DNA of 64,000 bases from Methanoculleus sp. Its GTDB lineage: Archaea > Halobacteriota > Methanomicrobia > Methanomicrobiales > Methanoculleaceae. The notes beneath the pieces were generated by a model that made no database searches, was not told the origin of the DNA, and saw nothing but the letters and a program-made list of their open reading frames with translations. The stretch covers positions 1-64,000 of the forward strand of contig JAHDQM010000043.1 in assembly GCA_018433835.1 (NCBI GenBank), written 5' to 3'. The position numbers were made by a program, and so were the translations under genes. Shown piece by piece: positions 1 to 64,000 of this stretch. Within the stretch, counting starts at the first letter, position 1. Each line of letters opens with the position of its first letter.

Positions 1-1
1 G

Positions 2-208
2 CTGCTCCTCGACGAGAGCGAGGCCCGCCGCGTAGCGGGACTCTATGGCCTTCCGGTTACCGGTATTATCGGACTGCTGCTACAGGCGAAGCAGGAAGGG
101 CTGGTCTCTTCACTTGAGGAAGAAATGGATCGGCTGCGGGAGCAGGGAAACTTCCGGATCCATGATGCCCTCTACAGGCGCGTTCTCGAGATGGAGAAGG
201 AAGAGTAA
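2..208 (+). CDS. DUF3368-type PIN-like toxin, C-terminal part (5' truncated by window)
   Basis: The reading frame is open from the window edge and ends at TAA, giving 68 residues. The visible part reads LLLDESEARRVA, then GLPVTGIIGLLLQAK, then an acidic amphipathic helix ending in a FRIHDALYRRVL pattern. This is the conserved end of DUF3368, a PIN-like nucleic-acid-binding family usually found as the toxin of a two-gene module with a small UPF0175/HTH antitoxin. The aspartate in LLLDE would be one of the acidic PIN residues. The N-terminal half and any antitoxin lie outside the window, so activity cannot be judged. Family assignment is from remembered motif similarity. Confidence 0.7.
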   Translation: MLLDESEARRVAGLYGLPVTGIIGLLLQAKQEGLVSSLEEEMDRLREQGNFRIHDALYRRVLEMEKEE

Positions 209-360
209 ACCGCGAGATCCGAAAGAGCGCTGCAGACGCACTGGGAAAGATCCGCGACTCATGAGCGCGGCTGACCCTCATGAAGGCGCAGAGGGATAGG
301 AATCCCGTAGTAAAAGAGTGCTGTCAGGAGGGGTCTTGAGAAATTGCGGAAGGATCGGTG

Positions 361-392
361 ACCGGGAAGAGCGAAGCAGCTCTTCGACCGGT
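361..392. terminator. stem-loop between convergent genes
   Basis: GAAGAGC (366-372) and GCTCTTC (379-385) form a perfect 7-bp stem around a 6-nt loop, extended by ACCGG (361-365) pairing with CCGGT (388-392) across a 2-nt bulge. It sits in the gap between the convergent genes ending at 208 and 425, closer to the end of the minus-strand gene. A role as transcript end or 3'-end stabiliser is inferred from position; no T-run follows on the plus strand. Confidence 0.4.
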
Positions 393-424
393 GTCGTCCA
401 CCGATTCTTCGATCACCCCGCCGC

Positions 425-1348
425 TCATATCGTCTTCTCCAGCACCCACCCGACCAGCCCCGCATCCACGACCATCGCGGAGAGCCGGCGGGGAGGGACC
501 AGCACCACCCCCGAGTCCGCGGGCTCCTCGTGTGCTGCTAGGGCGTCGTCGGGGGAATGGACGACATAGAAGAGTTTCCTGAACTCGTCCCGGTTGAACC
601 GATCTCCATACTCGCGAAACTCTGGAAGGGTCGATCGCGATTTCACCTGGACCTGGTAGGACTCCCTGTTGATCGGGTCCTCGAACTCGATGTCCGCAAA
701 CTTCATCGTCTTGCCGACGACGCTCCTCCGCCTCCAGCCTGCCCCTGTAAAGACCAGGTCGACGAGAACCTCGAAGTCCATCCAGTGCAGGTGCCTGATC
801 AGGGCCTCGGTACGGCAAACCAGGTCTTCCCGTGCTTCGACGACCGCGGCATACTCGGGCGTATGCTCGCCGTTGATCAGGCGCCTGAGGGTATCGAGCG
901 GCCTGACCGTGCAGGACGTGGCCCGGAAGGCCTGCAACTGGGCAACGGTGCCGGGCAGCGCGTTCGCCAGGAGCACCTTCCCCTGTATGCTCCTATCGTG
1001 CCAGCCGCCGTCGGCCAGGCGATATTTGGATATCCCGTCCTCGAGGATCGGGCCGTCCTCAAGCCAGCACCACCAGAGCTTCGAGTCGTAGAACGTGATC
1101 CAGACGTCGCCGTGGTTCGAGCCGTGGATCGTTTTCAGGGAGTTGAAGTCGTGGGTGGCAGATCCGGGATTCCTCACCTTATGTCGGATTGCCCTCTCGA
1201 TGATGTCCCAGTTCCCCCGGTGGATATCCTCGAGGCTGACGTTAGTCCAGCCGATCCGCATCTTTCCCTCTTCGATGCTTGACTGCTCCCACTTCCCTTT
1301 CTCTCCCAGCTTGATGTAGTAGGCACGATCGAAGTCTATGCTCTCCAT
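425..1348 (-). CDS. PD-(D/E)XK-like restriction-endonuclease-fold protein
   Basis: A 307-residue protein if started at the ATG at 1348, whose product begins MESIDFDRAYYIKLGEKGKW; the frame stays open 39 codons further upstream, but that stretch looks non-coding. The C-terminal third holds a nuclease-like core: FEVLVDLVFTGAGW (helix and turn), then FADIEF with an aspartate, then YQVQVKSRS, giving a D-(Q)xK pattern typical of Mrr-like and related PD-(D/E)XK folds in which Glu is replaced by Gln. The N-terminal part (about residues 1-150) is rich in Trp and is not recognised. It stands alone with no methylase nearby, so a DNA-cleaving role, for example in defence, is only inferred. Confidence 0.55.
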   Translation of the reverse strand: MESIDFDRAYYIKLGEKGKWEQSSIEEGKMRIGWTNVSLEDIHRGNWDIIERAIRHKVRNPGSATHDFNSLKTIHGSNHGDVWITFYDSKLWWCWLEDGPILEDGISKYRLADGGWHDRSIQGKVLLANALPGTVAQLQAFRATSCTVRPLDTLRRLINGEHTPEYAAVVEAREDLVCRTEALIRHLHWMDFEVLVDLVFTGAGWRRRSVVGKTMKFADIEFEDPINRESYQVQVKSRSTLPEFREYGDRFNRDEFRKLFYVVHSPDDALAAHEEPADSGVVLVPPRRLSAMVVDAGLVGWVLEKTI

Positions 1349-1587
1349 GGCCTTCCTCCCTGGAATACGAAACGCTAATGGGACCCGATGCTTAAAAACG
1401 TGATGCTGAACTCTCTCACGGGACAATTGCCATGGTAAGAAGAGCGGGAGGCCGAATTCTTTCACAGGCGATACCTATACGACACCCAAAAATCCCTTTA
1501 AATTAGATTATTCTGTTTAAGAGCAGGATAAATCCATTATTTTAAAATAGATACGTTTATCCGTTCATTCATCGTCATATCGCTTTT

Positions 1588-2052
1588 ATGGAAGCCGATC
1601 TCGAAGAGAGGATCAATTACTCTTTCAAGCAGAAAGATCTCCTGCACCGCGCCTTACTCCATCGCTCGCGTGCAAATGAAGAGAGACAGAAGCAGAAAGT
1701 GTGCACGGATCAGGACGCCCTCCGAACGCTTGGCGATGCGGTGCTGAAAACAATTTTGTGCGACCTCCTCATGCGTTCGGGATATGAAACGAAAGGCGAG
1801 ATCACAATCATGAAAAGCGCCATTGAAAACCGCCCGTTTCTTGCCGAACTGGGGAGAGGCTTTGATCTGCAGAATGAAATCCTTGTCGGAAAAGGGGCAG
1901 GAATGCAGAAGCATAACGAAGAACCGAACGTCATTGCCGAGACGCTCGAAGCGATCATCGGGGCGATGTACCTGGACGGCGGGTATGAGCCGGCAAAGAT
2001 GGCTGTCTCCGGCTGGTATGAACCCTACCGGGAAGAGATGCTGAAAGGGTAG
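1588..2052 (+). CDS. ribonuclease III-domain protein with altered active-site residues
   Basis: This 154-residue protein is a single RNase III catalytic domain with no C-terminal dsRNA-binding domain. Family landmarks are ALLHRS (23-27), LGDAVL (48-53), FLAELGR (84-90) and AETLEAIIGAMYLDGG (117-132). Against the bacterial consensus NERLEFLGD the sequence reads QDALRTLGD: the catalytic Glu is Arg46, while Asp50 is kept. In the second motif, normally ADxxEA, the Asp is Glu118 and Glu121 is kept. Two of the four usual metal ligands are therefore changed. It may bind structured RNA without cleaving it, or cleave weakly. The gene stands alone, starting at ATG after an AT-rich upstream region shared with the divergent gene. 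Confidence 0.75.
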   Translation: MEADLEERINYSFKQKDLLHRALLHRSRANEERQKQKVCTDQDALRTLGDAVLKTILCDLLMRSGYETKGEITIMKSAIENRPFLAELGRGFDLQNEILVGKGAGMQKHNEEPNVIAETLEAIIGAMYLDGGYEPAKMAVSGWYEPYREEMLKG

Positions 2053-2290
2053 ATACCAGAGGAACGGGACCGGCAGGTGGATGAGAAGGGTTCGTCCCGA
2101 TCTTCTCCGACCCGCAGGTAACGGCCGTCGGTGTGACGCGGCATTACCGGTCCTTCGGCCAGAACCCAGGCACCCTATACAGATCATCCAACGATGGCCA
2201 ACCGCTCTCGAACCCCGGTTGCGTATCCCCGCCCTCGCCCCGCTGAATTATCTTCTCGCCTTCGACTTCCTGCGTTCAGAGTCCGCCGCC

Positions 2291-2743
2291 CTATCCTTCA
2301 CGGATCGGGATCTCGACCCCCTGCTCGGGAACCTTCTTCAGCCGCACCGTCAGCACGCCGTTCGTGAGGGTGGCCGTCGCACCCTCTTCCGTGACGTCGG
2401 CGGGAAGGTTCACAACCCGGGCCATCTCGCCGGACAGCCTCTCCCTGACGGCGTAGCCTTCCCTTTCTTCCTCCGGCGGCTCTTTGCGCCGGACGGTGAT
2501 CCGCAGCGTCCCCGGGCCAATGAGCCGTATCGCGACATCGCCGCTCTCCACCCCCGGGAGGTCGGCGACGACCGCGACCTCATCCTCGAGATCCCGGACG
2601 TCGACCGGAATCCCTGCACCCCGGATCACGGGCATCATCCACTGCACGGGCGCCGCCACCATCTCGTGGAACCGCCGGTGCATCCCGCACATCCCCGGGC
2701 CGAATTCCCTCCCAAACGGGCACGCTGATTCTTTCTCTTCCAT
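2291..2743 (-). CDS. Hsp20/alpha-crystallin small heat-shock protein
   Basis: A 150-residue ATP-independent chaperone of the Hsp20 family that would hold unfolding proteins in oligomers in the cytoplasm. The alpha-crystallin domain spans about residues 45-145: IPVDVRDLEDEVAVVADLPGV at its start, an LRITVRRKEPPEEEREGY strand-loop, RVVNLP, and the signature NGVLTVRLKK near the end followed by an IPI motif that usually docks into a neighbouring subunit. The N-terminal arm contains Cys and Met residues (ACPFGREFGPGMCGMH). The gene is monocistronic and starts at ATG 2743, with GAGTTGAGG a short distance upstream on its own strand. Confidence 0.9.
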   Translation of the reverse strand: MEEKESACPFGREFGPGMCGMHRRFHEMVAAPVQWMMPVIRGAGIPVDVRDLEDEVAVVADLPGVESGDVAIRLIGPGTLRITVRRKEPPEEEREGYAVRERLSGEMARVVNLPADVTEEGATATLTNGVLTVRLKKVPEQGVEIPIREG

Positions 2744-2976
2744 ACCCTCAACTCCTCAAGGTTGTCATGCAGCCTACACGCTCTCGTTCATAAAAGTTGT
2801 TCCCGGGGTTCCCCTTTCGGCACGCCAAATAACCGGATCGTCCTTCACACCCCGGCCCCATACCCCTCCAATGCCGGATCGGGAGAACATTGAAATGGCT
2901 CTCAGCCGGAAAAGCGGCGAGCGGAGGGACTTCCATGGCACACCCGGACTGCGTTTCCGGCCATCACAGAAGCAGA

Positions 2977-2983
2977 TTTATAT
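2977..2983 (+). promoter_or_regulatory. TATA box for the AAA_14/DUF4143 ATPase gene
   Basis: TTTATAT lies about 30 bases before the ATG at 3011, the spacing expected if transcription starts at or just before the start codon. That would make the mRNA leaderless or nearly so. No good GGAGG site is seen before the ATG, which agrees. Confidence 0.5.
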
Positions 2984-2989
2984 GGACAA

Positions 2990-3010
2990 ATTGTAAATAC
3001 AATTTACAAT
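2990..3010. promoter_or_regulatory. 21-bp perfect palindrome directly before a start codon (probable operator)
   Basis: ATTGTAAAT-ACA-ATTTACAAT is a perfect 9-bp inverted repeat with a 3-nt centre. It ends on the base before the ATG at 3011 and begins 7 bases after the TATA-like element. A dimeric regulator bound here would cover the expected transcription start, so repression is the simplest reading. The encoded ATPase shows no obvious helix-turn-helix, so the regulator is probably encoded elsewhere. Confidence 0.6.
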
Positions 3011-4210
3011 ATGTCCAACCAGGTAAGGGGAATGATCCGGCGGGAGGCGGCGGAGAAGATCCGGTCGCTCGCTCTCGGGTTTCCGGCAGTAGCCGTGATC
3101 GGCCCCCGCCAGTCGGGAAAGACGACACTCGTCCGGTCGGTATTCCCGCAGTTGCCCTATGTCTTACTGGAAGATCCCGACACCCGGGCCTTTGCGGAGG
3201 AAGACCCGCGCAGTTTTCTCGCACATTACGAAAAGACCGGAGCAATCTTCGACGAGGTGCAGAGAGTCCCCGAACTCTTCTCGTACCTGCAGGGAGTCCT
3301 CGACAGAAACCAAAAGCCGGGACAGTTCATCCTCACCGGGTCCCAGAACTTCCTGATGATGGAGCGGATATCCCAATCGCTCGCTGGCCGGGTTGGGATC
3401 GTCAAACTGCTTCCCCTCTCGATGAGGGAACTTGCCCGTGCCGGAATCGAGACCGAACGCTACGAGGACCTCCTCTACGCCGGCCTCTTCCCCCGCCCCT
3501 ACAGCAGCAGCATTCCCCCGGCGGACTTCTATGCGTCGTATATCCAGACCTACCTCGAACGCGATCTCCGCCTCCTCAAACAGGTGCAGAACCTCTCGGC
3601 ATTCCAGACGTTCATGAAGATGTGCGCTTACCGGTCCGGCCAGGTGGTGAACTACTCATCCCTCGGAGACGACTGCGGCATCACCCATAACACGGCGAAA
3701 GAGTGGTTGTCTCTTCTTGAAACGTCGCTGCTGGTTGCCCTGATCCGGCCTCACCACAAAAACTTCAACAAGCGGCTTGTGAAGATGCCGAAACTCTACT
3801 TCACAGACCCCGGCCTTGCCGCACACCTGGCCGGGATCCAGAGTGCCGACGACCTCGGTTACCATCCCCTGAAAGGAGGGCTCTTTGAATCGCTCATTAT
3901 AACCGAGTTCCTGAAGTTCCGGCTTAACCGGGGCAAAGAGTCCAACCTCTACTTCTGGCGGGATAAACTCGGGCACGAGATCGACTGCATCATCGAGTAT
4001 GCGGGATGGGATCCCATCCCGGTCGAGATCAAGTCGGGCCGAACGGTAAGTTCCGACTTCTTCAAAGAGCTCACCTACTGGAACAGCCTCTCCGGCAACA
4101 CCCCGGACCGATCGTTCGTGATCTACGGGGGCGACCGGTCCCAGCGCCGGGCAGCAGGGTGGCTGGTCGGGTACCGGGACCTGGAGCCGATCGTTCCGTA
4201 TCTGGAGTGA
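3011..4210 (+). CDS. AAA_14-DUF4143 ATPase
   Basis: A 399-residue P-loop ATPase of the AAA_14/DUF4143 type, a family common in archaea and of unsettled role. Residues about 20-150 form the AAA core: Walker A GPRQSGKTT, Walker B AIFDEVQRVPEL, and the TGSQNF sensor strand. The C-terminal DUF4143 part includes LYFTDPGLAAHL, GGLFESLIITEFLK and a restriction-fold-like end with HEIDCIIE and PVEIKSG. The DUF4143 end resembles a PD-(D/E)XK core (D...EIK). The gene appears leaderless and is preceded by a palindromic operator. The next gene, 51 nt downstream, seems unrelated. Confidence 0.85.
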   Translation: MSNQVRGMIRREAAEKIRSLALGFPAVAVIGPRQSGKTTLVRSVFPQLPYVLLEDPDTRAFAEEDPRSFLAHYEKTGAIFDEVQRVPELFSYLQGVLDRNQKPGQFILTGSQNFLMMERISQSLAGRVGIVKLLPLSMRELARAGIETERYEDLLYAGLFPRPYSSSIPPADFYASYIQTYLERDLRLLKQVQNLSAFQTFMKMCAYRSGQVVNYSSLGDDCGITHNTAKEWLSLLETSLLVALIRPHHKNFNKRLVKMPKLYFTDPGLAAHLAGIQSADDLGYHPLKGGLFESLIITEFLKFRLNRGKESNLYFWRDKLGHEIDCIIEYAGWDPIPVEIKSGRTVSSDFFKELTYWNSLSGNTPDRSFVIYGGDRSQRRAAGWLVGYRDLEPIVPYLE

Positions 4211-4261
4211 TCGGCACCCTACCGGTTCATTCTTCACCCCCCGCCCCCATACCCTTCTCCA

Positions 4262-4924
4262 ATGCCCAACGAACGGGAGATCATCAAAACCGCCCTCCGG
4301 AAAGCACGCGAACTCGGGGCGGACGTGGCGGGCGCCGTCCCTGCAGCGAGGCTGATCGACTGCCCTTCGGCGGTCGCGGAAAAGCGCCCGGGCTCGCAAG
4401 ACCGGGGGACCTACATCGCCCTCGGGCTCTCCCACGATGAGGAACACCCCGAGCTCGACCTCTGGGAGCCGGGCCGAGGGACGCCCGGGGACCGCATTCT
4501 CGGGCATATCGGCAAAGAACTCGCCCGCTGGCTGCAGGAGACGTACGGGGTCCGGGCCCGGCTCGTTCCCTACCAGCCCGGTGACGGCGGGATCTACCTC
4601 AAGGATGCGGCATGCATGGCAGGCATCGGGCGGATGGGGAGAAACAACCTCGTCCTCGTCCCGGGTTACGGATCGAAAATCAGGTTCCGGGCGGTATGGG
4701 CCGACCTGGAATGCCCGGATGCGGAACCCCCGGAGGGAGAAAGCCCCTGTACCGGCTGCGAGGGATATTGCATCAATGCCTGCCCGATGGATGCCTTCTC
4801 CACCGGCAGATTCAGCCGGGAGCGGTGCCTGGCCCGGATGGACGCCGACAAAAACTCCGGCAAGGAGCGGATCGACCACTGCCGTGCCTGCGAACTTGCC
4901 TGCCCTGCCGGGGACGAAGGATAG
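4262..4924 (+). CDS. QueG-like (epoxyqueuosine reductase-related) 4Fe-4S protein
   Basis: A 220-residue iron-sulfur protein resembling the short archaeal relatives of epoxyqueuosine reductase. The N-terminal half contains GTYIALGLSHDEEHPELDLW and a KDAACMAGIGRMGRNNLVL segment typical of the family's cobalamin/substrate-binding fold. The C-terminal third has Cys clusters CTGCEGYCINACP and CRACELACP, enough for two [4Fe-4S] clusters as in QueG. The full-length QueG HEAT-repeat end is missing, and archaea mostly lack queuosine, so the true substrate is unknown. Start: ATG 4262. Confidence 0.75.
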   Translation: MPNEREIIKTALRKARELGADVAGAVPAARLIDCPSAVAEKRPGSQDRGTYIALGLSHDEEHPELDLWEPGRGTPGDRILGHIGKELARWLQETYGVRARLVPYQPGDGGIYLKDAACMAGIGRMGRNNLVLVPGYGSKIRFRAVWADLECPDAEPPEGESPCTGCEGYCINACPMDAFSTGRFSRERCLARMDADKNSGKERIDHCRACELACPAGDEG

Positions 4925-5058
4925 GTTGCCCGGCGGCGGGCAATGGAAAACTCACCGGGAACGGCCCGCACCGGGCCGCACCCGCTGCTGTGAAGTCTTC
5001 GAGTATATCGGTGATACAGGAGAGATGCACCAGTCATCTCTCCGTAATTCCAATAGTT

Positions 5059-5622
5059 CTAAGAACGCTTTACCGGGACGAGATTCGATGGATATATTGT
5101 CCCGTCCGAGAGTGTAAGGTCTGCTGATATTAGATAGGTTTCACCGTGGCTCTGTCCTTGTTTTTGCCCGATTTGGACCGAGGGACACTCCCAGGATCCA
5201 TCCTGCCGGGAGTGCACCACCCCCTGGCTCCACTTTTGTCCATACTCATCTGTCACCCAGACTTCAACACTCGCCCCCGGAATGGCACCATGTCCATAGA
5301 CAGCCGTCATCTGATCGACAACAACGTTGTTTCTTGGGACGGTGATTGCAAATGGCGGGAATAACCAGGGAGCGAGAACCGTATAGGCGAGAAGGGCCGT
5401 TGCAACAAGGATGAGCACGAATATGACCTTCTTTGATACAATCTTCGCATCGATCGGGCCCGGCATCCAACCTTTAATATCAAGAGCAATCCCGAGAATT
5501 ATCACTGCTAGGGCTGCTGTGAGGGCAATAGGATTGATGAAAACCGGCTTATTAAAGCAGAGATATACGAGCATTGAAGCGCCGAGATCCCCTGCAAGAG
5601 CAGTAAATACAGGGGGTCGCAT
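5059..5622 (-). CDS. membrane protein with exported beta-rich domain
   Basis: This 187-residue protein has hydrophobic segments near residues 12-30, 32-48 and 67-90, followed by an extracytoplasmic-looking region from about residue 95. That region carries SVEVWVTDEYGQKWSQGVV and a DGSWECPSVQIG turn, resembling an Ig-like or carboxypeptidase-regulatory beta-sandwich. The same layout occurs in the upstream lipoprotein (5626-6156), whose gene ends 3 nt before this start, so the two form a transcription unit and may be diverged duplicates. Function is not recognised. Confidence 0.6.
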   Translation of the reverse strand: MRPPVFTALAGDLGASMLVYLCFNKPVFINPIALTAALAVIILGIALDIKGWMPGPIDAKIVSKKVIFVLILVATALLAYTVLAPWLFPPFAITVPRNNVVVDQMTAVYGHGAIPGASVEVWVTDEYGQKWSQGVVHSRQDGSWECPSVQIGQKQGQSHGETYLISADLTLSDGTIYPSNLVPVKRS

Positions 5623-5625
5623 CTC

Positions 5626-6156
5626 TTACCTCCGTTTGACAATGACCGGCTTATCGGAACAGCACACATTGTCCGGAACCGTTGCATACTCTCCTTCTTC
5701 AAGTACTTCCGATGTGGCAATTGCAATAATCCTGAACTCCTTTCCGACATCTTCCGGATATTGAGCAGGATCACGTCCAAAATACGCACTTGTCTCCCAT
5801 ACACCATCAGGTCCGATGGTCGCTTCGGGTTGAACCCACCAAGAGTTCCCAGCTTCCACCGGATTTACAAGAACATAGATATGTGCACCAGAACCAGCAA
5901 TACCTTCGGAAGTCCCTTGCACCAAGGCACGATATGATACCTGATTTTCATCTTCAGGAGATTCAAGTGCTATCCCCATGGATTGCGGTGTCCCCGTTGA
6001 TGTGGTCGTTGGTGTAAGCGTTGGAGTCGGTGTAGGCGTTGAAGCAATCGGCTCCGATCCACCGTTCCCGGACCATGGCACAGTGCAACCCGCGGAACAT
6101 ACGAAAATTCCGATGGACAGCAGTACTATCAACAACAGCTCTTGACTTTTCCCCAT
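5626..6156 (-). CDS. secreted lipoprotein with Thr/Pro linker and beta-rich domain
   Basis: This 176-residue protein starts with a signal sequence (LLLIVLLSIGIFVCSAGC) whose SAGC matches a lipobox, so it is probably anchored to the outer face of the membrane. A threonine/proline-rich linker (about residues 39-58) leads to a globular domain with QVSYRALVQGTSEGI, IYVLVNP and DGVWETSAYFG. These match the position and spacing of similar strands in the downstream membrane protein. Two adjacent Cys near the end (VCCSDK) are unusual. The linker looks like those of archaeal cell-surface proteins. Function is unknown. Confidence 0.6.
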   Translation of the reverse strand: MGKSQELLLIVLLSIGIFVCSAGCTVPWSGNGGSEPIASTPTPTPTLTPTTTSTGTPQSMGIALESPEDENQVSYRALVQGTSEGIAGSGAHIYVLVNPVEAGNSWWVQPEATIGPDGVWETSAYFGRDPAQYPEDVGKEFRIIAIATSEVLEEGEYATVPDNVCCSDKPVIVKRR

Positions 6157-6306
6157 AATTCAGCCCACCTTGAATGACTTATACCGAATTGGGTTGAAGA
6201 GAATATGCCTTCCAGGATTTAACATTTTCCTAAGAGTCTACGGGGATTTTCACCAGCCCGAATATGTCCATCTTATTCTCCTCCGCTTTGAAGTCCGCGG
6301 CCGCAC

Positions 6307-8774
6307 CTACGCCGCCTCGTGCCGCCGCAGGAACTCCCGGATCTTCCGGGACTCGATCCAGCCCCGGTCGAGCTGCTTGACGATCGCGTTGATCCGCTCG
6401 ACCTGCTTTTGGATCCTCTCCGTTGCCGTCCCTTCGTCGAGCAGTGCGGCCGTGCCGAGGATCACCTGCAGCGGCTGGTGGACGTGATCGGCCAGGATCG
6501 CGAACTGTTCGATGTTCTGCTCGATCCGGTCGTATGCCTCCTGCCGGATCCTCTCAACCTGTTTGCGTTCGGTGACGTCGGAGGAGATGACCGCGAGCCG
6601 CCTGACCTGCCCGTTTGCACCCTTGATCGGGAAGAGGATATGATCAAAGATCCTCCCCTCATACTCGTCGGTCATCCTGATGGGCCTCGCCGAGGAGAAG
6701 GCCTCATCGGCCCACTTCTTCCGGGATGCGGCCAGATCGGGCGGGAAGAGGTCGTACACGCATGTTCCCCGAAGGTCTTCTATACTCCCCCCGGACCGCG
6801 CGGCCATCGTCTCGTTCAGGGCGAGGATGGTTCCTTCCCGGTCGATGAGCACCGTGGCATCGGGCGTCGCGTCCAGGAGCGCCCGGAACTGCTCTTCACT
6901 CTCCTGCAGGGCCAGCTCGGCCCGTTTGCGCTCGGTGATGTCCCGCGCCGCCGCAAAGATACCGGCCACCCGCCCCCGCCCGTCCCGGTACACGGCGGTG
7001 TTGTAGAGGACGGGTGTCATCCACCCGTCGCGGTGCCGGATCTCGAGCGGGTAGTCCCGGACTTCACCGTCCACAAAGGTCTGCCGGTATCCGGCCTGTG
7101 CCCGATCCGGATCGGTGAAATAGTCGGAGAAATCCGTGCCGATCAGTTCGTCGCGCGCATACCCGGTCGCTTTTTCGGTAGCGGCGTTCACGTCGGTGAT
7201 CCGACCCTCTGCATCGATGGTGGCGAGCGGATCGATGCTCGCCTCGATGAGACCACGGTTGTAATCTTTCGCGAGGATCAGGGCCTCTTCGGCCTGCTTG
7301 CGCTCGGTGATGTTCTCGATCATGCCGATGAGGAACTGCGGACCGCCCTCCGCGTTCCGAACGAGAGATGTCGTCAGCATTCCCCAGAGGATCCTGCCGT
7401 CTTTCCTCACGTAGCGGTTCTCCAGCCGGTAACTCTCGATCTCCCCGGCGACGAGAGACGCCGCGAGCGCCATGTCCTCCGACAGGTCTTCAGGGTAGGT
7501 GATATCGGCAAAATGCATGCTCGAGAGCTCCTCCCCCCATACCCGAGCATCTCCTGGAATGCCGGGTTGCTATCGATGATGTACCCGTCCAGCCCCACGA
7601 GAGCGATACCGATCCCGGCCCTCTCGTAGATGCCGCGGAACCACTCCTCGCTCTCCCGGAGCGCCCTCTCCGCTGCCTTCCGTTCGCGGATATCGATGCC
7701 GATGCTTACCTGGGTGTCGTCGGAGAGGCGGATGTTCGCCCAGGAACTCTCGACCCGGGATCCGTCCTTTGCCTGCAGTACTAAGTCCCTCCACCCGGGC
7801 TCAAGCGACTGCATGAACCGGCCGACCATCTCCCGGCACTCAGGGTCGGGATAGCATAACGCCATGAGATCCCCGCTGCTTGCGCCTTCCTCCGTCCAGC
7901 CCAGTATCTCGCGCAACGCGTGGTTGAACCGGAACGTCTTCAGGTTCGGATCGTAGATCGTGATCATCACCGGGATCGCGTCGACGATCTTCTGCAGCAG
8001 CTCGTGCCCATGCGCCAGTTCCCGCTCTGCCCGCTTCCGGTCGGTGATGTCGCGGGAGACCGTCAGGACCCGCTCGACCCTGCCCGAGGGGCCGGGAATC
8101 GGGACCGAGATACACTCGCTGTACTCGAAATCTCGTACTACGGTATGGCGGACCTCTCCCCGCACCGGTCTTCCGGTGGCGAAGACCTCCCTGACCTTCT
8201 CGAAGTACGGGCCCGCCCCCTCCATCGAAAACCCGAGCTCCTCCCAGGTCTTCCCCACCATCTCGTGCGGTTCCCGCCCGAGTTTATGGGCGAACTCTCT
8301 GTCCACGTAAACGTAACGGAGGTCCCGGTCCAGGATATTCACCGTCTCCGGCAGATGAGAAAGGATAGTTGCCAGCATCTCCTCCTCGCCGCCCGGCCGA
8401 AGATCCCGCAGGCGGACGAGCTGCGTGCAACCATCCTCTCCGACCCTGCCGGAGTACCAGATCCGCCGCTCGTTGCCGTCTAGAGTCCGGAGGGTGCAGG
8501 CAAGGTCGGGGAGTTCGGCGCGGTCGCGGAGCGATGCCGCGATCGCCCGTCGGCACTCCTCTTCGACGATCCGGGGCAGAAGAAACCGGCTCACGAACTC
8601 CCCGGCGTCGCTGCCGGGAAAAGCGTCCCGGTCGACCTCGAGACAATGCTGCAGTGCTCTGTTGATCCAGACGATACGGTTCTCCGGACCGACCAGAAAC
8701 ACGCCCTCGTCAAGCAGGTCGAGCATGCGCGGTGCCGGCCCGAGTTCGGCAGAAGCGCCAGAAAACGGTGTCAT
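6307..8774 (-). pseudogene. multi-PAS sensory protein, interrupted by a frameshift
   Basis: Two minus-strand frames, 8774-7407 and the frame ending at 6307, together encode one protein of about 822 residues. The break lies at the C6 run 7533-7538: the first frame reads LGYG then nonsense, while adding one G restores LGYGGEELSSMHFADIT, a normal PAS motif. About six PAS domains follow one another, separated by DITxRKxAE linkers, and the C-terminal end is a short HisKA-like helix pair (EQFAILADHVHQPLQVILG). The position of the usual phospho-accepting His is Asp, and no HATPase domain follows, so it is not an ordinary histidine kinase. The single-base loss could be real, phase-variable or a sequencing error. 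Confidence 0.8.
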
Positions 8775-8974
8775 CGGCAGGACACCACTTGTACGAAATT
8801 ATTCCGTCTTTATTATTTATTTATAATTGTGGAAACCCCTTAACCGGCAAAGATCCGCCTCCCCTATTGCCTGGAAGGCAATGGCGATGCGCGACCCGGA
8901 GGAGCACGGCGGTTTACCCTCCGTCCGCTCATATCAATGCACATAACTGCAGAGAGGACAATTAACCTCCAGGC

Positions 8975-11629
8975 ATGGATGGCTGCAACGGTTCCGTCAT
9001 GTTCCTCGGCGATAGGGATGCCGATACCGGCAGGGCCATGGGAGGGAAGGCGGCATCGCTGCACCGGATGATCCGGGCCGGCCTCCCTGTCCCGCCGGGG
9101 TTCGTTCTCGCGGCGGACTTCTTCGCGGAGTGGACGGCGGCGCTCCAAAAGACCGGCGCCTGGCAGAACCTGCTCTCAGCCGACGAAGGAGAACGGGATA
9201 CGGCAATCCGGCAGGTCGCCGCTGCGTGCGGCACGCTCGCGTTCTCGGAGCACCAGCAGGAGAGGCTGCACCGGGCGCTGGAACGGCTGCCGGGCGGACT
9301 GTACGCCGTCCGCTCGTCCGCAGCCGACGAGGACCTGGCCGGTGCCGCATCCGCGGGCATGTACCGGACACGGCTCGGGGTCGGGGAGGATACGCTGGAA
9401 TCGGCCGTACGGGACGTATATGCGTCCCGGTTCGAGCCCCGGGTCTTTGCATACCGGGAAGAGTCGGGCCTCCCGGTCCGCGATGCCGAAATCGCGGTCA
9501 TCGTCCAGAGCCTCGTGGAGAGCAGGGTGTCGGGGGTCGCCTTCTCGGCAAACCCGGAGACCAACTCTGTAGACGAAGTCGTCGTCAACGCGAACTGGGG
9601 CCTCGGCGAAAGCATCGTCTCGGGACGGGCCACGCCCGACCTGTTCGTCGTCGGGCACGAGGACGGGATCCTCGCGAAACGGCGGGGCGAAAAGCAGGTC
9701 TCGCTCTTCTTCTCACCCGAAGGCGGAATCGAGGAGCAGGCCGGCTACCGCACCGCCGAGTGGTCGCTCACCGACGAAGAGGTCTGCCGGGTGCGCGATA
9801 TGGTGCTGGAGACCGGGTCGCTCTTCGGCCATCCGATCGATGTCGAGTGGACGTTCTCCGGGGATGCCTGCTTTCTCCTGCAGGCCCGGCCGGTGACGGC
9901 GCTTCTCCCGCTTGATAAGAGACTCATCACCCCGCCCGGAGAACCCGCCCGCCTCTACATGGACGTCACCCTGATCGAGCACGGCATGCAGGGGTCTCTC
10001 ACGCCCTTCGGGTCGTCGTGGCTCGACCGGATTCTCGCGTATACGCTGGAAGAGCTCACAGGCGTTGCCGGGATCGGCAGCGACATCGAAGAAGGCCTCG
10101 GGCAGACGCTCGGCGGGAGGATCTACCTCAATATCTCGAACCTCCTCTGGCTGGAGAAGCCCTGGATGATTGCCCTGCAGTTCGAGGGGCTTGATGCATC
10201 GACGGCGGAGGTGCTGCGGAATCTCGATCCAGGGGAGTGGCAAAACCCGGAGAGACCCGGAAAGATGAAACGGATCGTCTCTTCATCGCTCTGGCGCTCA
10301 AAAGACCTGATCGGGAGAGCGGTGCTGGGTTTCCTCTTCCCCGGCCGCCTGCAGCGGCGGTATGCAGAGAGGGTTATGGCGTTTGAAGCCGCCCTTGAGG
10401 ACCTCGATGCAACAACCCCGGACCTGCAGGAGTTCTGCGAGAAGTCGGGCCGGCTGGTCGTCCGGCTCGTCAAAGAGTCTACAGGAGCAACGCTCCTCTG
10501 CTCGGAGGCCACCCGCCTGCTCCTGCGGCGGATGGTTGCGGACGAGCCCCGGGAGATCCGGATGCTGGCGGAACTGCTGGACCGGGCGCACCCGGAAAAC
10601 GTCACGACGGAGATGGGGCGCTCCATGCACCGCCTTGCGGAGCAGATCGACCCGGCGCTCTTCTCGGATCTGCCTGACCTCGCAGAACGCATAGAGCGCA
10701 AAGAGATGCCCGAACCGTTCATGGAAGCGTGGGAGAGGTTCATGAAGACCTACGGGTGCCGGGGCCCGCGTGAGATCGATCCTGCCGCGAAGGGGTATGC
10801 GGGCGACCGGCTGCTCCTCCTGGCCCAGATCAAAAACCTCCATCCGGCCGTCTGCGGGGCGATGAGCCCGGGCGAGCGGTTCCTCGAGATGCAGCGGGAC
10901 CGGGAGCGGGCGTATGCGGAGCTCTACGGCCACTTCCGGAAGCAGGGGCGCCTGAAAGCCCGGTACTTCAGGCACCTCTCCGGGGTGCTCGATACCTTCG
11001 GGGGCTTGCGTGAAGACCACAAGCACTACCTGGTCATGGTGACGGCACGCGTCCGGAAGAGAGCGCTTGAGATCGGCCGGCGCCTGGCATCCGCAGGTCG
11101 GATCGATACCGCAGAAGACGTCTTTCTCCTCGCCGTCGAGGACGTCCGCGATGCCCTTGAGAACCCCGGTGCGGACCCGGGAGATGTGGTGGAGAGGAAC
11201 CGGCCGGAATACGTGCGGGTTGAGAGATGCCGTCGTTTCCCCGCGCTCATCGATTCCCGGGGACGTATCCGGAAGCCGCCGGCAAGGGAACCGGGGCCCG
11301 GGGAACTCCCGGGCTACGGCGTCTCCGGCGGGGCGGCACGCGGCCCGGTGAAAGTGCTCCGCTACCCCGGCGAGAAGGAGATCCGTCCCGGGGAGATCCT
11401 GGTGATCGGGGCGGCAGACCCCGGGTGGACGCCGCTGTTCATCGCCGCAGGTGGCATCGTCCTCGAGGTGGGAGGGCTCCTGCAGCACGGCTCGATCATC
11501 GCCCGCGAGTACGGAAAACCCTGCGTGGTCGGCATCGAGAACGCAACCGCGATACTCTCGGACGGGCAGGTGGTGGAGGTGAACGGCAGCCTCGGGACGG
11601 TGAGGGTGGATGGGTTAAAGAAACCCTGA
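8975..11629 (+). CDS. rifampicin phosphotransferase/PEP synthase-like dikinase
   Basis: An 884-residue, three-part enzyme of the PEP-synthase/PPDK superfamily. The N-terminal ATP-grasp part (about 1-315) includes GGKAASLHRMIRAGLPVPPG, YAVRSSAADED and VEWTFSGDACFLLQARPVT. The middle 450 residues are divergent and helical. The C-terminal swivelling domain has PGWTPLFIAAGGIVLEVGG followed by LQHGSIIAREYGKP, with His838 as phospho-carrier. A classical PEP-binding TIM barrel is absent, and the size and order match rifampicin phosphotransferase (about 865 residues), which transfers the beta-phosphate of ATP to a small-molecule hydroxyl. The substrate here is unknown. The prenyl-synthase fusion follows 94 nt downstream on the same strand. 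Confidence 0.8.
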   Translation: MDGCNGSVMFLGDRDADTGRAMGGKAASLHRMIRAGLPVPPGFVLAADFFAEWTAALQKTGAWQNLLSADEGERDTAIRQVAAACGTLAFSEHQQERLHRALERLPGGLYAVRSSAADEDLAGAASAGMYRTRLGVGEDTLESAVRDVYASRFEPRVFAYREESGLPVRDAEIAVIVQSLVESRVSGVAFSANPETNSVDEVVVNANWGLGESIVSGRATPDLFVVGHEDGILAKRRGEKQVSLFFSPEGGIEEQAGYRTAEWSLTDEEVCRVRDMVLETGSLFGHPIDVEWTFSGDACFLLQARPVTALLPLDKRLITPPGEPARLYMDVTLIEHGMQGSLTPFGSSWLDRILAYTLEELTGVAGIGSDIEEGLGQTLGGRIYLNISNLLWLEKPWMIALQFEGLDASTAEVLRNLDPGEWQNPERPGKMKRIVSSSLWRSKDLIGRAVLGFLFPGRLQRRYAERVMAFEAALEDLDATTPDLQEFCEKSGRLVVRLVKESTGATLLCSEATRLLLRRMVADEPREIRMLAELLDRAHPENVTTEMGRSMHRLAEQIDPALFSDLPDLAERIERKEMPEPFMEAWERFMKTYGCRGPREIDPAAKGYAGDRLLLLAQIKNLHPAVCGAMSPGERFLEMQRDRERAYAELYGHFRKQGRLKARYFRHLSGVLDTFGGLREDHKHYLVMVTARVRKRALEIGRRLASAGRIDTAEDVFLLAVEDVRDALENPGADPGDVVERNRPEYVRVERCRRFPALIDSRGRIRKPPAREPGPGELPGYGVSGGAARGPVKVLRYPGEKEIRPGEILVIGAADPGWTPLFIAAGGIVLEVGGLLQHGSIIAREYGKPCVVGIENATAILSDGQVVEVNGSLGTVRVDGLKKP

Positions 11630-11676
11630 TTTCATTTATTTTCCCGATCCGCCCCCCTCCCGAAATTCCCCAATCC

Positions 11677-11683
11677 ATATATA
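11677..11683 (+). promoter_or_regulatory. TATA box upstream of the lipocalin-prenyl synthase gene
   Basis: ATATATA within CCATATATAGCG, in the 94-nt gap after the phosphotransferase gene and 40 bases before the proposed AUU start. Transcription would begin near 11706, just before the ribosome-binding site. This suggests the fusion gene has its own promoter in addition to any readthrough. Confidence 0.5.
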
Positions 11684-11708
11684 GCGTAAGAATCTGAGTC
11701 ATAACCAA

Positions 11709-11716
11709 GGGAGGGG
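11709..11716 (+). promoter_or_regulatory. strong ribosome-binding site that favours an AUU start
   Basis: GGGAGGGG contains GGAGG at 11710-11714, 9 bases before ATT at 11724 and about 85 bases before the first conventional start codon (GTG 11802). No ATG, GTG or TTG occurs in the open frame between 11685 and 11801. The site therefore argues for initiation at ATT 11724. Confidence 0.55.
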
Positions 11717-11723
11717 AAAAGCG

Positions 11724-13919
11724 ATTACAGGACTAAACAGCGACCAGATCTTCCCTCTTCACCCATCTGTATTCAACCGCCCCGGCGACGAAAGCCGGTT
11801 CGTGAAGTGGTGGTATATCCAGGGGTTCTTCGAAGGGGCGGCCTGCCGGAGGACGAACTTTGTCGTCTGCTTCTTCTCGCTGAACCTGGCGGACGACGGC
11901 ACGCCGGGATCGATGTACCTCTGCTCTGTCGTCGACCCGGGAACGGGAGAACACGGCAAAGAGATTCTACTCGACGAAACGTCGCGTGCCTGGTACCTGG
12001 AGAGGCTCGGGGACGGCTCGGGGGAGTTCGGGATCAACAGGTGCATAGCCGAGACGATACAGAAAGAGATCGCCGAATACGGGCTTTACCGTCCCTTCTT
12101 CACTTCGGAGAACCCGATGCGGATCGCTCCGGACGGGGTGGCCTGGGAGACCGCGGCTCTCTCGTTTGGACCTTCCTCGATATCGGTATCGTTCACGGAT
12201 CCGAAAATCGGGCAACCCGTCTCCTTCCTCCTCGAACCACGGATCCCGTTCGTCGACGTCCCAACCCTGCTTCCCGACGGGAAAGGGCTCGGCATGGAGT
12301 ACGTGACCTGCCCCCGGCTCTCGCTGAAAGGCCGGTCCGGGGACGAGGAGATCGAGGGAGAGGCGTGGTTCGACTGCCAGGCAGGCGGGGATGCGTGGTT
12401 TGCGAAGAAGAACCGGGACGGGAGATCCGACCCCCTCGGCTGGGACTGGTGCGGCGTCAACCTCGACGACGGCCGGAACCTGCTCTTCATGCACCGGAAG
12501 AATATCGAGTCGGGCGAGACCGAAACGAAGTTTTGCGTCCTCTTTGAGGGAGGCGATGCGAGATACCTCCCGGATTTCGGGCTCGAACCCCTGCGGCTCT
12601 GGGAGAGTGAAAAGACCCACATCCGCTACCCGGTCGAGTGGGCGTTCACCGTTCCCGGGATCGGGTGCCGGCTGGTCTTTTCGCCCGATACCGATGCACA
12701 GGAGATCGAACTGATCGGGATATCGGGCGGCATCTGGGAAGGGTCGGGGCAGGTCTCCGGCGAGATCGGCGGTGCCGCAGTCTCGGGACGGGGGCAACTC
12801 GAGGTCTACGGGTGCGGCTACATCAAGAACCTCTCCGACTTCCTCGCCCGGTTCCACGAGAAGATCGACGCGGGACTGGCCGGAATGTTTCCGAAAGCCA
12901 TCGATTGCGGATGGTGCGACGCCATATTCGGCAGGCGCCAGCCGATACTGGACTGCACGCCGATGACCGAGACGGTTGCAAAGCCGGTATGGGACCTCCT
13001 CTCGCGGAACGGAAAACACTGGAGGCCGATATTCGGGTTCCTGATCGCCGAGTCGATGGGGGTTCCGATGAACGAGGAGATCGAACGGCTCTTCATCCTC
13101 ACCGAGCTCCTGCACACCTCGGCGCTCATCATCGACGACATCGAGGATCAATCGCTTCTCCGCCGGGGAGAGGAGTCCGTTCACATCCGCTACGGCACCG
13201 ACGTGGCCATCAATGCGGCAAGCACCCTGTACTTCTTCCCGCAGAGCGTCGTGGCCCGGTCCGAGGGGCTGACGGCAGAGCAGCGCTACGGAATCCTGAC
13301 GCTGATGACCGAGACATCTCTCAAAGCCCATCTCGGCCAGGCCCAGGACATCTACTGGTCGGGGAACATCTCGCGGGAGAACCTCGACCGGTGGCTGGAA
13401 AACAGCCTCGATGCACAGCTCCTGCAGATGTACTCCTACAAGACCGCTTCGGCCACCGAAGGGGTCGCCGCCCTCTCGGCGATATTCCTGGACCTGGCCG
13501 ACGAGAAGAAGGAGGCCTGCCTCTCGTTCGGCAGGGCGATGGGCATCGTCTTTCAGATCATCGACGACGTGCTGAACTTCAGCGACTCGCCGGAGTGGCG
13601 GAAGGTGCAGGGCGAGGACCTGAAGGCGGGGAAACCGACGTACGCGGTAATCCGGGCGATCGGGATGCTCGACGGCACGGAGTCGGAGAGGCTCAAGGAG
13701 ATCCTCTGCACCCCTGCGTTGCGGGAGGACGAAGCGGTCCTTGCCGAGGGGATAGCGCTGGTCAGGAAGTCCGGAGCGGTGGAGAGGTGTACGGAGGAGG
13801 CGGTGGGGATGATCGAGGAAGCCTGGAAGCAGTTCTCCGGGCACATCCCTCCCTCGCCCGCAAAACTCATGCTCCGGGTGGTCTGTGCAAACCTGATATA
13901 CATGGCATACGAGGTCTGA
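11724..13919 (+). CDS. CrtC/AttH lipocalin-like domain fused to polyprenyl synthetase
   Basis: A two-domain protein of about 731 residues. Residues about 1-365 resemble the CrtC/AttH double-lipocalin family, which hydrates isoprenoid double bonds in carotenoid pathways: RFVKWWYIQGFFEG near the start, YRPFFTSENP and GWDWCGVNLDDGRNLLF. Residues about 375-731 are a trans-prenyltransferase: GKHWRP, first Asp motif IIDDIED (about 468-474), GQAQD, second Asp motif FQIIDDVLN (about 609-617) and GEDLKAGKPT. The second motif ends in Asn where Asp is usual. The first regular start (GTG 11802) would cut into the conserved WWY motif, so ATT 11724 behind GGAGG is preferred. A bifunctional enzyme making a hydrated prenyl product is an inference; the domains may also act separately. 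Confidence 0.8.
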   Translation: MTGLNSDQIFPLHPSVFNRPGDESRFVKWWYIQGFFEGAACRRTNFVVCFFSLNLADDGTPGSMYLCSVVDPGTGEHGKEILLDETSRAWYLERLGDGSGEFGINRCIAETIQKEIAEYGLYRPFFTSENPMRIAPDGVAWETAALSFGPSSISVSFTDPKIGQPVSFLLEPRIPFVDVPTLLPDGKGLGMEYVTCPRLSLKGRSGDEEIEGEAWFDCQAGGDAWFAKKNRDGRSDPLGWDWCGVNLDDGRNLLFMHRKNIESGETETKFCVLFEGGDARYLPDFGLEPLRLWESEKTHIRYPVEWAFTVPGIGCRLVFSPDTDAQEIELIGISGGIWEGSGQVSGEIGGAAVSGRGQLEVYGCGYIKNLSDFLARFHEKIDAGLAGMFPKAIDCGWCDAIFGRRQPILDCTPMTETVAKPVWDLLSRNGKHWRPIFGFLIAESMGVPMNEEIERLFILTELLHTSALIIDDIEDQSLLRRGEESVHIRYGTDVAINAASTLYFFPQSVVARSEGLTAEQRYGILTLMTETSLKAHLGQAQDIYWSGNISRENLDRWLENSLDAQLLQMYSYKTASATEGVAALSAIFLDLADEKKEACLSFGRAMGIVFQIIDDVLNFSDSPEWRKVQGEDLKAGKPTYAVIRAIGMLDGTESERLKEILCTPALREDEAVLAEGIALVRKSGAVERCTEEAVGMIEEAWKQFSGHIPPSPAKLMLRVVCANLIYMAYEV

Positions 13920-14184
13920 AGGGCGGCATGGCCGGTACGCCGGCGGCGATAAGCCGGTGAGGGGGGATTGGCATCCAGCGGTGCTGCTGCCGGGCCCGAT
14001 GCAGGCTCCGTCACGGAAGAACCTGCACCGCCGCGGGGCCGGCACATTCTGCAGAAACCCGGGGAGCGGATCGGGAAGGCTTTTATCCGGCCGGACGAGA
14101 TCTCCGGCCGTTGCATGCGGCCTTCCGGCAGCATGCCTGTATAGAGAACGCCGACCGGACTGCCCGCAGAACGGAGACAGCATA

Positions 14185-14346
14185 ATGAAGGTGCTCGTGA
14201 GGACCCCGGAAGGAGTTGAAGAAGTCAGGGAAGTCGATTACGACTGGGTGATCCCCGGCGACGTCCTGGACGACGGCTCGGTCGTCCTCGAATTCTGGGA
14301 CGAACTCTCGGACGACGACTACCTGGCGATGGGGCTGTACGACTGA
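14185..14346 (+). CDS. small acidic protein, 53 residues
   Basis: ATG 14185 is preceded by GGAG (14172-14175) and opens a 53-codon frame ending TGA. The product begins MKVLVRTPEGVEEV and ends ELSDDDYLAMGLYD, with about a third Asp/Glu and few basic residues. The pattern VDYDWVIPGDVLDDGSVVLEFW suggests a small all-beta fold. The frame is open further upstream, but that part is Arg-rich and looks non-coding. The 265-nt gap before it and the 94-nt gap after it contain no other gene. The family is not recognised; proximity to the lipocalin-prenyl synthase gene may or may not matter. Confidence 0.55.
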   Translation: MKVLVRTPEGVEEVREVDYDWVIPGDVLDDGSVVLEFWDELSDDDYLAMGLYD

Positions 14347-14440
14347 ACTGTGAGGCCGTGCGCAGAAGTGCCGCCGTGCCCGTGGTGCGGCTCGTTTCCG
14401 GTAGGTGCACCAGCGCGGGTGAGGACCCATCACCCTGCCG

Positions 14441-14782
14441 TTACCCCTCTTCTTGGATCATCGCCTCTATCGCGTCCTCCAGGGGACCGAGTTTGGTCTG
14501 GATGATATCCCAGAGAATTGTTGGTTTCACCGCATAATAGGAGTGAACGCTGATATCACGGAGCCCGGCAATCTTTCGCCATTCGATCTCCGGGTGACGG
14601 GCGGTGGCGGTCGTGGGAATCTGTTTTGTCGCTTCCCCGATGGTAACAAACCTGAGCACAACGGCGTCGAGGCGCATGCGATCGGCCACGAGTTCCTCAA
14701 ACGTTCGGTTACCTACATAAGAGCGGATTGAGGCGATGGCGTCGCGGATATCCTCAAGATACAGCAGGAGATCTCTAGGCAT
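14441..14782 (-). CDS. hepT: HepT-like HEPN ribonuclease toxin (DUF86)
   Basis: A 113-residue DUF86/HepT protein. The start MPRDLLLYLEDIRDAIASI is typical of the family; an ATG eight codons upstream lies in non-conserved sequence. The catalytic HEPN motif RX4HXY is intact as RDISVHSY in the sequence IAGLRDISVHSYYAV. HepT proteins are RNA-cleaving or tRNA-targeting toxins kept inactive by polyadenylylation of the motif tyrosine by their MntA partner. The gene overlaps mntA (14775-15059) by 8 nt, the standard order of this toxin-antitoxin family. All key residues are present, so it should be functional. Confidence 0.88.
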   Translation of the reverse strand: MPRDLLLYLEDIRDAIASIRSYVGNRTFEELVADRMRLDAVVLRFVTIGEATKQIPTTATARHPEIEWRKIAGLRDISVHSYYAVKPTILWDIIQTKLGPLEDAIEAMIQEEG

Positions 14783-15059
14783 AAACGACCTCATCAAGGA
14801 CGGCATCCCGAATCCGGGGCTTTAAGGTGTCGGCGATGACGAGATCCGTCCTTCGCCCCAGAAGGTCTTCGAGATAGAACTTGAGGTCCATAAAGTGATC
14901 GAACGTCTCCTCTCCCTCCCGGAACTCCACCAGGATGTCGATGTCGCTTGCCGGAGTGGCCTCGTTCCGCACAACCGATCCGAAGATGCCGATACGGGCC
15001 ACGCCGTAGCGTTCCCGGAGGGTGCGCAGGTTCTGCCGGATCTGGGCGAGGGGATGCAT
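14775..15059 (-). CDS. mntA: MntA-like minimal nucleotidyltransferase antitoxin
   Basis: A 94-residue minimal nucleotidyltransferase with the motif GSX10DXD in IGIFGSVVRNEATPASDID and a third carboxylate in the DLVIADTL strand. It would transfer AMP to the tyrosine of the HepT toxin encoded directly downstream, with an 8-nt overlap. ATG 15059 gives MHPLAQIRQNLRTLRERYGV, the usual MntA beginning. The frame is open upstream into a fragment of a second toxin gene, so an N-terminally extended product cannot be excluded. A TATA-like GGTATAAGAG on its strand about 35-40 nt upstream could provide a separate promoter. Confidence 0.88.
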   Translation of the reverse strand: MHPLAQIRQNLRTLRERYGVARIGIFGSVVRNEATPASDIDILVEFREGEETFDHFMDLKFYLEDLLGRRTDLVIADTLKPRIRDAVLDEVVYA

Positions 15060-15167
15060 AGTTACTCTTGAATAATACATCCGCCCTCTTATACCCTCCG
15101 GCACCCGTTCATGCCACAACTTCTCCGCAATATCGTAGAGGTACTTCCTGCCTTCACGCGACAGCAT
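15060..15167 (-). pseudogene. remnant of a second HepT toxin gene, fused in frame to mntA
   Basis: On the minus strand, ATG at 15167 (or 15173) begins MLSREGRKYLYDIAEK, which matches the usual N-terminus of a HepT/DUF86 protein, and overlaps the end of the preceding MntA-like gene by 14-20 nt as such pairs do. After about 16 residues the resemblance stops (LWHERVPEGIRGRMYYSRVT) and the frame runs without a stop into the next mntA. The rest of the toxin, including its RX4HXY motif, is gone, which looks like a deletion between tandem copies. Confidence 0.45.
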
Positions 15168-15465
15168 AGACATCCCTGCAGGTCTCTTCCACGGACTCAC
15201 GGAAGATCGGGTTTCTGATCGCGGATAACTCCACGAGATCGACTGCGCGGCAAAAGAGCCCGGCCAGATCTCCGGCGAGACCGAAGTAAGCCGCCGCATG
15301 CTCCACCGGGGTCATCAGTTCGAACTCGACGACAAAATCGACGTCGCTTGCCGCGGGATCGAATCGGTCGCCCGTCGCCGAGCCGAAGACCCCGAGCCTT
15401 ATTACACGGCGGCGTGCAGCGATGCGGGCGGTCTCGGGGATTTTTTCGCGGATGATAGGATGCAT
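15154..15465 (-). CDS. second MntA-like nucleotidyltransferase, partner toxin lost
   Basis: A 103-residue minimal nucleotidyltransferase. The signature is GVFGSATGDRFDPAASDVDFVVEFE: relative to the usual GSX10DXD it has one extra residue before the DVD, still compatible with the fold. The C-terminal part (AVDLVELSAIRNPIFRESVEE) fits the MntA family. It lies upstream of a HepT fragment and then of an intact MntA-HepT pair on the same strand. Whether this orphan antitoxin acts on the surviving HepT is unknown. Start ATG 15465 gives MHPIIREKIPETARIAARR. Confidence 0.8.
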   Translation of the reverse strand: MHPIIREKIPETARIAARRRVIRLGVFGSATGDRFDPAASDVDFVVEFELMTPVEHAAAYFGLAGDLAGLFCRAVDLVELSAIRNPIFRESVEETCRDVYAVA

Positions 15466-15541
15466 CGGACTCCTTTATGGGAGGCATTCTCATCCGGGAA
15501 GCATTATCTCTTTCGGATTAGCGGAGACACCGCCCCCGCCA

Positions 15542-18500
15542 TCAAGAATCCCCCTCTTCGATCCCCCTGACTGCACGGTCTATATCGGCAAAGACCCGCC
15601 CCTCGTCCACCGGAACCTCCACCCAGCGGTCGGCGTCGACGAAGTAGAGGTAGGGAACGACAGAAGCCCCGAGGATCTGGGCGGCTGCGTGCCGGTAGAC
15701 CGTCATCTGGACTGCGTAGTCCCCGGCATCCCCCGGCGTCCCGGTCTTGTAGTCGATGAGCGCCCAGGTGCCGTCCGGCCGCTGCACCAGCCGGTCGATG
15801 GCTCCCCGGAACGCGAACCCGTTCACCCGCGCCCAAAACGGCACCTCGCGGTGGTCCCGGACGATCCCCTGCATCAGGGGGGATGCGAGGAACCGCTCGT
15901 AGAGTTCCCGGTACTCACCTGCCAGGCCGGGGTCCATGCCGTAGCGCCGCAGCACCGCGGTGGGGTCCCGGCCGCGGAAGACCTCGTGGACGACGAGGCC
16001 CCGGGTCAGGGGGTTCTCCCCGGCGACGAACTCCGGGGGCCGGGACTCTGCCGGGCCGCGAAGGTACGCCTCGAGCTCGCTCGCCGAGTAGGCGCGTTCC
16101 TCCCCGGGCGGGAGGATAACCGCCGGGACAACCGCTGCGGGAACGTCGTCCGGCAACGGGAGATACACGGGGACGGCCTCCTGCACGTCGACGGGGATCG
16201 CCGCGGGGTCGAGGGTGATGGGGATACGGAGCGCCCCAAGGACGGCTTCACCGCGGGCACAGGCCTCCTCGGAGAGACCGAGGCAGTGTGCGAGCCAGGC
16301 CATCCGGGTCTTCCCCGCCGCGAGGCTCTCCGGGACTTCGGCCGGCATCTCCCCGCAGAGGACGAGGTGATCTTTTGCCCGGGTGACCGCGACGTAGAAG
16401 AGCCGTTTGCGCTCCGCCTCCTCCTTCTGCCGGTGCTCGTCCCTGAGGATCGCCAGGACCGACGTCTCCTCCCGCTCGTGGTCGTTTGCCGGGTTCGGTA
16501 TCGAGACCCCGAGCATCAGCCCGTCCTCCACCATGATGGTGCCGCCGCCGGACCGCGGCGTCTCCGCAAGGTCGGGGACGACGACGATCGGGAACTCGAG
16601 CCCCTTTGCGGCGTGCACCGTCATGATCGAGACCGCATCCGTTGACGCGAGGTCGACCCGTGCATCCCCCTCCCGCTGCCCGTCGTCGATAGAGCGGCCG
16701 AGTTCCGCCACAAAATCAGCGAGCGTGGAACAGTCGGCCTCCCTCGCGATGGCGATCAGCTTCTCGACGTTCGCCGCGGCCTGTTCGCCCCCGGCCATCC
16801 CGCCGAAGACGACGAAGATACCCGATTCGTCGACGATCCGCCGGAGGAGACGGGCGGGCGGGAGCCTGCGGGAGAGCGAGAGCCAGCCCCGGAGGGTCGC
16901 CGCCGCGGGCTCCGCCGCGGCCTGCAGCCGCTCGAAGAGCGAGGCTCCCGGCCGGGCGATAATAAAGAGCCGGGCGTCGGAGAACCCGAAGTAGGGCGAC
17001 CGCAGCACGCCGTAGAGCGCCGCGTCGTCCAGATGGTTCGCGAGGAACCGGAGGATGTTGTAGAGGTCGTAGACCTCCTGGCGCTCGTAGAACCCGAGGC
17101 CCGCGTGGACGTGGTAGGGAGCGCCGTAGCACCCGAGCGCCCACTCATAGTAGGCGAGGTTCGTCCGCCTCTCGAGCAGGACGGCCACGTCGCCGTAGCC
17201 CGCCGGCCGGGACTCCCCGTCGCGGTAGACCGGCTTTTCCCCCCGCTCGACGATGGCCCGGATCTTTTTTGCCGCCATCCGGGCTTCGGCCCGGCGGCCG
17301 GCCGCCCGGTCTTTGATCTTTGGGCAGAGGAGGAGTTCGACCGAGCCGGTGTCTTCTGTCCGGTTCGCACGCAGCGGTTCGTAGAGAAACTCCCAGGGCC
17401 GTCCGCACTCCGCCATCAGGGCGCCGAAGACGGCGTTCGTGAACCCGACGACCTCGGGTGTGCTCCGGAAGTTGACGTCGAGCGCGATCGTCTCGCCGCC
17501 GAGATCCCGCTCGATCAGGTCGCGGGTATGCGAGAACTGCGTCACGTCGGCCTCCCGGAAGAGGTAGATGGACTGTTTCGGGTCGCCGACGACAAAAAGG
17601 CTCGCCGGCTCCCGGGCAAGGTCGCCGAGGATGGCACGGATGATGGCGATCTGGACGGGATCGGTGTCCTGGAACTCGTCGACCAGGACGAACCGGAACC
17701 GGTCCCGGAAGTGCGTCGCGAGGATATCCTCGCGGTCGCAAAAGAGCCGGTGGGTGCGGTCGATCAGGTCGTCGAAGTCGAGGGCGTTACGCCGTCGCTT
17801 CTCCGCCTCGACCGCGCCCATAAAGGCTCCAAAGACCGTGCCGAGGTCGCGGAGGAACTCGAGCGTCGCCCGGGTGAAGGGGTCGGCCGGGTCGACGGCG
17901 AGCGAAAGGGCGCCGGCGTGATCCTTGAGGCACTGGTTGAGAACCCGGTAGGCAGCCCGGAGGCGCTCAAGGTCGTCCCCCGCCCAGTTCGCCTTCCGCC
18001 CCATGTTCGCCCGGAACCGTGGGTCTTTATGGACCTCTGCGATCGCGACGACCGCGATCCCGCCGTCAAGGCAGGGCTCGACGGCACGGAGATACGCCTC
18101 GCCCGGGTCACGTTCGCCGGGGTAGCGGGCGGCAAGGTCCCGGAGCGTCTCGATCGAGGGGGCGGCACGGGCGAGGAAGGCCGCGAGCGCCGCCTCCCGG
18201 TGCCGCTCCACGGCCGCCCCCCAGGCGTCGAGCACCTCCTCCTCGCTCTGTTCGAGTGCGGCAAAGAACGCCTCCGCAGCCCCGCGGCGGGTGTACAGCC
18301 GCTCGAGGTAGTTCTTCAGTTCATAGGCCCCGACGGCCCGGAGAGTGCCGATCACCGCGTCCCGGCACTCTCCGGGCGGATCGCCGTGGATGAGACCTTC
18401 GGCAGCCTCCTCACGGAGCCGGAACGCCTCCCGCTCGTCGAGGACGGCGAAGGCGGGTCCGACACCGGCCTCGACGGGGAACTCCCGGAGGACACCTGCG

Positions 18501-18790
18501 CAGAAGGAGTGGAAGGTCGATACCTTCGCCCACAAAAACTCGTCGCGGACCGCGTCCCACCGCTCGCCCTCCTTCTCCGCGAGGGCCTGGCGGACCCGGA
18601 TTTTCATCTCGCCGGCCGCCTTCTCGGTGAAGGTCAGCGCGAGGATGTTCCCGACGCCGACGCCGGACTCAAGCAGGCTGAGGTACTTCCGCACCAGGAC
18701 GTGCGTCTTTCCCGTCCCCGCCCCGGCGGTGACGCACTTGCTCGTCGAGTGGTCGAGCGCGGCCCGGGCCTGGCGTTCAGTCAGTCCCAT
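15542..18790 (-). CDS. addA: AddA-type UvrD helicase-nuclease
   Basis: A 1082-residue superfamily-1 helicase with a C-terminal RecB-type nuclease, matching the AddA subunit of bacterial double-strand-break resection complexes. N-terminal motifs: Walker A TAGAGTGKTH, LTFTEKAAGEM, STFHSFC, DFDDLI, FVLVDEFQDTD, VGDPKQSIYLFREAD. The C-terminal helicase half has MTVHAAKGLEFPIVVVPDL and LFYVAVTRAKDHL. The nuclease domain near the end shows FRGAIDRLVQRPD followed by ALIDYKTG. It overlaps the AddB-like gene by 14 nt, so the two are co-translated. Together they should process DNA ends for recombination. AddAB is mainly bacterial, so transfer into this lineage is plausible. Confidence 0.88.
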   Translation of the reverse strand: MGLTERQARAALDHSTSKCVTAGAGTGKTHVLVRKYLSLLESGVGVGNILALTFTEKAAGEMKIRVRQALAEKEGERWDAVRDEFLWAKVSTFHSFCAGVLREFPVEAGVGPAFAVLDEREAFRLREEAAEGLIHGDPPGECRDAVIGTLRAVGAYELKNYLERLYTRRGAAEAFFAALEQSEEEVLDAWGAAVERHREAALAAFLARAAPSIETLRDLAARYPGERDPGEAYLRAVEPCLDGGIAVVAIAEVHKDPRFRANMGRKANWAGDDLERLRAAYRVLNQCLKDHAGALSLAVDPADPFTRATLEFLRDLGTVFGAFMGAVEAEKRRRNALDFDDLIDRTHRLFCDREDILATHFRDRFRFVLVDEFQDTDPVQIAIIRAILGDLAREPASLFVVGDPKQSIYLFREADVTQFSHTRDLIERDLGGETIALDVNFRSTPEVVGFTNAVFGALMAECGRPWEFLYEPLRANRTEDTGSVELLLCPKIKDRAAGRRAEARMAAKKIRAIVERGEKPVYRDGESRPAGYGDVAVLLERRTNLAYYEWALGCYGAPYHVHAGLGFYERQEVYDLYNILRFLANHLDDAALYGVLRSPYFGFSDARLFIIARPGASLFERLQAAAEPAAATLRGWLSLSRRLPPARLLRRIVDESGIFVVFGGMAGGEQAAANVEKLIAIAREADCSTLADFVAELGRSIDDGQREGDARVDLASTDAVSIMTVHAAKGLEFPIVVVPDLAETPRSGGGTIMVEDGLMLGVSIPNPANDHEREETSVLAILRDEHRQKEEAERKRLFYVAVTRAKDHLVLCGEMPAEVPESLAAGKTRMAWLAHCLGLSEEACARGEAVLGALRIPITLDPAAIPVDVQEAVPVYLPLPDDVPAAVVPAVILPPGEERAYSASELEAYLRGPAESRPPEFVAGENPLTRGLVVHEVFRGRDPTAVLRRYGMDPGLAGEYRELYERFLASPLMQGIVRDHREVPFWARVNGFAFRGAIDRLVQRPDGTWALIDYKTGTPGDAGDYAVQMTVYRHAAAQILGASVVPYLYFVDADRWVEVPVDEGRVFADIDRAVRGIEEGDS

Positions 18791-21700
18791 CGGGCATCAC
18801 CTCCGTGCTGAGCAGCCGCAGGGCGTCGAACCGGCAGACGGTCTTAAAGCCGCAGTAGCCCGGGCAGGGGCCGGCATCCGACCGGGGCGGGAAGCCCCCG
18901 CCGCGTATCCCGGCGAGGTACTGCTGCACCCACGAGAGAGTGGTCTCGATCAGTTCCCGGACGTCTCCGACGCTATTGCGCTGCGAGCCCGGGAAGCAGA
19001 CGAAGCAGTCCTTTAGCCCTGCGTCCCAGAAGACCGGCCGGTTTCCAACCTGCCCGCGCCTGAGGGTGTAGTAGGTGCCGGCGACGCCTTCCATCCCGGT
19101 CAGCGTCTCGACCGCCCGGAGGTAGAGCGGCAGCTGGAGCGCTTTCCCCGCTTCGATATCCTTGAGCAGGGGGTGGGAGGTCCCCGTCTTGTAGTCGGTG
19201 ATCATGAACCGTCCGTCGGGCATGACGTCGACCCGGTCGACCCTGCCCCGTATACGGACGGTCTCCCCGCCGAGCGGGACCGCGACCGCATCGGGTATCG
19301 AGGCCGCGTCGACCTCCCCCGGCACCACCGGGAGGCCGAACGAGACCTCGAAGGCGTGCGGGACGAAGCGGGAAGCCGCGACCTCCGCCTCGTGCCGGAG
19401 GAATCGCTCAAGGAGGCCCCTCCCCGCCGCGGGCGACCCGAGAAGGTGCTCCTTATCCGCGGCCCAGGCCGGGCTTTCAAACGTGAACAGGTCGGCCTCC
19501 TCCCGGCCGGCGTCGAGGATCCGCCGGAGGGCGTCCGGGTAGCACGCCTCGGTGACCGGGCCGTTGCCGTCGCCCTTCCAGCCGGAGTAGAACCGGTAGG
19601 CGATCCGGTGGACGAGGCTCCCCCGTTCCTGCGCCGTCAGGTCGGGGTCGGCTTCAGGCAGCGGCGCTAGATCGAGAACCCGCTCCAGATAGAACCGGAA
19701 CGGGCAGTCCGCGTAGGTCTCGAGTGCCGTCGGGGAGAAGACGGCCCCTTCGCCGAACCGTTCGGCGAGCGCCGCGAGGATTGCCGGGTCGTCGCCGATC
19801 CGGCCGTCGTAGGGGGAGTCGTAGCCGCCTTTCCGGTGGTAGTTCTCGATGTTGAGCCGGCGGACGGCCTCGCGGGCGGAGAGCCCCGGCGGCATCCTCT
19901 CCGGCCTCTCCCCCCGGGCGAGGAGGGCGCCGGCCCGCCGGGCTGCCGCGAGCCCGGAGTCCGGGAAGTCGCCGACCCCCCAGGTTTCCGGGGAGAAGGC
20001 CTCCCGGACGGCGTCCACGAACCCGGAGCGGACCAGCGGTGTCGCGCCGTCGGCCGCGGGGTAGCTCAGGTAGACCCGGGAGCGGGCGGCGAGGAGGGCC
20101 GCGGTGAAGTGGTAGCGCTCCTCCCGGAGGATGTCTTCTTTCGACCGCGTCGCAAGGCGCCGGGTCTCGGCATCGGTGGTGAACGGGAGCCGGGTGGTGA
20201 GCCGCGGCATTGCGCCCTCGACGAGGTCGCCGATGAAGAGGTAGGGGACGACGAGGTGCGCAACCTCCCGGACGCCGACCACCCGGACTGCCCCGGGATT
20301 CCGCCGCCGGCCGGTCCGGGTCCCGGCGAGAAGAAGCCCGAGCATGGAGGAGAACTCCGCAAGCGGCACCTTCTCTTTTGGCAGCAGCCAGGCGAAGCGC
20401 TCGAGCGCCGCGAGGGTCTCCATGAAACCCCCCAGATCCCGAGCCTCGTCCTCCAGCAGGTCGGGATCGCCCTCCTCCGGCATCGCCGGAGCCTGCCACC
20501 GGTCAAGGAGCGAGCGGTAGGCGGCGAGGTGCTCACGGACCGTCTTCGTCCCCTCGAGCGCCGAAAGATCGGCAAAGAGCCCCCGGACAACCTCCCGCGC
20601 CGCCTCTACCGAGGCGATCTTTGCTTCAAGCCGGGCTCTCGGGGAATCCGGCGTATCCGGCCGTGCTCGCTCGTCCTCGAGAGCAGAAGTCAATACCGCG
20701 AACCGTTCGTCCCAGGCGGCCGCTCCGGCGGTGATCCGGGCTTCCCGGGAGAGGATGTCGAGCTCGCAGCCGCCGGCGTTCGGCAGGTAGGGGGAGGTCG
20801 TGAGGGCGACGACGTCCTCCCTCCGGTAACCGCGGGCCGGGACGGCGAGGACCAGAAGAAGCGCCTGGACGAGCGGCGATGCGGCAAGCGGGCGGCCGCC
20901 GGACGCGGAGTACGGGAGCGCGAAGTCGGGGAAGACCTCTTCCACGTGAGGAACCGCCGATGCGAGATCGGGGAACGCGACCGCTATCTCGTCCGGCCGG
21001 ACCCCGGCGGCGACCAGATCCCGGATCTCCTGCGCGATCGCCCGGATCTCGTCGAGCCGGTCCCGCCTCTCGGCGATCCGGACGAACCTTCCGCAGTCCC
21101 CGGGCTCCCGCCGGTAGAAGAGCCCGGCGAGGTGCGAGAGGCGAACGTCGGGGACATCTCCGGAGACGACCGCGTCCGGGTGCAGCCACTCGCCGTCGTC
21201 CGAAAAGACCGCCGGGTTTGTGGCGTAGGGTAGCGAGTGGTGAAACTCCTCCGCGGTCTCCCGCAGGGAAAGAAGCAGGTCCCGCTCGAGCGGCATCGGA
21301 TCGAAGAGCCCGTAGGCGAAGACCGTACGGAACCCGTCGCCTCCGGACTCGGTGAGCAACCGGACGGCCCGGGCAACAAGGGTGCTCTCGTCGACAAGAT
21401 CGTGCTCGTCGAGAAACCGGAGGTAGGCGGCGAAGAGGGCGGCAATCTCGGCGCTCTTAGCGCTTGCAAGATCGCCGAGGGCGGCCGGGTAGTCGACCTT
21501 CCGCATGATGAGAACGGAAAAGAGGGTCGCGAGTTCGTCGACGGCCCCCGCCCCGGCGAGAAGCGGGTACCTGCCGGCGGCAAGCAGCCGGGCGAGGACG
21601 AGCCGGGACTCGGCCTCCGGGATCGGCGTCTCCGCCGTCGCGTGCTCCAGAAAGACCTTCCGGGCGAACCCGGGAAGGGTGGTGATGGCATCGGCGACGA

Positions 21701-21869
21701 ACGGGGCACCCTGCTCCCCGAGGCGGCGGGCGACCTCCCGGGCGAGGTAGGACGTCGGGACGATGAAGACGGTGCCGAACGGGTCGCGGGCGGCGGCTTT
21801 CCGGAATTGGGTGACGAACGCGTCGAGACCCTCTCCGGGCAATTGGCGGTACAGAACGGCGGGGGACAT
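18777..21869 (-). CDS. addB: AddB-type nuclease subunit with Fe-S cluster
   Basis: A 1030-residue protein resembling AddB. The N-terminal half looks like an inactivated helicase: TVFIVPTSYLAREVARRL stands where a Walker motif would be. The C-terminal nuclease domain has a first Cys in YADCPFRFYLERVL, the PD-(D/E)XK core RGRVDRVDVMPDGRF plus ITDYKTG, and a trio of Cys in CPGYCGFKTVC. The four Cys flank the nuclease as in AddB, where they bind a [4Fe-4S] cluster. The start at ATG 21869 follows AGGAGAGATT. The gene leads a two-gene operon with addA, overlapping it by 14 nt. Confidence 0.85.
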   Translation of the reverse strand: MSPAVLYRQLPGEGLDAFVTQFRKAAARDPFGTVFIVPTSYLAREVARRLGEQGAPFVADAITTLPGFARKVFLEHATAETPIPEAESRLVLARLLAAGRYPLLAGAGAVDELATLFSVLIMRKVDYPAALGDLASAKSAEIAALFAAYLRFLDEHDLVDESTLVARAVRLLTESGGDGFRTVFAYGLFDPMPLERDLLLSLRETAEEFHHSLPYATNPAVFSDDGEWLHPDAVVSGDVPDVRLSHLAGLFYRREPGDCGRFVRIAERRDRLDEIRAIAQEIRDLVAAGVRPDEIAVAFPDLASAVPHVEEVFPDFALPYSASGGRPLAASPLVQALLLVLAVPARGYRREDVVALTTSPYLPNAGGCELDILSREARITAGAAAWDERFAVLTSALEDERARPDTPDSPRARLEAKIASVEAAREVVRGLFADLSALEGTKTVREHLAAYRSLLDRWQAPAMPEEGDPDLLEDEARDLGGFMETLAALERFAWLLPKEKVPLAEFSSMLGLLLAGTRTGRRRNPGAVRVVGVREVAHLVVPYLFIGDLVEGAMPRLTTRLPFTTDAETRRLATRSKEDILREERYHFTAALLAARSRVYLSYPAADGATPLVRSGFVDAVREAFSPETWGVGDFPDSGLAAARRAGALLARGERPERMPPGLSAREAVRRLNIENYHRKGGYDSPYDGRIGDDPAILAALAERFGEGAVFSPTALETYADCPFRFYLERVLDLAPLPEADPDLTAQERGSLVHRIAYRFYSGWKGDGNGPVTEACYPDALRRILDAGREEADLFTFESPAWAADKEHLLGSPAAGRGLLERFLRHEAEVAASRFVPHAFEVSFGLPVVPGEVDAASIPDAVAVPLGGETVRIRGRVDRVDVMPDGRFMITDYKTGTSHPLLKDIEAGKALQLPLYLRAVETLTGMEGVAGTYYTLRRGQVGNRPVFWDAGLKDCFVCFPGSQRNSVGDVRELIETTLSWVQQYLAGIRGGGFPPRSDAGPCPGYCGFKTVCRFDALRLLSTEVMPDGTD

Positions 21870-22219
21870 CCGGCAATCTCTCCTGGTGAGGGGTTTAGGG
21901 GGGAGGGGGGATGAGTGTTGTTATTTGGGTCGGACGATCACGAGGCCCCCTCTCTGCCAAAACGCCATCTTCGTCTGCATACCTACTATCAGAAGAGTCC
22001 AATTGATGTCTATTGGCTACTAAATGCATCCTTATAGAAGACTCCATAGGAATTCGTCGGGGTATGGCTGCTTATAGCCAATAAAAGTATTAAATCAATC
22101 TTAGAAGAATTCACTCTACAGTCAATGTTGGTTTTACGCGGTGTAAAGAGCCGCTTCATCGAACTGAAGTGGCAAATTAATTAAAAAGAAATATCACCCT
22201 ACAGTATAACAGGTCTTTG
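21870..22219. other. AT-rich gap with a spaced inverted repeat
   Basis: No gene is supported in this 350-nt stretch between the divergent addB and NYN genes. Base composition becomes clearly AT-richer from about 21950. TATTGGCTA (22011-22019) recurs inverted as TAGCCAATA (22075-22083), and several TATA-like stretches lie closer to the NYN gene (for example AATTAATTAAAAAG before 22195). It may hold promoters for both genes and an acquisition boundary. Confidence 0.4.
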
Positions 22220-22987
22220 ATGGAATACATTCTCAAACCCTTTGAATCCCAGAAAAGACTAGCAGTACTCATTGATGCTGATAATACGTCTCCAGCAATC
22301 ATCAAGGACCTTCTAGACGAGATTGCGAAATATGGTACAGCAAGCGTCAAACGTATTTACGGTAATTGGACCTCGAACCAACTTCAGGGCTGGAAAGAGG
22401 TGTTGCTAAAGTACTCTATTCAACCGATACAGCAATTCAGTTACACAACAGGTAAAAATGCAACCGATAGTGCGATGATTATCGATGCCATGGATCTGCT
22501 GTACACCCACAAGTTCAATGGTTTCTGCTTAGTTTCGAGTGATAGCGATTTCACCCGTCTGGCCGCCCGGATCCGTGAAGCAGGTCTCACTGTCTTCGGT
22601 TTTGGAAGAGACACAACGCCAAAACCATTCGTGGATGCATGTGATAAGTTCATCTACACCGAGATTATCAGGCGTGATGAGACTGCCGGGCAAAAGGACG
22701 AGACTCGGGACAGCATCGCACTGGTTCCAAAGAATCCGAAAACCGACAAAGAATTCCTTGAATTGCTAATTTCCAGTGTTGAAGACGCATCCGATGAACA
22801 AGGGTGGGCTCATCTCAGCCTCGTAACGCAGACAATCCAGAAAAAATCGTCCGCGTTCGATCCGCGTAACTACGGTTTTAAGAAAGTGCTTGACCTCGTA
22901 GCAGCAACAGGGTTGTTTGATATCGATCCGCGTTCCTCTCCAAATTCAGATGCCAAATCCATCTACATAAAGAAAAAAGAGCAATAA
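22220..22987 (+). CDS. NYN (PIN-like) nuclease with C-terminal LOTUS/OST-HTH domain
   Basis: A 255-residue protein. Residues about 10-150 form a NYN/LabA-type PIN-like nuclease domain: LAVLIDADNTS with acidic ligands, DSAMIIDAMDLLY, and CLVSSDSDFTRLAARIREAG. Residues about 175-250 form an OST-HTH/LOTUS domain, an RNA-binding winged helix (LLISSVEDASDEQGWAHLS and YGFKKVLDLVAATGLFDI). NYN-LOTUS proteins occur in bacteria and in eukaryotic RNA-control factors such as MARF1, pointing to RNA cleavage or binding. ATG 22220 is preferred over the TTG codon just before it. The gene is much AT-richer than its neighbours, which suggests recent acquisition. Confidence 0.85.
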   Translation: MEYILKPFESQKRLAVLIDADNTSPAIIKDLLDEIAKYGTASVKRIYGNWTSNQLQGWKEVLLKYSIQPIQQFSYTTGKNATDSAMIIDAMDLLYTHKFNGFCLVSSDSDFTRLAARIREAGLTVFGFGRDTTPKPFVDACDKFIYTEIIRRDETAGQKDETRDSIALVPKNPKTDKEFLELLISSVEDASDEQGWAHLSLVTQTIQKKSSAFDPRNYGFKKVLDLVAATGLFDIDPRSSPNSDAKSIYIKKKEQ

Positions 22988-23224
22988 GGGATTTTTTGTA
23001 ACAGAGCGGATAATATGAAGATATACCCTTTTCAATTATGGTGTTCCTCTCTTCCGAGGATGAGGGACCTTCGCTCTCAGAATCCTGCCGAATCTACCCA
23101 GGACTCCAATCGTTTCTCCGAGATACGATGTGTTCAAAGTAGAGATTCCCGCCTACGACCACCCTGACCACAGCTCAGGATAGCCGCACGTTTAAATGCA
23201 GGCGTAGAGACGTATTGAACACTC

Positions 23225-23644
23225 ATGGACACGAACTTCTGCCGCCACTACACCGGCGACGGCACGCCGCCGTCGAACCGCTACTGCCGGGTCTGCCAGC
23301 AGGCAGCCTGCGACCGGCTGTGGCGGCTGGTTCTCGATCTCTCCGAATCAAACGGCGGAGACCCGGTTCCGCTCCCGGGGACGCGGGCAGTGCTCTTCCC
23401 GAACCAGAAGAACGCCGATTTCGTCCGGCTGCAGGTCAACTGCCGGTGGGGCCTCCCGAAGGAGGACTTCCTGCACTACGTCGCCACCGGCCACGCGAAG
23501 ATGGGACGGCGGGGGCAGCGGAGCGATCCCCGGGCATCGCCGAGCTGCACCAGGCAGGAGCCGTACGTGCAGGCGATAGTCGGGCTGCTCGGCGGGATGG
23601 ATATAGCGGATATAAAAGCGGTGCGAGAGGCGCAGAGCGGGTGA
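23225..23644 (+). CDS. hypothetical protein with Cys-rich N-terminus
   Basis: This 139-residue protein is not recognised. The first 30 residues contain FCRHYTG and YCRVCQQAAC, with a His and four Cys that could form a zinc site or bind Fe-S. The rest is rich in charged residues, with RLQVNCRWGLPKEDFLHYVATGH and a C-terminal helix (VGLLGGMDIADIKAVREA). The gene is isolated. A TATA-like TTTAAA about 34 nt before the ATG suggests a near-leaderless transcript. Confidence 0.55.
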   Translation: MDTNFCRHYTGDGTPPSNRYCRVCQQAACDRLWRLVLDLSESNGGDPVPLPGTRAVLFPNQKNADFVRLQVNCRWGLPKEDFLHYVATGHAKMGRRGQRSDPRASPSCTRQEPYVQAIVGLLGGMDIADIKAVREAQSG

Positions 23645-23870
23645 GCCGGGGCGTAACGTATACCCTTCCGACACTCCGGAACTCCACCCGCAAAAAGAAT
23701 ATCAAGGGATTTCGTCACCTTCGGTAGCCGCGTTCCCGGAACCAGATTTCAAAATCACTTAATAACTTGATCTCAAGATAAACTATCGTTCTTTCTTCCA
23801 ATGCAGCGAAACTGCGAGCAACGGAGTTCCTTGCAGGCCGGCGAAGAAGGATTACCACAGGAGAGACACC

Positions 23871-24728
23871 ATGAAGAAAACAGCGGTCACAGCAGGGACT
23901 CTCGTGCTTGCACTCTGCTTCCTCTTCGCATGCGGGTGCACCGCGACGCCTGCGGCGGCGGAGACGATCAGCCGGACAGCCGATACGACGCTCCCGACGA
24001 TCTCGTATAACAATACGCCCATCCGGTACGCCGGCGTGAACGGCGTCACTCTCGGATACCGTGAGTTCGGGGCGGAGAACGCCGAACCCCTCCTCATGAT
24101 CACGGGCTTTGGGGGGACGATGGAGATGTGGAACGCCACGTTCATCGGCATCCTCGAGGACAACTACCACGTCTACGTCTACGACCACCGCGGCATGGGG
24201 GAGAGCACCGACGTCGATGCCCAGTTCACCGTTGCACAGCTCGCGGACGATGCGGCGGGGCTCATGACCGCGCTCGGCTACGACAGCATGAACATCTACG
24301 GCGTCTCGATGGGGTCAACCGTCTCGCAGCAGCTCCTAATCGATCACCCGGATAAGGTGAGAAAGGCCGTCCTCTCCTCCGCCACCTACAGCGCGTCGAT
24401 CCCGGAGACGGAGAAACTCCACGGCATCCTTGAAGCGTGCGCCGGCAACCCGGACGAGCAGACCGCGATACGCAAAGAGGCTATGGCAAACCTCAACTGG
24501 GAAGGCAGCTACGACAGCCTTCCGGGGATCGAAAACGATGTCATGCTCATCACCGGGACCACGGACGACCTGACCCCGCAGTCGGTTGCGGTGGAGATTG
24601 CAGGCCGGATCAACGGGTCGTGGCTCGTCAGGTTCGAGGGCATCCCGCACGCGGGTTCGAACCACGCTCCCGTTGAGTACGGGACCATCGTCACGACGTT
24701 CCTGGAGATGGACGAATCTCCCGCGTAA
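23871..24728 (+). CDS. exported alpha/beta-hydrolase lipoprotein
   Basis: A 285-residue alpha/beta hydrolase with a signal sequence ending in a lipobox-like ACGC, so it is probably surface-anchored. The fold landmarks are MITGFGGTMEMW (oxyanion loop), YDHRGMGEST, the nucleophile elbow YGVSMGSTVS, a late acid in ITGTTDDLTP and a histidine in GIPHAGSNHAP. The region between the nucleophile and acid is short (about 90 residues), so the lid domain is small. The natural ester or other substrate is unknown. AGGAGAG ends 10 nt before ATG 23871. Confidence 0.85.
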   Translation: MKKTAVTAGTLVLALCFLFACGCTATPAAAETISRTADTTLPTISYNNTPIRYAGVNGVTLGYREFGAENAEPLLMITGFGGTMEMWNATFIGILEDNYHVYVYDHRGMGESTDVDAQFTVAQLADDAAGLMTALGYDSMNIYGVSMGSTVSQQLLIDHPDKVRKAVLSSATYSASIPETEKLHGILEACAGNPDEQTAIRKEAMANLNWEGSYDSLPGIENDVMLITGTTDDLTPQSVAVEIAGRINGSWLVRFEGIPHAGSNHAPVEYGTIVTTFLEMDESPA

Positions 24729-24821
24729 CTCTTTTTGGGCAGACCGTGGCCAGTACCTGCGCCTGGAAGGATAGGAATCATCCCGACGGTGCAAGCTGCA
24801 ACGATGCAGACTTCTGTTCCC

Positions 24822-25778
24822 TCATCCCCACCCAAGCCCGTACGCCAGCACGGCGACCAGGAAGACCATGATGCCGTTTCGGAGCACCGTCGAAACGAGC
24901 ATGATCTCCGTTCCCGTCCGCATCCCGAAGATCGCGACGTAGGACGAACCGAGCCAGCGGATGCTCCGCGTCACGCTGGTGAGGACGTTGCCGACGAGCA
25001 GGGTGAGGACGATCTGCTGCCAGGTCATATCCCCCGCGGCAAGCAGGGTGGACGCGACGCTCGCACCTGCGACGAAGCTGCCGAACTGGGCGGCGATGAC
25101 GGCGAACCCCTCCGGCGGTACGGGAAAGACCGCCCCTGCGCCCTGCATCATCCCGGAAAGCCGGTCGAAGGCACCCGCGTTGATGAGGAACGCGACGATG
25201 ACGATGGTGGGGACGGTGATCGAGAGCAGGCGCGTGAGCGTCTTTCTAGAGGATGTGCACGCCGTCCGTAGCGCTTCCCGGAGCGTGACAGTCGGCTCCT
25301 CCGCCGGAATAACCGGCGTGCATGGGGAGGGGGTGAGGACGGCCCGGCCGAAAAGCATGATGACCACGGTCTTTGCGAGGCCGACGAGCATCAGCAGGCC
25401 GAAGTAGATGAGACCGGGGATGCCGAGAAGCGGGATGTAGACCGGGAGGAGGTAGCGCCAGTGCATGACGACCGTCGGAAACGAGTTCATGGTGGCCGCG
25501 ATGATCAGTTCCTTCCGGGTGATGAGCTTCTTTGCATGGTAATTCATCAGCATGGCATTCGCGGCAGGAGGCGAGACGAAGGCCATGAGAAAACTGGTGC
25601 CGCACTCCTCCCTCAGGCAGGCGAACGAGGTGAGCGGGCGGGAGATTGCCGCAATCCTCCCGGCGATCTTCAGGGCGACGAGCACCTCGGCGAGGAAGAC
25701 GCCGACGACCATCATCGGGACCATCTCCCAAAGCAGGCCGGCTGCGAGCGCCACCGTCTGAACGATACTGTCGTACAT
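24822..25778 (-). CDS. Gate-domain (nucleoside-recognition-like) membrane protein
   Basis: A 318-residue integral membrane protein with about eight hydrophobic segments. The repeated GTSFLMAFVSPPAANAMLMNY and the second half with FGSFVAGASVASTLLAAG match the Gate-domain family found in nucleoside transporters, spore-maturation proteins and many methanogen proteins annotated as nucleoside recognition. Transport substrate is unknown. The loop in the middle (CTPVIPAEEPTVTLREAL) is cytoplasmic by charge. The gene is monocistronic, and the upstream region to 26020 is very AT-rich and shared with the divergent flavin reductase. Confidence 0.75.
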   Translation of the reverse strand: MYDSIVQTVALAAGLLWEMVPMMVVGVFLAEVLVALKIAGRIAAISRPLTSFACLREECGTSFLMAFVSPPAANAMLMNYHAKKLITRKELIIAATMNSFPTVVMHWRYLLPVYIPLLGIPGLIYFGLLMLVGLAKTVVIMLFGRAVLTPSPCTPVIPAEEPTVTLREALRTACTSSRKTLTRLLSITVPTIVIVAFLINAGAFDRLSGMMQGAGAVFPVPPEGFAVIAAQFGSFVAGASVASTLLAAGDMTWQQIVLTLLVGNVLTSVTRSIRWLGSSYVAIFGMRTGTEIMLVSTVLRNGIMVFLVAVLAYGLGWG

Positions 25779-25905
25779 GGCTCTCCCGGGTAACGGCTTC
25801 CCGAGACCGCCGCGCCCCCTGCGATATGAGGAACCTGTGTCTACAATCTAATAAATAATTGGATTTTGGTTTTAAAATTCCATTAAATATGATGTAGAAC
25901 AATAT

Positions 25906-26019
25906 TAGTAGCACTAAGCTGCAGGGGCACGTTCCGCGCCCGCCGGGCTCCCAGACAATAATTAAAAAATTCAAATATGAATGGAAGAAAATAATAATAA
26001 ATTAAAAAATAGTAGCACT
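25906..26019 (+). repeat. 10-bp direct repeat flanking the flavin-reductase promoter region
   Basis: TAGTAGCACT occurs at 25906-25915 and again at 26010-26019, the second copy ending one base before the ATG at 26021. Between them lie a GC-rich block and a long A/T-rich stretch with TTAAAAAATTCAAATATG. The repeat could be a regulator site or chance; see findings. Confidence 0.4.
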
Positions 26020-26020
26020 C

Positions 26021-26602
26021 ATGCAACTACCACCGCACAACCGTGAAAACGTCCTGCCGCTTCCCGTGGTGCTCATCTCGACTGTCTCAAAGACCGGGAT
26101 CCGCAATGCCGCACCGTGGGGGAATATCACGCCGATCCTCCGGCCTCTCGACGAGATCGTCCTCGCCTCCTGGCTGCGGCGCGACACCCTCGACAACATC
26201 AGGGAGACCGGCGAATTCGTCGTCAACGTGCCGCCGGCCACGATGATCGAGGAAGTGATGATCTGCGCCCGGAACTTCCCGCCCGAAATCGATGAGTTCG
26301 AGGAGGCAGGGCTCACCCCCCGGCCCTCGACCACTGTCGCACCGCCCGGCATCGAGGGGTCGGTCGCGTGGATGGAGTGCCGGCTCGTCGAGGAGATCAC
26401 GAGGGAGAAGTATGCGCTCGTCATCGGCAAAGTCGTCCATCTCGAGATGAACGACCGGCATGTCACCGGCGAGGGCGATATGGACTTCGGCGCCGCCCGG
26501 CCTCTCTGCATGGTCTGCGGCAACAACGGGATCCGGTTCACCTATCCCGTCGATGCAGGACGGTTTGCGCCCTACTCCGAGATGTTCGTCAGGAGAGCCT
26601 GA
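26021..26602 (+). CDS. flavin reductase/flavoredoxin-family protein
   Basis: A 193-residue FMN-binding split-barrel protein of the flavin reductase-like family. LPVVLISTVSKTGIRNAAPWG is the usual first strand-turn, ASWLRRDTLDNIRETGEFVVNV holds the flavin-contacting part, and VIGKVVHLEMND is the characteristic late strand. Such proteins in methanogens bind FMN and may serve oxygen or electron-transfer metabolism. The start codon lies directly after a direct repeat and no SD is visible, so translation may be leaderless. The gene ends about 80 nt before the methyltransferase gene. Confidence 0.85.
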   Translation: MQLPPHNRENVLPLPVVLISTVSKTGIRNAAPWGNITPILRPLDEIVLASWLRRDTLDNIRETGEFVVNVPPATMIEEVMICARNFPPEIDEFEEAGLTPRPSTTVAPPGIEGSVAWMECRLVEEITREKYALVIGKVVHLEMNDRHVTGEGDMDFGAARPLCMVCGNNGIRFTYPVDAGRFAPYSEMFVRRA

Positions 26603-26682
26603 AGCCCTCTATGAACGGCACAGAGAGGCGGATGGGAATTGACTATTCAGGAATATACTGCTCACAAAACGGGAAGATATGC

Positions 26683-27534
26683 ATGGAAGTGCACTCGATT
26701 GACTGGAACGCCGTATGGAGAGAACAGAGACGGCGGCACCGCGAAGCGAACCGAAACTCAACAGATGCAAGTTTCTGGGACGCGAAAGACGCGGCACGCA
26801 GGTTTTACAGGATGGCGCAGGAGAACAGCGGGGAGCGGATCGAAAAGACACTCCGGGGCCTGCTCTTAACCCCCTCGTCGCGCGTGCTCGACGTCGGAGC
26901 GGGGCCGGGAGCCCTTGCCATTCCCATTGCCCGACGGGCCGGCCACGTTACGGCGGTCGAACCTTCGGAGGGGATGCGGTCGGTGCTCGAGGAGAACATT
27001 GACGCGGAGCAGATCGGCAACATCGACGTGGTGCCGAAACGGTGGGAGGACGTCAGCGTGGCGGACGATCTCAGCCCGCCGTACGATATCGTCTTTGCGT
27101 CGTACTCCCTCGACGTCCCCGATATCGAAGAGGCCGTCAGGAAGCTGGAGGAGGCGTCCTCCCGGTACGTATTCATCTACTGGTTTGCCGGGGAGACGTC
27201 GTGGGACGCGATGTCGCGGGAACTCTGGCCTATCCTCCACGGCTCGCCGTTCACTGCCTCCCCGAAATGCGACATTCTCTACAACGTGCTGTACTCGATG
27301 GGCATCTACCCGAATATCAGGACATTCCCCCTCCGGCACATCAACCGGTTTGCAGACCTCGAAGAGGCGGCCGATCACTTCGCGCCGAGGTGCTTCGCCG
27401 GGACGGAGGAGCAGAAAGAGGTGCTCAGGCAGTACCTGAACGGGTACGCGAGAACCGATGGGGATACCGTCATCGTGCCCGGGCATTCGACCCGGGTGAA
27501 GATCTGGTGGGAGAAGGCGGATCCGCCCTCGTAG
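26683..27534 (+). CDS. class I SAM-dependent methyltransferase
   Basis: A 283-residue methyltransferase with SAM-binding motif VLDVGAGPGALAIPIAR, acidic motif TAVEPSEGM, and post-II motif YDIVFASYSLDVPDIEEA. The N-terminus HSIDWNAVWREQRRRH is a common beginning in methanogen relatives, so ATG 26683 is chosen over in-frame ATGs at 26611 and 26632. The C-terminal half (WWEKADPPS at the end) is the substrate part and gives no clue to the acceptor. Two aromatic-rich segments (YIYWFAGETSWD, NVLYSMGIYPN) suggest a hydrophobic substrate. Confidence 0.82.
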   Translation: MEVHSIDWNAVWREQRRRHREANRNSTDASFWDAKDAARRFYRMAQENSGERIEKTLRGLLLTPSSRVLDVGAGPGALAIPIARRAGHVTAVEPSEGMRSVLEENIDAEQIGNIDVVPKRWEDVSVADDLSPPYDIVFASYSLDVPDIEEAVRKLEEASSRYVFIYWFAGETSWDAMSRELWPILHGSPFTASPKCDILYNVLYSMGIYPNIRTFPLRHINRFADLEEAADHFAPRCFAGTEEQKEVLRQYLNGYARTDGDTVIVPGHSTRVKIWWEKADPPS

Positions 27535-27579
27535 CCCGGCCGGAAAAACCTATATCCCCGGGGCAGGAAAGAGTTTTTT

Positions 27580-27714
27580 ATGCCGACCTGCAGCGACTGC
27601 GCCCTCTATACGAAGAAGACCGAGACCGACGGGGAATGCAGCATCAACGGCCCCGTTCCCGCCGACCGGGATGCCGGGCGGTGTCCTTCCCGGACGTTTC
27701 GGCCACGCGGATGA
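27580..27714 (+). CDS. small four-Cys protein, 44 residues
   Basis: ATG 27580 opens a 44-codon frame encoding MPTCSDCALYTKKTETDGEC, then SINGPVPADRDAGRCPSRTF and a short basic end. The CxxC-x12-C-x14-C spacing fits a single zinc or Fe-S site, and the pattern GECxxNGPxPADRDAGRCPxxxF resembles small Cys-rich proteins common in methanogens. It is too short for routine ORF calling. A TATA-like CCTATATCC lies 30 nt before the ATG. It ends with TGA followed by TAA one base on. Confidence 0.6.
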   Translation: MPTCSDCALYTKKTETDGECSINGPVPADRDAGRCPSRTFRPRG

Positions 27715-28281
27715 TAATGTCGAAGTCGTCCCAAAAGTACCTCGTGGTTGAAGATCCACATAATTTAGAACGCTCTTACGTATGATCTAGGAGAATTAAG
27801 CAATATCCTGCGCCAGATTCTTGACCCGGCTTCCCACCAGGTATCGCCACGCGGGGGAGGGACCGGGGAGGTGCGACCGGAGGGAGCTTGAGAAACTCGA
27901 AGAGTTTCGAGCGGGTGTCCCCCTCCCGGCAGAGGCATTTTTGGATGACCTCGTCGTAAAGTTCGAAGGGTCTGCCCGATCGAGCGGCATGCCTGTATCC
28001 ACCGGGGGCGGATGCCATTCGTTGCGGCCTGAACGCCCTGCGTCACATCTACGCTTGAGGAGCGGTTGCCGTGCAGAAGAGGGCCGGGGCTCCGGCGATG
28101 CAGTTCCAGGTAGATGGAGTGGTCCGACCCCGGCGGTGTGAAGGCCATGATAAACAAATAAGATTAAGTATGAGGTCTTTTAACAATTTTAATACTTGAA
28201 AGGAATGTCGCAGGTGGACGCTTCTGTCCATTTCGCCCGATTGACTCCCCTTTCCGGTATCTCAGATATGGTGATTCGAGA
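27715..28281. other. intergenic stretch, possible gene remnant
   Basis: No intact gene is supported in 567 nt. On the minus strand between about 28020 and 27790 two frames show protein-like pieces (RPFELYDEVIQKCLCREGDT with KLFEFLKLP, then WRYLVGSRVKNLAQDIA in another frame). This may be a decayed gene of unknown type or chance. The last 130 nt are AT-rich and should carry the promoter of the P-type ATPase. Confidence 0.35.
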
Positions 28282-30207
28282 ATGGATTTGACGCACGATT
28301 CTTTTCAGCCATCGATCGCCACTCCCCGATCTCTTCTCCGGGACTACAAAGAATTCCTGCTTGCTCCCGGCACGATCGTCACATTTGCCAGCGGCGTTCT
28401 CCTGGTGATTGCCGTCCTGTACCAGGTTTCCGGTCTCTTCTCCGATCCTGTTTCTGAAGTCCATGCCGATTGGATATATCTTGCAGCCGCTCTGGTGGGA
28501 TCTTCGTTCATCTGGTACAGTGCCGTCCAGGGGATCCGCGAACGCGATTTCACCGCCGACATCCCGGTCTCCATTGCTACGGCCGCAGCAATCGCGATCG
28601 GGCAATACTCCGCCGCTGCCGTTGTCGCCGTGCTCCTCCTCCTTGGCGGGATGCTCGAAGAGCTCGTCGCCGCCCGCGCCGACCGGGCGCTCGACGCGCT
28701 TGCCCGGCTGCTGCCCGACCGGGTAACCGTCCGGCGCAACGGGAAAGACCTTTCCCTTCCCCCCGACGAGCTGGTTGTCGGTGATCTTCTCATCGTGCGT
28801 TCCGGGGAGCGGATCGCTGTCGACGGAGAGATCCAGTTCGGGACGGCTGCCATCAACCAGTCGGCGATAACCGGGGAGAGCGTGCCGGTGGAAAAGCAGA
28901 AAGGAGACACCGTCTTCGCCGGCACACTCAACGAGATCGGAGCGATCGAGGTCCGTGCAACCCGGGTCGGGACCGAGACCACGCTCGGCCAGATCCGCAG
29001 GCTCGTTGCGGACGCCCAGGAGGAGAAAGCGCCCGTCGAGCGGGTGCTCGACCGCTACGCAAAGTTGTATACGCCGGCCGCCATTATCCTGGGGCTGCTC
29101 CTCTGGTGGTGGAACGGAAACGTCCTGCAGGCGATCACAATGCTCATCGTCTTCTGCCCGTGCGTAATCGTCCTCGCGACACCGACGGCACTCGTCGCCT
29201 CAATAGGGAATGCCGCGCTCAGGGGCAGTCTCGTGAAGAAGGGGGCAGCCGTGGAAACGCTGGCTCATGTCGATACCGTGATCTTCGACAAGACCGGGAC
29301 GCTTACGCTTGGGGAACTGCGGCTCGTCGACGCGGTTCCCTTCAATGACGTACTCGAAACCAGCCTGATAGGGTACGCCGCATCCGCCGAGATGTTCAGC
29401 GAGCATCCGATAGGCAGGGCGATCGTGCGGGCTGCCGCCGGGCAGGAGATCGCGGTCCAGGATCCCGAATCCTGCGAACTATTGACAGGCCTTGGCGTGA
29501 GGGCCAAAACCGACGGGCGCACGATCCTGCTCGGGCGCCCGAGGCTCTTCTCTGAGATGGGGATCGCCCTTCCCGAGATCGCTCTCCGGGAAGCTGATGC
29601 CAGAACCCGCGAGGGAAAGAGTGTCATCGTCGTGATGATCGACCATGCGGTAAGCGGTCTCCTGGTCTTTGAGGACACGCTTCGGGAGCATGCACGGGAG
29701 ACCGTTGCCGCCCTCAACCAGGCGGGCATCAGGACGGTCATCGTAACGGGCGACAACCGGGAGACAGCCGCCAGGATAGCAGAAGTAACCGGGATATCCG
29801 AGACCCATGCCGAGATGATGCCGGAGGAGAAGGTCGGGATTGTGAAGCGGTTTCAGGACGCAGGGCACCGGGTGGCATTTGTCGGCGACGGGGTGAACGA
29901 CGGCCCGGCGCTTGCGACCGCTGATGCTGGAGTGGCGATGGGCCATGCCGGCACGGACGTTGCCATCGAGACCGCGGATGTGGTGCTCTTATCCGACGAG
30001 CTCCTCAAACTCCCGTATCTCATCGGCACATCGCAAAAAACCCTCCGGACCATCCGGCAGAACCTCATCTTTGCCGTTGGAGTCCTTCTCCTTGCCGTGT
30101 GCCTTACCGTCTTCAACATCCTGACACCGGTGACCGGGGCGCTCCTGCACGAACTCTCTTCGATCCCGGTGATTGCCAACTCGGCACGGTTGATCGGGTT
30201 GAAGTGA
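28282..30207 (+). CDS. P1B-type heavy-metal ATPase without N-terminal metal-binding domain
   Basis: A 641-residue cation pump. TGES in the actuator domain, the transmembrane CPC motif at residues 292-294 (VFCPCVIVLATPTAL), phosphorylation Asp336 in FDKTGTLT, SEHPIG in the nucleotide domain and GDGVNDGPAL are all intact. There is no N-terminal HMA or His-rich domain. The last helix reads LLHELSSIPVIANSARL, combining the HE seen in zinc-type pumps with SSxxVxxNSxRL seen in copper-type pumps, so metal choice cannot be set from sequence. The neighbourhood (metal ABC transporter, FmdE, CooC) fits metal homeostasis. Confidence 0.9.
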   Translation: MDLTHDSFQPSIATPRSLLRDYKEFLLAPGTIVTFASGVLLVIAVLYQVSGLFSDPVSEVHADWIYLAAALVGSSFIWYSAVQGIRERDFTADIPVSIATAAAIAIGQYSAAAVVAVLLLLGGMLEELVAARADRALDALARLLPDRVTVRRNGKDLSLPPDELVVGDLLIVRSGERIAVDGEIQFGTAAINQSAITGESVPVEKQKGDTVFAGTLNEIGAIEVRATRVGTETTLGQIRRLVADAQEEKAPVERVLDRYAKLYTPAAIILGLLLWWWNGNVLQAITMLIVFCPCVIVLATPTALVASIGNAALRGSLVKKGAAVETLAHVDTVIFDKTGTLTLGELRLVDAVPFNDVLETSLIGYAASAEMFSEHPIGRAIVRAAAGQEIAVQDPESCELLTGLGVRAKTDGRTILLGRPRLFSEMGIALPEIALREADARTREGKSVIVVMIDHAVSGLLVFEDTLREHARETVAALNQAGIRTVIVTGDNRETAARIAEVTGISETHAEMMPEEKVGIVKRFQDAGHRVAFVGDGVNDGPALATADAGVAMGHAGTDVAIETADVVLLSDELLKLPYLIGTSQKTLRTIRQNLIFAVGVLLLAVCLTVFNILTPVTGALLHELSSIPVIANSARLIGLK

Positions 30208-30320
30208 AGGGGCGCTCATTTTTCAGGTTGCTCCCGGGTATCGGGAGAACTCGAAACACGCCGGGGAATTCCCCGGAAAAATTGCTGGAATGAAGCGGCC
30301 GGACTCCCGGCCCTATCCAA

Positions 30321-30725
30321 TCACTTCGGGCAGTCTATCTCCTCCGAGTAGGGTTTGATATCGAGGACCGGCGTCCCGTCGAGAGCTTCCAGTCCCCTGA
30401 CCCGGATTCTCCCGCCCGTGATATCGATGACATCGACGAGCGACAGGCTGATCGGGTTCGGCCGGTTGGGTGAGCGGGTTGCAAACACGCCATGCTCCAC
30501 CGGGTTGTGCGGCGGCGTCGCACGGAGTGCGGTCCGGTCGGACCGGTCAAACCAGCAGAGCACGAAGAGATGCTTCTTCTCCTCGACCCTGAAAAGGCCG
30601 GGGAGGTATCGTTCGTCGATGACGATCTCCGTTTCGGTGTCGGTCAGCCTGCCCTGCCGCGGGGCATCCCTTTTTCTCTTATACGGCGAAGAGACATACC
30701 CAATGGGATTCAGGTCGACGTTCAT
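30321..30725 (-). CDS. trmO: TrmO/TsaA-type tRNA methyltransferase
   Basis: A 134-residue single-domain protein of the TrmO (TsaA/VirR/YaeB) family, which methylates t6A37 in tRNA-Thr using SAM. Conserved landmarks: IGYVSSPYKRKRDAPRQG at the start, LFVLCWFDRSDR, the family signature GVFATRSPNRPNPISLSL, and LEALDGTPVLDIKPY near the end. Bacterial TrmO has an extra C-terminal domain that is missing here, as in many archaeal members. It follows the metal-transport operon by 140 nt on the same strand; a functional link is not evident. Confidence 0.88.
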   Translation of the reverse strand: MNVDLNPIGYVSSPYKRKRDAPRQGRLTDTETEIVIDERYLPGLFRVEEKKHLFVLCWFDRSDRTALRATPPHNPVEHGVFATRSPNRPNPISLSLVDVIDITGGRIRVRGLEALDGTPVLDIKPYSEEIDCPK

Positions 30726-30865
30726 GGTTCCCCCCTTCCGGCAGCGATGCCCGGGCGGGTGCGCCCGCGGCCCTGAAAACCCGGCAGCAGTAGATCGGTT
30801 TTCGTGATCTCATTCAGTTGTTCCATGTTTTTTCCTCCAGAATCAAAAAATGGTGAAAGCGATTC

Positions 30866-31849
30866 CTACCGCCTGCGGGTGAGCAGCAAGAGGGAGCCGG
30901 CTCCAAGGATTGCTGCAACGGCCAGCGCTCCGGGGAGTGGTGCGCTGGTTTGAGCCGGTGCGGTCTCCTCCGCTGCCGATGCGATCTCGACCGGGGTGAC
31001 CAGGCCCTTGTTGTAGCGGATGACATCGGGGAGCGAGTCGACGCCCGGGAGCGACCTGGGGAAGTTGGTGAATATGACCCGCTCTACAGGCACCCCGTTG
31101 TCGTGAAGCGCCTCCTCAAGGCCTTTTGCCAGCTCCCCCGACTGCATGTTCTCGATGACGTACTCCACGTGCCGGTATTTTTCGGGATGGTTGCGGATAT
31201 CGTCAACGACGACCCGCGGGGTGAATTTTCCACCCTGATAGAAGTCCGGTGCATAGATGGATACCAGGTCCAGCCCGAGCCAGCCGACCGCTGCGTCCTG
31301 CTGCCACACCATCACCACGGCATCCTGCCCGGGAATCACCTTTTGCTCCTCTGAGGAGAGATCTGCGGCATCGATCTCTGCAAGGTAATCGTCCAGCCGT
31401 GCTTCGTAGTACGTCCGGTTTGCCGGGTCTGCAGCGATCAGCCATCCCGCCACCTCGCCGGAGAGGTTTTTTGCCCCCGACGGCGTGTTCCAGATCATTG
31501 AAGGATTCTCCAGGGTCACCCACTCCACTGAGCCGTAGTCGTTGGCAGTCATGAAATCGGCGACATACGGCATTACGTAGGACTGATCGACCGACCCGTT
31601 GTGGGCAACAAAGAGGTCGGCATCACGGATGAAGTCCTTCTCCAGCTGGATACGGTTCGGGATGATGTCCGCCTGCATGTGGGGGCAGATGGTCGGGTCG
31701 GCGATGTAGATGGCTTCGACCTTCTCTCCGCCGATATACTGGATGGGGTCCCAGAGAACGGTGGTCGTGGAGACCACCGTAAGGGCATTCACCCCAGGTG
31801 CTACGAAAAGTAGGGCAAGTAGGAAAGAAAAGATACGAATTCGATTCAT
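30866..31849 (-). CDS. TroA-like metal ABC transporter binding protein with C-terminal sorting signal
   Basis: A 327-residue extracytoplasmic metal-binding protein of the cluster A-I (Zn/Mn/Fe) type. A signal peptide (IFSFLLALLFVAPGVNA) precedes two lobes: LTVVSTTTVLWDPIQYIGG, then ICPHMQADIIPNRIQ with probable ligands, VAHNGSVDQSYV and later YVIENMQSGELAKGLEEAL. After a Thr/Ala/Pro linker, the end reads PLPGALAVAAILGAGSLLLLTRRR-like, a hydrophobic helix plus Arg tail resembling PGF-CTERM archaeosortase signals. It is the last gene of the operon fmdE-family, ABC ATPase, permease, binding protein. Which metal it binds is open. Confidence 0.82.
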   Translation of the reverse strand: MNRIRIFSFLLALLFVAPGVNALTVVSTTTVLWDPIQYIGGEKVEAIYIADPTICPHMQADIIPNRIQLEKDFIRDADLFVAHNGSVDQSYVMPYVADFMTANDYGSVEWVTLENPSMIWNTPSGAKNLSGEVAGWLIAADPANRTYYEARLDDYLAEIDAADLSSEEQKVIPGQDAVVMVWQQDAAVGWLGLDLVSIYAPDFYQGGKFTPRVVVDDIRNHPEKYRHVEYVIENMQSGELAKGLEEALHDNGVPVERVIFTNFPRSLPGVDSLPDVIRYNKGLVTPVEIASAAEETAPAQTSAPLPGALAVAAILGAGSLLLLTRRR

Positions 31850-31874
31850 GTTGAGAATAGTTATGATTAAAGTA

Positions 31875-32705
31875 TTAAATTTTGCGAAACGTGACGCGCC
31901 GCCGGGGTGAGAGGAGAACCGCGGCGATGAAGACGACGGAGAAGAGAACGGCAGTCAGGGGGGCAACAGGTAGGGAATATTCCAGGCCGACAAGGGCGCC
32001 GGATATGCTGATCACGGCGGCCACAGTCGGGGCGACTACGAACATCGCGGAAAGCCGGTTGCAGAACTGGAGAGCGATTGCCGCCGGGGCGACCAGCCAG
32101 ACGTAGAGGAGGAGACCCCCGATGATGGGGAGGCAGAGGGCGACGGTGAGCGCAATGACAAAGAGCATCGCGTAGTAAACCGGTTTCACCCGGATCCCGA
32201 CCGACTCCGCGATCCTCCGATCAAAGATGATCGCGGTGATCTCCTTGTAGAGGACGACGATGAAGGCGATCGCCACGATGCAGATGGCTGCAAGGAGGTA
32301 TACTTCTTCGCGGTAGAGGGAGATGACGTCCCCGAAGAGGAGGCCCATGGCGGAGAAACCCTGCCCGAGTGTCTGCATGTAGGCGATGAAGAAGATGGCC
32401 ACGGCCATGCAGATTCCAAACAGCAGCCCGAGCGACGTATCGGGAGAGAGCCGGGCCTTATCCGAGAGAGGGCCGATGAGGAAGGCGACGCTGACGCCGG
32501 CCACGATGGAACAGACGGTTGGATTGATGGAGAGGAACATCCCCACCGCCGCACCGGCGAAGGCGGCATGGGCCATGGTAAACCCGATGGAGGAGATCTG
32601 CACCTGGGTGATGATCACGCTGAGGACGGCGCAGGCGACGGAGGCGAAGAGCATGGCCTCCACGGCATGGCAGACGATGTTGTTCTGAATGATGAACTCA
32701 AGCAT
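31875..32705 (-). CDS. metal ABC transporter permease (ZnuB/MntB type)
   Basis: A 276-residue membrane permease of the ABC-3 family with about eight transmembrane segments. ISSIGFTMAHAAFAGAAVG near residue 40 and TAIIFDRRIAESVGIRV (the coupling-loop region) are typical, as is IGGLLLYVWLVAPAAIA. It pairs with the ATPase encoded just upstream (8-nt overlap) and the binding protein just downstream. The start MLEFIIQNNIVCHAVEAM at ATG 32705 is preferred over an ATG seven codons upstream because it places the first helix properly. Likely imports Zn, Mn or a similar divalent metal. Confidence 0.88.
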   Translation of the reverse strand: MLEFIIQNNIVCHAVEAMLFASVACAVLSVIITQVQISSIGFTMAHAAFAGAAVGMFLSINPTVCSIVAGVSVAFLIGPLSDKARLSPDTSLGLLFGICMAVAIFFIAYMQTLGQGFSAMGLLFGDVISLYREEVYLLAAICIVAIAFIVVLYKEITAIIFDRRIAESVGIRVKPVYYAMLFVIALTVALCLPIIGGLLLYVWLVAPAAIALQFCNRLSAMFVVAPTVAAVISISGALVGLEYSLPVAPLTAVLFSVVFIAAVLLSPRRRVTFRKI

Positions 32706-33447
32706 GCGAAGCCACCTTTCCGGCACTCCGGACGACCTGCTCCACCTCTTTTGGGGAGCACTCCCGGCTGACCACGATCGTCCCCTCCTGCATCACCACA
32801 ACCCGCACCGGCCCATCGGGCAGGTCGTCGAAGGCATGCGATACGATCAGCACAGTTATCCCGCTCCTGACCAGACGAGCAAGGAGGCGGTTGATCTCCT
32901 CGCGGGCAAACATGTCCAGATTGGAGAAGGGCTCGTCCAGGAGGAGAACTTCAGGATTGCGGGCCAGGTTCTGGGCCATGAGCACCTTCTGCTGCTGCCC
33001 GCCGGAGAGCTGCCCGATGGGGCGGATGGCGAGATCCTCGATGCCAAGCCTTTGCAGGGCTATTCGCACCGCGTCGTAGTCCTGCTTGCCCGGCTTCCTG
33101 AAGAGCCCGATCGTGCCGTAGCGTCCCATCAGGACGACCTCCTCGACCGTGAACGGCGTGAGTGGGTCGAAGGCAAAGTTCTGGAGGAGGTAGCCGACCC
33201 GGCACCGCACCTGCACCCCGTCCCCCCGCACGTCCTGCCCACATACGGTAGCCTTTCCGTGGGTGATGGGGAGCATCCCGTTGATGGTCTCGAGCAGCGT
33301 GGTCTTCCCGGCCCCGTTCGGGCCGCCTATCACCACGAACTCGCCTTTCCCTATTGAGAGGGAAATATCCGTCAGGGTGGGGCGGTCCGCCCCTTCGTAA
33401 GCGGTATACACGTTTTCAAGCCTGATGATTGGGTCCGATGGAGTCAT
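32698..33447 (-). CDS. metal ABC transporter ATP-binding protein (ZnuC type)
   Basis: A 249-residue ABC ATPase. Walker A GGPNGAGKTTLL, Q-loop YLLQNFAFD, signature LSGGQQQKV, Walker B VLLLDEPFSNLD and switch His VSHAFDDL are all present. The Leu-Ser-Gly-Gly-Gln-Gln-Gln form and ~250-residue length fit the zinc/manganese importer family. It lies between an FmdE-like gene (7 nt upstream) and the permease (8-nt overlap), so it should be co-expressed and form the energising subunit of the transporter. Confidence 0.92.
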   Translation of the reverse strand: MTPSDPIIRLENVYTAYEGADRPTLTDISLSIGKGEFVVIGGPNGAGKTTLLETINGMLPITHGKATVCGQDVRGDGVQVRCRVGYLLQNFAFDPLTPFTVEEVVLMGRYGTIGLFRKPGKQDYDAVRIALQRLGIEDLAIRPIGQLSGGQQQKVLMAQNLARNPEVLLLDEPFSNLDMFAREEINRLLARLVRSGITVLIVSHAFDDLPDGPVRVVVMQEGTIVVSRECSPKEVEQVVRSAGKVASHA

Positions 33448-33453
33448 GGCCCT

Positions 33454-33897
33454 TCAGGAGGAGGCGAGGTCGAAGAGTTCATCGTCACGCCTGGAGTACA
33501 TCTCCTCGGCCACGGCCTCGATTGCGGCCTCGTAATCCATATCCCTCTTCGGGAGGGGGAACGGGCGCGGAGTGACGGTGATACGTCTTCCATCCGCCTC
33601 AAAAACGCAACTGAGGGTCTCCGAGGGGATGATCTCGATGTTCCGCTTCCCCAGCGTACACCCGCTCCCGAGCTGGACTCCGTCTGCCAGGCAGGACTGG
33701 GGAGGCACCCCGGCGCAGCGAATTTCGGCCTTCATCCGGAACGGATCGTCGCAGAAACTACTCCGCACATACTTCCCGATCCGATACCCAAGGACGATAT
33801 ACGGGCCCAGGTGGCCGTGAAAGGCAGCAAGGTCGGCTATGGAGAAATCATTTTTGATATTATAGTATTTGCAGTGGGGATGGGTCTTTGCAGCCAT
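33454..33897 (-). CDS. FmdE-family protein heading the metal transporter operon
   Basis: A 147-residue protein with the FmdE core: IADLAAFHGHLGPYIVLGYRIG, then CAGVPPQSCLADGVQLGSGCTLGKRNI. FmdE-like proteins were named from the molybdenum formylmethanofuran dehydrogenase operon and are thought to bind metal; the His in FHGH and the Cys at CAG, SC and GC are candidate ligands. The usual C-terminal zinc-ribbon is absent. Being first in an operon with a metal ABC transporter suggests a role in metal delivery or sensing. ATG 33897 lies near the divergent promoter with the methyltransferase gene. Confidence 0.82.
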   Translation of the reverse strand: MAAKTHPHCKYYNIKNDFSIADLAAFHGHLGPYIVLGYRIGKYVRSSFCDDPFRMKAEIRCAGVPPQSCLADGVQLGSGCTLGKRNIEIIPSETLSCVFEADGRRITVTPRPFPLPKRDMDYEAAIEAVAEEMYSRRDDELFDLASS

Positions 33898-33994
33898 GGA
33901 TTATCGTCTGTAGAGATAATATTTAATAATTGTTCATTCAGACTACGTATGAAATAAGCGTAATTATTTCCCACCACATTCAGGAGTTTTACCT

Positions 33995-34717
33995 ATGGAC
34001 AACCCGGAACGAACATACAGGAAGGCTGGTGAAGCACACCAGATCCACGGAGTCATGGAGGCAGAAGAGTACGACCGTCTCATCAGGGCCATCGTCCCCA
34101 GCCAGCCTCTCCTTCTTGCCACCATCATCGACTACCTGCCCCCTCATCCACGGCGGGTTCTTGAACTGGGCTGTGGGACCGGGATCCTCACCGCGATGAT
34201 CCAGGAGGAATACCCCGATACGGAGATAACCGGGATTGACCTTTCCCGGGAGATGCTGAAGGCGGCAGCGGCAAAACCCGATCTCGCCGGGGTCGAGTTT
34301 CTTGCACAGGATCTGCGGGATGCATGGCCGACGGATCGCTACGATGCGATCGTCACCTCCCTCTGTCTTCACCATGTCCCACGGGATGACCGGGTTATGG
34401 TCGCCCGCCGGGCTTTGCAGGTGCTTTCGCCGGGAGGTCGGTTCATCTGCGGGGACATCTTCCGGGCTGAACACGACTGGGAGGAGCAGGTACAAAGGGA
34501 GATCTGGTGCCGGGGTATGAAGCGGGGGGGAGCTTCCGACGACGTTATCCAGGGCATGATTGCACAACGGGATAAGCATAGCCCCGAGTTCACCTCGGTC
34601 TCCTGGTTCCGGGATATGCTGGTGGAGTGGGGGTTCGGCCGTGCGGTTGTGCCGTTCACCTCGGGCTTCGTGGGCCTGGTGGTGGGGTTTGCGGGAGAAT
34701 TTCACAAGGACTTATAA
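33995..34717 (+). CDS. class I SAM-dependent methyltransferase, divergent from the metal operon
   Basis: A 240-residue methyltransferase: SAM-binding VLELGCGTGILTAMI, acidic end of strand two ITGIDLSREML, motif II DAIVTSLCLHHVPRDDR, and LSPGGRFICGD. This pattern matches ubiquinone/arsenite-type small-molecule methyltransferases. The gene diverges from the FmdE gene across a 97-nt AT-rich gap, so both may share a regulator. The acceptor is unknown; metal(loid) methylation is possible given the location but unproven. Confidence 0.85.
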   Translation: MDNPERTYRKAGEAHQIHGVMEAEEYDRLIRAIVPSQPLLLATIIDYLPPHPRRVLELGCGTGILTAMIQEEYPDTEITGIDLSREMLKAAAAKPDLAGVEFLAQDLRDAWPTDRYDAIVTSLCLHHVPRDDRVMVARRALQVLSPGGRFICGDIFRAEHDWEEQVQREIWCRGMKRGGASDDVIQGMIAQRDKHSPEFTSVSWFRDMLVEWGFGRAVVPFTSGFVGLVVGFAGEFHKDL

Positions 34718-34884
34718 GAGAAAATACCGGTTTTCCTGGGAGAGTCTACGATACCGACAAAAAACACGACGGATCGGGTGATTGACACGCTTATGCTGGG
34801 GTATCTGGAAATCGTCCGAACTCTGCACACCTAAACGAACTGTCATGAACACTGAAACATACAAACGAAGGAAGTGAAAAAGGA

Positions 34885-35643
34885 ATGAAAATCGCTATTT
34901 GCGGAAAAGGGGGCAGCGGAAAGAGCACTCTCACTGCCCTGCTCGCACGTGAGTATGCACGGAGGAACCGCCCCGTGCTGGTCGTCGATACCGACGAGTC
35001 GAACCTCGGACTGCACCGCCTGCTCGGGACGGACGCACCACCCGACCTGATGAACTACTTCGGGGGCAAGAAGGCCATGGGGGCGAAGATCATGGCAGCG
35101 ATGCCCGATTTTGCATCCATCCATCTGATAGAGGAGGTATGGACGCTCGACGGCCTTCCGAAGGACTATGTCGCCGAAGACCATGGCGTTCGGCTCGTCG
35201 CCATCGGCAAGATCCACGACGCGGGAGAGGGGTGTGCATGCCCGATGGGAATGCTCGCCACGCAGTTTCTTAAATACCTTCACCTCGGTGACAACGATGT
35301 TGTTATCGCAGACACCGAGGCGGGGATCGAGCACTTCGGCCGCGGAATCGATCAGGAAGCCGACGTGATTCTCATGGTGCTCGACCCCTCATTCGAGTCG
35401 TTGCGACTCGCAGAGAAGATTACGGGAATGGCAGGGAATATCGGCGTCCCGCTCTATTATGTGCTGAACAAGGCAGATCCAGCCATGACCGCCCGGATGC
35501 GAGAGGGAATTGCGGATCCTTCCCGGATCATCTGTGAAATTCCGCTGGATCACGGCATCCTTGCAGCAGGCCTCGGGGGACAGGCTTTGACGGGCGGGCA
35601 CCCGGCCATCGGCTTACTGGTCGAGGTGCTGGAAGGGCGGTAA
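34885..35643 (+). CDS. CooC-type nickel-binding ATPase
   Basis: A 252-residue MinD/NifH-like ATPase. Deviant Walker A GKGGSGKSTLTALL near the start, VVDTDESNLGL (switch I), and a CxC pair at residues 117 and 119 (EGCACPMG), as in CooC, which loads nickel into carbon monoxide dehydrogenase. DTEAGIEHFGRG is the switch II region. Methanogens need such a protein for CODH/acetyl-CoA synthase. The gene follows the methyltransferase by about 170 nt and starts at ATG 34885 behind AAAAAGGA. No CODH genes are in this window. Confidence 0.85.
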   Translation: MKIAICGKGGSGKSTLTALLAREYARRNRPVLVVDTDESNLGLHRLLGTDAPPDLMNYFGGKKAMGAKIMAAMPDFASIHLIEEVWTLDGLPKDYVAEDHGVRLVAIGKIHDAGEGCACPMGMLATQFLKYLHLGDNDVVIADTEAGIEHFGRGIDQEADVILMVLDPSFESLRLAEKITGMAGNIGVPLYYVLNKADPAMTARMREGIADPSRIICEIPLDHGILAAGLGGQALTGGHPAIGLLVEVLEGR

Positions 35644-35808
35644 ACGCCATACAGCATAGTGCCGACATTAAATTCGAAAGGATGTAAAAATCATGCAATT
35701 ACACCGGCGACTGCCGTTTCAATCGACCGTGCGGCATACAGGCATACGGCGAACGTTGCAATCGCAAACAATCAATGTTAATACTCTTTCGCACCACCGG
35801 ATAATTAT

Positions 35809-35889
35809 ATGAAGGATCTCCGGCACATCGCCAGTTTTCCTACTCCCGACGGGTTCACGGCGGTCCGTGAGGAGGCAGCGACTACATGA
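35809..35889 (+). CDS. 26-residue leader ORF coupled to the Fic gene
   Basis: ATG 35809 encodes MKDLRHIASFPTPDGFTAVR, ending after a further Glu-Glu-Ala-Ala-Thr-Thr with TGA at 35887-35889. That TGA overlaps the Fic start ATG at 35886 as ATGA, a typical translational-coupling arrangement. TAATACT lies about 30 nt before ATG 35809, so the transcript may start at this ATG. The Fic gene itself has GAGGAGG about 11 nt ahead. The peptide may only drive translation, or it could be a real small protein. Confidence 0.35.
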   Translation: MKDLRHIASFPTPDGFTAVREEAATT

Positions 35890-36995
35890 CGGCTGCGCCC
35901 TACGTGCCGGAGCCGCTGCCCCCGGAGGGTATCGACTGGGAGGCCTACATCCCGCAAATAGCGTCGGCGAACCGTGCCCTCGCCCGGTACGACGGTATTT
36001 TCCAGGCGATCCCGAACCCCGGACTCCTGCTCTCCCCGCTCCTGACGCAGGAGGCGGTGCTGTCGTCCCGAATCGAGGGGACGCAGGCGTCGCTCGAGGA
36101 TGTCCTGCGGTTCGAGGCGAACCCGCGGGAGCGGATCAGCGATACCACCCTTGCCGACATCCAGGAGATCATCAACTACCGGGAGGCACTCAACGTTGCG
36201 GTGGATGCCCTCAAGACCCGGCGGCTGGATACGGCCCTGATCTGCGACCTGCACCGCATCCTCCTGACCGACAGCAGGGGCATGGACAGGGAGCCGGGGT
36301 GCATCCGGGAGATCCAGAACTTCATCGGGCGGGATGCGCAGATCGAGCACGCGATATTCGTCCCGCCGGCACCCGGGATCGTTCCCGGGGCGCTCGATGA
36401 CTGGGAGGCGTACCTGCAGCGAGAGGAGAAGGACGTCCTCGTCCAGCTCTCCGTCCTGAAGGCGCAGTTCGAACTAATCCACCCGTTCTGCGACGGCAAC
36501 GGGCGTATCGGGAGGATGCTCGTCCCGCTGATCATGTACGAGAAGGGGCTGATTGCAAGCCCGATGTTTTATGTCAGCGCCTACCTCGAACGGCATCGGC
36601 CGGTCTACTACGAGCGGCTGCTCGCGGTCTCCCGGGACCGGGACTGGAACGGCTGGATAACGTTCTTCCTCCATGCCATCGAGGAGCAGGCGGAGGAGAA
36701 CGGCAAAAAAGCAAAGGCAATCCTCGATCTCTACGACGAGATGAAACGGACGGTGCCGGAGGTGACCCGGTCGCAGTACGCCGTCGCCGCAATCGATGCG
36801 ATCTTCGGGACGCCGATCTTCATTCCGCCCGAGTTTTACGAGCAGACAGGGATCCCGAAGAAGACGGCGAACAGGATCCTCCAGCAACTCCGGGAACAGG
36901 ACATCATCGCCGTCCTTGCAGAGGGGGGAGGTCGGCGTGCCACGACCTATGTCTTTCCACGCCTGATTGCCATCACCGAGGGAGACAGGTTGTGA
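35886..36995 (+). CDS. Fic AMP-transferase, class II, with C-terminal winged helix
   Basis: A 369-residue Fic protein that would transfer AMP from ATP to a target hydroxyl. The core motif HPFCDGNGRIGRML contains catalytic His199. An N-terminal inhibitory helix carries SSRIEGT with S60xxxE64G65, the class II (S/T)xxxE(G/N) autoinhibition motif. The beginning YVPEPLPPEGIDWEAYIPQI is the common Fic N-terminal domain. A winged helix at about residues 300-369 (GIPKKTANRILQQLREQDII) may bind DNA. The gene overlaps an upstream short ORF as ATGA. Self-contained inhibition means no separate antitoxin is needed. Confidence 0.9.
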   Translation: MTAAPYVPEPLPPEGIDWEAYIPQIASANRALARYDGIFQAIPNPGLLLSPLLTQEAVLSSRIEGTQASLEDVLRFEANPRERISDTTLADIQEIINYREALNVAVDALKTRRLDTALICDLHRILLTDSRGMDREPGCIREIQNFIGRDAQIEHAIFVPPAPGIVPGALDDWEAYLQREEKDVLVQLSVLKAQFELIHPFCDGNGRIGRMLVPLIMYEKGLIASPMFYVSAYLERHRPVYYERLLAVSRDRDWNGWITFFLHAIEEQAEENGKKAKAILDLYDEMKRTVPEVTRSQYAVAAIDAIFGTPIFIPPEFYEQTGIPKKTANRILQQLREQDIIAVLAEGGGRRATTYVFPRLIAITEGDRL

Positions 36996-37102
36996 ATATT
37001 CTCGTATCGGCAACCTGCTTGTGTGTATCAAAACCCCGCTCCGATATACACAACGGGCCTTGCACGTACCAGGACACCTGGAAACCTTGACCGGGGGACC
37101 GG

Positions 37103-37183
37103 TTGTGGGTCATCTGCGATCCGCAATGAAATTTGTGGGCCACAATATGCATTATGTGTCCCACAAAATCTGTTGCGGGACAC
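37103..37183. promoter_or_regulatory. cluster of four TTGYGGGNCAC-like repeats
   Basis: TTGTGGGTCAT (37103-37113), TTGTGGGCCAC (37133-37143), the inverted copy GTGTCCCACAA (37156-37166, reading TTGTGGGACAC on the other strand) and TTGCGGGACAC (37173-37183). The second and third form the longer inverted repeat ATTTGTGGG...CCCACAAAAT (37131-37169). The cluster lies in the gap between the Fic and HD-domain genes and ends about 105 nt before the HD start. It looks like a multi-site operator. Confidence 0.5.
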
Positions 37184-37287
37184 CGGTGAGGGACAACGAC
37201 CGGACCTGGGTGGCGGTGGCGGCACGAACACGGGAACAGGGCCGACTGAAAGGGAACCTTTTCGATCCCGGAAAACAGAGATCTGTC

Positions 37288-37929
37288 ATGGACGAGAAGA
37301 TGGAAAAGATACTCGATTACGTCGGAACGGCGATCCGGGGGCCGGGGGCGCACGGGTTCGACCATACCAAGAGGGTCGTGCGCCTCTGCGAGATGATCGG
37401 CGCCCGCGAGGGTGCGGATATGGCGGTCCTCATCCCGGCCGCTCTCTTCCACGACATCGCGCGACCCCTCGAGGAGGAGACGGGCGTCCCCCATGAAGAG
37501 GCAGGAGCGGCGATGGCGGAGTCCTTCCTCCGCTCCATCCACTACCCGCCGGACCGCATCGCCGGCATCGCCCACGCCATCCGTGCGCACAGGTACAGCT
37601 CCGGGATAGCCCCTGGGACGCAAGAGGCCCGGATACTCTCGGACGCGGACAACCTGGACGCGATGGGCGCAGTCGGGATCGCGAGGACGTTCATGCAATC
37701 CGGAGAACAGGGACGCGGCATCACGGATGCAACCGGCCACATCCATGAAAAACTGCTGAACCTGAGGGATCTTATGTACACCGAAAGCGCCCGGAGCATC
37801 GCCGAACGCAGGCACGCGTTCCTCGTGGCGTTTCTCGATGCCCTGGAGGACGAGATGGGTGCCCGGTTCCCGGCGCCGCCGGAAGCGGGACCTGACCATC
37901 CTCGCACCCCTGCGGAGCCGTCCCGGTGA
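37288..37929 (+). CDS. HD-domain phosphohydrolase
   Basis: A 213-residue HD-superfamily metal-dependent phosphohydrolase. The ligand set is GFDHTKRVV (first His), ALFHDIARPLEEET with the HD pair, IAHAIRAHRY, and LSDADNLDAMG with the final Asp. The likely substrate is a nucleotide or phospho-metabolite but the family is broad. ATG 37288 is chosen because upstream sequence in the same frame is non-coding and carries the repeats. The last 20 residues are Pro/Ala-rich. The gene starts 292 nt after the Fic gene ends and may be regulated by the repeat cluster. Confidence 0.82.
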   Translation: MDEKMEKILDYVGTAIRGPGAHGFDHTKRVVRLCEMIGAREGADMAVLIPAALFHDIARPLEEETGVPHEEAGAAMAESFLRSIHYPPDRIAGIAHAIRAHRYSSGIAPGTQEARILSDADNLDAMGAVGIARTFMQSGEQGRGITDATGHIHEKLLNLRDLMYTESARSIAERRHAFLVAFLDALEDEMGARFPAPPEAGPDHPRTPAEPSR

Positions 37930-38028
37930 CGGAGCTCGGCTGGCCTCCTATCGGCAGCAGATCCCTGTTGCGAGAGACGGTTCGTCATGCTCAAATCCGA
38001 TGCTGGGTGCTGTCCGACGGGAGAGCGT

Positions 38029-39390
38029 TCAGGGCACCTCAACCCGCAATCTGCCCGGGTCCTCGGAGACGTCTTCCGCAGGCCGGCGAAGCAGAAGGCG
38101 TATCTCCTGGACAACCCTCTCTCCTTCCGGGGTATCCTCGAGGACGAAGAGGATCGAACCCGTCAACAGGACACCGATACCGAGCAGGATGATCGGCGGT
38201 GCGAGGGTGAGGAGCATCGCCACGCAGGATGTGGCGCCCAGCAGCGGAAAGAGTATGCCGAACGGAACGGAAAAATAACTCCTATCCGGGGGAAGCAGAG
38301 CCCTCCGCCTCACAAGAATAATGGCGCTCAGGTTTACGAGCGTCATGGTGCTGAGGATCGTGACATTGGTGAGTTCTACAATGAAAGAGAGATTCCCGAT
38401 GAGAATGAGGAGGAGCCCGAGGCCGGCCCCGAGCAGGATGGAATTGATCGGCTGGCCGTTCCAGATCCGGGCAAATCTCCCCGGGATCTGTCTTTCGCTC
38501 GCCATTTCCAGGATTATTCTCGAAGCCCCGATGATATTGGCATTCGCGGACGAGAGCGTCGAGAAAAGCGCTCCCAGTGCAACGATAATCCCGCCGGCCG
38601 ATCCAAAGAGGACGACCGCTGCGTCGAAGACACTCTCGCTCCCGTACGAGGGGAGCCGTGCCGCGAGCAGCGCGATGATGACTCCCGTATATATCAGCGC
38701 CACGATGCCGATGGAGGCAAGAGTGGCAAGCGGCACATTTTTCGAGGAGCCTTTCACCTCTCCCCCCATCATGGCCACGACCTGAAACCCGATGTAGGCA
38801 AAAAAGATCATCGCCACTCCCTGCAGCATGCCGCCCACGCCCCCGGGGAGGAGCGGCGTGAAGTCGGAGGCCTGGATGTGAACGAGCCCGAACAGTATCA
38901 GGGCACCGAGGATCGCCACTTTCGAGGCGACAAGGGCGACTTCGATCTTCCCTGCTTCCGCGATCCCCCGGAGGTTGAGGGCAGTGAGCAGCACGAGGCC
39001 GACAACAGCGCCATATCGCGGATCAAGGTTCATTCCGGTCAGGAGGTTTGCGTAGATCCCGAATCCGAGGAGAACGAAGGCAGTGGCGATGGTGACGCTG
39101 ATGTACATCGCCCATCCCGCGAGGAAACCCGGATAGGACCCAAGGATGCGCCGGGCGTAGAGATATCCGCCCCCGTCCTCGGGATAGATGCTGGCGAGCG
39201 CTGCGTAGGAGAGACCCGAGAAGACAACGAGGAGCCCGCAGAGGAGGTACGAGACGACCGCCGAAGGACCGGCGATATCCACGATGAGGCCGCTCAGCAC
39301 GAAAACCCCGGCGCCCACCATGTTCCCTACCGCAAATGCGATGGCGGCGTATATGCTCAACCCTTTGGTTCGATGTGCTCCGTTCTGCAT
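38029..39390 (-). CDS. APC-superfamily amino acid permease
   Basis: A 453-residue transporter with about 12 membrane helices. The first helix VGNMVGAGVFVLSG is the classic APC substrate-binding break (GxGxF). LSYAALASIYPEDGGGYLYARRI and FFAYIGFQVVAMMGGEVK are further APC landmarks. ATG 39390 follows AGGGGGAACACA, a good ribosome site, whereas upstream in-frame sequence is non-coding. It would import an amino acid with protons or sodium, or exchange it. The 295 nt between this start and the GH15 gene end contains no gene. Confidence 0.88.
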   Translation of the reverse strand: MQNGAHRTKGLSIYAAIAFAVGNMVGAGVFVLSGLIVDIAGPSAVVSYLLCGLLVVFSGLSYAALASIYPEDGGGYLYARRILGSYPGFLAGWAMYISVTIATAFVLLGFGIYANLLTGMNLDPRYGAVVGLVLLTALNLRGIAEAGKIEVALVASKVAILGALILFGLVHIQASDFTPLLPGGVGGMLQGVAMIFFAYIGFQVVAMMGGEVKGSSKNVPLATLASIGIVALIYTGVIIALLAARLPSYGSESVFDAAVVLFGSAGGIIVALGALFSTLSSANANIIGASRIILEMASERQIPGRFARIWNGQPINSILLGAGLGLLLILIGNLSFIVELTNVTILSTMTLVNLSAIILVRRRALLPPDRSYFSVPFGILFPLLGATSCVAMLLTLAPPIILLGIGVLLTGSILFVLEDTPEGERVVQEIRLLLRRPAEDVSEDPGRLRVEVP

Positions 39391-39685
39391 TGTGTTCCCC
39401 CTTTCGGCAGAGTATGCAAAAAGATTACTGACAGCAGTTCCCGCCGTGTCCGGATCTGCCCGGACAGAGATATGGACCGCCGGAGGGGAATGTCCGGTAC
39501 CTGGCGGGTGCTTTCGTCGGCATCGGCGGGACGCGGAATCCCTGTCATGCCCTTCCTGAGCAACGGAGGAACTGCAGTCTCTTTCACGTCTTCTTCCGGT
39601 GCGGATCACCGGTGAATGCATGTATCCGGAATTTTCAGGAAGATGCGCAGGAGGGAGCGGCAGGGAGGGTGCCGCCCGTCCCTAT

Positions 39686-41605
39686 TCAGCGGCTGCGCTT
39701 ACCTCCGCCGCCATGTCCTGCAGCATCTGCGGCGGCAGCGTGGTGCGGACTGACCGTGCCGACGTATCCCGCGTGAGCGAGTGAAACGGCGGCGTTGATG
39801 ATCCCGATGTGCGAGAACGACTGCGGGAAGTTGCCCCGGTGGATTCCGGTCAGCGGTTCGACTTCTTCAGCGTAGAGGCCGAGCGAACTGGCGCGTGCAA
39901 GAAGATTCCTGAATATCCGGTGCGCCTCTTTCTTGCGCCCGGCACGTATCAGCGCGTTGACAAGCCAGGTCGTGCAGACGACAAAAGACGCCTCCTTCCC
40001 GGTCACACCTTCCGGAGCGTCGATATAGCGATAGCAGAGGTCGTCGACAACGAGGTGCTTGAGCGTGGCACCTATCGTCGAGAGCATCCGCGGATCGTCC
40101 CCCTCGATGAAATTGATGGAAGAGAGACGCAGGTTCGCGGCATCGAGGCGTTCGTCTTCGTACGACTGTTTGAATGCGCCCAGTTCATCGCTCCACCCCT
40201 TATCTAACACTTCCTCCCGGATCAGGTCACGTTCGCGTCGCCAGTCTTCAACATTGCCCGGGAGCCGCATACCTTCCGCAATGTCGATTCCGCAGTTGAG
40301 AGCGAACCACATCATGGCTTTACTGTAAACGAAATGCCGCACGCCGCCCCGGACCTCCCAGATCCCGCTACCCCGATCATGCCAGCGATCGGTCACCCAA
40401 TCGAGCATCTGCCGTACCGTCTCCCAGATCGGTGTCGGATCGTACTTCCCGATCCGCCAGGCGAACTGTATTGCACCCATAACCTCTCCGTAGACATCGA
40501 GCTGCTCCTGGACCGCTGCCCCGTTCCCGATCCTCACCGGACGGGAGTCCCGGTACCCCCGGAAACTGTCGAGTATCTCTTCGGTGGTTCCGCTCTCCGG
40601 GACAATCGGGTACAGGATCGAGATACCCGTTCCTTTCAATTCGACCGTACGCACAAGCCAGTCGAAGAACGGCCGTTCATCATCGAGGTAGCCGGCAAGG
40701 AGCAGCGCATAAAGCGTGAAAGATGCATCACGAATCCAGGTGAAGCGGTAATCCCAGTTCCGCTCGCCACCGAATGTTTCGGGGAGCGATGTCGTCGGTG
40801 CGGCAACGATAGCGCCGGACGGTTCGTAGGTCATCAGCTGAAGGGTGAGAGCGCTGCGGATCACGGCATCGCGGTACGGTCCACGGTATGTGCATTTCCC
40901 GCTCCATTTCCGCCAGTAATCGGTCGTCACATTCAGGGCATCTGCCGGATCAAGCTGCGGCAGGGCGGCATCGTCCTCTGTCACGAGTGTGAAAGCCGCC
41001 GTTTCACCGGCGTGAAGCACGATCCGGCAGGTCAATGCTTCGTTCGCATCGTCTACCTGCCATGCCGCCGGTCCGGTGAGCGTATACGTCCCGAACGTTG
41101 CCTGGTTCCCGTAAAGTGCAAAATCCGGCTGCGTGCGGGCGTAATTCGGACGGGGCAGACAATCGCAGACAATCGCTATCTTCCCGTCGGTGCATTCCGC
41201 GATGCGTACAATCCAGCCGGGAGCCGGAAGCCGGCGGAAGCGGGCAACGCTTGCAATATCCATGAAATCCTGCAGGACCAGGGTCCCACTGGTACACTGA
41301 AATGTCGTTTCAAGGATGTTTGTCGCCTCCCGATACCGGTGCGAACTATCGAACGGTTCTTCCGGCTGTATACTCCAGTAGCCGCCGCGATCCGGATCGA
41401 GAATACGGGCAAACAGCGACGGCGAATCGAACCGATGGAAGCAGAGCCAGTCGATTGAACCGCTGCTGCTGACGAGCGCCGCGGTGTGACCGTTCCCGAT
41501 CACCCCGTAGTCTTCGATTGGCCGGTACTCATCACTGGATGCGCCTTCACGGCGACGGGACTGCATGGGAATTTGTGACCGGTTTCCCTGGACAGTATCC
41601 GGCAT
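39686..41605 (-). CDS. GH15 glucoamylase/trehalase-like glycosidase
   Basis: A 639-residue glycoside hydrolase of family 15. The N-terminal beta-domain carries YGVIGNGHTAALVSSSGSID and WLCFHRFDSPSLFARILD. The (alpha/alpha)6 barrel has RNWDYRFTWIRDASF and a general-acid Glu in WEVRGGVRHFVYSKAM; a second Glu occurs late, in EEVEPLTGIHRGNFPQSFSH, the usual base. The family cleaves alpha-glucans or trehalose from the non-reducing end. ATG 41605 is preferred over GTG 41632, which overlaps the end of the sugar porter gene. No signal peptide: a cytoplasmic enzyme acting on stored glucan or trehalose. Confidence 0.9.
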   Translation of the reverse strand: MPDTVQGNRSQIPMQSRRREGASSDEYRPIEDYGVIGNGHTAALVSSSGSIDWLCFHRFDSPSLFARILDPDRGGYWSIQPEEPFDSSHRYREATNILETTFQCTSGTLVLQDFMDIASVARFRRLPAPGWIVRIAECTDGKIAIVCDCLPRPNYARTQPDFALYGNQATFGTYTLTGPAAWQVDDANEALTCRIVLHAGETAAFTLVTEDDAALPQLDPADALNVTTDYWRKWSGKCTYRGPYRDAVIRSALTLQLMTYEPSGAIVAAPTTSLPETFGGERNWDYRFTWIRDASFTLYALLLAGYLDDERPFFDWLVRTVELKGTGISILYPIVPESGTTEEILDSFRGYRDSRPVRIGNGAAVQEQLDVYGEVMGAIQFAWRIGKYDPTPIWETVRQMLDWVTDRWHDRGSGIWEVRGGVRHFVYSKAMMWFALNCGIDIAEGMRLPGNVEDWRRERDLIREEVLDKGWSDELGAFKQSYEDERLDAANLRLSSINFIEGDDPRMLSTIGATLKHLVVDDLCYRYIDAPEGVTGKEASFVVCTTWLVNALIRAGRKKEAHRIFRNLLARASSLGLYAEEVEPLTGIHRGNFPQSFSHIGIINAAVSLAHAGYVGTVSPHHAAAADAAGHGGGGKRSR

Positions 41606-41612
41606 AGCAATC

Positions 41613-43028
41613 CTATTGTTGTTTTGGTGCACTCCTCAGTTCACGAGGATGGCGACCGGCTCTGAAATGTTCTTCGATCTCTTCAAGTGTGAGTCCTTTT
41701 GTCTCCGGCACCAGCCTGAGGACGAAGAACCATGCAAAAATGCCCACGAGTGCGTAGAGCCAGAAGACGCCTGCCCGCCCTAATGCCCCGGCCAGTGTCA
41801 GGAATGTCAGGGTGATGAGAAAGTTCGCAGCCCAGTTGGCGATGGTTGCGACGCTCATGGCACGCCCTCGTACATTGAGCGGATAAATCTCAGAGATCAG
41901 CAGCCAGAAGACCGGTCCAAGGCCGATGGCAAACGAGGCGACGTATGCCATCAGGCTGACCGCGGTAATCAGCCCCAGGAGATTGCCGCCCTGAACCGTC
42001 CCACCTAAAGCAAACCCCGCCCCGAGCACGGCAAGGCTCACAACCATGCCGCCGATTCCCACTAAGAGAAGGGGGCGGCGCCCTGCCCGGTCAACGAGCA
42101 CGACGGCAGCGGCGGTGGAGAGGACGTTCACGACACCGACGCCCGCAGTCGCTGCGATCGAGGCCCCGGCAGAGTGCAGTCCGGCAAACTGGAAGATCGT
42201 CGGGGCGTAGTAGATGACGGTATTGATGCCGGTCAGCTGCTGCAGGATGGCCAGGCCGAGACCGACGATCAGGGGCATTCTCATCGACGATGCCAGCAGG
42301 TCGGACCAGCTGCCGGCTTTCTGCGCCTTGACCGACCGCCCGATATCGTCGAGTTCGCCCGATACGTCCCGGGTTCCACGGATCTTCTGGAGAACGCCGG
42401 CTGCCCGGTCCGGCTGCTGATGAGCCACGAGCCACCGGGGACTGCCCGGGAGCAGGAGCATCCCGATGAGGAGAATCGTGGCCGGCACTGCACCGAATGC
42501 AAACATGGCGCGCCAGTCGCCGCTTGCTGAGAAGAGGTAATCGACCCCGTAGGATACGAGAATCCCGATAGTGATGAAAAGCTGGTTGAGCGACACCATG
42601 CCGCCGCGGAGCGCTGAAGGTGCGATCTCCGATATATAGAGAGGAACGACGAACGACGCGACACCGATGGCCATGCCTATTAGCACGCGGCCGACGAGGA
42701 AGACGGGCAGATCCGCGGCAATGACGACGACACCCGTGCCCGCAAGGAAGGCGGCCGATGCAGCGACGATCGAGAGGCGCCGCCCGATCCGGTCGGCAAG
42801 GAGGCCCCCGGCTATCGCACCCAGAATCGCGCCGACGAGCACCGAACTGGTCGCCACCTCTTCCAGGGTCGGAGAGAGGCCGAAATCCCCGGTGATGAAG
42901 AGGATCGCTCCTGAAATGACCCCTGTGTCGTACCCGAAGAGGATCCCCCCGATGGCCGCTATTGCAACGGCAATATAGACGAACGGTGTGAGACCCGATC
43001 TCTTTGTTTTTCCGCCCTGTGGTTTCAT
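41613..43028 (-). CDS. MFS sugar porter
   Basis: A 471-residue, 12-helix major-facilitator transporter of the sugar porter family. GGILFGYDTGVISGAILF in helix 1, DRIGRR in the first cytoplasmic loop, the GSPRWLV variant of PESPRWL, QQLTGINTVIYYAP in helix 7 and VPETKGLTLEEIEEHF at the end are all family signatures. Such porters move hexoses, pentoses or disaccharides with protons. ATG 43028 follows AGGGGATGGAGC. The gene precedes GH15 by 7 nt on the same strand, so porter and glycosidase form a unit. Sugar porters are rare in hydrogenotrophic methanogens. Confidence 0.92.
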   Translation of the reverse strand: MKPQGGKTKRSGLTPFVYIAVAIAAIGGILFGYDTGVISGAILFITGDFGLSPTLEEVATSSVLVGAILGAIAGGLLADRIGRRLSIVAASAAFLAGTGVVVIAADLPVFLVGRVLIGMAIGVASFVVPLYISEIAPSALRGGMVSLNQLFITIGILVSYGVDYLFSASGDWRAMFAFGAVPATILLIGMLLLPGSPRWLVAHQQPDRAAGVLQKIRGTRDVSGELDDIGRSVKAQKAGSWSDLLASSMRMPLIVGLGLAILQQLTGINTVIYYAPTIFQFAGLHSAGASIAATAGVGVVNVLSTAAAVVLVDRAGRRPLLLVGIGGMVVSLAVLGAGFALGGTVQGGNLLGLITAVSLMAYVASFAIGLGPVFWLLISEIYPLNVRGRAMSVATIANWAANFLITLTFLTLAGALGRAGVFWLYALVGIFAWFFVLRLVPETKGLTLEEIEEHFRAGRHPRELRSAPKQQ

Positions 43029-43527
43029 GCTCCATCCCCTGTTTGATGTTCGAGCCAGTTTGTTCCGGAGCAGATAGGCCCGGAACGGATGGTCATTCCC
43101 GGACGAGGCACGAAGCACGTACGTTCCGTACCTGTCGGGACACAAATCGCGCGTTCAACAGCTTTTCGTCAGGTGATGGGATGCTTCATCCGCATCTACA
43201 TAAACATAGTGATGAAATCACGACCGGCAGGTCGGCACTGTAGTGCGGAGGGGGCTCCACTCGCATCCTACCAGAACCGCTCCATCCGGCTCTGCTGGTT
43301 GTTCGATTGTCTCTCTCCTCCTTACTCTTCCTTGCCGGGCGAGTTATACCGGGACGGGAGACCCTGTGTTCCCGTGCCCGTACGATAGATATTAAAGAGC
43401 GAAGGAGGATCACGAGCCGCCGAGGCACAATGGGGATCAGAGGATCGTGATGGATGATATGGGCTTCGTGTATATCCCCGGCGGCAGAGCAGGCCGCACC
43501 GGGGACTCCCCCACGGGGATGATAAGT
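43029..43527. other. divergent promoter region between porter and phosphohexomutase
   Basis: The 499-nt stretch between divergent genes has no supported gene. A TATA-like AGATATTAAAG at 43387 lies about 140 nt before the ATG used for the mutase, implying a leader of about 110 nt or an earlier start (ATG 43450, preceded by AGAGGAT, would add 26 residues). ATACATAAACATAG-like AT tracts near 43200 may serve the porter. Confidence 0.4.
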
Positions 43528-44889
43528 ATGGGAGCGATCTTTCGGGCATACGATATCCGGGGCGCATACCCGGACGAGCTTGATGAGGACATGGGCCGCC
43601 GGATCGGTGCCGGTTTCGTCAGGCTCCTGCACGCAGAGGCGATCGTCGTCGGGCGGGACATGCGGCTCTCCTCGCCGTCACTGACCGAAGCCTTCATCGA
43701 GGGGGCGCTCTCTGCCGGAGCGTCGGTGACCGATATCGGGATGGTGAGCACGCCGCTCCTCTACTATGCCATCATCGACGGCAAGTTCGACGGAGGTGCC
43801 ATGGTAACGGCATCGCATCTGCCCGGTCGGATGAACGGGTTCAAACTCTGCCGCGAGAACGCGATCCCGCTCGGCGGGGATCGAGACCTGCCAGCACTGG
43901 AACGTCTGGTCGGGAAATCGCCACCTGTTCCGCCACGGCCTATAACCGGCAAGTACCGCCGGCTCTCCGCAATGGAACGTTATATCGAGATGCTCCTTTC
44001 GTTCGTCCGGTCGGGCCCGCCGCTCAAGATCGTCGTCGATGCCGGCAACGGCATGGCCGGGCCGGAAGTCCCCCGCATCGCGGCGAGGGTCCCGGAATGG
44101 ACGTTTACCTTCAGGGACATCGAACCCGACGGCAGGTTCCCCGACCATATCGCGAATCCCCTGATCCCCTCGACGACCCTTGAGTTGCAGGCTGCGGTAC
44201 TGAACGAGCAGGCCGATATCGGCGTCGCATTCGATGGGGACGCCGACCGATGCGGGTTCATCGACGAAGAGGGGAATCGCGTCCCGGAAGATCTGGTGAC
44301 GGCGCTTATCGCCGAGGCGTTTTTACAGCGCCATCCCGGGGGAACGATCCTCTACGACCTCCGATCGAGCCGCGTCGTCCCGGAGACGATCGTGAGGCTC
44401 GGAGGGAAGGCTGTGCGGTGCAGGGTAGGCCATGCGTTTATCAAGGCACAGATGCGCGAGGAAGAGGCTTTGTTCGCGGGAGAGCTCTCCGGGCACTACT
44501 ATTACCGCGATACCGGCTACACCGACAACGCCGTGATGACGATGATCCGGATGCTCAACCTCCTCTCCGCAGAACAGGAACCGCTCTCCCGCCTGGTCGC
44601 ACCGCTGAAGAAGTACGCGTCGACGGGCGAGATTAACATCCGGGTGACGGACAAGGACGCCGTCCTTGCCGGCCTTGAGGAACGCTACGGCGACGCGGGG
44701 ATCGATCACCTCGACGGCCTGACGATCGATTACCCGTCGTGGTGGTTCAATATCCGCCCCTCTCACACCGAACCCGTCCTCCGGCTCAACCTGGAGGCGG
44801 AAGACGCCGGTGCCGTCGCAGCAAAGCGGGAAGAGGTGTTTGCACGCATAACAGCGATCGATCCCGGGATGCGGCGCGCAGCCTCCTGA
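43528..44889 (+). CDS. phosphohexomutase (phosphomannomutase/phosphoglucomutase)
   Basis: A 453-residue alpha-D-phosphohexomutase that moves phosphate between C1 and C6 of glucose or mannose. Domain 1 starts IFRAYDIRGAYPDELDEDMG and holds the catalytic phospho-Ser96 in VTASHLPGRMNGFKL; the usual Asn/Pro after SH is Leu-Pro here. Domain 2 has the Mg loop DGDADRCGF, domain 3 GELSGHYYYRD, and domain 4 the phosphate-binding RPSHTEPVLRLNLE. It starts a plus-strand series with GAPDH and PEP synthase, connecting hexose phosphates to gluconeogenesis. Alternative starts at 43450 and 43519 are possible. Confidence 0.9.
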   Translation: MGAIFRAYDIRGAYPDELDEDMGRRIGAGFVRLLHAEAIVVGRDMRLSSPSLTEAFIEGALSAGASVTDIGMVSTPLLYYAIIDGKFDGGAMVTASHLPGRMNGFKLCRENAIPLGGDRDLPALERLVGKSPPVPPRPITGKYRRLSAMERYIEMLLSFVRSGPPLKIVVDAGNGMAGPEVPRIAARVPEWTFTFRDIEPDGRFPDHIANPLIPSTTLELQAAVLNEQADIGVAFDGDADRCGFIDEEGNRVPEDLVTALIAEAFLQRHPGGTILYDLRSSRVVPETIVRLGGKAVRCRVGHAFIKAQMREEEALFAGELSGHYYYRDTGYTDNAVMTMIRMLNLLSAEQEPLSRLVAPLKKYASTGEINIRVTDKDAVLAGLEERYGDAGIDHLDGLTIDYPSWWFNIRPSHTEPVLRLNLEAEDAGAVAAKREEVFARITAIDPGMRRAAS

Positions 44890-44967
44890 TCGACTTTGGG
44901 GGTGGTGAGAGCAAGATACTATATACGCCCGGGATCAGGAACCCTTTTCCGGCAAGGGGGATGCGGC

Positions 44968-45981
44968 ATGAAAAAGGTTGCAATCAATGGATTTGGGCGT
45001 ATCGGGCGGATGGCTCTCTCCAATTACCTGACCGACCCGCCGGGCAACATCGAGATCGTTGCGGTCAACGATCCGAAAACGCCTGAGGTACTCGCCTACC
45101 TGACGAAGTATGACTCGGTGCACGGAAGAGCGCCCTTCCCGGTCGAGGCGGGGCCGGATCGCCTCCTGTTCGGGCCGCGGGAGGTTGCCGTGCTCGGCGA
45201 GCGGAACCCCGCCGCCCTTCCGTGGAACGATCTCGGCGTGGACCTGGTACTCGAATGCACAGGAAGGTTCACCGACAGGAACGACGCTGCAAAGCATCTG
45301 GAGGCAGGGGCGTCCCGGGTCATTATCAGCGCACCTTCGCACAACCCCGATCTGACGGTTGTGCTGGGTGTCAACGAAGCAGCCTACGATCCGGAGAACC
45401 ACACCGTCGTCTCAAACGCATCCTGCACGACTAACGCTCTGGCGCCAGCAGCAAAGGTGCTCAACGATGCCTTCGGTGTCGATCACCTGATGGCGACGGC
45501 GATTCACGCCTATACCGCCACCCAGGCACTGGTCGATAAGGCCGCAAAGAAGGTGCGCCGCGGGCGTGCCGCGGCGGTCTCCCTGATCCCGACGACGACC
45601 GGCGCCGCAATCGCCACCACGCGTGTCCTGCCGGAGCTTGCCGGGAAGATGGACGCGGTCGCGGTGCGGGCGCCCATTCCGGATGGATCGATCATCGATA
45701 TCGTCGCAGAGCTGAAGCGGGAGGCGACCGCGGACGAGGTGAATGCAGCCATGAAAGCGGCTGCCGAGGGGCAGATGAAAGGCATCCTGTCGTACACGGA
45801 GGAGTACCTCGTCTCGGTGGATATCATCGGCGACCCGCATTCCGGCATCGTCGACGGACTGTCCACCGGCGTTGTCGACGGGCGGATGGCCCGGGTCATG
45901 GTCTGGTACGACAACGAGTTCGGGTATGCCCGGCGGATGGTCGACCTCGCTTCGTACATGGCATACCGGGATGAAGGATGA
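44968..45981 (+). CDS. gap: type I (bacterial-type) glyceraldehyde-3-phosphate dehydrogenase
   Basis: A 337-residue GAPDH with the Rossmann start VAINGFGRIGRMALSNYL, catalytic Cys153 in SNASCTTNALAP, HAYTATQALVDKAAKK and VMVWYDNEFGYARRMVDLA at the end. These are type I (bacterial/eukaryotic) features. Archaea normally use the distantly related type II GAPDH. Two variations stand out: RAPIPDGSIIDIV where most have R(V/I)PTPxxSVVD, and GDPHSGIVD near the phosphate site. ATG 44968 is preceded by AGGGGG. It lies between phosphohexomutase and PEP synthase genes, which suggests co-transfer of a sugar-phosphate module. Confidence 0.92.
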   Translation: MKKVAINGFGRIGRMALSNYLTDPPGNIEIVAVNDPKTPEVLAYLTKYDSVHGRAPFPVEAGPDRLLFGPREVAVLGERNPAALPWNDLGVDLVLECTGRFTDRNDAAKHLEAGASRVIISAPSHNPDLTVVLGVNEAAYDPENHTVVSNASCTTNALAPAAKVLNDAFGVDHLMATAIHAYTATQALVDKAAKKVRRGRAAAVSLIPTTTGAAIATTRVLPELAGKMDAVAVRAPIPDGSIIDIVAELKREATADEVNAAMKAAAEGQMKGILSYTEEYLVSVDIIGDPHSGIVDGLSTGVVDGRMARVMVWYDNEFGYARRMVDLASYMAYRDEG

Positions 45982-46021
45982 TACGCAGGCCGCACCGGCG
46001 GCACGGTAGGGGGAGTAGAGC

Positions 46022-48469
46022 ATGAAACAGGATGCAAAGTATATCCGCTGGTTCGAGGAGATCAGAAACGAAGATGTTCCTCTGGTCGGCGGGAAAAACG
46101 CCTCAATCGGCGAGATGTACGGTGAACTGACTGCGAAAGGCGTGAAGATCCCCGACGGATTCGCCATCACCGCCGACGGATACCGGCACGTGCTGACATC
46201 CGGAGGAATACTCGACGACATGAAGTCTGCCATGGAAGGGCTGGATCGGAACAATGTCGCCGATATTGCGAGACGGGGAAAACGTGCACGCGACCTCATC
46301 CTCGGGGCAGGCATCCCGGACGATCTCTGGGCCGAGGTGAAGACCGCGTACGATCTGCTCTGCGACGAGTACGGGCCGGATATTGATGTTGCGGTCAGGA
46401 GCTCCGCCACGGCTGAAGACCTGCCCACGGTATCGTTCGCCGGCCAGCAGGAGACCTACCTGAATATCCGCGGCTACCAGGCATTGCGGGAAGCAGTGAG
46501 CAAATGCCTTGCCTCCCTCTTCACCGACCGGGCGATTGCATACCGGGTAGACAACCATTTCGATCATTTCAAGGTCGCCCTCTCGGTCGGGGTCATGAAG
46601 ATGGTGCGCTCGGACTTATCTTCGAGCGGGGTCATCTTCACGCTCGACACCGACACCGGATTCCGGGACGTGATACTCATCACCGGGTCGTACGGACTTG
46701 GTGAGAATATCGTCCAGGGCGCCGTCAACCCCGACGAGTTCTACGTCTTCAAACCGACCTTCCGGAAAGACTTTCGGGCGCTTGTCCGGAAGAATCTCGG
46801 CGATAAAAAGATGAAACTGATCTACGGCCACGGCGGGGCAAAAGAGGTGACCCGGAATGTCGAGGTGCCGGAGGCCGATCGGAAGAAGTTCTGTATCGGC
46901 GATGAGGATGTGCTGGCACTCGCCGGATACGCGCTCACCATCGAGGACCACTACTCAGAGAAATCCGGCAAACCGGTGCCGATGGATATCGAATGGGCGA
47001 AAGACGGCGAAACCGGGGAGTTGTTCATTGTACAGGCTCGTCCCGAAACGGTGCAGTCGCAGAAGACAGGGGATGTCCTGGAGACGTACCGTATGGACGA
47101 GCGAGGAACAGTCCTGGTTACGGGGAAGAGCATCGGTGATGCGATCGCCGCAGGAAAGGCTCGCGTCATCACCGATGTTTCCAAACTCTCCACCTTCAAT
47201 CCGGGCGAGATCCTGATATCGGACACGACCACGCCGGACTGGGAGCCTGTGATGAAGACGGCCGCCGCCCTCGTGACCAATCGCGGAGGGAGGACCTCGC
47301 ACGCCGCTATCGTCAGCCGCGAGCTCGGCATTCCTGCCGTCGTCGGCACGGGTGACGCAACCGAGAAGATCCCGACCGGTACCGACGTGACGGTCAGCTG
47401 CGCCGAGGGCGAGGAAGGTTTTGTCTACGGCGGGACCCTGCGGTTCCACGTGGAAAAGACCAGCCTGAAGGACCTCTGGCGGCCGAGGACCGAGATGATG
47501 ATGAACCTCGGGAACCCGGATGAGGCGTTCGGGCTTGCGATGATCCCGAACGACGGCATCGGGCTTGCCAGGATGGAATTCATCATCGCAAGTTACATCA
47601 AAGTCCATCCGATGGCGCTTATTCATCCGGAGAAGATCCAGGATGACGATGTCCGGCAGGCGATCGACGATCTCACCTTCGGGTATGAGGATAAAAGCGA
47701 ATATTTTGTCGAAAAACTCGCACAAGGCGTCGGTACTATCGCAGCGGCGTTCTACCCGAACCCCGTCGTCGTCCGCACGAGCGATTTCAAGACCAACGAA
47801 TACGCGAACCTGCTCGGCGGAAAGTACTTCGAGCCGGAAGAAGCCAACCCGATGCTCGGTTTCCGCGGCGCGGTCCGGTATTACGACGAGCGCTACCGGG
47901 AGGGCTTTGCGCTCGAGTGCCGGGCGATGAAACGTGTCCGGGATGAGATGGGCCTTACGAACCTGATCATCATGATCCCCTTCTGCCGCCGGGTCGAGGA
48001 GGCGAAGAGGGTCATCGGGGAACTGGAGAAGAACGGTCTTCGGCGCGGTGAGAACGGACTCCAGGTCTATCAGATGTGCGAGATACCGAATAATGTCGTA
48101 TCGATCGACGAATTTAGTGAATTCTTCGACGGGTTTTCGATCGGGTCCAACGACCTGACCCAGCTGACGCTCGGCGTCGACCGTGATTCCGCGATCATCA
48201 CGCAGGTGTTCGACGAGCGCGACCCGGGCGTCGAGAAGATGGTCGCCATGGCCGTTGACGGGTGCCGGCGGAACCATCGGCACAGCGGGCTGTGCGGCCA
48301 GGCGCCGAGCGACTTCCCTGAGTTCGCCGATTTCCTGGTAGAGCAGCGCATCAACTCCATATCGGTCAACCCGGACACCCTGCTGAAGATCACGCTCCGG
48401 GTGGTGGAGATGGAGGAGCGGATGAAAGCAGAAAAAGAGGAGAGGAAGGTCGCAGCGGCACCCCGGTAG
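46022..48469 (+). CDS. ppsA: phosphoenolpyruvate synthase
   Basis: An 815-residue PEP synthase converting pyruvate, ATP and water to PEP, AMP and Pi. ATP-grasp region: LVGGKNASIGEMYGELTAKG, DVAVRSSATAEDLPTVSFAGQ and IVQARPETVQS. The phosphohistidine domain has GGRTSHAAIVSRELG with His427. The TIM barrel at the C-terminus contains GIGLARMEF, GSNDLTQLTLGVDRDS and SGLCGQAPSD with the catalytic Cys. The enzyme feeds gluconeogenesis from acetyl-CoA-derived pyruvate. It lies 40 nt after the GAPDH gene and is probably in the same operon. Confidence 0.93.
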   Translation: MKQDAKYIRWFEEIRNEDVPLVGGKNASIGEMYGELTAKGVKIPDGFAITADGYRHVLTSGGILDDMKSAMEGLDRNNVADIARRGKRARDLILGAGIPDDLWAEVKTAYDLLCDEYGPDIDVAVRSSATAEDLPTVSFAGQQETYLNIRGYQALREAVSKCLASLFTDRAIAYRVDNHFDHFKVALSVGVMKMVRSDLSSSGVIFTLDTDTGFRDVILITGSYGLGENIVQGAVNPDEFYVFKPTFRKDFRALVRKNLGDKKMKLIYGHGGAKEVTRNVEVPEADRKKFCIGDEDVLALAGYALTIEDHYSEKSGKPVPMDIEWAKDGETGELFIVQARPETVQSQKTGDVLETYRMDERGTVLVTGKSIGDAIAAGKARVITDVSKLSTFNPGEILISDTTTPDWEPVMKTAAALVTNRGGRTSHAAIVSRELGIPAVVGTGDATEKIPTGTDVTVSCAEGEEGFVYGGTLRFHVEKTSLKDLWRPRTEMMMNLGNPDEAFGLAMIPNDGIGLARMEFIIASYIKVHPMALIHPEKIQDDDVRQAIDDLTFGYEDKSEYFVEKLAQGVGTIAAAFYPNPVVVRTSDFKTNEYANLLGGKYFEPEEANPMLGFRGAVRYYDERYREGFALECRAMKRVRDEMGLTNLIIMIPFCRRVEEAKRVIGELEKNGLRRGENGLQVYQMCEIPNNVVSIDEFSEFFDGFSIGSNDLTQLTLGVDRDSAIITQVFDERDPGVEKMVAMAVDGCRRNHRHSGLCGQAPSDFPEFADFLVEQRINSISVNPDTLLKITLRVVEMEERMKAEKEERKVAAAPR

Positions 48470-48479
48470 AGATGCACGC

Positions 48480-50924
48480 CTATCGGGAGAACCGTATCCC
48501 GCTATGGTCGATGACGTTGTACGTCCTGACCTTGATGAAATCCATGACCAGGAATCCGATGAGCGCATAGAGCCAGACGAACCCTGCCAGATACCAGCCG
48601 ATCGGCGTGACGAAGATGCCGTATACCACGATAAGGGTTGCAATGATCTTGGTGACGATGGCCGACCAGAGCAGGGCCGATCCCGGCCTGATAGACCAGA
48701 AGGGTCCTCTCGTGCGGGTGACGAAGATGGTGAGGTGCCCGGCGACCGCGAGTTTCAGGAAGACGAGCGACTGAATGACCGGGAGGCTTAGAGCAAGCGG
48801 TCCCACTGCGAGATAGAGAAGGGCGAATGAAAAGACGAGCCCCACAAAGCCGAAGATCGTGGAGAGGGTGAGGATCTCCCGCATCTTCCACTTTTCAGGG
48901 GATTTTGAGTAGACGACGTTGTCGTAGGCGATGGTCATGATCGGAATATCATTCAGGAGCGCCAGCAGCACGATCATGAGAGCGGTGATCGGGAAGAAGT
49001 TGAAGAGCAGAATGGAGAGGGTGACGAAGAAGAGCACTCGAATGGTCTCGGTAATACGGTAGATCACGTAGTGATTCATCCGCTGAAAGATCTTCCGGCT
49101 CTCTTTTATCGCATCGATGATAACCGAGAGCCCCGGCTTTGTGATCACGATTGATGCTGCAGATTTTGCCGCATCCGTGGCGCCGGCAACTGCGATACCG
49201 ACATCCGCCTTCTTAAGGGCGGGCGCATCGTTCACGCCGTCGCCGGTCATGCCGACGATGTGTCCCCTGGACTGGAGGAGCGAGACAATCCGGTACTTAT
49301 GTTCGGGGAAGACTTCAGCAAAACCGTCCGCCTTTTCCACGATCTCTCCCGCCTCGGTGTCATGCTCCTTGAGGAATGCATCGGCAGTGGCGATATCGGA
49401 CTTCAGTTCCACTTCCCGCGCAATCTCTTTCGCGATCGCCACATGGTCGCCGGTGACCATCTTGATATCGAGCCCCATCTCCTGCGCCGTCTTGATGGTG
49501 GCCGCCGAATCGTCACGGGGCGGATCGTACAGTCCAAGAACGCCGGCGTACGACCAGGCGTCGTCGGCGTTGCTCCTTGCCACGCCGAGCATGCGGAACC
49601 CTTTTTTCGCAAAGGTGGTCGAGAGCTCGTCGATGCGTTCTTCGAGACCTCTGCTCCCGCCCGTAAGTTTCAAGATCACCTGCGGCGCACCCTTTGCGAC
49701 TTTGAAGCGGTTGCCGTCCGCATCCTCAATAGCGGCCTCCGTCCGCTTAACGACCGGATCGAAGGGTTTGAAGTTCAGAACCTTGTAGGCGGCGAGTTTC
49801 TTCTGCTGGTCCTTAGACTGCTCCGACGTGATGATCGCCATATCAATGGGGTCCTGATCCTCCTCTCTGGATGCGAGTACGGCGTCCAGCAGTACATCCT
49901 CCTTCGAGACGCCTTCGAACGGCACAATATCGGAGAGGGTGAGCCTGTTCTCCGTTATCGTACCGGTTTTATCGGAGCAGAGGATGTCGACCCCGGCCAT
50001 CTCCTCAATGGCAACGAGTTTGCTGACGATGGCCTCTTTCCTGGCGAGCGCCACCGCCCCGACTGCCATGGTGATCGACAGGACGGCCGGCATCGCTGCA
50101 GGAATCGCCGCCACGATCAGGACGAGCGCGAACTGGAGCGTCTCAAGCAGGTTTTCCTGGCGGAAAATTGAGACGATGAAGGTGATGGAGACCAGGGCGA
50201 TTGCAAGGACGATCAGATAATCCCCGATCTTAATAACAGCTTTCTGGAAGTGGCTGACCGTCGCCGCCTCCTGTGCGAGCCGGGCGGTTTTGCCGAAGAA
50301 GGTGTTCAAGCCTGTGGACACCACCAGTCCGGTCATTTCACCCTGCTTCACGACGGAGCCGGAATAGCCGACGTCTGAGAGATGTTTATCGACCGGCAGC
50401 GACTCCCCGGTCAGTGCGGATTCGTCCGCCGAGAGGTAATCCCCCTCGATGAACTTGAGGTCCGCGGGGACGACATCCCCTAACCGTACGCGGACGATGT
50501 CGCCGGGCACGAGTTCGCGTGCAGGCAGTTTCTGCCATGTGCCGTCGCGTAACACACGTGCCTCGAGCGCAAGCCGCTCCCTGAGCATCTCGATGGCGTT
50601 GCCCGCCTGGCGTTCCTGCCAGAAACCGACGATCGCGTTGATGAGGAGCAGTGAGGAGATGATCGCGAAGTCCTCCCAACGCTGAATGACGGCCGAGATG
50701 ATCAGTGCGGCTTCGATCATCCACGGGATAGGGCCCCAGAAGTATCTCAGGAACTTGATGATCGGGTTCTCCTTCCTCTCGGGAATCTCGTTGTGACCGT
50801 ACCTCTGAACGCGGTTTTGAGCCTCGGATTGGGTCAGCCCCTCCCGCCGGGATGAGAGAGTCTCAAATAAATCATCAATGGATCTGTCCCTGGCTTCTTC
50901 CGTCGTAATCTCCTGCCCGGCCAT
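48480..50924 (-). CDS. plasma-membrane-type H+-transporting P-type ATPase (P3A)
   Basis: An 814-residue proton pump of the plant/fungal and archaeal P3A class. N-terminal cytoplasmic part ends in YGHNEIPERKENP; actuator has LTGESLP; transmembrane M4 has VAAIPAAMPAVLSITM; phosphorylation motif CSDKTGTIT; nucleotide part KGAPQVI and DPPRDDSAATI; hinge TGDGVNDAPALKKADVGIA; the last six helices begin after SRKIFQRMNHYVIY. No C-terminal regulatory tail. Convergent with the PEP synthase gene, 10 nt apart. It would expel protons using ATP and could energise the H+-coupled sugar and amino-acid permeases nearby. Confidence 0.93.
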   Translation of the reverse strand: MAGQEITTEEARDRSIDDLFETLSSRREGLTQSEAQNRVQRYGHNEIPERKENPIIKFLRYFWGPIPWMIEAALIISAVIQRWEDFAIISSLLLINAIVGFWQERQAGNAIEMLRERLALEARVLRDGTWQKLPARELVPGDIVRVRLGDVVPADLKFIEGDYLSADESALTGESLPVDKHLSDVGYSGSVVKQGEMTGLVVSTGLNTFFGKTARLAQEAATVSHFQKAVIKIGDYLIVLAIALVSITFIVSIFRQENLLETLQFALVLIVAAIPAAMPAVLSITMAVGAVALARKEAIVSKLVAIEEMAGVDILCSDKTGTITENRLTLSDIVPFEGVSKEDVLLDAVLASREEDQDPIDMAIITSEQSKDQQKKLAAYKVLNFKPFDPVVKRTEAAIEDADGNRFKVAKGAPQVILKLTGGSRGLEERIDELSTTFAKKGFRMLGVARSNADDAWSYAGVLGLYDPPRDDSAATIKTAQEMGLDIKMVTGDHVAIAKEIAREVELKSDIATADAFLKEHDTEAGEIVEKADGFAEVFPEHKYRIVSLLQSRGHIVGMTGDGVNDAPALKKADVGIAVAGATDAAKSAASIVITKPGLSVIIDAIKESRKIFQRMNHYVIYRITETIRVLFFVTLSILLFNFFPITALMIVLLALLNDIPIMTIAYDNVVYSKSPEKWKMREILTLSTIFGFVGLVFSFALLYLAVGPLALSLPVIQSLVFLKLAVAGHLTIFVTRTRGPFWSIRPGSALLWSAIVTKIIATLIVVYGIFVTPIGWYLAGFVWLYALIGFLVMDFIKVRTYNVIDHSGIRFSR

Positions 50925-51204
50925 GACGTCCCGGACACTCTCTTCGAACTCCCATATATAACTATAGTGGTCAGCCAGGGGAATGCAGTTACAGGTCTAT
51001 CACCTCCATTTCCAGGTAAACAGTCGGATGAACCGCATGGCTGTCAGTACCAGCCTCACCGGGTCTGGATAGTATGTGGGTGAATGGCCTGCGATCAGGT
51101 TACCGTACCATACAGTCAGGCACTTCTGCACAAATCCTGCCTTCTCACCCCGGAATGCAGGTGTGAGGACAACCGTTAAGTATGCCCCCCGGGAATCCGG
51201 GACC

Positions 51205-52977
51205 ATGGTTATCAGGGACCCTGTCTGCGGGATGCCGCTGGAGCCGGAGAGCGCACCGTATACAGCTGAAATTCGGGGAGGGATCTACTATTTTTCAAGT
51301 AAGCTGTGTAGGGATACGTTCCTTGAAGGGGCCAGGATCGCCTACTTTTCAATGGAGATTGGAATCGAAAGCGGCATCCCGACATACAGCGGCGGTCTCG
51401 GTGTCCTTGCGGGGGATGTCATCAAATCGAGTGCCGACCTGCTGCTCCCGATGGTCGCGGTAACCCTTGTCAACCGCAGAGGATACGTGCGGCAGCAGTT
51501 AACCCCCGCAGGCGAGCAGATCGATCTCCCTGACGAATGGGACCCGGCGGAGCACCTGCGGGAACTGCCCGAACGGGTGACGGTGCGCATCGGAGAACGG
51601 GACGTTGCTGTCCGGGCGTGGCTGCATGACTACTGGAGTCCGGTGGGCGGGCTGGTACCGGTGCTTTTTCTCGATACGGATCTCGAAGAGAACGCTCCCG
51701 AAGATAGGAGTATCACCGACTACCTTTACGGCGGGGATCAGGAATACAAGCTGAAGCAGTCGATCGTCCTCGGGATCGGCGGGGTACGGATGCTCGAAGC
51801 GGTGGGATTCCGGATCAGCAAGTACCACATCAATGAAAGCCACTCCAGCCTCCTTACCCTTGAACTCCTGAAGCACCGTGACATGGATGAGGAAAAGGTG
51901 AGGACACGGTGCATTTTCACCACCCACACCCCGGTTCAGGTCGCGTTCGAGACGTTCCCCCGCGAGATGTCGGTCCCCCTGCTCAGAAGCGAGATTCCAC
52001 CGGTCTTGATGGACCGCTACGTCGAGACGGACGGACTCTCTCTGACAACCCTTGCGTTCGACCTGAGCAAATTTGTGAATGGTGTGAGCCCGGCGCACAA
52101 GAATTACTCACAGCAGCTCTTCCCCGGCTTCCATATCCGGGCAGTCACAAACGGTGTGCATCCGCATACGTGGACTTCCAGATCGTTTCGGTCCCTTTTT
52201 GACCGATACATCCCCGGCTGGGCGCACGAGCCCGAGCTGCTCGTCAGGGTGGACGAGATCCCGTATGAAGATATCAGGCATGCTCACCAGCAGGCAAAGC
52301 AGATCCTTATCGAGTATATCAGCCGGGTGACGAATGTTGAGATGGATGATGGGGTGCTCACGATAGGGTTTGCCCGGCGAGCGGCGGCATACAAACGAGC
52401 AACTCTGATCTTTTCGGACCTGGACAAGATCCGTGAGATCAACAGGCGAGGAGCCTTCCAGCTGGTCTTCGCCGGCAAGGCCCATCCGGCGGATCAGGTC
52501 GGCAAACAGGAGATCCGCCGGATTCATGAGTACATCCGCCAGCTGGACGGTGATGTGAAGGTCGTGTACCTGGAGAACTACTCGATGGACATGGCGGCCA
52601 TCATGACCGCCGGGTCCGATGTCTGGTTGAATACGCCCCTGCCGCCGTACGAAGCCTCGGGAACGAGCGGGATGAAAGCGGCTCTCAACGGGGTAATAAA
52701 TTTCTCCGTGCTCGACGGTTGGTGGATTGAGGGCTGGATTGAGGGCACGACGGGGTGGGCGATCGGTCCCGGTCCTGATGAACGGATTGACGACGACGAA
52801 CGCCGGAGACGCGAACTTCAAGACCTCTACAGCAAGCTGGAGTACCTGATCATCCCGACATACTATCATAAGACGGACGAGTGGGCGACGATTATGAGGA
52901 GTTCGATCGCGAAGATCGCCTACTACTTCAATACTCACCGCATGATGCGGCGGTATGCATCCGAAGCGTATCTGTAG
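51205..52977 (+). CDS. alpha-glucan phosphorylase with N-terminal YHS metal-binding domain
   Basis: A 590-residue protein. Residues 1-40 are a YHS domain: DPVCGMPLEPESAPY and GGIYYFSSKLCRDTF, with Cys8 and Cys35 as candidate metal ligands. From about residue 46 it is a short-form (TIGR02094-like) alpha-glucan phosphorylase: AYFSMEIGIESGIPTYSGG, NESHSSLLTLELL, VTNGVHPHTW, GFARRAAAYKRATLIF and the PLP region SGTSGMKAALNGVINFSVLDG. It cleaves alpha-1,4 glucan with phosphate to give glucose-1-phosphate, the substrate of the phosphohexomutase nearby. ATG 51205 is preferred because the YHS motif begins right after it. Confidence 0.87.
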   Translation: MVIRDPVCGMPLEPESAPYTAEIRGGIYYFSSKLCRDTFLEGARIAYFSMEIGIESGIPTYSGGLGVLAGDVIKSSADLLLPMVAVTLVNRRGYVRQQLTPAGEQIDLPDEWDPAEHLRELPERVTVRIGERDVAVRAWLHDYWSPVGGLVPVLFLDTDLEENAPEDRSITDYLYGGDQEYKLKQSIVLGIGGVRMLEAVGFRISKYHINESHSSLLTLELLKHRDMDEEKVRTRCIFTTHTPVQVAFETFPREMSVPLLRSEIPPVLMDRYVETDGLSLTTLAFDLSKFVNGVSPAHKNYSQQLFPGFHIRAVTNGVHPHTWTSRSFRSLFDRYIPGWAHEPELLVRVDEIPYEDIRHAHQQAKQILIEYISRVTNVEMDDGVLTIGFARRAAAYKRATLIFSDLDKIREINRRGAFQLVFAGKAHPADQVGKQEIRRIHEYIRQLDGDVKVVYLENYSMDMAAIMTAGSDVWLNTPLPPYEASGTSGMKAALNGVINFSVLDGWWIEGWIEGTTGWAIGPGPDERIDDDERRRRELQDLYSKLEYLIIPTYYHKTDEWATIMRSSIAKIAYYFNTHRMMRRYASEAYL

Positions 52978-53027
52978 ACGGGAAAACCAAATTCCGCGCC
53001 GCCAACCCCGCATTGCCGGGAGCCCCG

Positions 53028-54440
53028 TCACAGTGAGCGGATCCTGGTCAGGATCCGCTGGTAGGCGATGTGCAGGAGCCTGATGAAATTTCCGAGGTAG
53101 CGATTCTGGTGCTCCACCTGGCGGAGCAGCACTGCTTCTTCGGTGAGGAAAAGACGTTTGAGATGGTGGATATCCTCCTTCGGGGAGAAGTAGATGTAAA
53201 GCGGGATCCCCGCAAGAATCACGAGCGTTCCGGCGATCTTGTCGGAAAGCGTGGTCGAATAGAGCAGAAACGTGCAGATGGCGATCCCGATCAACGGAAG
53301 GATCCGCTGCCCGACGAGGTGCTGTTGCTGGTGCCGCACCAGGACGATCAGCGCAATGCAGGTGAGCAGGTAGGCGAAAGCGATGTTAAAGACGGAGAAC
53401 GAGATCAGTTCGGAGAGGCTGCCATAACCGGAGAGGAGGAAGGCGATCGCACCCTGCAGGATCAGGATGGCGTATGGTGTTCCGAACCGTGGATGAAGGC
53501 GGGCGAAGATCCTCGGGAGGAGCCCGTCGAGGGCCATTGCGTAGGCAAGACGGGAGGTGCCAAGCATGCCTGACTCGTCTGAGCCCGATACCGAGAAGAG
53601 GGCACCGACGGTCATCACGGCAGCGCCGGCGGTGCCGAAGAGGATGGTGCCTGCGAGAACGAGCGGAGTTTTGCTTTCGGTAAGAACCGTCCAGTTGATG
53701 ATGCCGTAGAGAACAAAGTTTGTCAATATATAAAAGAGCCCGACGATGGCCATCCCGTTGATGATCGCTCTGGGAATTGTACTGCGGGGTTTCTCGACTT
53801 CGGATGCGGGAAACGTGCCCATCTCAAAACCGACGTATGCCCAGAAGACGAGTACGACCGCATATGCAACATTCTGGAATCCAAGAGGGAGGAGGGGGGT
53901 GTAATTTGCCGCTACTGCTTCCGGCTTTGTGACGAATGCGAGTAATCCCGCCAGAATGAGCAGAATGAGCGGAAACAGTTTGACGACGGTCAGGATATCG
54001 TTGAAGCGCCCGGCTGCCTTCACACCGATGATATTTACCAGGGTAAGGGTCCCGATGAAGAGAGCCCGAACTACTATCTGTCCTTCCAGGTTGAGTGTGA
54101 CGAAGGACTGGAGGTAGAGAACAAAAGCGATGGCGAAGACAGGCAAAGCCATCAGTTCTGCTATCCAGAGGCTCCAACCGGTCAGGAAACCATAAAATTG
54201 ATCCAGCGCGGCAGAGACGTAGGCAAAGGGCCTGCCGACGTGTGGGACATAGAAGCTGCAGTATGCAAAGACCATAGCGATAATTCCGGCAAACACGCCA
54301 GCGACCATCCAGACAACGATTGAAAACGGTCCGACCAGCCCCGCCGTGAGTGCGGATGCAATATAGATATCGGCCCCGACAATGGCTCCCACGATGATAT
54401 TGGTCAGGTCGAACTGCGTCAGCCGGTGTTTCGGTTCCAT
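53028..54440 (-). CDS. APC-superfamily permease with soluble C-terminal tail
   Basis: A 470-residue, 12-helix APC transporter. Helix 1 reads NIIVGAIVGADIYIASAL, helix 6 VVLVFWAYVGFEMGTFPASEV, and an intracellular loop LGTSRLAYAMALDGLLPRIFARLHPRFGTP is typical. The end beyond helix 12 (about residues 420-470) is a soluble, partly coiled-coil segment: EEAVLLRQVEHQNRYLGNFI then LLHIAYQRILTRI. This tail is not usual in the first permease of the window. ATG 54440 gives MEPKHRLTQFDLTNII, a natural start. Convergent with the phosphorylase gene. The substrate is unknown. Confidence 0.85.
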   Translation of the reverse strand: MEPKHRLTQFDLTNIIVGAIVGADIYIASALTAGLVGPFSIVVWMVAGVFAGIIAMVFAYCSFYVPHVGRPFAYVSAALDQFYGFLTGWSLWIAELMALPVFAIAFVLYLQSFVTLNLEGQIVVRALFIGTLTLVNIIGVKAAGRFNDILTVVKLFPLILLILAGLLAFVTKPEAVAANYTPLLPLGFQNVAYAVVLVFWAYVGFEMGTFPASEVEKPRSTIPRAIINGMAIVGLFYILTNFVLYGIINWTVLTESKTPLVLAGTILFGTAGAAVMTVGALFSVSGSDESGMLGTSRLAYAMALDGLLPRIFARLHPRFGTPYAILILQGAIAFLLSGYGSLSELISFSVFNIAFAYLLTCIALIVLVRHQQQHLVGQRILPLIGIAICTFLLYSTTLSDKIAGTLVILAGIPLYIYFSPKEDIHHLKRLFLTEEAVLLRQVEHQNRYLGNFIRLLHIAYQRILTRIRSL

Positions 54441-54749
54441 TGATCCCGTCAGCGGATGGGCTGGGGATAGGGCATAAGCGTTTCGTCTGATATCCGGTTG
54501 TAGCGATCTGACAGGAAACTTCTCCCGGTCATCTTTGGAACCTGATCGCGATCGAATACCGGGCGGAAGCAAAGCCAGTTGGGAATTATCCAGAGATGAC
54601 GAGAGGACCGGGTTGTACAGCCCCCTGACAAATCGGCGGCGTTGTGCCCGGCAACCGGCAGCCCCGCCGGGACCGCAGAGGTGCCCGCATCCGTCACATT
54701 TAACATGGAGGAGGGCCCCTCCCGAGACAAAACGGAGGTATAGAGTGTG
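54441..54749. other. promoter gap between permease and ferredoxin genes
   Basis: Nothing gene-like is seen in this 309-nt divergent gap. TTTAACATGG at about 54699 may be a promoter or start-like element for the ferredoxin gene, and GGAGGT (54734-54739) is its ribosome-binding site. Confidence 0.4.
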
Positions 54750-54974
54750 ATGAAAGTTACCATCGACAGGCCGGGATGCACCAGCTGCGAATCCTGCTGG
54801 ACGCTCTGCCCGGACGTTTTCGAACAGGACCCAAAAGACGACTTAAGCTCGATCAAGGAACAGTACCGGGTCAACGGCAACCCCGCGGAGGCGGAGGTGC
54901 CCGACGATCTTGCCGACTGCGTCCTGGAGGCCGCCGATTCGTGTCCGGTAGCGGTCATCTTTGCGGAAGAATGA
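54750..54974 (+). CDS. single-cluster [4Fe-4S] ferredoxin
   Basis: A 74-residue ferredoxin. CTSCESCWTLCP and a final SCPVAVI supply the Cys. In such single-cluster ferredoxins three Cys of the first motif and the last Cys bind the cluster, while the fourth Cys of the first motif and the Cys in DCVLEAA can form a disulfide. The start is ATG 54750 (or GTG 54747), about 7-10 nt after GGAGGT. It is divergent from the permease and monocistronic. Its redox partner is not obvious in this window; possible roles include PEP/pyruvate or flavin chemistry. Confidence 0.9.
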   Translation: MKVTIDRPGCTSCESCWTLCPDVFEQDPKDDLSSIKEQYRVNGNPAEAEVPDDLADCVLEAADSCPVAVIFAEE

Positions 54975-55244
54975 GAACATCTGGAGGGAGGAGAAAGCCG
55001 GCCTGGGCCATAAAACACGGGATAATTATTATTCGTGCTCTTAGATAAAATTATATACTTTCAGAGCTATGGGGGATCTTGCCTGAGAGTGGGGTCAACC
55101 AGAAGGCACATCAATCACATGATGCAGCGGGTTCACAGGCCAGGACGGTTACAGCCTGCGAACACAAAAAAACACTGCACCATGAACCGAAATGTGCCCG
55201 GGCGTAAGGCCTTATCTCTCGGGCACCCTGTTTTCACCGATCCG

Positions 55245-55793
55245 TCACCGTCGGACCCCTGCCACACCGACGAGCGATCCCATGCCGTCGCTCTTGCTCT
55301 TCGTAAGTACCGAGAGGTCCCCGTTCGTCTCGAGGACGATCGAGCGCACGCTCTCGAGGGAGCCGAACCCCTCCGACCGCAGCGCCTGCCGGATCTCGCT
55401 TTCGGCGATGCGTTCCCGCCGCATCGCGCCGTGCAGGAACTCTCCCGCGTGGAAGAGGAGACGGGGCTCCGACTTTACCGCCTTCTGCACCCGTTCCGAC
55501 CGGACGGAGGACCGGGAGACGATGTACTGCAGGCCGACCAGGATGCCGAGGGCGAGGACACCCTCCGCAAGCGAGACGTCTCTTGAGGTGATCACCGACG
55601 CAAGGGTCGAGCCGAGAGCCACGGTCACGATGAAGGCGAAGGCGTTCATCGCCGAGAGCGTCCGCTTCCCCGAGAGGCGGAGGATGATCACGAGGGCCAC
55701 GTACGCGAGGATGCCGATGATCAGGACCCGCACCAGGTAGGCAGGGGTTCCAAGAAAGATCTCCTGCAGAAATCCGGACACGCCGTCGGTCAT
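55245..55793 (-). CDS. DUF421 (YetF-like) membrane protein
   Basis: A 182-residue protein with three membrane helices (about residues 20-38, 52-70, 76-93) followed by a cytoplasmic domain. LRLSGKRTLSAMNAFAFIVTV and ALGSTLASVI are the hallmark of DUF421; the soluble part includes SEPRLLFHAGEFL, MRRERIAESEIRQALRSEG and ETNGDLSVL. The family role is unknown. ATG 55793 gives MTDGVSGFLQEIFLGTPAYL; an earlier ATG lies in non-conserved sequence. Monocistronic. Confidence 0.85.
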   Translation of the reverse strand: MTDGVSGFLQEIFLGTPAYLVRVLIIGILAYVALVIILRLSGKRTLSAMNAFAFIVTVALGSTLASVITSRDVSLAEGVLALGILVGLQYIVSRSSVRSERVQKAVKSEPRLLFHAGEFLHGAMRRERIAESEIRQALRSEGFGSLESVRSIVLETNGDLSVLTKSKSDGMGSLVGVAGVRR

Positions 55794-56306
55794 ACCGGCA
55801 CCGCTCTGCACGGAGGATACTTTAATCCTTTCTGTACAGGGAAATGTCAAAAAAGGGCTCTGTTGGAACTCCACCTATTTGCTCCAGATGGTCGCAATCC
55901 AGGGGCACTCTGGGGACATGACTTTCTACCGGCTGCGCATCTGACGATGCTCGAAGGACGCTCCCTGAGGAGCATCCTACTGCGCACCTGGCGGTGCTCA
56001 TGCTCCGGACGTCCCGTCCATTGCATATCGCCATGACTGCCCCCGCCCCAAGGGCGGGGGAGGAGGCCGAAGGCCGGGCGGGGTGGGGGACGAAAAGTAG
56101 GTACAAGATGGAGACAGGGGAGGGGGGCGTGCCCCCCCTCCCCGTCAGCCCCACCCCCAATGGCGATAGTCACCACGGTCCACTGCATGGGGACATGTCC
56201 GAGGAAAAAGGCCAATCCCATGGGCAAGCCGGCCCAGCACCAACGTCGTCAGGGTTGGGATGAAGATGGGAACAGATTTTCAACAAATTTCAAAAAAGAG
56301 GGATCT
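55794..56306. other. 513-nt gap with two strong GC hairpins
   Basis: No gene is supported between the DUF421 start and the end of the M42 peptidase gene. CCCCCGCCC-CAA-GGGCGGGGG (56040-56060) is a perfect 9-bp stem, and GGGGGGC-GT-GCCCCCC (56122-56137) a perfect 7-bp palindrome with partial extension. The second lies in a G-run/C-run flanked block. These may serve as 3' structures of the peptidase transcript or be repeat debris; no mobile element is recognised. Confidence 0.4.
56040..56060. repeat. perfect 9-bp GC stem-loop
   Basis: CCCCCGCCC (56040-56048), loop CAA, GGGCGGGGG (56052-56060). Located about 250 nt past the end of the M42 peptidase gene; possible transcript-end structure. Confidence 0.5.
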
Positions 56307-57344
56307 TTAGAGCGCCGGCCTGCCCTTCAGCGCCTCGACGAGGAGCCGGACCCCGGCCTCGACGTCACCGGTATCGACCACCTCGACCGGGGAGTGGATG
56401 TAGCGGGCGGCGATCGAGAGCGGGATGCTCGGGATACCGCCCCGCTCGAGATGGATGATCGTCGCGTCGGTGTTGCCGCCGGTCCCGACCTCGAGCTGGC
56501 AGGGGATGCCGTTCTTCTCCGCGGTCTCCCGGAGCCACGCGGTCATCCGCGGGTCCGCCATGAGCCCGCGCCCGCTCGCGCTGACGAGGACGAGGACGGG
56601 GCCCTTGCCCATCTCGACGCTCGCGTCCTTCTTCTCGATTCCCGGGTGGTCCCCGGGGATGGTGACGTCGGTCGCGATCGCGCAGTCGGGGTTCAAGGAG
56701 TAGGCGCTCACCTTCGCGCCCTTCAGCCCCAGCTCCTCCTGGACCGTGAAGACCCCATAGATGGTGTGGGGCGACTTCGCCTGCTGCAGGGCCCGGATGA
56801 GCATCGCGACGCCGACACGGTTATCGAGCGCTTTCCCGGTGACGCGGTTGCCGGCAAGCTCCGTGTACTCGCGGTCGATGGTGATCGGGGTGCCGATCTC
56901 GATCCCGAGGTCTTTCACCTCCACCTCGCTCGCCGCACCCACGTCGACGAACATGTTCTCGATCTTGATCTCTTTTTTGCGCTCGTCTTCTTTCATCACG
57001 TGGGGCGGCTTTGCGCCGAGGACTCCCGTGACCGGTCCTTTCTTCCCGTGCAGCACCACCCGCTGGCAGTAGAGCACCGGCCCGAACCACCCCCCGATGG
57101 GGACGACCCGGATGAACCCCTTCTCGTCGATGAACTGGACCATCAGGCCGATCTCGTCCATGTGGGCGGCGAGCATGATGGAGAAGTCGTCACCGCGCTT
57201 TACGGCAATCAGGTTGCCCATCGCGTCTTCGCGGAACTCGTCGACCGACCCGGCAAGTTCCGCCCTGACGATCTCCCTGATGCTTCCTTCGCTGCTGCTG
57301 ACGCCGTGGGCGTCGGATAACTTCCTGAGTAACTCTTTCACCAT
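56307..57344 (-). CDS. M42-family (TET) aminopeptidase
   Basis: A 345-residue metallo-aminopeptidase that forms tetrahedral complexes trimming peptides. Metal ligands: His in MLAAHMDEIGLMV, Asp in GKALDNRVGVAM, Glu-Glu in FTVQEELGLKGA, Asp in IATDVTIPGD and His in ARYIHSPVEVV. GGWFGPVLYCQRVVL is a family segment. The start MVKELLRKLSDAHGVSSSEG is typical of archaeal TET peptidases. The gene follows the aminotransferase gene (7 nt gap) on the same strand and hence is probably co-transcribed with it and with hxlB. Confidence 0.92.
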   Translation of the reverse strand: MVKELLRKLSDAHGVSSSEGSIREIVRAELAGSVDEFREDAMGNLIAVKRGDDFSIMLAAHMDEIGLMVQFIDEKGFIRVVPIGGWFGPVLYCQRVVLHGKKGPVTGVLGAKPPHVMKEDERKKEIKIENMFVDVGAASEVEVKDLGIEIGTPITIDREYTELAGNRVTGKALDNRVGVAMLIRALQQAKSPHTIYGVFTVQEELGLKGAKVSAYSLNPDCAIATDVTIPGDHPGIEKKDASVEMGKGPVLVLVSASGRGLMADPRMTAWLRETAEKNGIPCQLEVGTGGNTDATIIHLERGGIPSIPLSIAARYIHSPVEVVDTGDVEAGVRLLVEALKGRPAL

Positions 57345-57351
57345 TCTCCTC

Positions 57352-58458
57352 TCACCCCATCAGCGCCTTGAGTCTCCCGATCGCCCGGGAGAGGTTCTCC
57401 CGGGACGTCGCGTAACTGAAGCGTGCGTATTCGGGTGCCCGCGAGCCGAACGCTTCGCCCGGCACGATGATGATGCCGTTTTCGACGGCCTTCTCGATGA
57501 GGGGGCGCCCCATCGGGACGAAGGCGTAGAACGCACCCTCGGGCCGGGGGAAATCGAACCCGAGACCGGAGAGCCCGTCGTAGAGGAGGTCGCGCCGTGC
57601 GCGGTACTCCTCCCGCATCCGCACAACCGCGCTCTGGTCGCCGGTGTACGCGGCGAGCGCGGCATACTGCGATATCGACGTCGCGCACGCCTGGGCGTAC
57701 TGGTGCACCTTGAGGAACTCCGGGATGTAGTCCTCGGGTGCCGCGAGGTAGCCGACCCGCCAGCCGGTCATGGCGTAGGTCTTGCTCGCGGCGTTGACGG
57801 TGATGACGTCCTCGCCGAACCGGGCCGCACTGACGTGCTTCTTCTCGTAGATGAAGTGCTCGTAGACCTCGTCGGTGACGACGGTGACGCCCCGGTCGCC
57901 CGCGTACTCCACGAGGGCGCGGATAGACTCCTCGCTCTCGACGGCGCCCGTCGGATTTCCCGGGGTGTTCAGGACGAAGAGCCTTGCTTCGTCCATCTGC
58001 TCCTTCGCCCGCTCGACATCGATGTGCAGGGTCGCATCAAGCGGTACGCCTTCGGGCTTTCCGCCGGCGAAGGCCGCAAGGGCGGCGTAGGAGACGAATC
58101 CCGGGTCGGTGAAGAGGACGCGGTCGCCCGGGTCGACGAGCGCCTCCATGACGAGGTGGAGCGCCTCGCTCCCCCCCGCCGTGACCAGGATCTGCTCCGG
58201 CCGGTAGGCAAGACCGTTCTCCCTCGCAAACTTCTCGCAGATCGCCTCCCGAAGTTCCATTATCCCGGCGTTCGGCGTGTAGCCGGTCCTTCCCTCCCTG
58301 ATGGCGGCGATCGCGGCCATCTTGATATGGTCGGGCGTATCGAAGTCCGGCTGCCCGATACCGAGGTTGATCGCATCCGCCCCCCCCGCTTCGAAGAGTT
58401 TCCGGATGCCCGACATCTCCACCGACCGGACCCGGCCGGCATACCTGTGTTCGTTCAT
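57352..58458 (-). CDS. PLP-dependent aminotransferase, class I/II
   Basis: A 368-residue aminotransferase of the aspartate-aminotransferase fold. Family signatures: NLGIGQPDFDTPDHIKMAA, VTAGGSEALHLVMEALVDPGD, FVLNTPGNPTGAVES, VTDEVYEHF, the PLP lysine in NAASKTYAMTGWRVGY, and the C-terminal Arg region ARFSYATSRENL. Archaeal relatives transaminate aspartate, aromatic or branched amino acids; specificity is not set here. Start ATG 58458. Located between hxlB (9 nt upstream) and the M42 peptidase. Confidence 0.9.
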   Translation of the reverse strand: MNEHRYAGRVRSVEMSGIRKLFEAGGADAINLGIGQPDFDTPDHIKMAAIAAIREGRTGYTPNAGIMELREAICEKFARENGLAYRPEQILVTAGGSEALHLVMEALVDPGDRVLFTDPGFVSYAALAAFAGGKPEGVPLDATLHIDVERAKEQMDEARLFVLNTPGNPTGAVESEESIRALVEYAGDRGVTVVTDEVYEHFIYEKKHVSAARFGEDVITVNAASKTYAMTGWRVGYLAAPEDYIPEFLKVHQYAQACATSISQYAALAAYTGDQSAVVRMREEYRARRDLLYDGLSGLGFDFPRPEGAFYAFVPMGRPLIEKAVENGIIIVPGEAFGSRAPEYARFSYATSRENLSRAIGRLKALMG

Positions 58459-58467
58459 GACATAACC

Positions 58468-59067
58468 TCACTCGATGTTCGCGTGCCGGCACTGGAGGTC
58501 TTCGGGCCTGCACTGGGTGATCTCCATCAGCCGGGATATGATCGCGTCCGCAAAGACCATGGCAGTCGTCTCGAAGATGGTGCCGAGCGGTGCGAACGAT
58601 TTGTGCTCGCCCATCATCTGCCGGATCTCGAACTCCGCCGACTCGTCGGCCACCCTGTCCCGCTGGCTCTCGATGATGACGATACAGTCGGCGATGCGGC
58701 CGATCCTTGAATCTCTCTTTGAGGAGATAAGGCAGACCCTTCCACCGATCTCCTTTGCGGTCTCGGAAATATCCGCGACCGTCTTCGTCGCGCCGGACCC
58801 GGAGAAGACGATAATGACGTCTCCCGGCTTCATGGCCGGAGTCACGGTCTCCCCGACGACGAATGCGGCGAGCCCGAGGTGCATCAGGCGCATGGCAAAC
58901 GACTTCGCTACGAGCCCGGAACGCCCGGCGCCCATGGTGTAGATGCGATTCGCGTTCAGGATCTCGGCGAGGAGCACATCGATCTCTTCGTCGGACATCA
59001 CGTCCGCGATGGTCCGGATCTTGGTCGCCATCAACCGCATCATGTTCTTAACCGGGTGATTCGTCAT
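58468..59067 (-). CDS. hxlB: 6-phospho-3-hexuloisomerase
   Basis: A 199-residue SIS-fold sugar-phosphate isomerase. IYTMGAGRSGLVAKSFAMRLMHLG, FVVGETVTPAMKPGDVIIVFSGSG and SRIGRIADCIVII are close to HxlB, which interconverts fructose-6-phosphate and arabino-hexulose-6-phosphate. In archaea this works with hexulose-phosphate synthase to make ribulose-5-phosphate and release formaldehyde. ATG 59067 (MTNHPVKNMMRLMATKIRT) is preferred; an ATG at 59100 would add 11 residues but sits where a promoter is expected. It leads the series hxlB, aminotransferase, M42 peptidase. Confidence 0.9.
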   Translation of the reverse strand: MTNHPVKNMMRLMATKIRTIADVMSDEEIDVLLAEILNANRIYTMGAGRSGLVAKSFAMRLMHLGLAAFVVGETVTPAMKPGDVIIVFSGSGATKTVADISETAKEIGGRVCLISSKRDSRIGRIADCIVIIESQRDRVADESAEFEIRQMMGEHKSFAPLGTIFETTAMVFADAIISRLMEITQCRPEDLQCRHANIE

Positions 59068-59598
59068 AGTTCCGCTGTTAGGTTTCACGAGATCATACAT
59101 TAGAATATCTCAGATGCGCCGGTACGGAGAGTGATTGCTCTCGCCGCCCGGAACTGCCGGAATCCGGTACAGGAGGGAGGCGGCAATTACCAAAAAAGCC
59201 GATAGAATAAATTTTCCCGGAGGAGGGCGGCCGCGGTCGGTCTTCGCCGGGATCGGAAATCACCACAGTTATGCTCGAAATGTCAAACCCGCGACACAAT
59301 TCCGGCAAATAGCATCCATACACCTCATCCGATCACGCCAGGATACGCAAAAGGCTATTTTAGATGATCGCAAAATACATACAAAATTCGGCGCGGCGTT
59401 CCGGCCGAAAAAAGGGAGCAACTGCTGATTGAACCCAATTCTACAGCATTATTTTTCCCTTTCGCCCCCTCACCGCGCCGATGTGGGTAAATTCTCCCAA
59501 ACAAGGGGCAGATCAGGGATTACGCGGGCCTGCCGTTTCCCGTACCGCTATGCGGGAGGGCGCACGGCAGAACCCGGGGGACAACAGCAGGTGAAGGG
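59068..59598. other. divergent promoter region between hxlB and Lhr genes
   Basis: No gene is supported in this gap of about 530 nt. On the minus strand GATATTCTA (near 59107-59115) could be a TATA element for hxlB. On the plus side GGTGAAGGG directly before ATG 59599 is the ribosome site for the helicase. Between them is mixed, partly AT-rich sequence with the short direct A/T tracts CAAAATACATACAAAATTC; nothing else recognisable. Confidence 0.4.
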
Positions 59599-62226
59599 AT
59601 GGAGAAACGGCCGGCAGGGCAGGAAGGGCATTCGGACGGGGAGATTCTCGGTCTCCTCGACGAGAACGTACGGGAATGGTGCATGCGAAGGCTTGGAGGA
59701 CGGTTCACGCCGCCGCAACGGATGGCGGTCCCGCTCATCCACGAGGGAAAGAACGTCCTCATCTGCTCGCCGACCGGGTCGGGAAAGACCCTCTCGGCGT
59801 TCCTTGCGATCATAGACGACCTTTTTATCCGGGCACGGACCGAAGGGCTCGAGGACAGTGTCTACTGCCTCTACATATCGCCGCTCAAGTCGCTCGCAAA
59901 CGACATCCACAAGAACCTCGGCCAGCCCCTTGAGGGCGTCCGCGAGATCGCACGTGAGCGCGGGATCGCTCACACGCCGATCCGGCACGCCATCCGGCAC
60001 GGGGACATTTCAAGGGCCGAAAAGGCGAAGATGGCCCGGAAACCCCCGCACATCCTCAACATCACCCCCGAGACCCTCGGGATCCTCTTAAACTCCCCGA
60101 AGTTCCGTGAAAGCCTCCGGACGGTCCGGTGGGTCGTCGTCGACGAGATCCATTCCCTTGCGGGCTCAAAACGCGGCGTCCACCTCTCGGTGAGCCTCGA
60201 GCGCCTGGAGGAACTGGTGAAGGACTCCGGCGGCGGATTCGTCCGGATCGGGTGTTCGGCGACGATCGAGCCCCTCGCGGAGGTCGGCCGGTTTCTGGTC
60301 GGCGCCGGGCGCGAGGTCTCGATCGTCGATACCCGGTTCGCGCGGGAGTTCGACTTAGAGCTCCTCTGCCCGGTCCCGGATCTCATCGACACCACCCCCG
60401 AAGACCTCTCGCAGCACCTCTACGCGACGATTCACCGGCTCGTAGAGGAGCACAGCAACACGCTCGTCTTCACGAACACCCGGAACGGCGCCGAGCGGAT
60501 CCTCCACAACCTCCGGGTCCGCTACCCCGAGTGCTATACGGAAGAGAACACGGGATGCCACCACGGCTCGATGGGGACGGCAGGAAGGCTTGCCGTCGAG
60601 GAGAAACTCAAATCGGGGAGAGTGAAGGTGGTGACGACCTCGACGTCGCTCGAACTCGGGGTCGACATGCCCCACGTCGACCTCGTCCTCCAGGTGGGAT
60701 CGCCCAAGTCCGTGGCGGCGCTCCTCCAGCGGGTCGGGCGTGCCGGGCACCGCCTCGGCGAGGTGGTCAAGGGGAGGATCGTCGTCCTCGACCGCGACGA
60801 GCTCGTGGAGTGCGCGGTGATGCTGCGGGAGGGGCAGAGCGGGTTTGTCGACCGGATCCACATACCGGAGAACTGCCTCGACGTCCTTGCCCAGCACGTC
60901 TTCGGGATGGCGCTCGAGGGGAGGACGCAGATCGATACGATGATCGAGGTCGTCCGCCGGTCCCACTGCTACCAAAACCTCGAGGAGGAAGACCTCATGA
61001 GCGTCGTCCGCTACCTCGCGGGGGAGTACGCGGGGCTCGAGGAGCGGCGGATCTACGCGAAGATCTGGCACGACCCGGAGACCGGAACGGTCGTGAAGCG
61101 GGGGAGGAACGCCCGGATGATCTACTTCTTGAACTCCGGGACCATCCCGGACGAGTTCTCCTGCGACGTCCTCACCCGGGACGGGACCTTTGCCGGCAGC
61201 CTGGACGAGAAGTACCTCGAGCGGATGAACAAGGGCGACGTCTTCGTCCTCGGCGGGCGGCGCTACAAGTTCGCCTACCGCCGGGGCGGGAAACTCTACG
61301 TCGACCCGACGACCGACCGACCGACGATACCGAGCTGGTTCTCGGAGAAGCTCCCGCTCTCGTTCGACCTCGGTCTCCACGTCCTCCGGTTCAAGGAGAC
61401 GATGCTTCGTGCAATGCGGACGATGGGGACGGAAGATCTCGTCGACGCGCTCCTTGCCGGATACCCGATCGACGAGAACAGCGCCCGAAGCATCTGCGCT
61501 ATCTTCGAGCAGCAGGTGCGCTACATGGGCGATCTGGCCGTCCCCACGCCGGGCCGGATCGTCGTCGAGGAGCAGGTCGACCGGGAGAACCACCGGCGGC
61601 TCTACTACTTCATGACCAACTACGGGCTGCGGTTCAACGACGGGTTCTCACGGATCGTCGCCTTCATGATTGCGCGGGACGTGACGACGAACGTTTCGGT
61701 CGGGATCAGCGATACCGGCTTTTTGGTCTCGATTCCGCTGGAGAAGCAGGCCGACCCCGTGCATATCCTCCGGGGCATCAGGGCCGACGAGTGCTGTGAA
61801 GTCCTCGAGGAGGCTGTAGGGGACACCCAGCTCTTGAAAAGAGTCTTTCGGATCAACGCGGCCCGGTCGTTCATGATCCTCCGAAACTACATGGGCCGGC
61901 GGAGGAGCGCACGGCGCCAGCAGGTGAGCGCCGACATGCTGATTGCGTTCGCCAAACAGCTTCCGGGTTTTGCCGTGATGCGGGAGACCTACCGCGAGGT
62001 GATCGAGGACCGGTTCGAGGTCGAGAACATCCGGCGGATCGTCGACGGCATCGGTGCCAACGAGATCGAGGTCGTCCTGACCCGTGCCGCGTCCCCGAGC
62101 CCGCTTGCGTTCGGGATCGCGACGCTGGGCGTCTCCGACGCGGTCTACGCACAGGACCGGCTCTCGATGCTCCGCGAGTTCCAGCGCCGGGTGATGAGCA
62201 GCATCGGAAGCGGGGCGGCGGCATGA
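59599..62226 (+). CDS. Lhr-type DEAD/DEAH helicase
   Basis: An 875-residue superfamily-2 helicase of the archaeal Lhr family. Walker A CSPTGSGKTLSAF (about residue 56), Ib TPETLGIL, DEIH box VVVDEIHSLAGSKRG, SAT in CSATIEPLAEVG, then domain 2 with VFTNTRNGAERI, CHHGSMG, TTSTSLELGVDMPHVD and LQRVGRAGHR. A winged helix and the Lhr core domain (from about residue 440) follow. Lhr proteins are linked to DNA repair/recombination. The next gene overlaps by 4 nt (ATGA) and encodes a phosphoesterase; helicase-nuclease partnership is likely since this pair is common in archaea. Confidence 0.92.
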   Translation: MEKRPAGQEGHSDGEILGLLDENVREWCMRRLGGRFTPPQRMAVPLIHEGKNVLICSPTGSGKTLSAFLAIIDDLFIRARTEGLEDSVYCLYISPLKSLANDIHKNLGQPLEGVREIARERGIAHTPIRHAIRHGDISRAEKAKMARKPPHILNITPETLGILLNSPKFRESLRTVRWVVVDEIHSLAGSKRGVHLSVSLERLEELVKDSGGGFVRIGCSATIEPLAEVGRFLVGAGREVSIVDTRFAREFDLELLCPVPDLIDTTPEDLSQHLYATIHRLVEEHSNTLVFTNTRNGAERILHNLRVRYPECYTEENTGCHHGSMGTAGRLAVEEKLKSGRVKVVTTSTSLELGVDMPHVDLVLQVGSPKSVAALLQRVGRAGHRLGEVVKGRIVVLDRDELVECAVMLREGQSGFVDRIHIPENCLDVLAQHVFGMALEGRTQIDTMIEVVRRSHCYQNLEEEDLMSVVRYLAGEYAGLEERRIYAKIWHDPETGTVVKRGRNARMIYFLNSGTIPDEFSCDVLTRDGTFAGSLDEKYLERMNKGDVFVLGGRRYKFAYRRGGKLYVDPTTDRPTIPSWFSEKLPLSFDLGLHVLRFKETMLRAMRTMGTEDLVDALLAGYPIDENSARSICAIFEQQVRYMGDLAVPTPGRIVVEEQVDRENHRRLYYFMTNYGLRFNDGFSRIVAFMIARDVTTNVSVGISDTGFLVSIPLEKQADPVHILRGIRADECCEVLEEAVGDTQLLKRVFRINAARSFMILRNYMGRRRSARRQQVSADMLIAFAKQLPGFAVMRETYREVIEDRFEVENIRRIVDGIGANEIEVVLTRAASPSPLAFGIATLGVSDAVYAQDRLSMLREFQRRVMSSIGSGAAA

Positions 62227-62939
62227 ACGCGGTTTCGGAGGCCGACCTCCTCCGCCGGTTCGGTTTTTATAAGGGAGCGCTCTACGTCAGGGAACTCTCC
62301 CTCTGCGTCGTCTCCGACGTTCATATCGGGCTTGCCGAGACGCTCTACCGGGAGGGCCTCCACTTTCCGCTCCACGAGGAGGAGACGCTGCTCGAGCGGT
62401 TCGAGGCCATCCTTGATAGGTTCGAACCGGCGGTTTTCGTCCTCGACGGGGACATCTTCCACGCCTTCGACCGGGTGAGCCGGGGGGTGAGGGAGACGTT
62501 CTCGGCGATCCTTGCGACCCTCCGGGCCGGGTGCGAGGTCGTCCTCGTCCGGGGATCGCACGACGCCATGCTTCCCTCGGTCGCAGGGGGAACGGTCGAA
62601 CGCTACGACCGCGGCGGCTACACGGTGGTCCACGGCGATCAAGCGGTCGACGGTCACGGGACGCTGATCATCGGCCACGACCACCCGGCAATCGAGATCG
62701 ATCTCGCCCGGTTCCCCTGCTTCCTCTACGGGGAGGGCGTGGTGCGCGGGAGAGACCTCGTCGTATTGCCGGCCGCGAACCCGCTCTCCCCCGGCGTCAC
62801 GATCAACTACGCAAGGAGCCGGGACTTCCTCTCGCCCATCCTCCGCCGCGTGGACGCGAGTGCCCTGCAGCCGGTGGTGGAGGTGGACGGCGAGGCGGTG
62901 GTCCTCCCGCCGCTTGCCGGCATCCGGCGGTTCGCGTGA
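62223..62939 (+). CDS. metallophosphoesterase coupled to Lhr
   Basis: A 238-residue calcineurin-type phosphoesterase. Metal motifs: LCVVSDVHIGLAETLY (DxH), FVLDGDIFHAF (GD-x-x-H variant), VLVRGSHDAML (GxHD), GYTVVHGDQAV and IIGHDHPAIEI (GHxH variant). The start ATG 62223 overlaps the Lhr stop as ATGA, so translation is coupled. Archaeal Lhr genes often carry this neighbour, in line with a nuclease acting with the helicase in DNA repair. The N-terminus GFYKGALYVRELSL matches the usual family start. Confidence 0.9.
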   Translation: MNAVSEADLLRRFGFYKGALYVRELSLCVVSDVHIGLAETLYREGLHFPLHEEETLLERFEAILDRFEPAVFVLDGDIFHAFDRVSRGVRETFSAILATLRAGCEVVLVRGSHDAMLPSVAGGTVERYDRGGYTVVHGDQAVDGHGTLIIGHDHPAIEIDLARFPCFLYGEGVVRGRDLVVLPAANPLSPGVTINYARSRDFLSPILRRVDASALQPVVEVDGEAVVLPPLAGIRRFA

Positions 62940-62989
62940 GTAACCCCTATATACCCTCCCGGCATCCGGAGTCCCGGAGATGACACTTC

Positions 62990-64000
62990 ATGACACGCCG
63001 GACCGTTATTATCCTTGCCACGGTTGCGGCGCTCGCCCTCCTCGGCGTCGCCGTGGCCGTCGTGATGCCCCCGGGCGGCACCGCCGGCCCCCTGCCGCTC
63101 GATACGATCACCCTGCCGCCGGGCTTTGCCATCGATGTCTACGCCGGGAACGTCACCGGAGCACGGTCGATGACCATGTCCCCGAACGGGACGCTCTTTG
63201 TCGGGAGCCGCGGCGCCGGGAACGTCTACGCCATACCCGACCGCGACGGCGACGGGAGGGGCGATGAGGTGATCGTCGTCGCGAGCGGTCTCGACTCCCC
63301 GAACGGGGTCGCGTTCCGTAACGGCTCGCTCTACGTCGCCGAGATCGGCCGCGTCCTGCGCTACGACGATATCGAGGCGGACCTGGAGGATCCGCCGGAA
63401 CCGGCGGTCGTGAGCGACGCCTTCCCCACCGAGGCGGCGCACGGGTGGAAGTTCATCGCGTTCGGACCCGACGGGAAACTCTACGTCCCCGTGGGCGTGC
63501 CCTGCAACGTCTGCAACCCCGACGACGAGCGGTTCGGCACCATCCTCCGCATGAACCCGGACGGGACCGATCTCGAGGTCTACGCCCGGGGCATCCGGAA
63601 CACGGTGGGGTTCGACTGGAACCCCGAGACCGGTGCGTTGTGGTTCACCGACAACGGCCGGGACTGGCTCGGCGAGAACGTCCCGCCGGACGAGCTGAAC
63701 CGGGCGCCGGAGGCCGGGATGCACTTCGGGTTCCCCTACTGCCACGGGCGGTCGATCCCCGACCCGGAGTTCGGGGCGGAGCGGTCGTGCGCCGAATTCA
63801 CGCCGCCCGAGCAGGAACTCGGCCCGCACGTCGCCGCGCTCGGCATGCGGTTCTACACCGGCGAGCAGTTCCCGGAGGAGTACGAGAACAGGATCTTCAT
63901 CGCCGAGCACGGCTCCTGGAACCGGATCGAACCGATCGGCTACCGGGTGACGATGGTCGAACTCGATAACGACACGCCCGTCTCCTACGAGGTCTTTGCG
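62990..64000 (+). CDS. PQQ-dependent glucose/sorbosone dehydrogenase-like beta-propeller, 3' end outside window
   Basis: ATG 62990 opens a frame that runs to the window edge (337 codons seen). A hydrophobic leader (TVIILATVAALALLGVAVAV) suggests export or membrane anchoring. The following repeats are propeller blades of the soluble glucose dehydrogenase/sorbosone dehydrogenase type: ITLPPGFAIDVYAGNVTGA, LFVGSRGAGNVYAI, GLDSPNGVAFRNGSLYVAEI, GWKFIAFGPDGKLYVPVG, then CNVCNPDD and RNTVGFDWNPETGALWFTDNG. In archaea the cofactor is often not PQQ and the substrate is unknown. TATATACC in the 50-nt gap upstream fits a promoter close to the ATG. Confidence 0.85.
   Translation, partial: MTRRTVIILATVAALALLGVAVAVVMPPGGTAGPLPLDTITLPPGFAIDVYAGNVTGARSMTMSPNGTLFVGSRGAGNVYAIPDRDGDGRGDEVIVVASGLDSPNGVAFRNGSLYVAEIGRVLRYDDIEADLEDPPEPAVVSDAFPTEAAHGWKFIAFGPDGKLYVPVGVPCNVCNPDDERFGTILRMNPDGTDLEVYARGIRNTVGFDWNPETGALWFTDNGRDWLGENVPPDELNRAPEAGMHFGFPYCHGRSIPDPEFGAERSCAEFTPPEQELGPHVAALGMRFYTGEQFPEEYENRIFIAEHGSWNRIEPIGYRVTMVELDNDTPVSYEVFA

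Follow-up and report, generated by a model that had tools for sequence, protein, structure and literature searches.

A single uninterrupted reading frame of Methanoculleus sp. encodes a CrtC/AttH-type lipocalin joined to a polyprenyl synthetase, and this two-domain fusion is real. The gene lies in the window, by which we mean the whole stretch of 64,000 nucleotides that was analyzed. We give an even chance to the idea that the fusion is a bifunctional terpenoid enzyme, in which an isoprenoid chain would be made by the synthetase and hydrated at its far end by the lipocalin, followed by modification by a partner. The same fusion is scattered over a few archaea and bacteria, suggesting an unexplored kind of terpenoid pathway. 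We know of no such terpenoid in archaea.

A lipocalin fused to a polyprenyl synthetase

The features of the region, all on the forward strand, are as follows.

8975 to 11629, +: conserved upstream partner, an RPH-type phosphotransferase (ATP-grasp, acceptor domain, C-terminal His swivel), from Pfam and a match to 5fbs
11710 to 11716, +: Shine-Dalgarno-like GGAGGGG before the ATT start, read in the sequence
11724 to 13919, +: fusion gene, CrtC/AttH-type lipocalin plus polyprenyl synthetase, 731 amino acids, apparent start codon ATT
11802 to 12833, +: two-barrel lipocalin half, residues 27-370, from Pfam Lipocalin_9 (residues 238-363) and fold and profile matches
12372 to 12374, +: candidate catalytic acid Asp217 (W-x-D), putative positional equivalent of RgCrtC D268; D in 15/16 and E in 1/16 fusions
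12441 to 12449, +: W240-x-W242, putative equivalent of RgCrtC W283/W285; 16/16 fusions
12936 to 13916, +: polyprenyl synthetase half, residues 405-731, PF00348 (E 5e-50)
13134 to 13148, +: first Asp-rich motif, DDIED; DDxxD in 16/16 fusions
13563 to 13577, +: second Asp-rich motif, DDVLN, last Asp replaced, from the alignment of 16 fusions

The initial annotation described a CrtC/AttH-like domain followed by a complete prenyl synthetase in one frame, and the motifs, Pfam and fold matches agree with this. All the motifs that it named are found in the frame, with KWWY (residues 28-31) and GWDWCGVNLDDG (residues 239-250) in the lipocalin half, and GKHWRP (residues 430-435), DDIED (residues 471-475) and GEDLKAGKPT in the synthetase half. 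Searching the whole protein against Pfam gave PF00348 (polyprenyl_synt) over residues 417-664, with 170.4 bits against a cut-off of 27, and PF17186 (Lipocalin_9) over residues 238-363, with E 3e-17 and 63.4 bits against a cut-off of 26.2. PF07143 (CrtC) scored 16.8 bits (E 0.012) in the window protein, below its cut-off of 22.5, and exceeded the cut-off in four of the five fusion relatives scanned (L077, L078, L035 and L038, not L079 from Nitrosomonas stercoris). The second Asp-rich motif keeps its DD and lacks the last Asp, as does that of human GGPPS; in L007 it reads NDIHC, the first Asp being replaced by N.

An AlphaFold2 model of the fusion (pLDDT 80.5, built on an alignment of 8 rows) places both halves in known folds. 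Residues 11-365 superimpose on AttH 2ich with Z 31.6 (290 residues aligned, 3.0 Å), and the synthetase half on GGPP synthase 1wy0 with Z 35.2. The best 50 matches listed by VIA are mostly prenyl synthases, with Z values of 29.6-35.2; kievitone hydratase is not among the matches listed there, but is among those of Foldseek. Profile comparison of the lipocalin half matched 2ich (E 6e-33) and kievitone hydratase 7a0q (E 2e-10). The initial annotation knew of no characterized protein of this architecture, and our search of open-access PMC text found none.

The gene appears to begin with ATT at 11724. The Shine-Dalgarno-like element is preceded by a TATA-like box at about 11677-11683, read in the sequence, and a similar layout of both occurs in L032, L033, L034, L006 and L055. 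The first start found by the ORF finder, GTG at 11802, was rejected. Codons 2-26 behave as coding sequence, with dN/dS of 0.05-0.07 in three comparisons and saturation in the fourth, and in the relative L033, of the same genus as the window, the first in-frame ATG, GTG or TTG comes only at residue 64, so that ATT fits better. Six loci seem to start with one of the codons ATT, ATC and GTT.

Both halves and the linker are under purifying selection, and invariant residues are spread over the two halves. In the same four comparisons dN/dS was 0.21-0.54 for the lipocalin half, the highest value being against L032, and 0.11-0.14 for the synthetase half; the lipocalin is therefore under the weaker constraint.

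Distribution and genomic neighbors

Fusions of intact length were found in 12/232 genomes of the order, in two Pseudomonadota genomes, and on plasmids of Streptomyces and Tolypothrix; cyanobacteria and actinomycetes were sampled through plasmids. The lipocalin half occurs in 14/232 genomes of the order, where one gene is broken, and deletion remnants are present in other genomes. PF17186 and PF07143 each matched in 0/14 control genomes. Among 142 genomes of the class of L035, which we read as Alphaproteobacteria, PF07143 matched in the two fusion carriers and in no other.

In a tree of 51 rows the synthetase halves of the fusions form a clade with the N. stercoris protein (98/93). This adjoins a branch of stand-alone archaeal synthetases of about 365 amino acids (97/95), which we read as haloarchaeal; inspection by eye of the neighbors of these synthetases in 5/32 genomes gave no clear functional link. 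The N. stercoris protein (L079) retains its synthetase; its lipocalin is eroded, and the Asp is gone. In Streptomyces NBC_01431 the synthetase stands alone, next to an ABC transporter pair of similar kind, with only about 430 bases between.

The gene upstream of the fusion in the window contains PF01326 (residues 22-309) and PF00391 (residues 804-874), with no other family above cut-off, and its best PDB sequence match is 5fbs (E 2e-72). Its dN/dS is 0.25-0.41. H838, R679, E680 and K683 are present in 9/9 RPH-type sequences aligned, that of the window included and a broken copy in L054 left out. In RPH-Lm the residues His825, Arg666, Glu667 and Lys670 are the set used on a hydroxyl, according to the part of PMC4844700 available. 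The NCBIfam model RIF_Ptrans_rph gave 314 bits against a cut-off of 999, so that the gene has the same architecture but is not rifampin phosphotransferase proper. Assignment as a PEP synthase was rejected on the domain order and the absence of a pyruvate-binding domain. An RPH-type gene lies upstream of, and adjoins, the fusion in all nine carriers of the order outside family f5. The five f5 (Methanoregula-type) carriers gave no RPH-type match at E <= 1e-100, and their neighbors (chemotaxis-like genes, or genes for exported-looking or zinc-ribbon proteins) gave no functional lead.

Elsewhere the neighbors differ. In Tolypothrix a single protein of 1509 amino acids comprises a sulfotransferase, a GT28-type glycosyltransferase, CrtC, Lipocalin_9 and the prenyl synthetase, and adjoins ABC exporter genes; exporter-type genes also lie beside the Streptomyces gene. 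Of the two Pseudomonadota fusions, that of L035, starting at ATG 9938, shares 11 bases with an overlapping gene of lycopene-cyclase type (PF18916), and that of L064 is divergent from a GGR-like reductase gene. In N. stercoris the fusion relative lies next to a gene for an FMO-like protein and one for an LCM-type methyltransferase. ORFs called in the unannotated S. clavuligerus region gave no lead.

Candidate catalytic residues and possible function

Substitution of D268, W283/W285 or W110 in RgCrtC abolishes or strongly reduces terminal hydration, W283/W285 being essential (PMC12402844, available part). From the order of the motifs, rather than by alignment with a CrtC sequence, Asp217, W240/W242 and the N-terminal W30 would be the equivalents of these residues. 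W30 is kept in 16/16 fusions, the alignment leaving out N. stercoris, and W-x-D is also present in 2ich and 7a0q in the profile alignment. The Asp and Trp positions needed by carotenoid hydratase thus appear to be kept in the fusions. Loss of either H239 or W241 also kills CrtC activity, in the available text of PMC4717167. These positions, placed using a conserved Pro and the primers printed in that paper rather than a full CrtC alignment, correspond to Y193 in 15/16 fusions and to residue 195, mostly T or S (T195 in the window), so that the essential pair appears to be replaced by Tyr and Thr/Ser.

The mechanism that we favor would run as follows. From its motifs and fold, the C-terminal half is predicted to condense IPP onto an allylic diphosphate, giving a polyprenyl diphosphate of C20 or longer. 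The far, dimethylallyl-like end of the chain would enter the cavity between the two barrels of the lipocalin, where Asp217 may protonate the terminal double bond and W30, W240 and W242 stabilize the cation. By analogy with CrtC and kievitone hydratase, this would be quenched mainly by water, giving a terminal tertiary alcohol. In Methanoculleus and its relatives the RPH-type enzyme might then transfer the beta-phosphate of ATP to a hydroxyl group; elsewhere the partner step could fall to glycosyltransferase and sulfotransferase domains, a reductase or a cyclase.

Action of the lipocalin on the chain, as the initial annotation proposed, is supported by the chemistry of CrtC and kievitone hydratase together with the terpenoid or tailoring functions encoded beside or within the fusions. 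In the portions of the papers available, many terpenes of C12-C20 are substrates of CrtC, which adds water at their terminal prenyl unit (PMC12402844), and kievitone hydratase hydrates a prenyl group (PMC5805349). Several observations count against the favored mechanism: the apparent replacement of H239/W241, the sub-threshold PF07143 score, the weaker constraint on the lipocalin, the erosion in N. stercoris, the stand-alone synthetase of NBC_01431, the f5 carriers that gave no RPH-type match, and the functionally mixed superfamily, which includes the epoxide-rearranging PenF/AsqC (PMC6013536, available part). To these is added the low turnover of free geranylgeraniol by RgCrtC, only 4%; that enzyme also failed on the monoterpenes tested, and no test on diphosphates was seen in the accessible text of PMC12402844.

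The lipocalin could instead be a non-catalytic carrier or membrane-transfer domain, holding the hydrophobic product of the synthetase for its partners. Lipocalin folds typically bind lipids, and the faster evolution of this half, its erosion in N. stercoris and the exporter-type genes in Streptomyces and Tolypothrix would all be consistent with such a role. Yet a mere carrier would not require the acid at 217 (D or E, 16/16) and the three Trp that are kept in very distant members, and we regard this explanation as unlikely.

It is also doubtful that the lipocalin is a proton-initiated cyclase, in which Asp217 would protonate a terminal double bond or epoxide and the cation would cyclize rather than be quenched by water. 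This would make it a terpene cyclase of new fold tethered to a prenyl synthase, like the fungal copalyl synthases with a prenyltransferase domain; that of PvCPS is among the PDB matches of the synthetase half. The same Asp/Trp chemistry would serve, the H239/W241 pair of true CrtC seems absent, and the FMO-like and methyltransferase genes of N. stercoris would fit, as would PenF/AsqC. CrtC has itself been compared with squalene-hopene cyclase by the authors of PMC4717167, in the part available. However, hydration of prenyl ends is what the characterized relatives, CrtC and kievitone hydratase, carry out; in L035 a separate gene of cyclase type already stands next to the fusion, and the Asp is missing from the lipocalin of N. 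stercoris. In the literature examined we met no cyclase of lipocalin fold whose substrate is a plain polyprenyl diphosphate. We know of no lipocalin fold that acts as a proton-initiated terpene cyclase. The more ambitious proposal, that such a cyclase tied to its own synthase anchors mobile terpenoid pathways in methanogen-type archaea, Pseudomonadota, cyanobacteria and streptomycetes, with RPH-type phosphorylation as the archaeal tailoring, seems rather improbable.

The initial annotation suggested a hydroxylated archaeal lipid or a quinone-like side chain; a core archaeal lipid or a respiratory quinone chain is disfavored. A conventional fusion within the pathway of some known membrane lipid or quinone, such as hydroxyarchaeol or methanophenazine-like side chains, would suit a methanogen-type host in which the sole other prenyl synthase match groups with the IdsA type, but is very unlikely given the carriage by 14/232 genomes of the order, the broken gene and deletion remnants, and the bacterial carriers that include a cyanobacterium and Streptomyces. 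Hydroxyarchaeol in Methanosarcina is, moreover, attributed to a phytoene-desaturase homologue (PMC10821996, available part); a search of the Methanoculleus lipid literature found nothing usable. The patchy distribution speaks against a core lipid, and an accessory metabolite or a special lipid is the more probable product. Finally, an error of assembly or a chance junction between two genes can be dismissed, since the same fused frame recurs in many independent assemblies, plasmid records among them, with invariant residues in both halves and purifying selection on the halves and linker.

If the bifunctional reading is correct, one protein couples the synthesis of an isoprenoid chain to chemistry at its far end, and a hydratase fold whose known members are slow or narrow on simple terpenes gains a native, self-supplied substrate. 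The predicted products, polyprenyl diphosphates hydroxylated or cyclized at the far end and then phosphorylated, glycosylated or sulfated, form a class that can be sought by mass spectrometry.

Comparison with known systems

CrtC (PF07143 plus PF17186) shares with the fusion the two-barrel lipocalin, the Asp and Trp positions and an isoprenoid chain as likely substrate. It is, however, a separate, membrane-associated protein, whereas the fusion is joined to the enzyme that makes the chain and apparently has Tyr/Thr at the H239/W241 equivalents. Kievitone hydratase (7a0q/7a0t) resembles the lipocalin half in profile and in its W-x-D and WxW, and hydrates a terminal prenyl double bond, but is a secreted fungal enzyme of single function acting on a prenylated isoflavonoid. 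AttH NE1406 (2ich), the closest solved fold for the N-terminal half among the matches listed, is titled 'putative AttH' and lacks a prenyl synthetase; to our knowledge it has no known function.

The synthetase half has the DDxxD, RRG and HxGQxxDIYW motifs of polyprenyl and GGPP synthases (PF00348), as well as their fold. The stand-alone archaeal branch differs in not being fused and in retaining the last Asp of the second Asp-rich motif. The upstream gene and RPH (5fbs) are alike in domain order and in the His, Arg, Glu and Lys set, but the upstream gene is archaeal, tied to a terpenoid gene and below the RIF_Ptrans_rph cut-off. A parallel in design is offered by the fungal bifunctional copalyl synthase PvCPS. 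There too a prenyl synthase is joined to a second enzyme, which protonates what the synthase makes, the partner having a class II cyclase fold where that of the fusion is a lipocalin.

Domain content, occurrence and origin of the fusion

The features considered in the window are as follows.
6307-8774, minus strand: sensor-like gene, by eye of PAS type, in two overlapping frames (403 and 455 aa)
8975-11629, plus strand: upstream gene of RPH type (rifampin-phosphotransferase-like), with ATP-grasp, a long middle region and a His domain at the C-terminus (Pfam)
11724-13919, plus strand: fusion gene, 731 codons open without interruption
14441-15465, minus strand, adjoining the fusion: HepT-like protein (PF01934), then small ORFs resembling nucleotidyltransferase partners by eye

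All the lipocalin and prenyl synthetase motifs listed in the initial annotation are present in the single frame of the fusion gene. Its protein passes the Pfam cut-offs for polyprenyl_synt (E = 5e-50) and Lipocalin_9 (E = 3e-17); the match to CrtC falls short of its own (E = 0.012). In an AlphaFold2 model (8-row alignment, pLDDT 80.5), the C-terminal half resembles GGPP synthase (1wy0, Z = 35.2). The N-terminal half matches AttH NE1406 (2ich; Z = 31.6, 290 residues, 3.0 Å), bearing out its proposed CrtC/AttH fold. Kievitone hydratase 7a0t was among the Foldseek matches of the fusion (E = 6e-11). A profile of eight lipocalin halves gave just two matches to PDB sequences at E < 0.1, 2ich (E = 6e-33) and kievitone hydratase 7a0q (E = 2e-10). 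One further place in the window genome, an IdsA-type prenyl synthase, matches the fusion protein; a profile search of that genome found no Lipocalin_9 match beyond the fusion.

Among 60 relatives the full-length fusion is found in G008 (94%), G028 (93%), G052 (81%) and G045 (36%); it is broken in G036, and G032 holds only a remnant. Using the lipocalin half of locus L038 as query (E ≤ 1e-10), 14 of 232 genomes of the order Methanomicrobiales were matched. Twelve have an open frame of at least 737 codons; the frames of G036 and G171 are interrupted, the G171 break adjoining unread bases. In a phylum sample, 40 of 392 genomes matched the fusion of L035 (Pseudomonadota) at E ≤ 1e-30. Seven full-length fusions and the remnant in G032 belong to the order; the 32 others match almost wholly within the synthetase half (one, G746, from residue 314 and with two stops inside). 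The fusion occurs in 2 of 385 genomes sampled from the class of L035, and in none of 398 sampled from its phylum except the centre genome itself. Another fusion of Pseudomonadota, L064, lies on a 4.6-kb contig, so contamination is possible there. Plasmids carry the fusion in Streptomyces canus (747 aa) and in two strains of Tolypothrix, whose proteins agree at every one of the 709 aa compared (full length in PCC 7601, 1509 aa); the sole annotation of the Streptomyces and Tolypothrix fusions is 'polyprenyl synthetase family protein'. The suspicion that two genes had been joined by an assembly artefact is rejected by the long frames within the order and by recurrence in archaeal relatives, bacterial genomes and plasmids.

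A synthetase tree of 51 rows (16 fusions, 8 of the 32 stand-alone phylum relatives, 24 IdsA-type enzymes and 3 others) placed the fusion halves and the protein of Nitrosomonas stercoris in one clade (98/93), adjoining the stand-alone branch (97/95) and well removed from IdsA enzymes encoded by the same archaea; several rows are on long branches, making their placement unsure. The N-terminal part of the N. stercoris protein is a weak lipocalin match that lacks the Asp of the W-x-D motif. The simplest reading of these sequences would be that the fusion arose once and later decayed in some lines.

Comparing the window with four relatives, dN/dS was 0.21-0.54 for the lipocalin half, 0.14-0.26 for the linker, 0.11-0.14 for the synthetase half and 0.25-0.41 for the upstream gene. 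The lipocalin is therefore kept, under looser constraint.

Start codon and the upstream gene

The first coding codon of the fusion is ATT in the window (11724-11726) and L032, ATC in L033 (a Methanoculleus relative) and GTT in L034, L006 and L055, an apparent non-canonical start in six loci; L006 comes from G036, where the gene is broken at a later point. No in-frame ATG, GTG or TTG lies between the upstream stop and this codon in the six loci, and in L055 a TAA stands six codons ahead of GTT. A purine-rich, Shine-Dalgarno-like site (GGAGG; GGGAGAG in L032) precedes each start by 5-9 bases. Codons 2-26 gave dN/dS of 0.05-0.07 in three comparisons, the fourth being saturated. A GTG stands at a comparable position in the g27 genus relatives, as read by eye. 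The start is possibly a low-expression device.

The upstream gene shares its domain order with rifampin phosphotransferase (PMC4844700), whereas that of PEP synthase differs. Its H838, R679, E680 and K683 correspond to RPH His825, Arg666, Glu667 and Lys670 in 9 of 9 aligned sequences, window included. It scores 314 bits, below the curated rifampin phosphotransferase cut-off of 999; therefore the mechanism alone is transferred.

At E ≤ 1e-100 the RPH-type gene occurs in 10 of 232 genomes of the order: all nine fusion carriers outside the Methanoregula-type family f5, and G037, which is without the fusion. It lies 93-125 bases from the fusion in five loci; in the window the intervening stretch includes a TATA-like box. 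L039 (9874-10674) retains roughly 60 codons from the start of the phosphotransferase plus the final part of the fusion, and L037 likewise holds only fragments of both; the pair was therefore lost together there. G036 has an intact RPH-type gene and a broken fusion; the G126 copy of the RPH-type gene has one in-frame TGA.

Contig C1 of G128 (L050-L052) carries three near-identical copies of the pair, two of them 18.7 kb apart near one end and the third near the other, reflecting either amplification or an assembly loop. The third copy has both genes in one 1861-codon frame, probably via a frame shift.

Genomic surroundings

In G037 (L103 8272-13014) two genes that resemble each other, alpha/beta-hydrolase-like by eye, come after the RPH-type gene. 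Near the pair in g27, a scan of L053 4508-8338 gave an aldehyde ferredoxin oxidoreductase, together with a methyltransferase that carries a fused D-Ala-D-Ala-ligase-type domain; L051 and L054 have similar ORFs by eye. The counterpart of the split 6307-8774 gene is one frame of ~1440 aa in L039 and L055 and of 1005 aa in L033, the split being a frame break or a sequencing error. ORFs similar to the 14441-15465 set lie near the fusion in L033.

Many of the fusion's neighbours are compatible with terpenoid tailoring or export; the product is not named by any of them. The Tolypothrix protein (L078 12097-16626, 1509 aa) itself combines sulfotransferase, GT28/EryCIII-like glycosyltransferase, CrtC, Lipocalin_9 and synthetase, and this plasmid fusion adjoins transposases and ABC exporter genes including devC. 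The S. canus fusion adjoins an ABC transporter pair, a similar pair standing beside a stand-alone synthetase in Streptomyces NBC_01431. With ATG 9938 as its start, the L035 fusion shares 11 bases with a PF18916 lycopene-cyclase-type gene; in-frame starts further upstream are also present. The L064 fusion is divergent from a GGR-like FAD reductase gene, and the N. stercoris gene is followed by FMO-like and LCM-type methyltransferase genes. Neighbours in f5 carriers give no functional lead.

Active site and comparison with known enzymes

Activity of the carotenoid hydratase RgCrtC requires D268, W110, W283 and W285 (PMC12402844), and also H239, W241 and Y266 (PMC4717167). In 16 aligned fusions, the Asp of W-x-D is kept in 15 and replaced by Glu in the Streptomyces protein; the following position varies (C, Y, H, Q, R). 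WxW and the N-terminal W30 are kept in 16/16, W30 being equated with W110 from order along the chain alone. The Y266 position is W215 in the window. Y193 (15/16) and T/S195 seem to occupy the positions of H239 and W241; this placement, based on a shared Pro and on primer sequences printed in PMC4717167, is no more than a lead. AttH 2ich has YYYSEP in the same region. The first synthetase motif, DDxxD, is present in 16/16 fusions, and the second is DDVLN in the window's group.

In the proposed mechanism, where the lipocalin would hydrate the far end of the chain made by the synthetase, hydration is the least secure step. The lipocalin Asp/Trp site could start cyclisation instead; the CrtC superfamily includes the epoxide-rearranging PenF/AsqC (PMC6013536). 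Both domains are already known; among the open-access papers searched, none describes their fusion in one protein.
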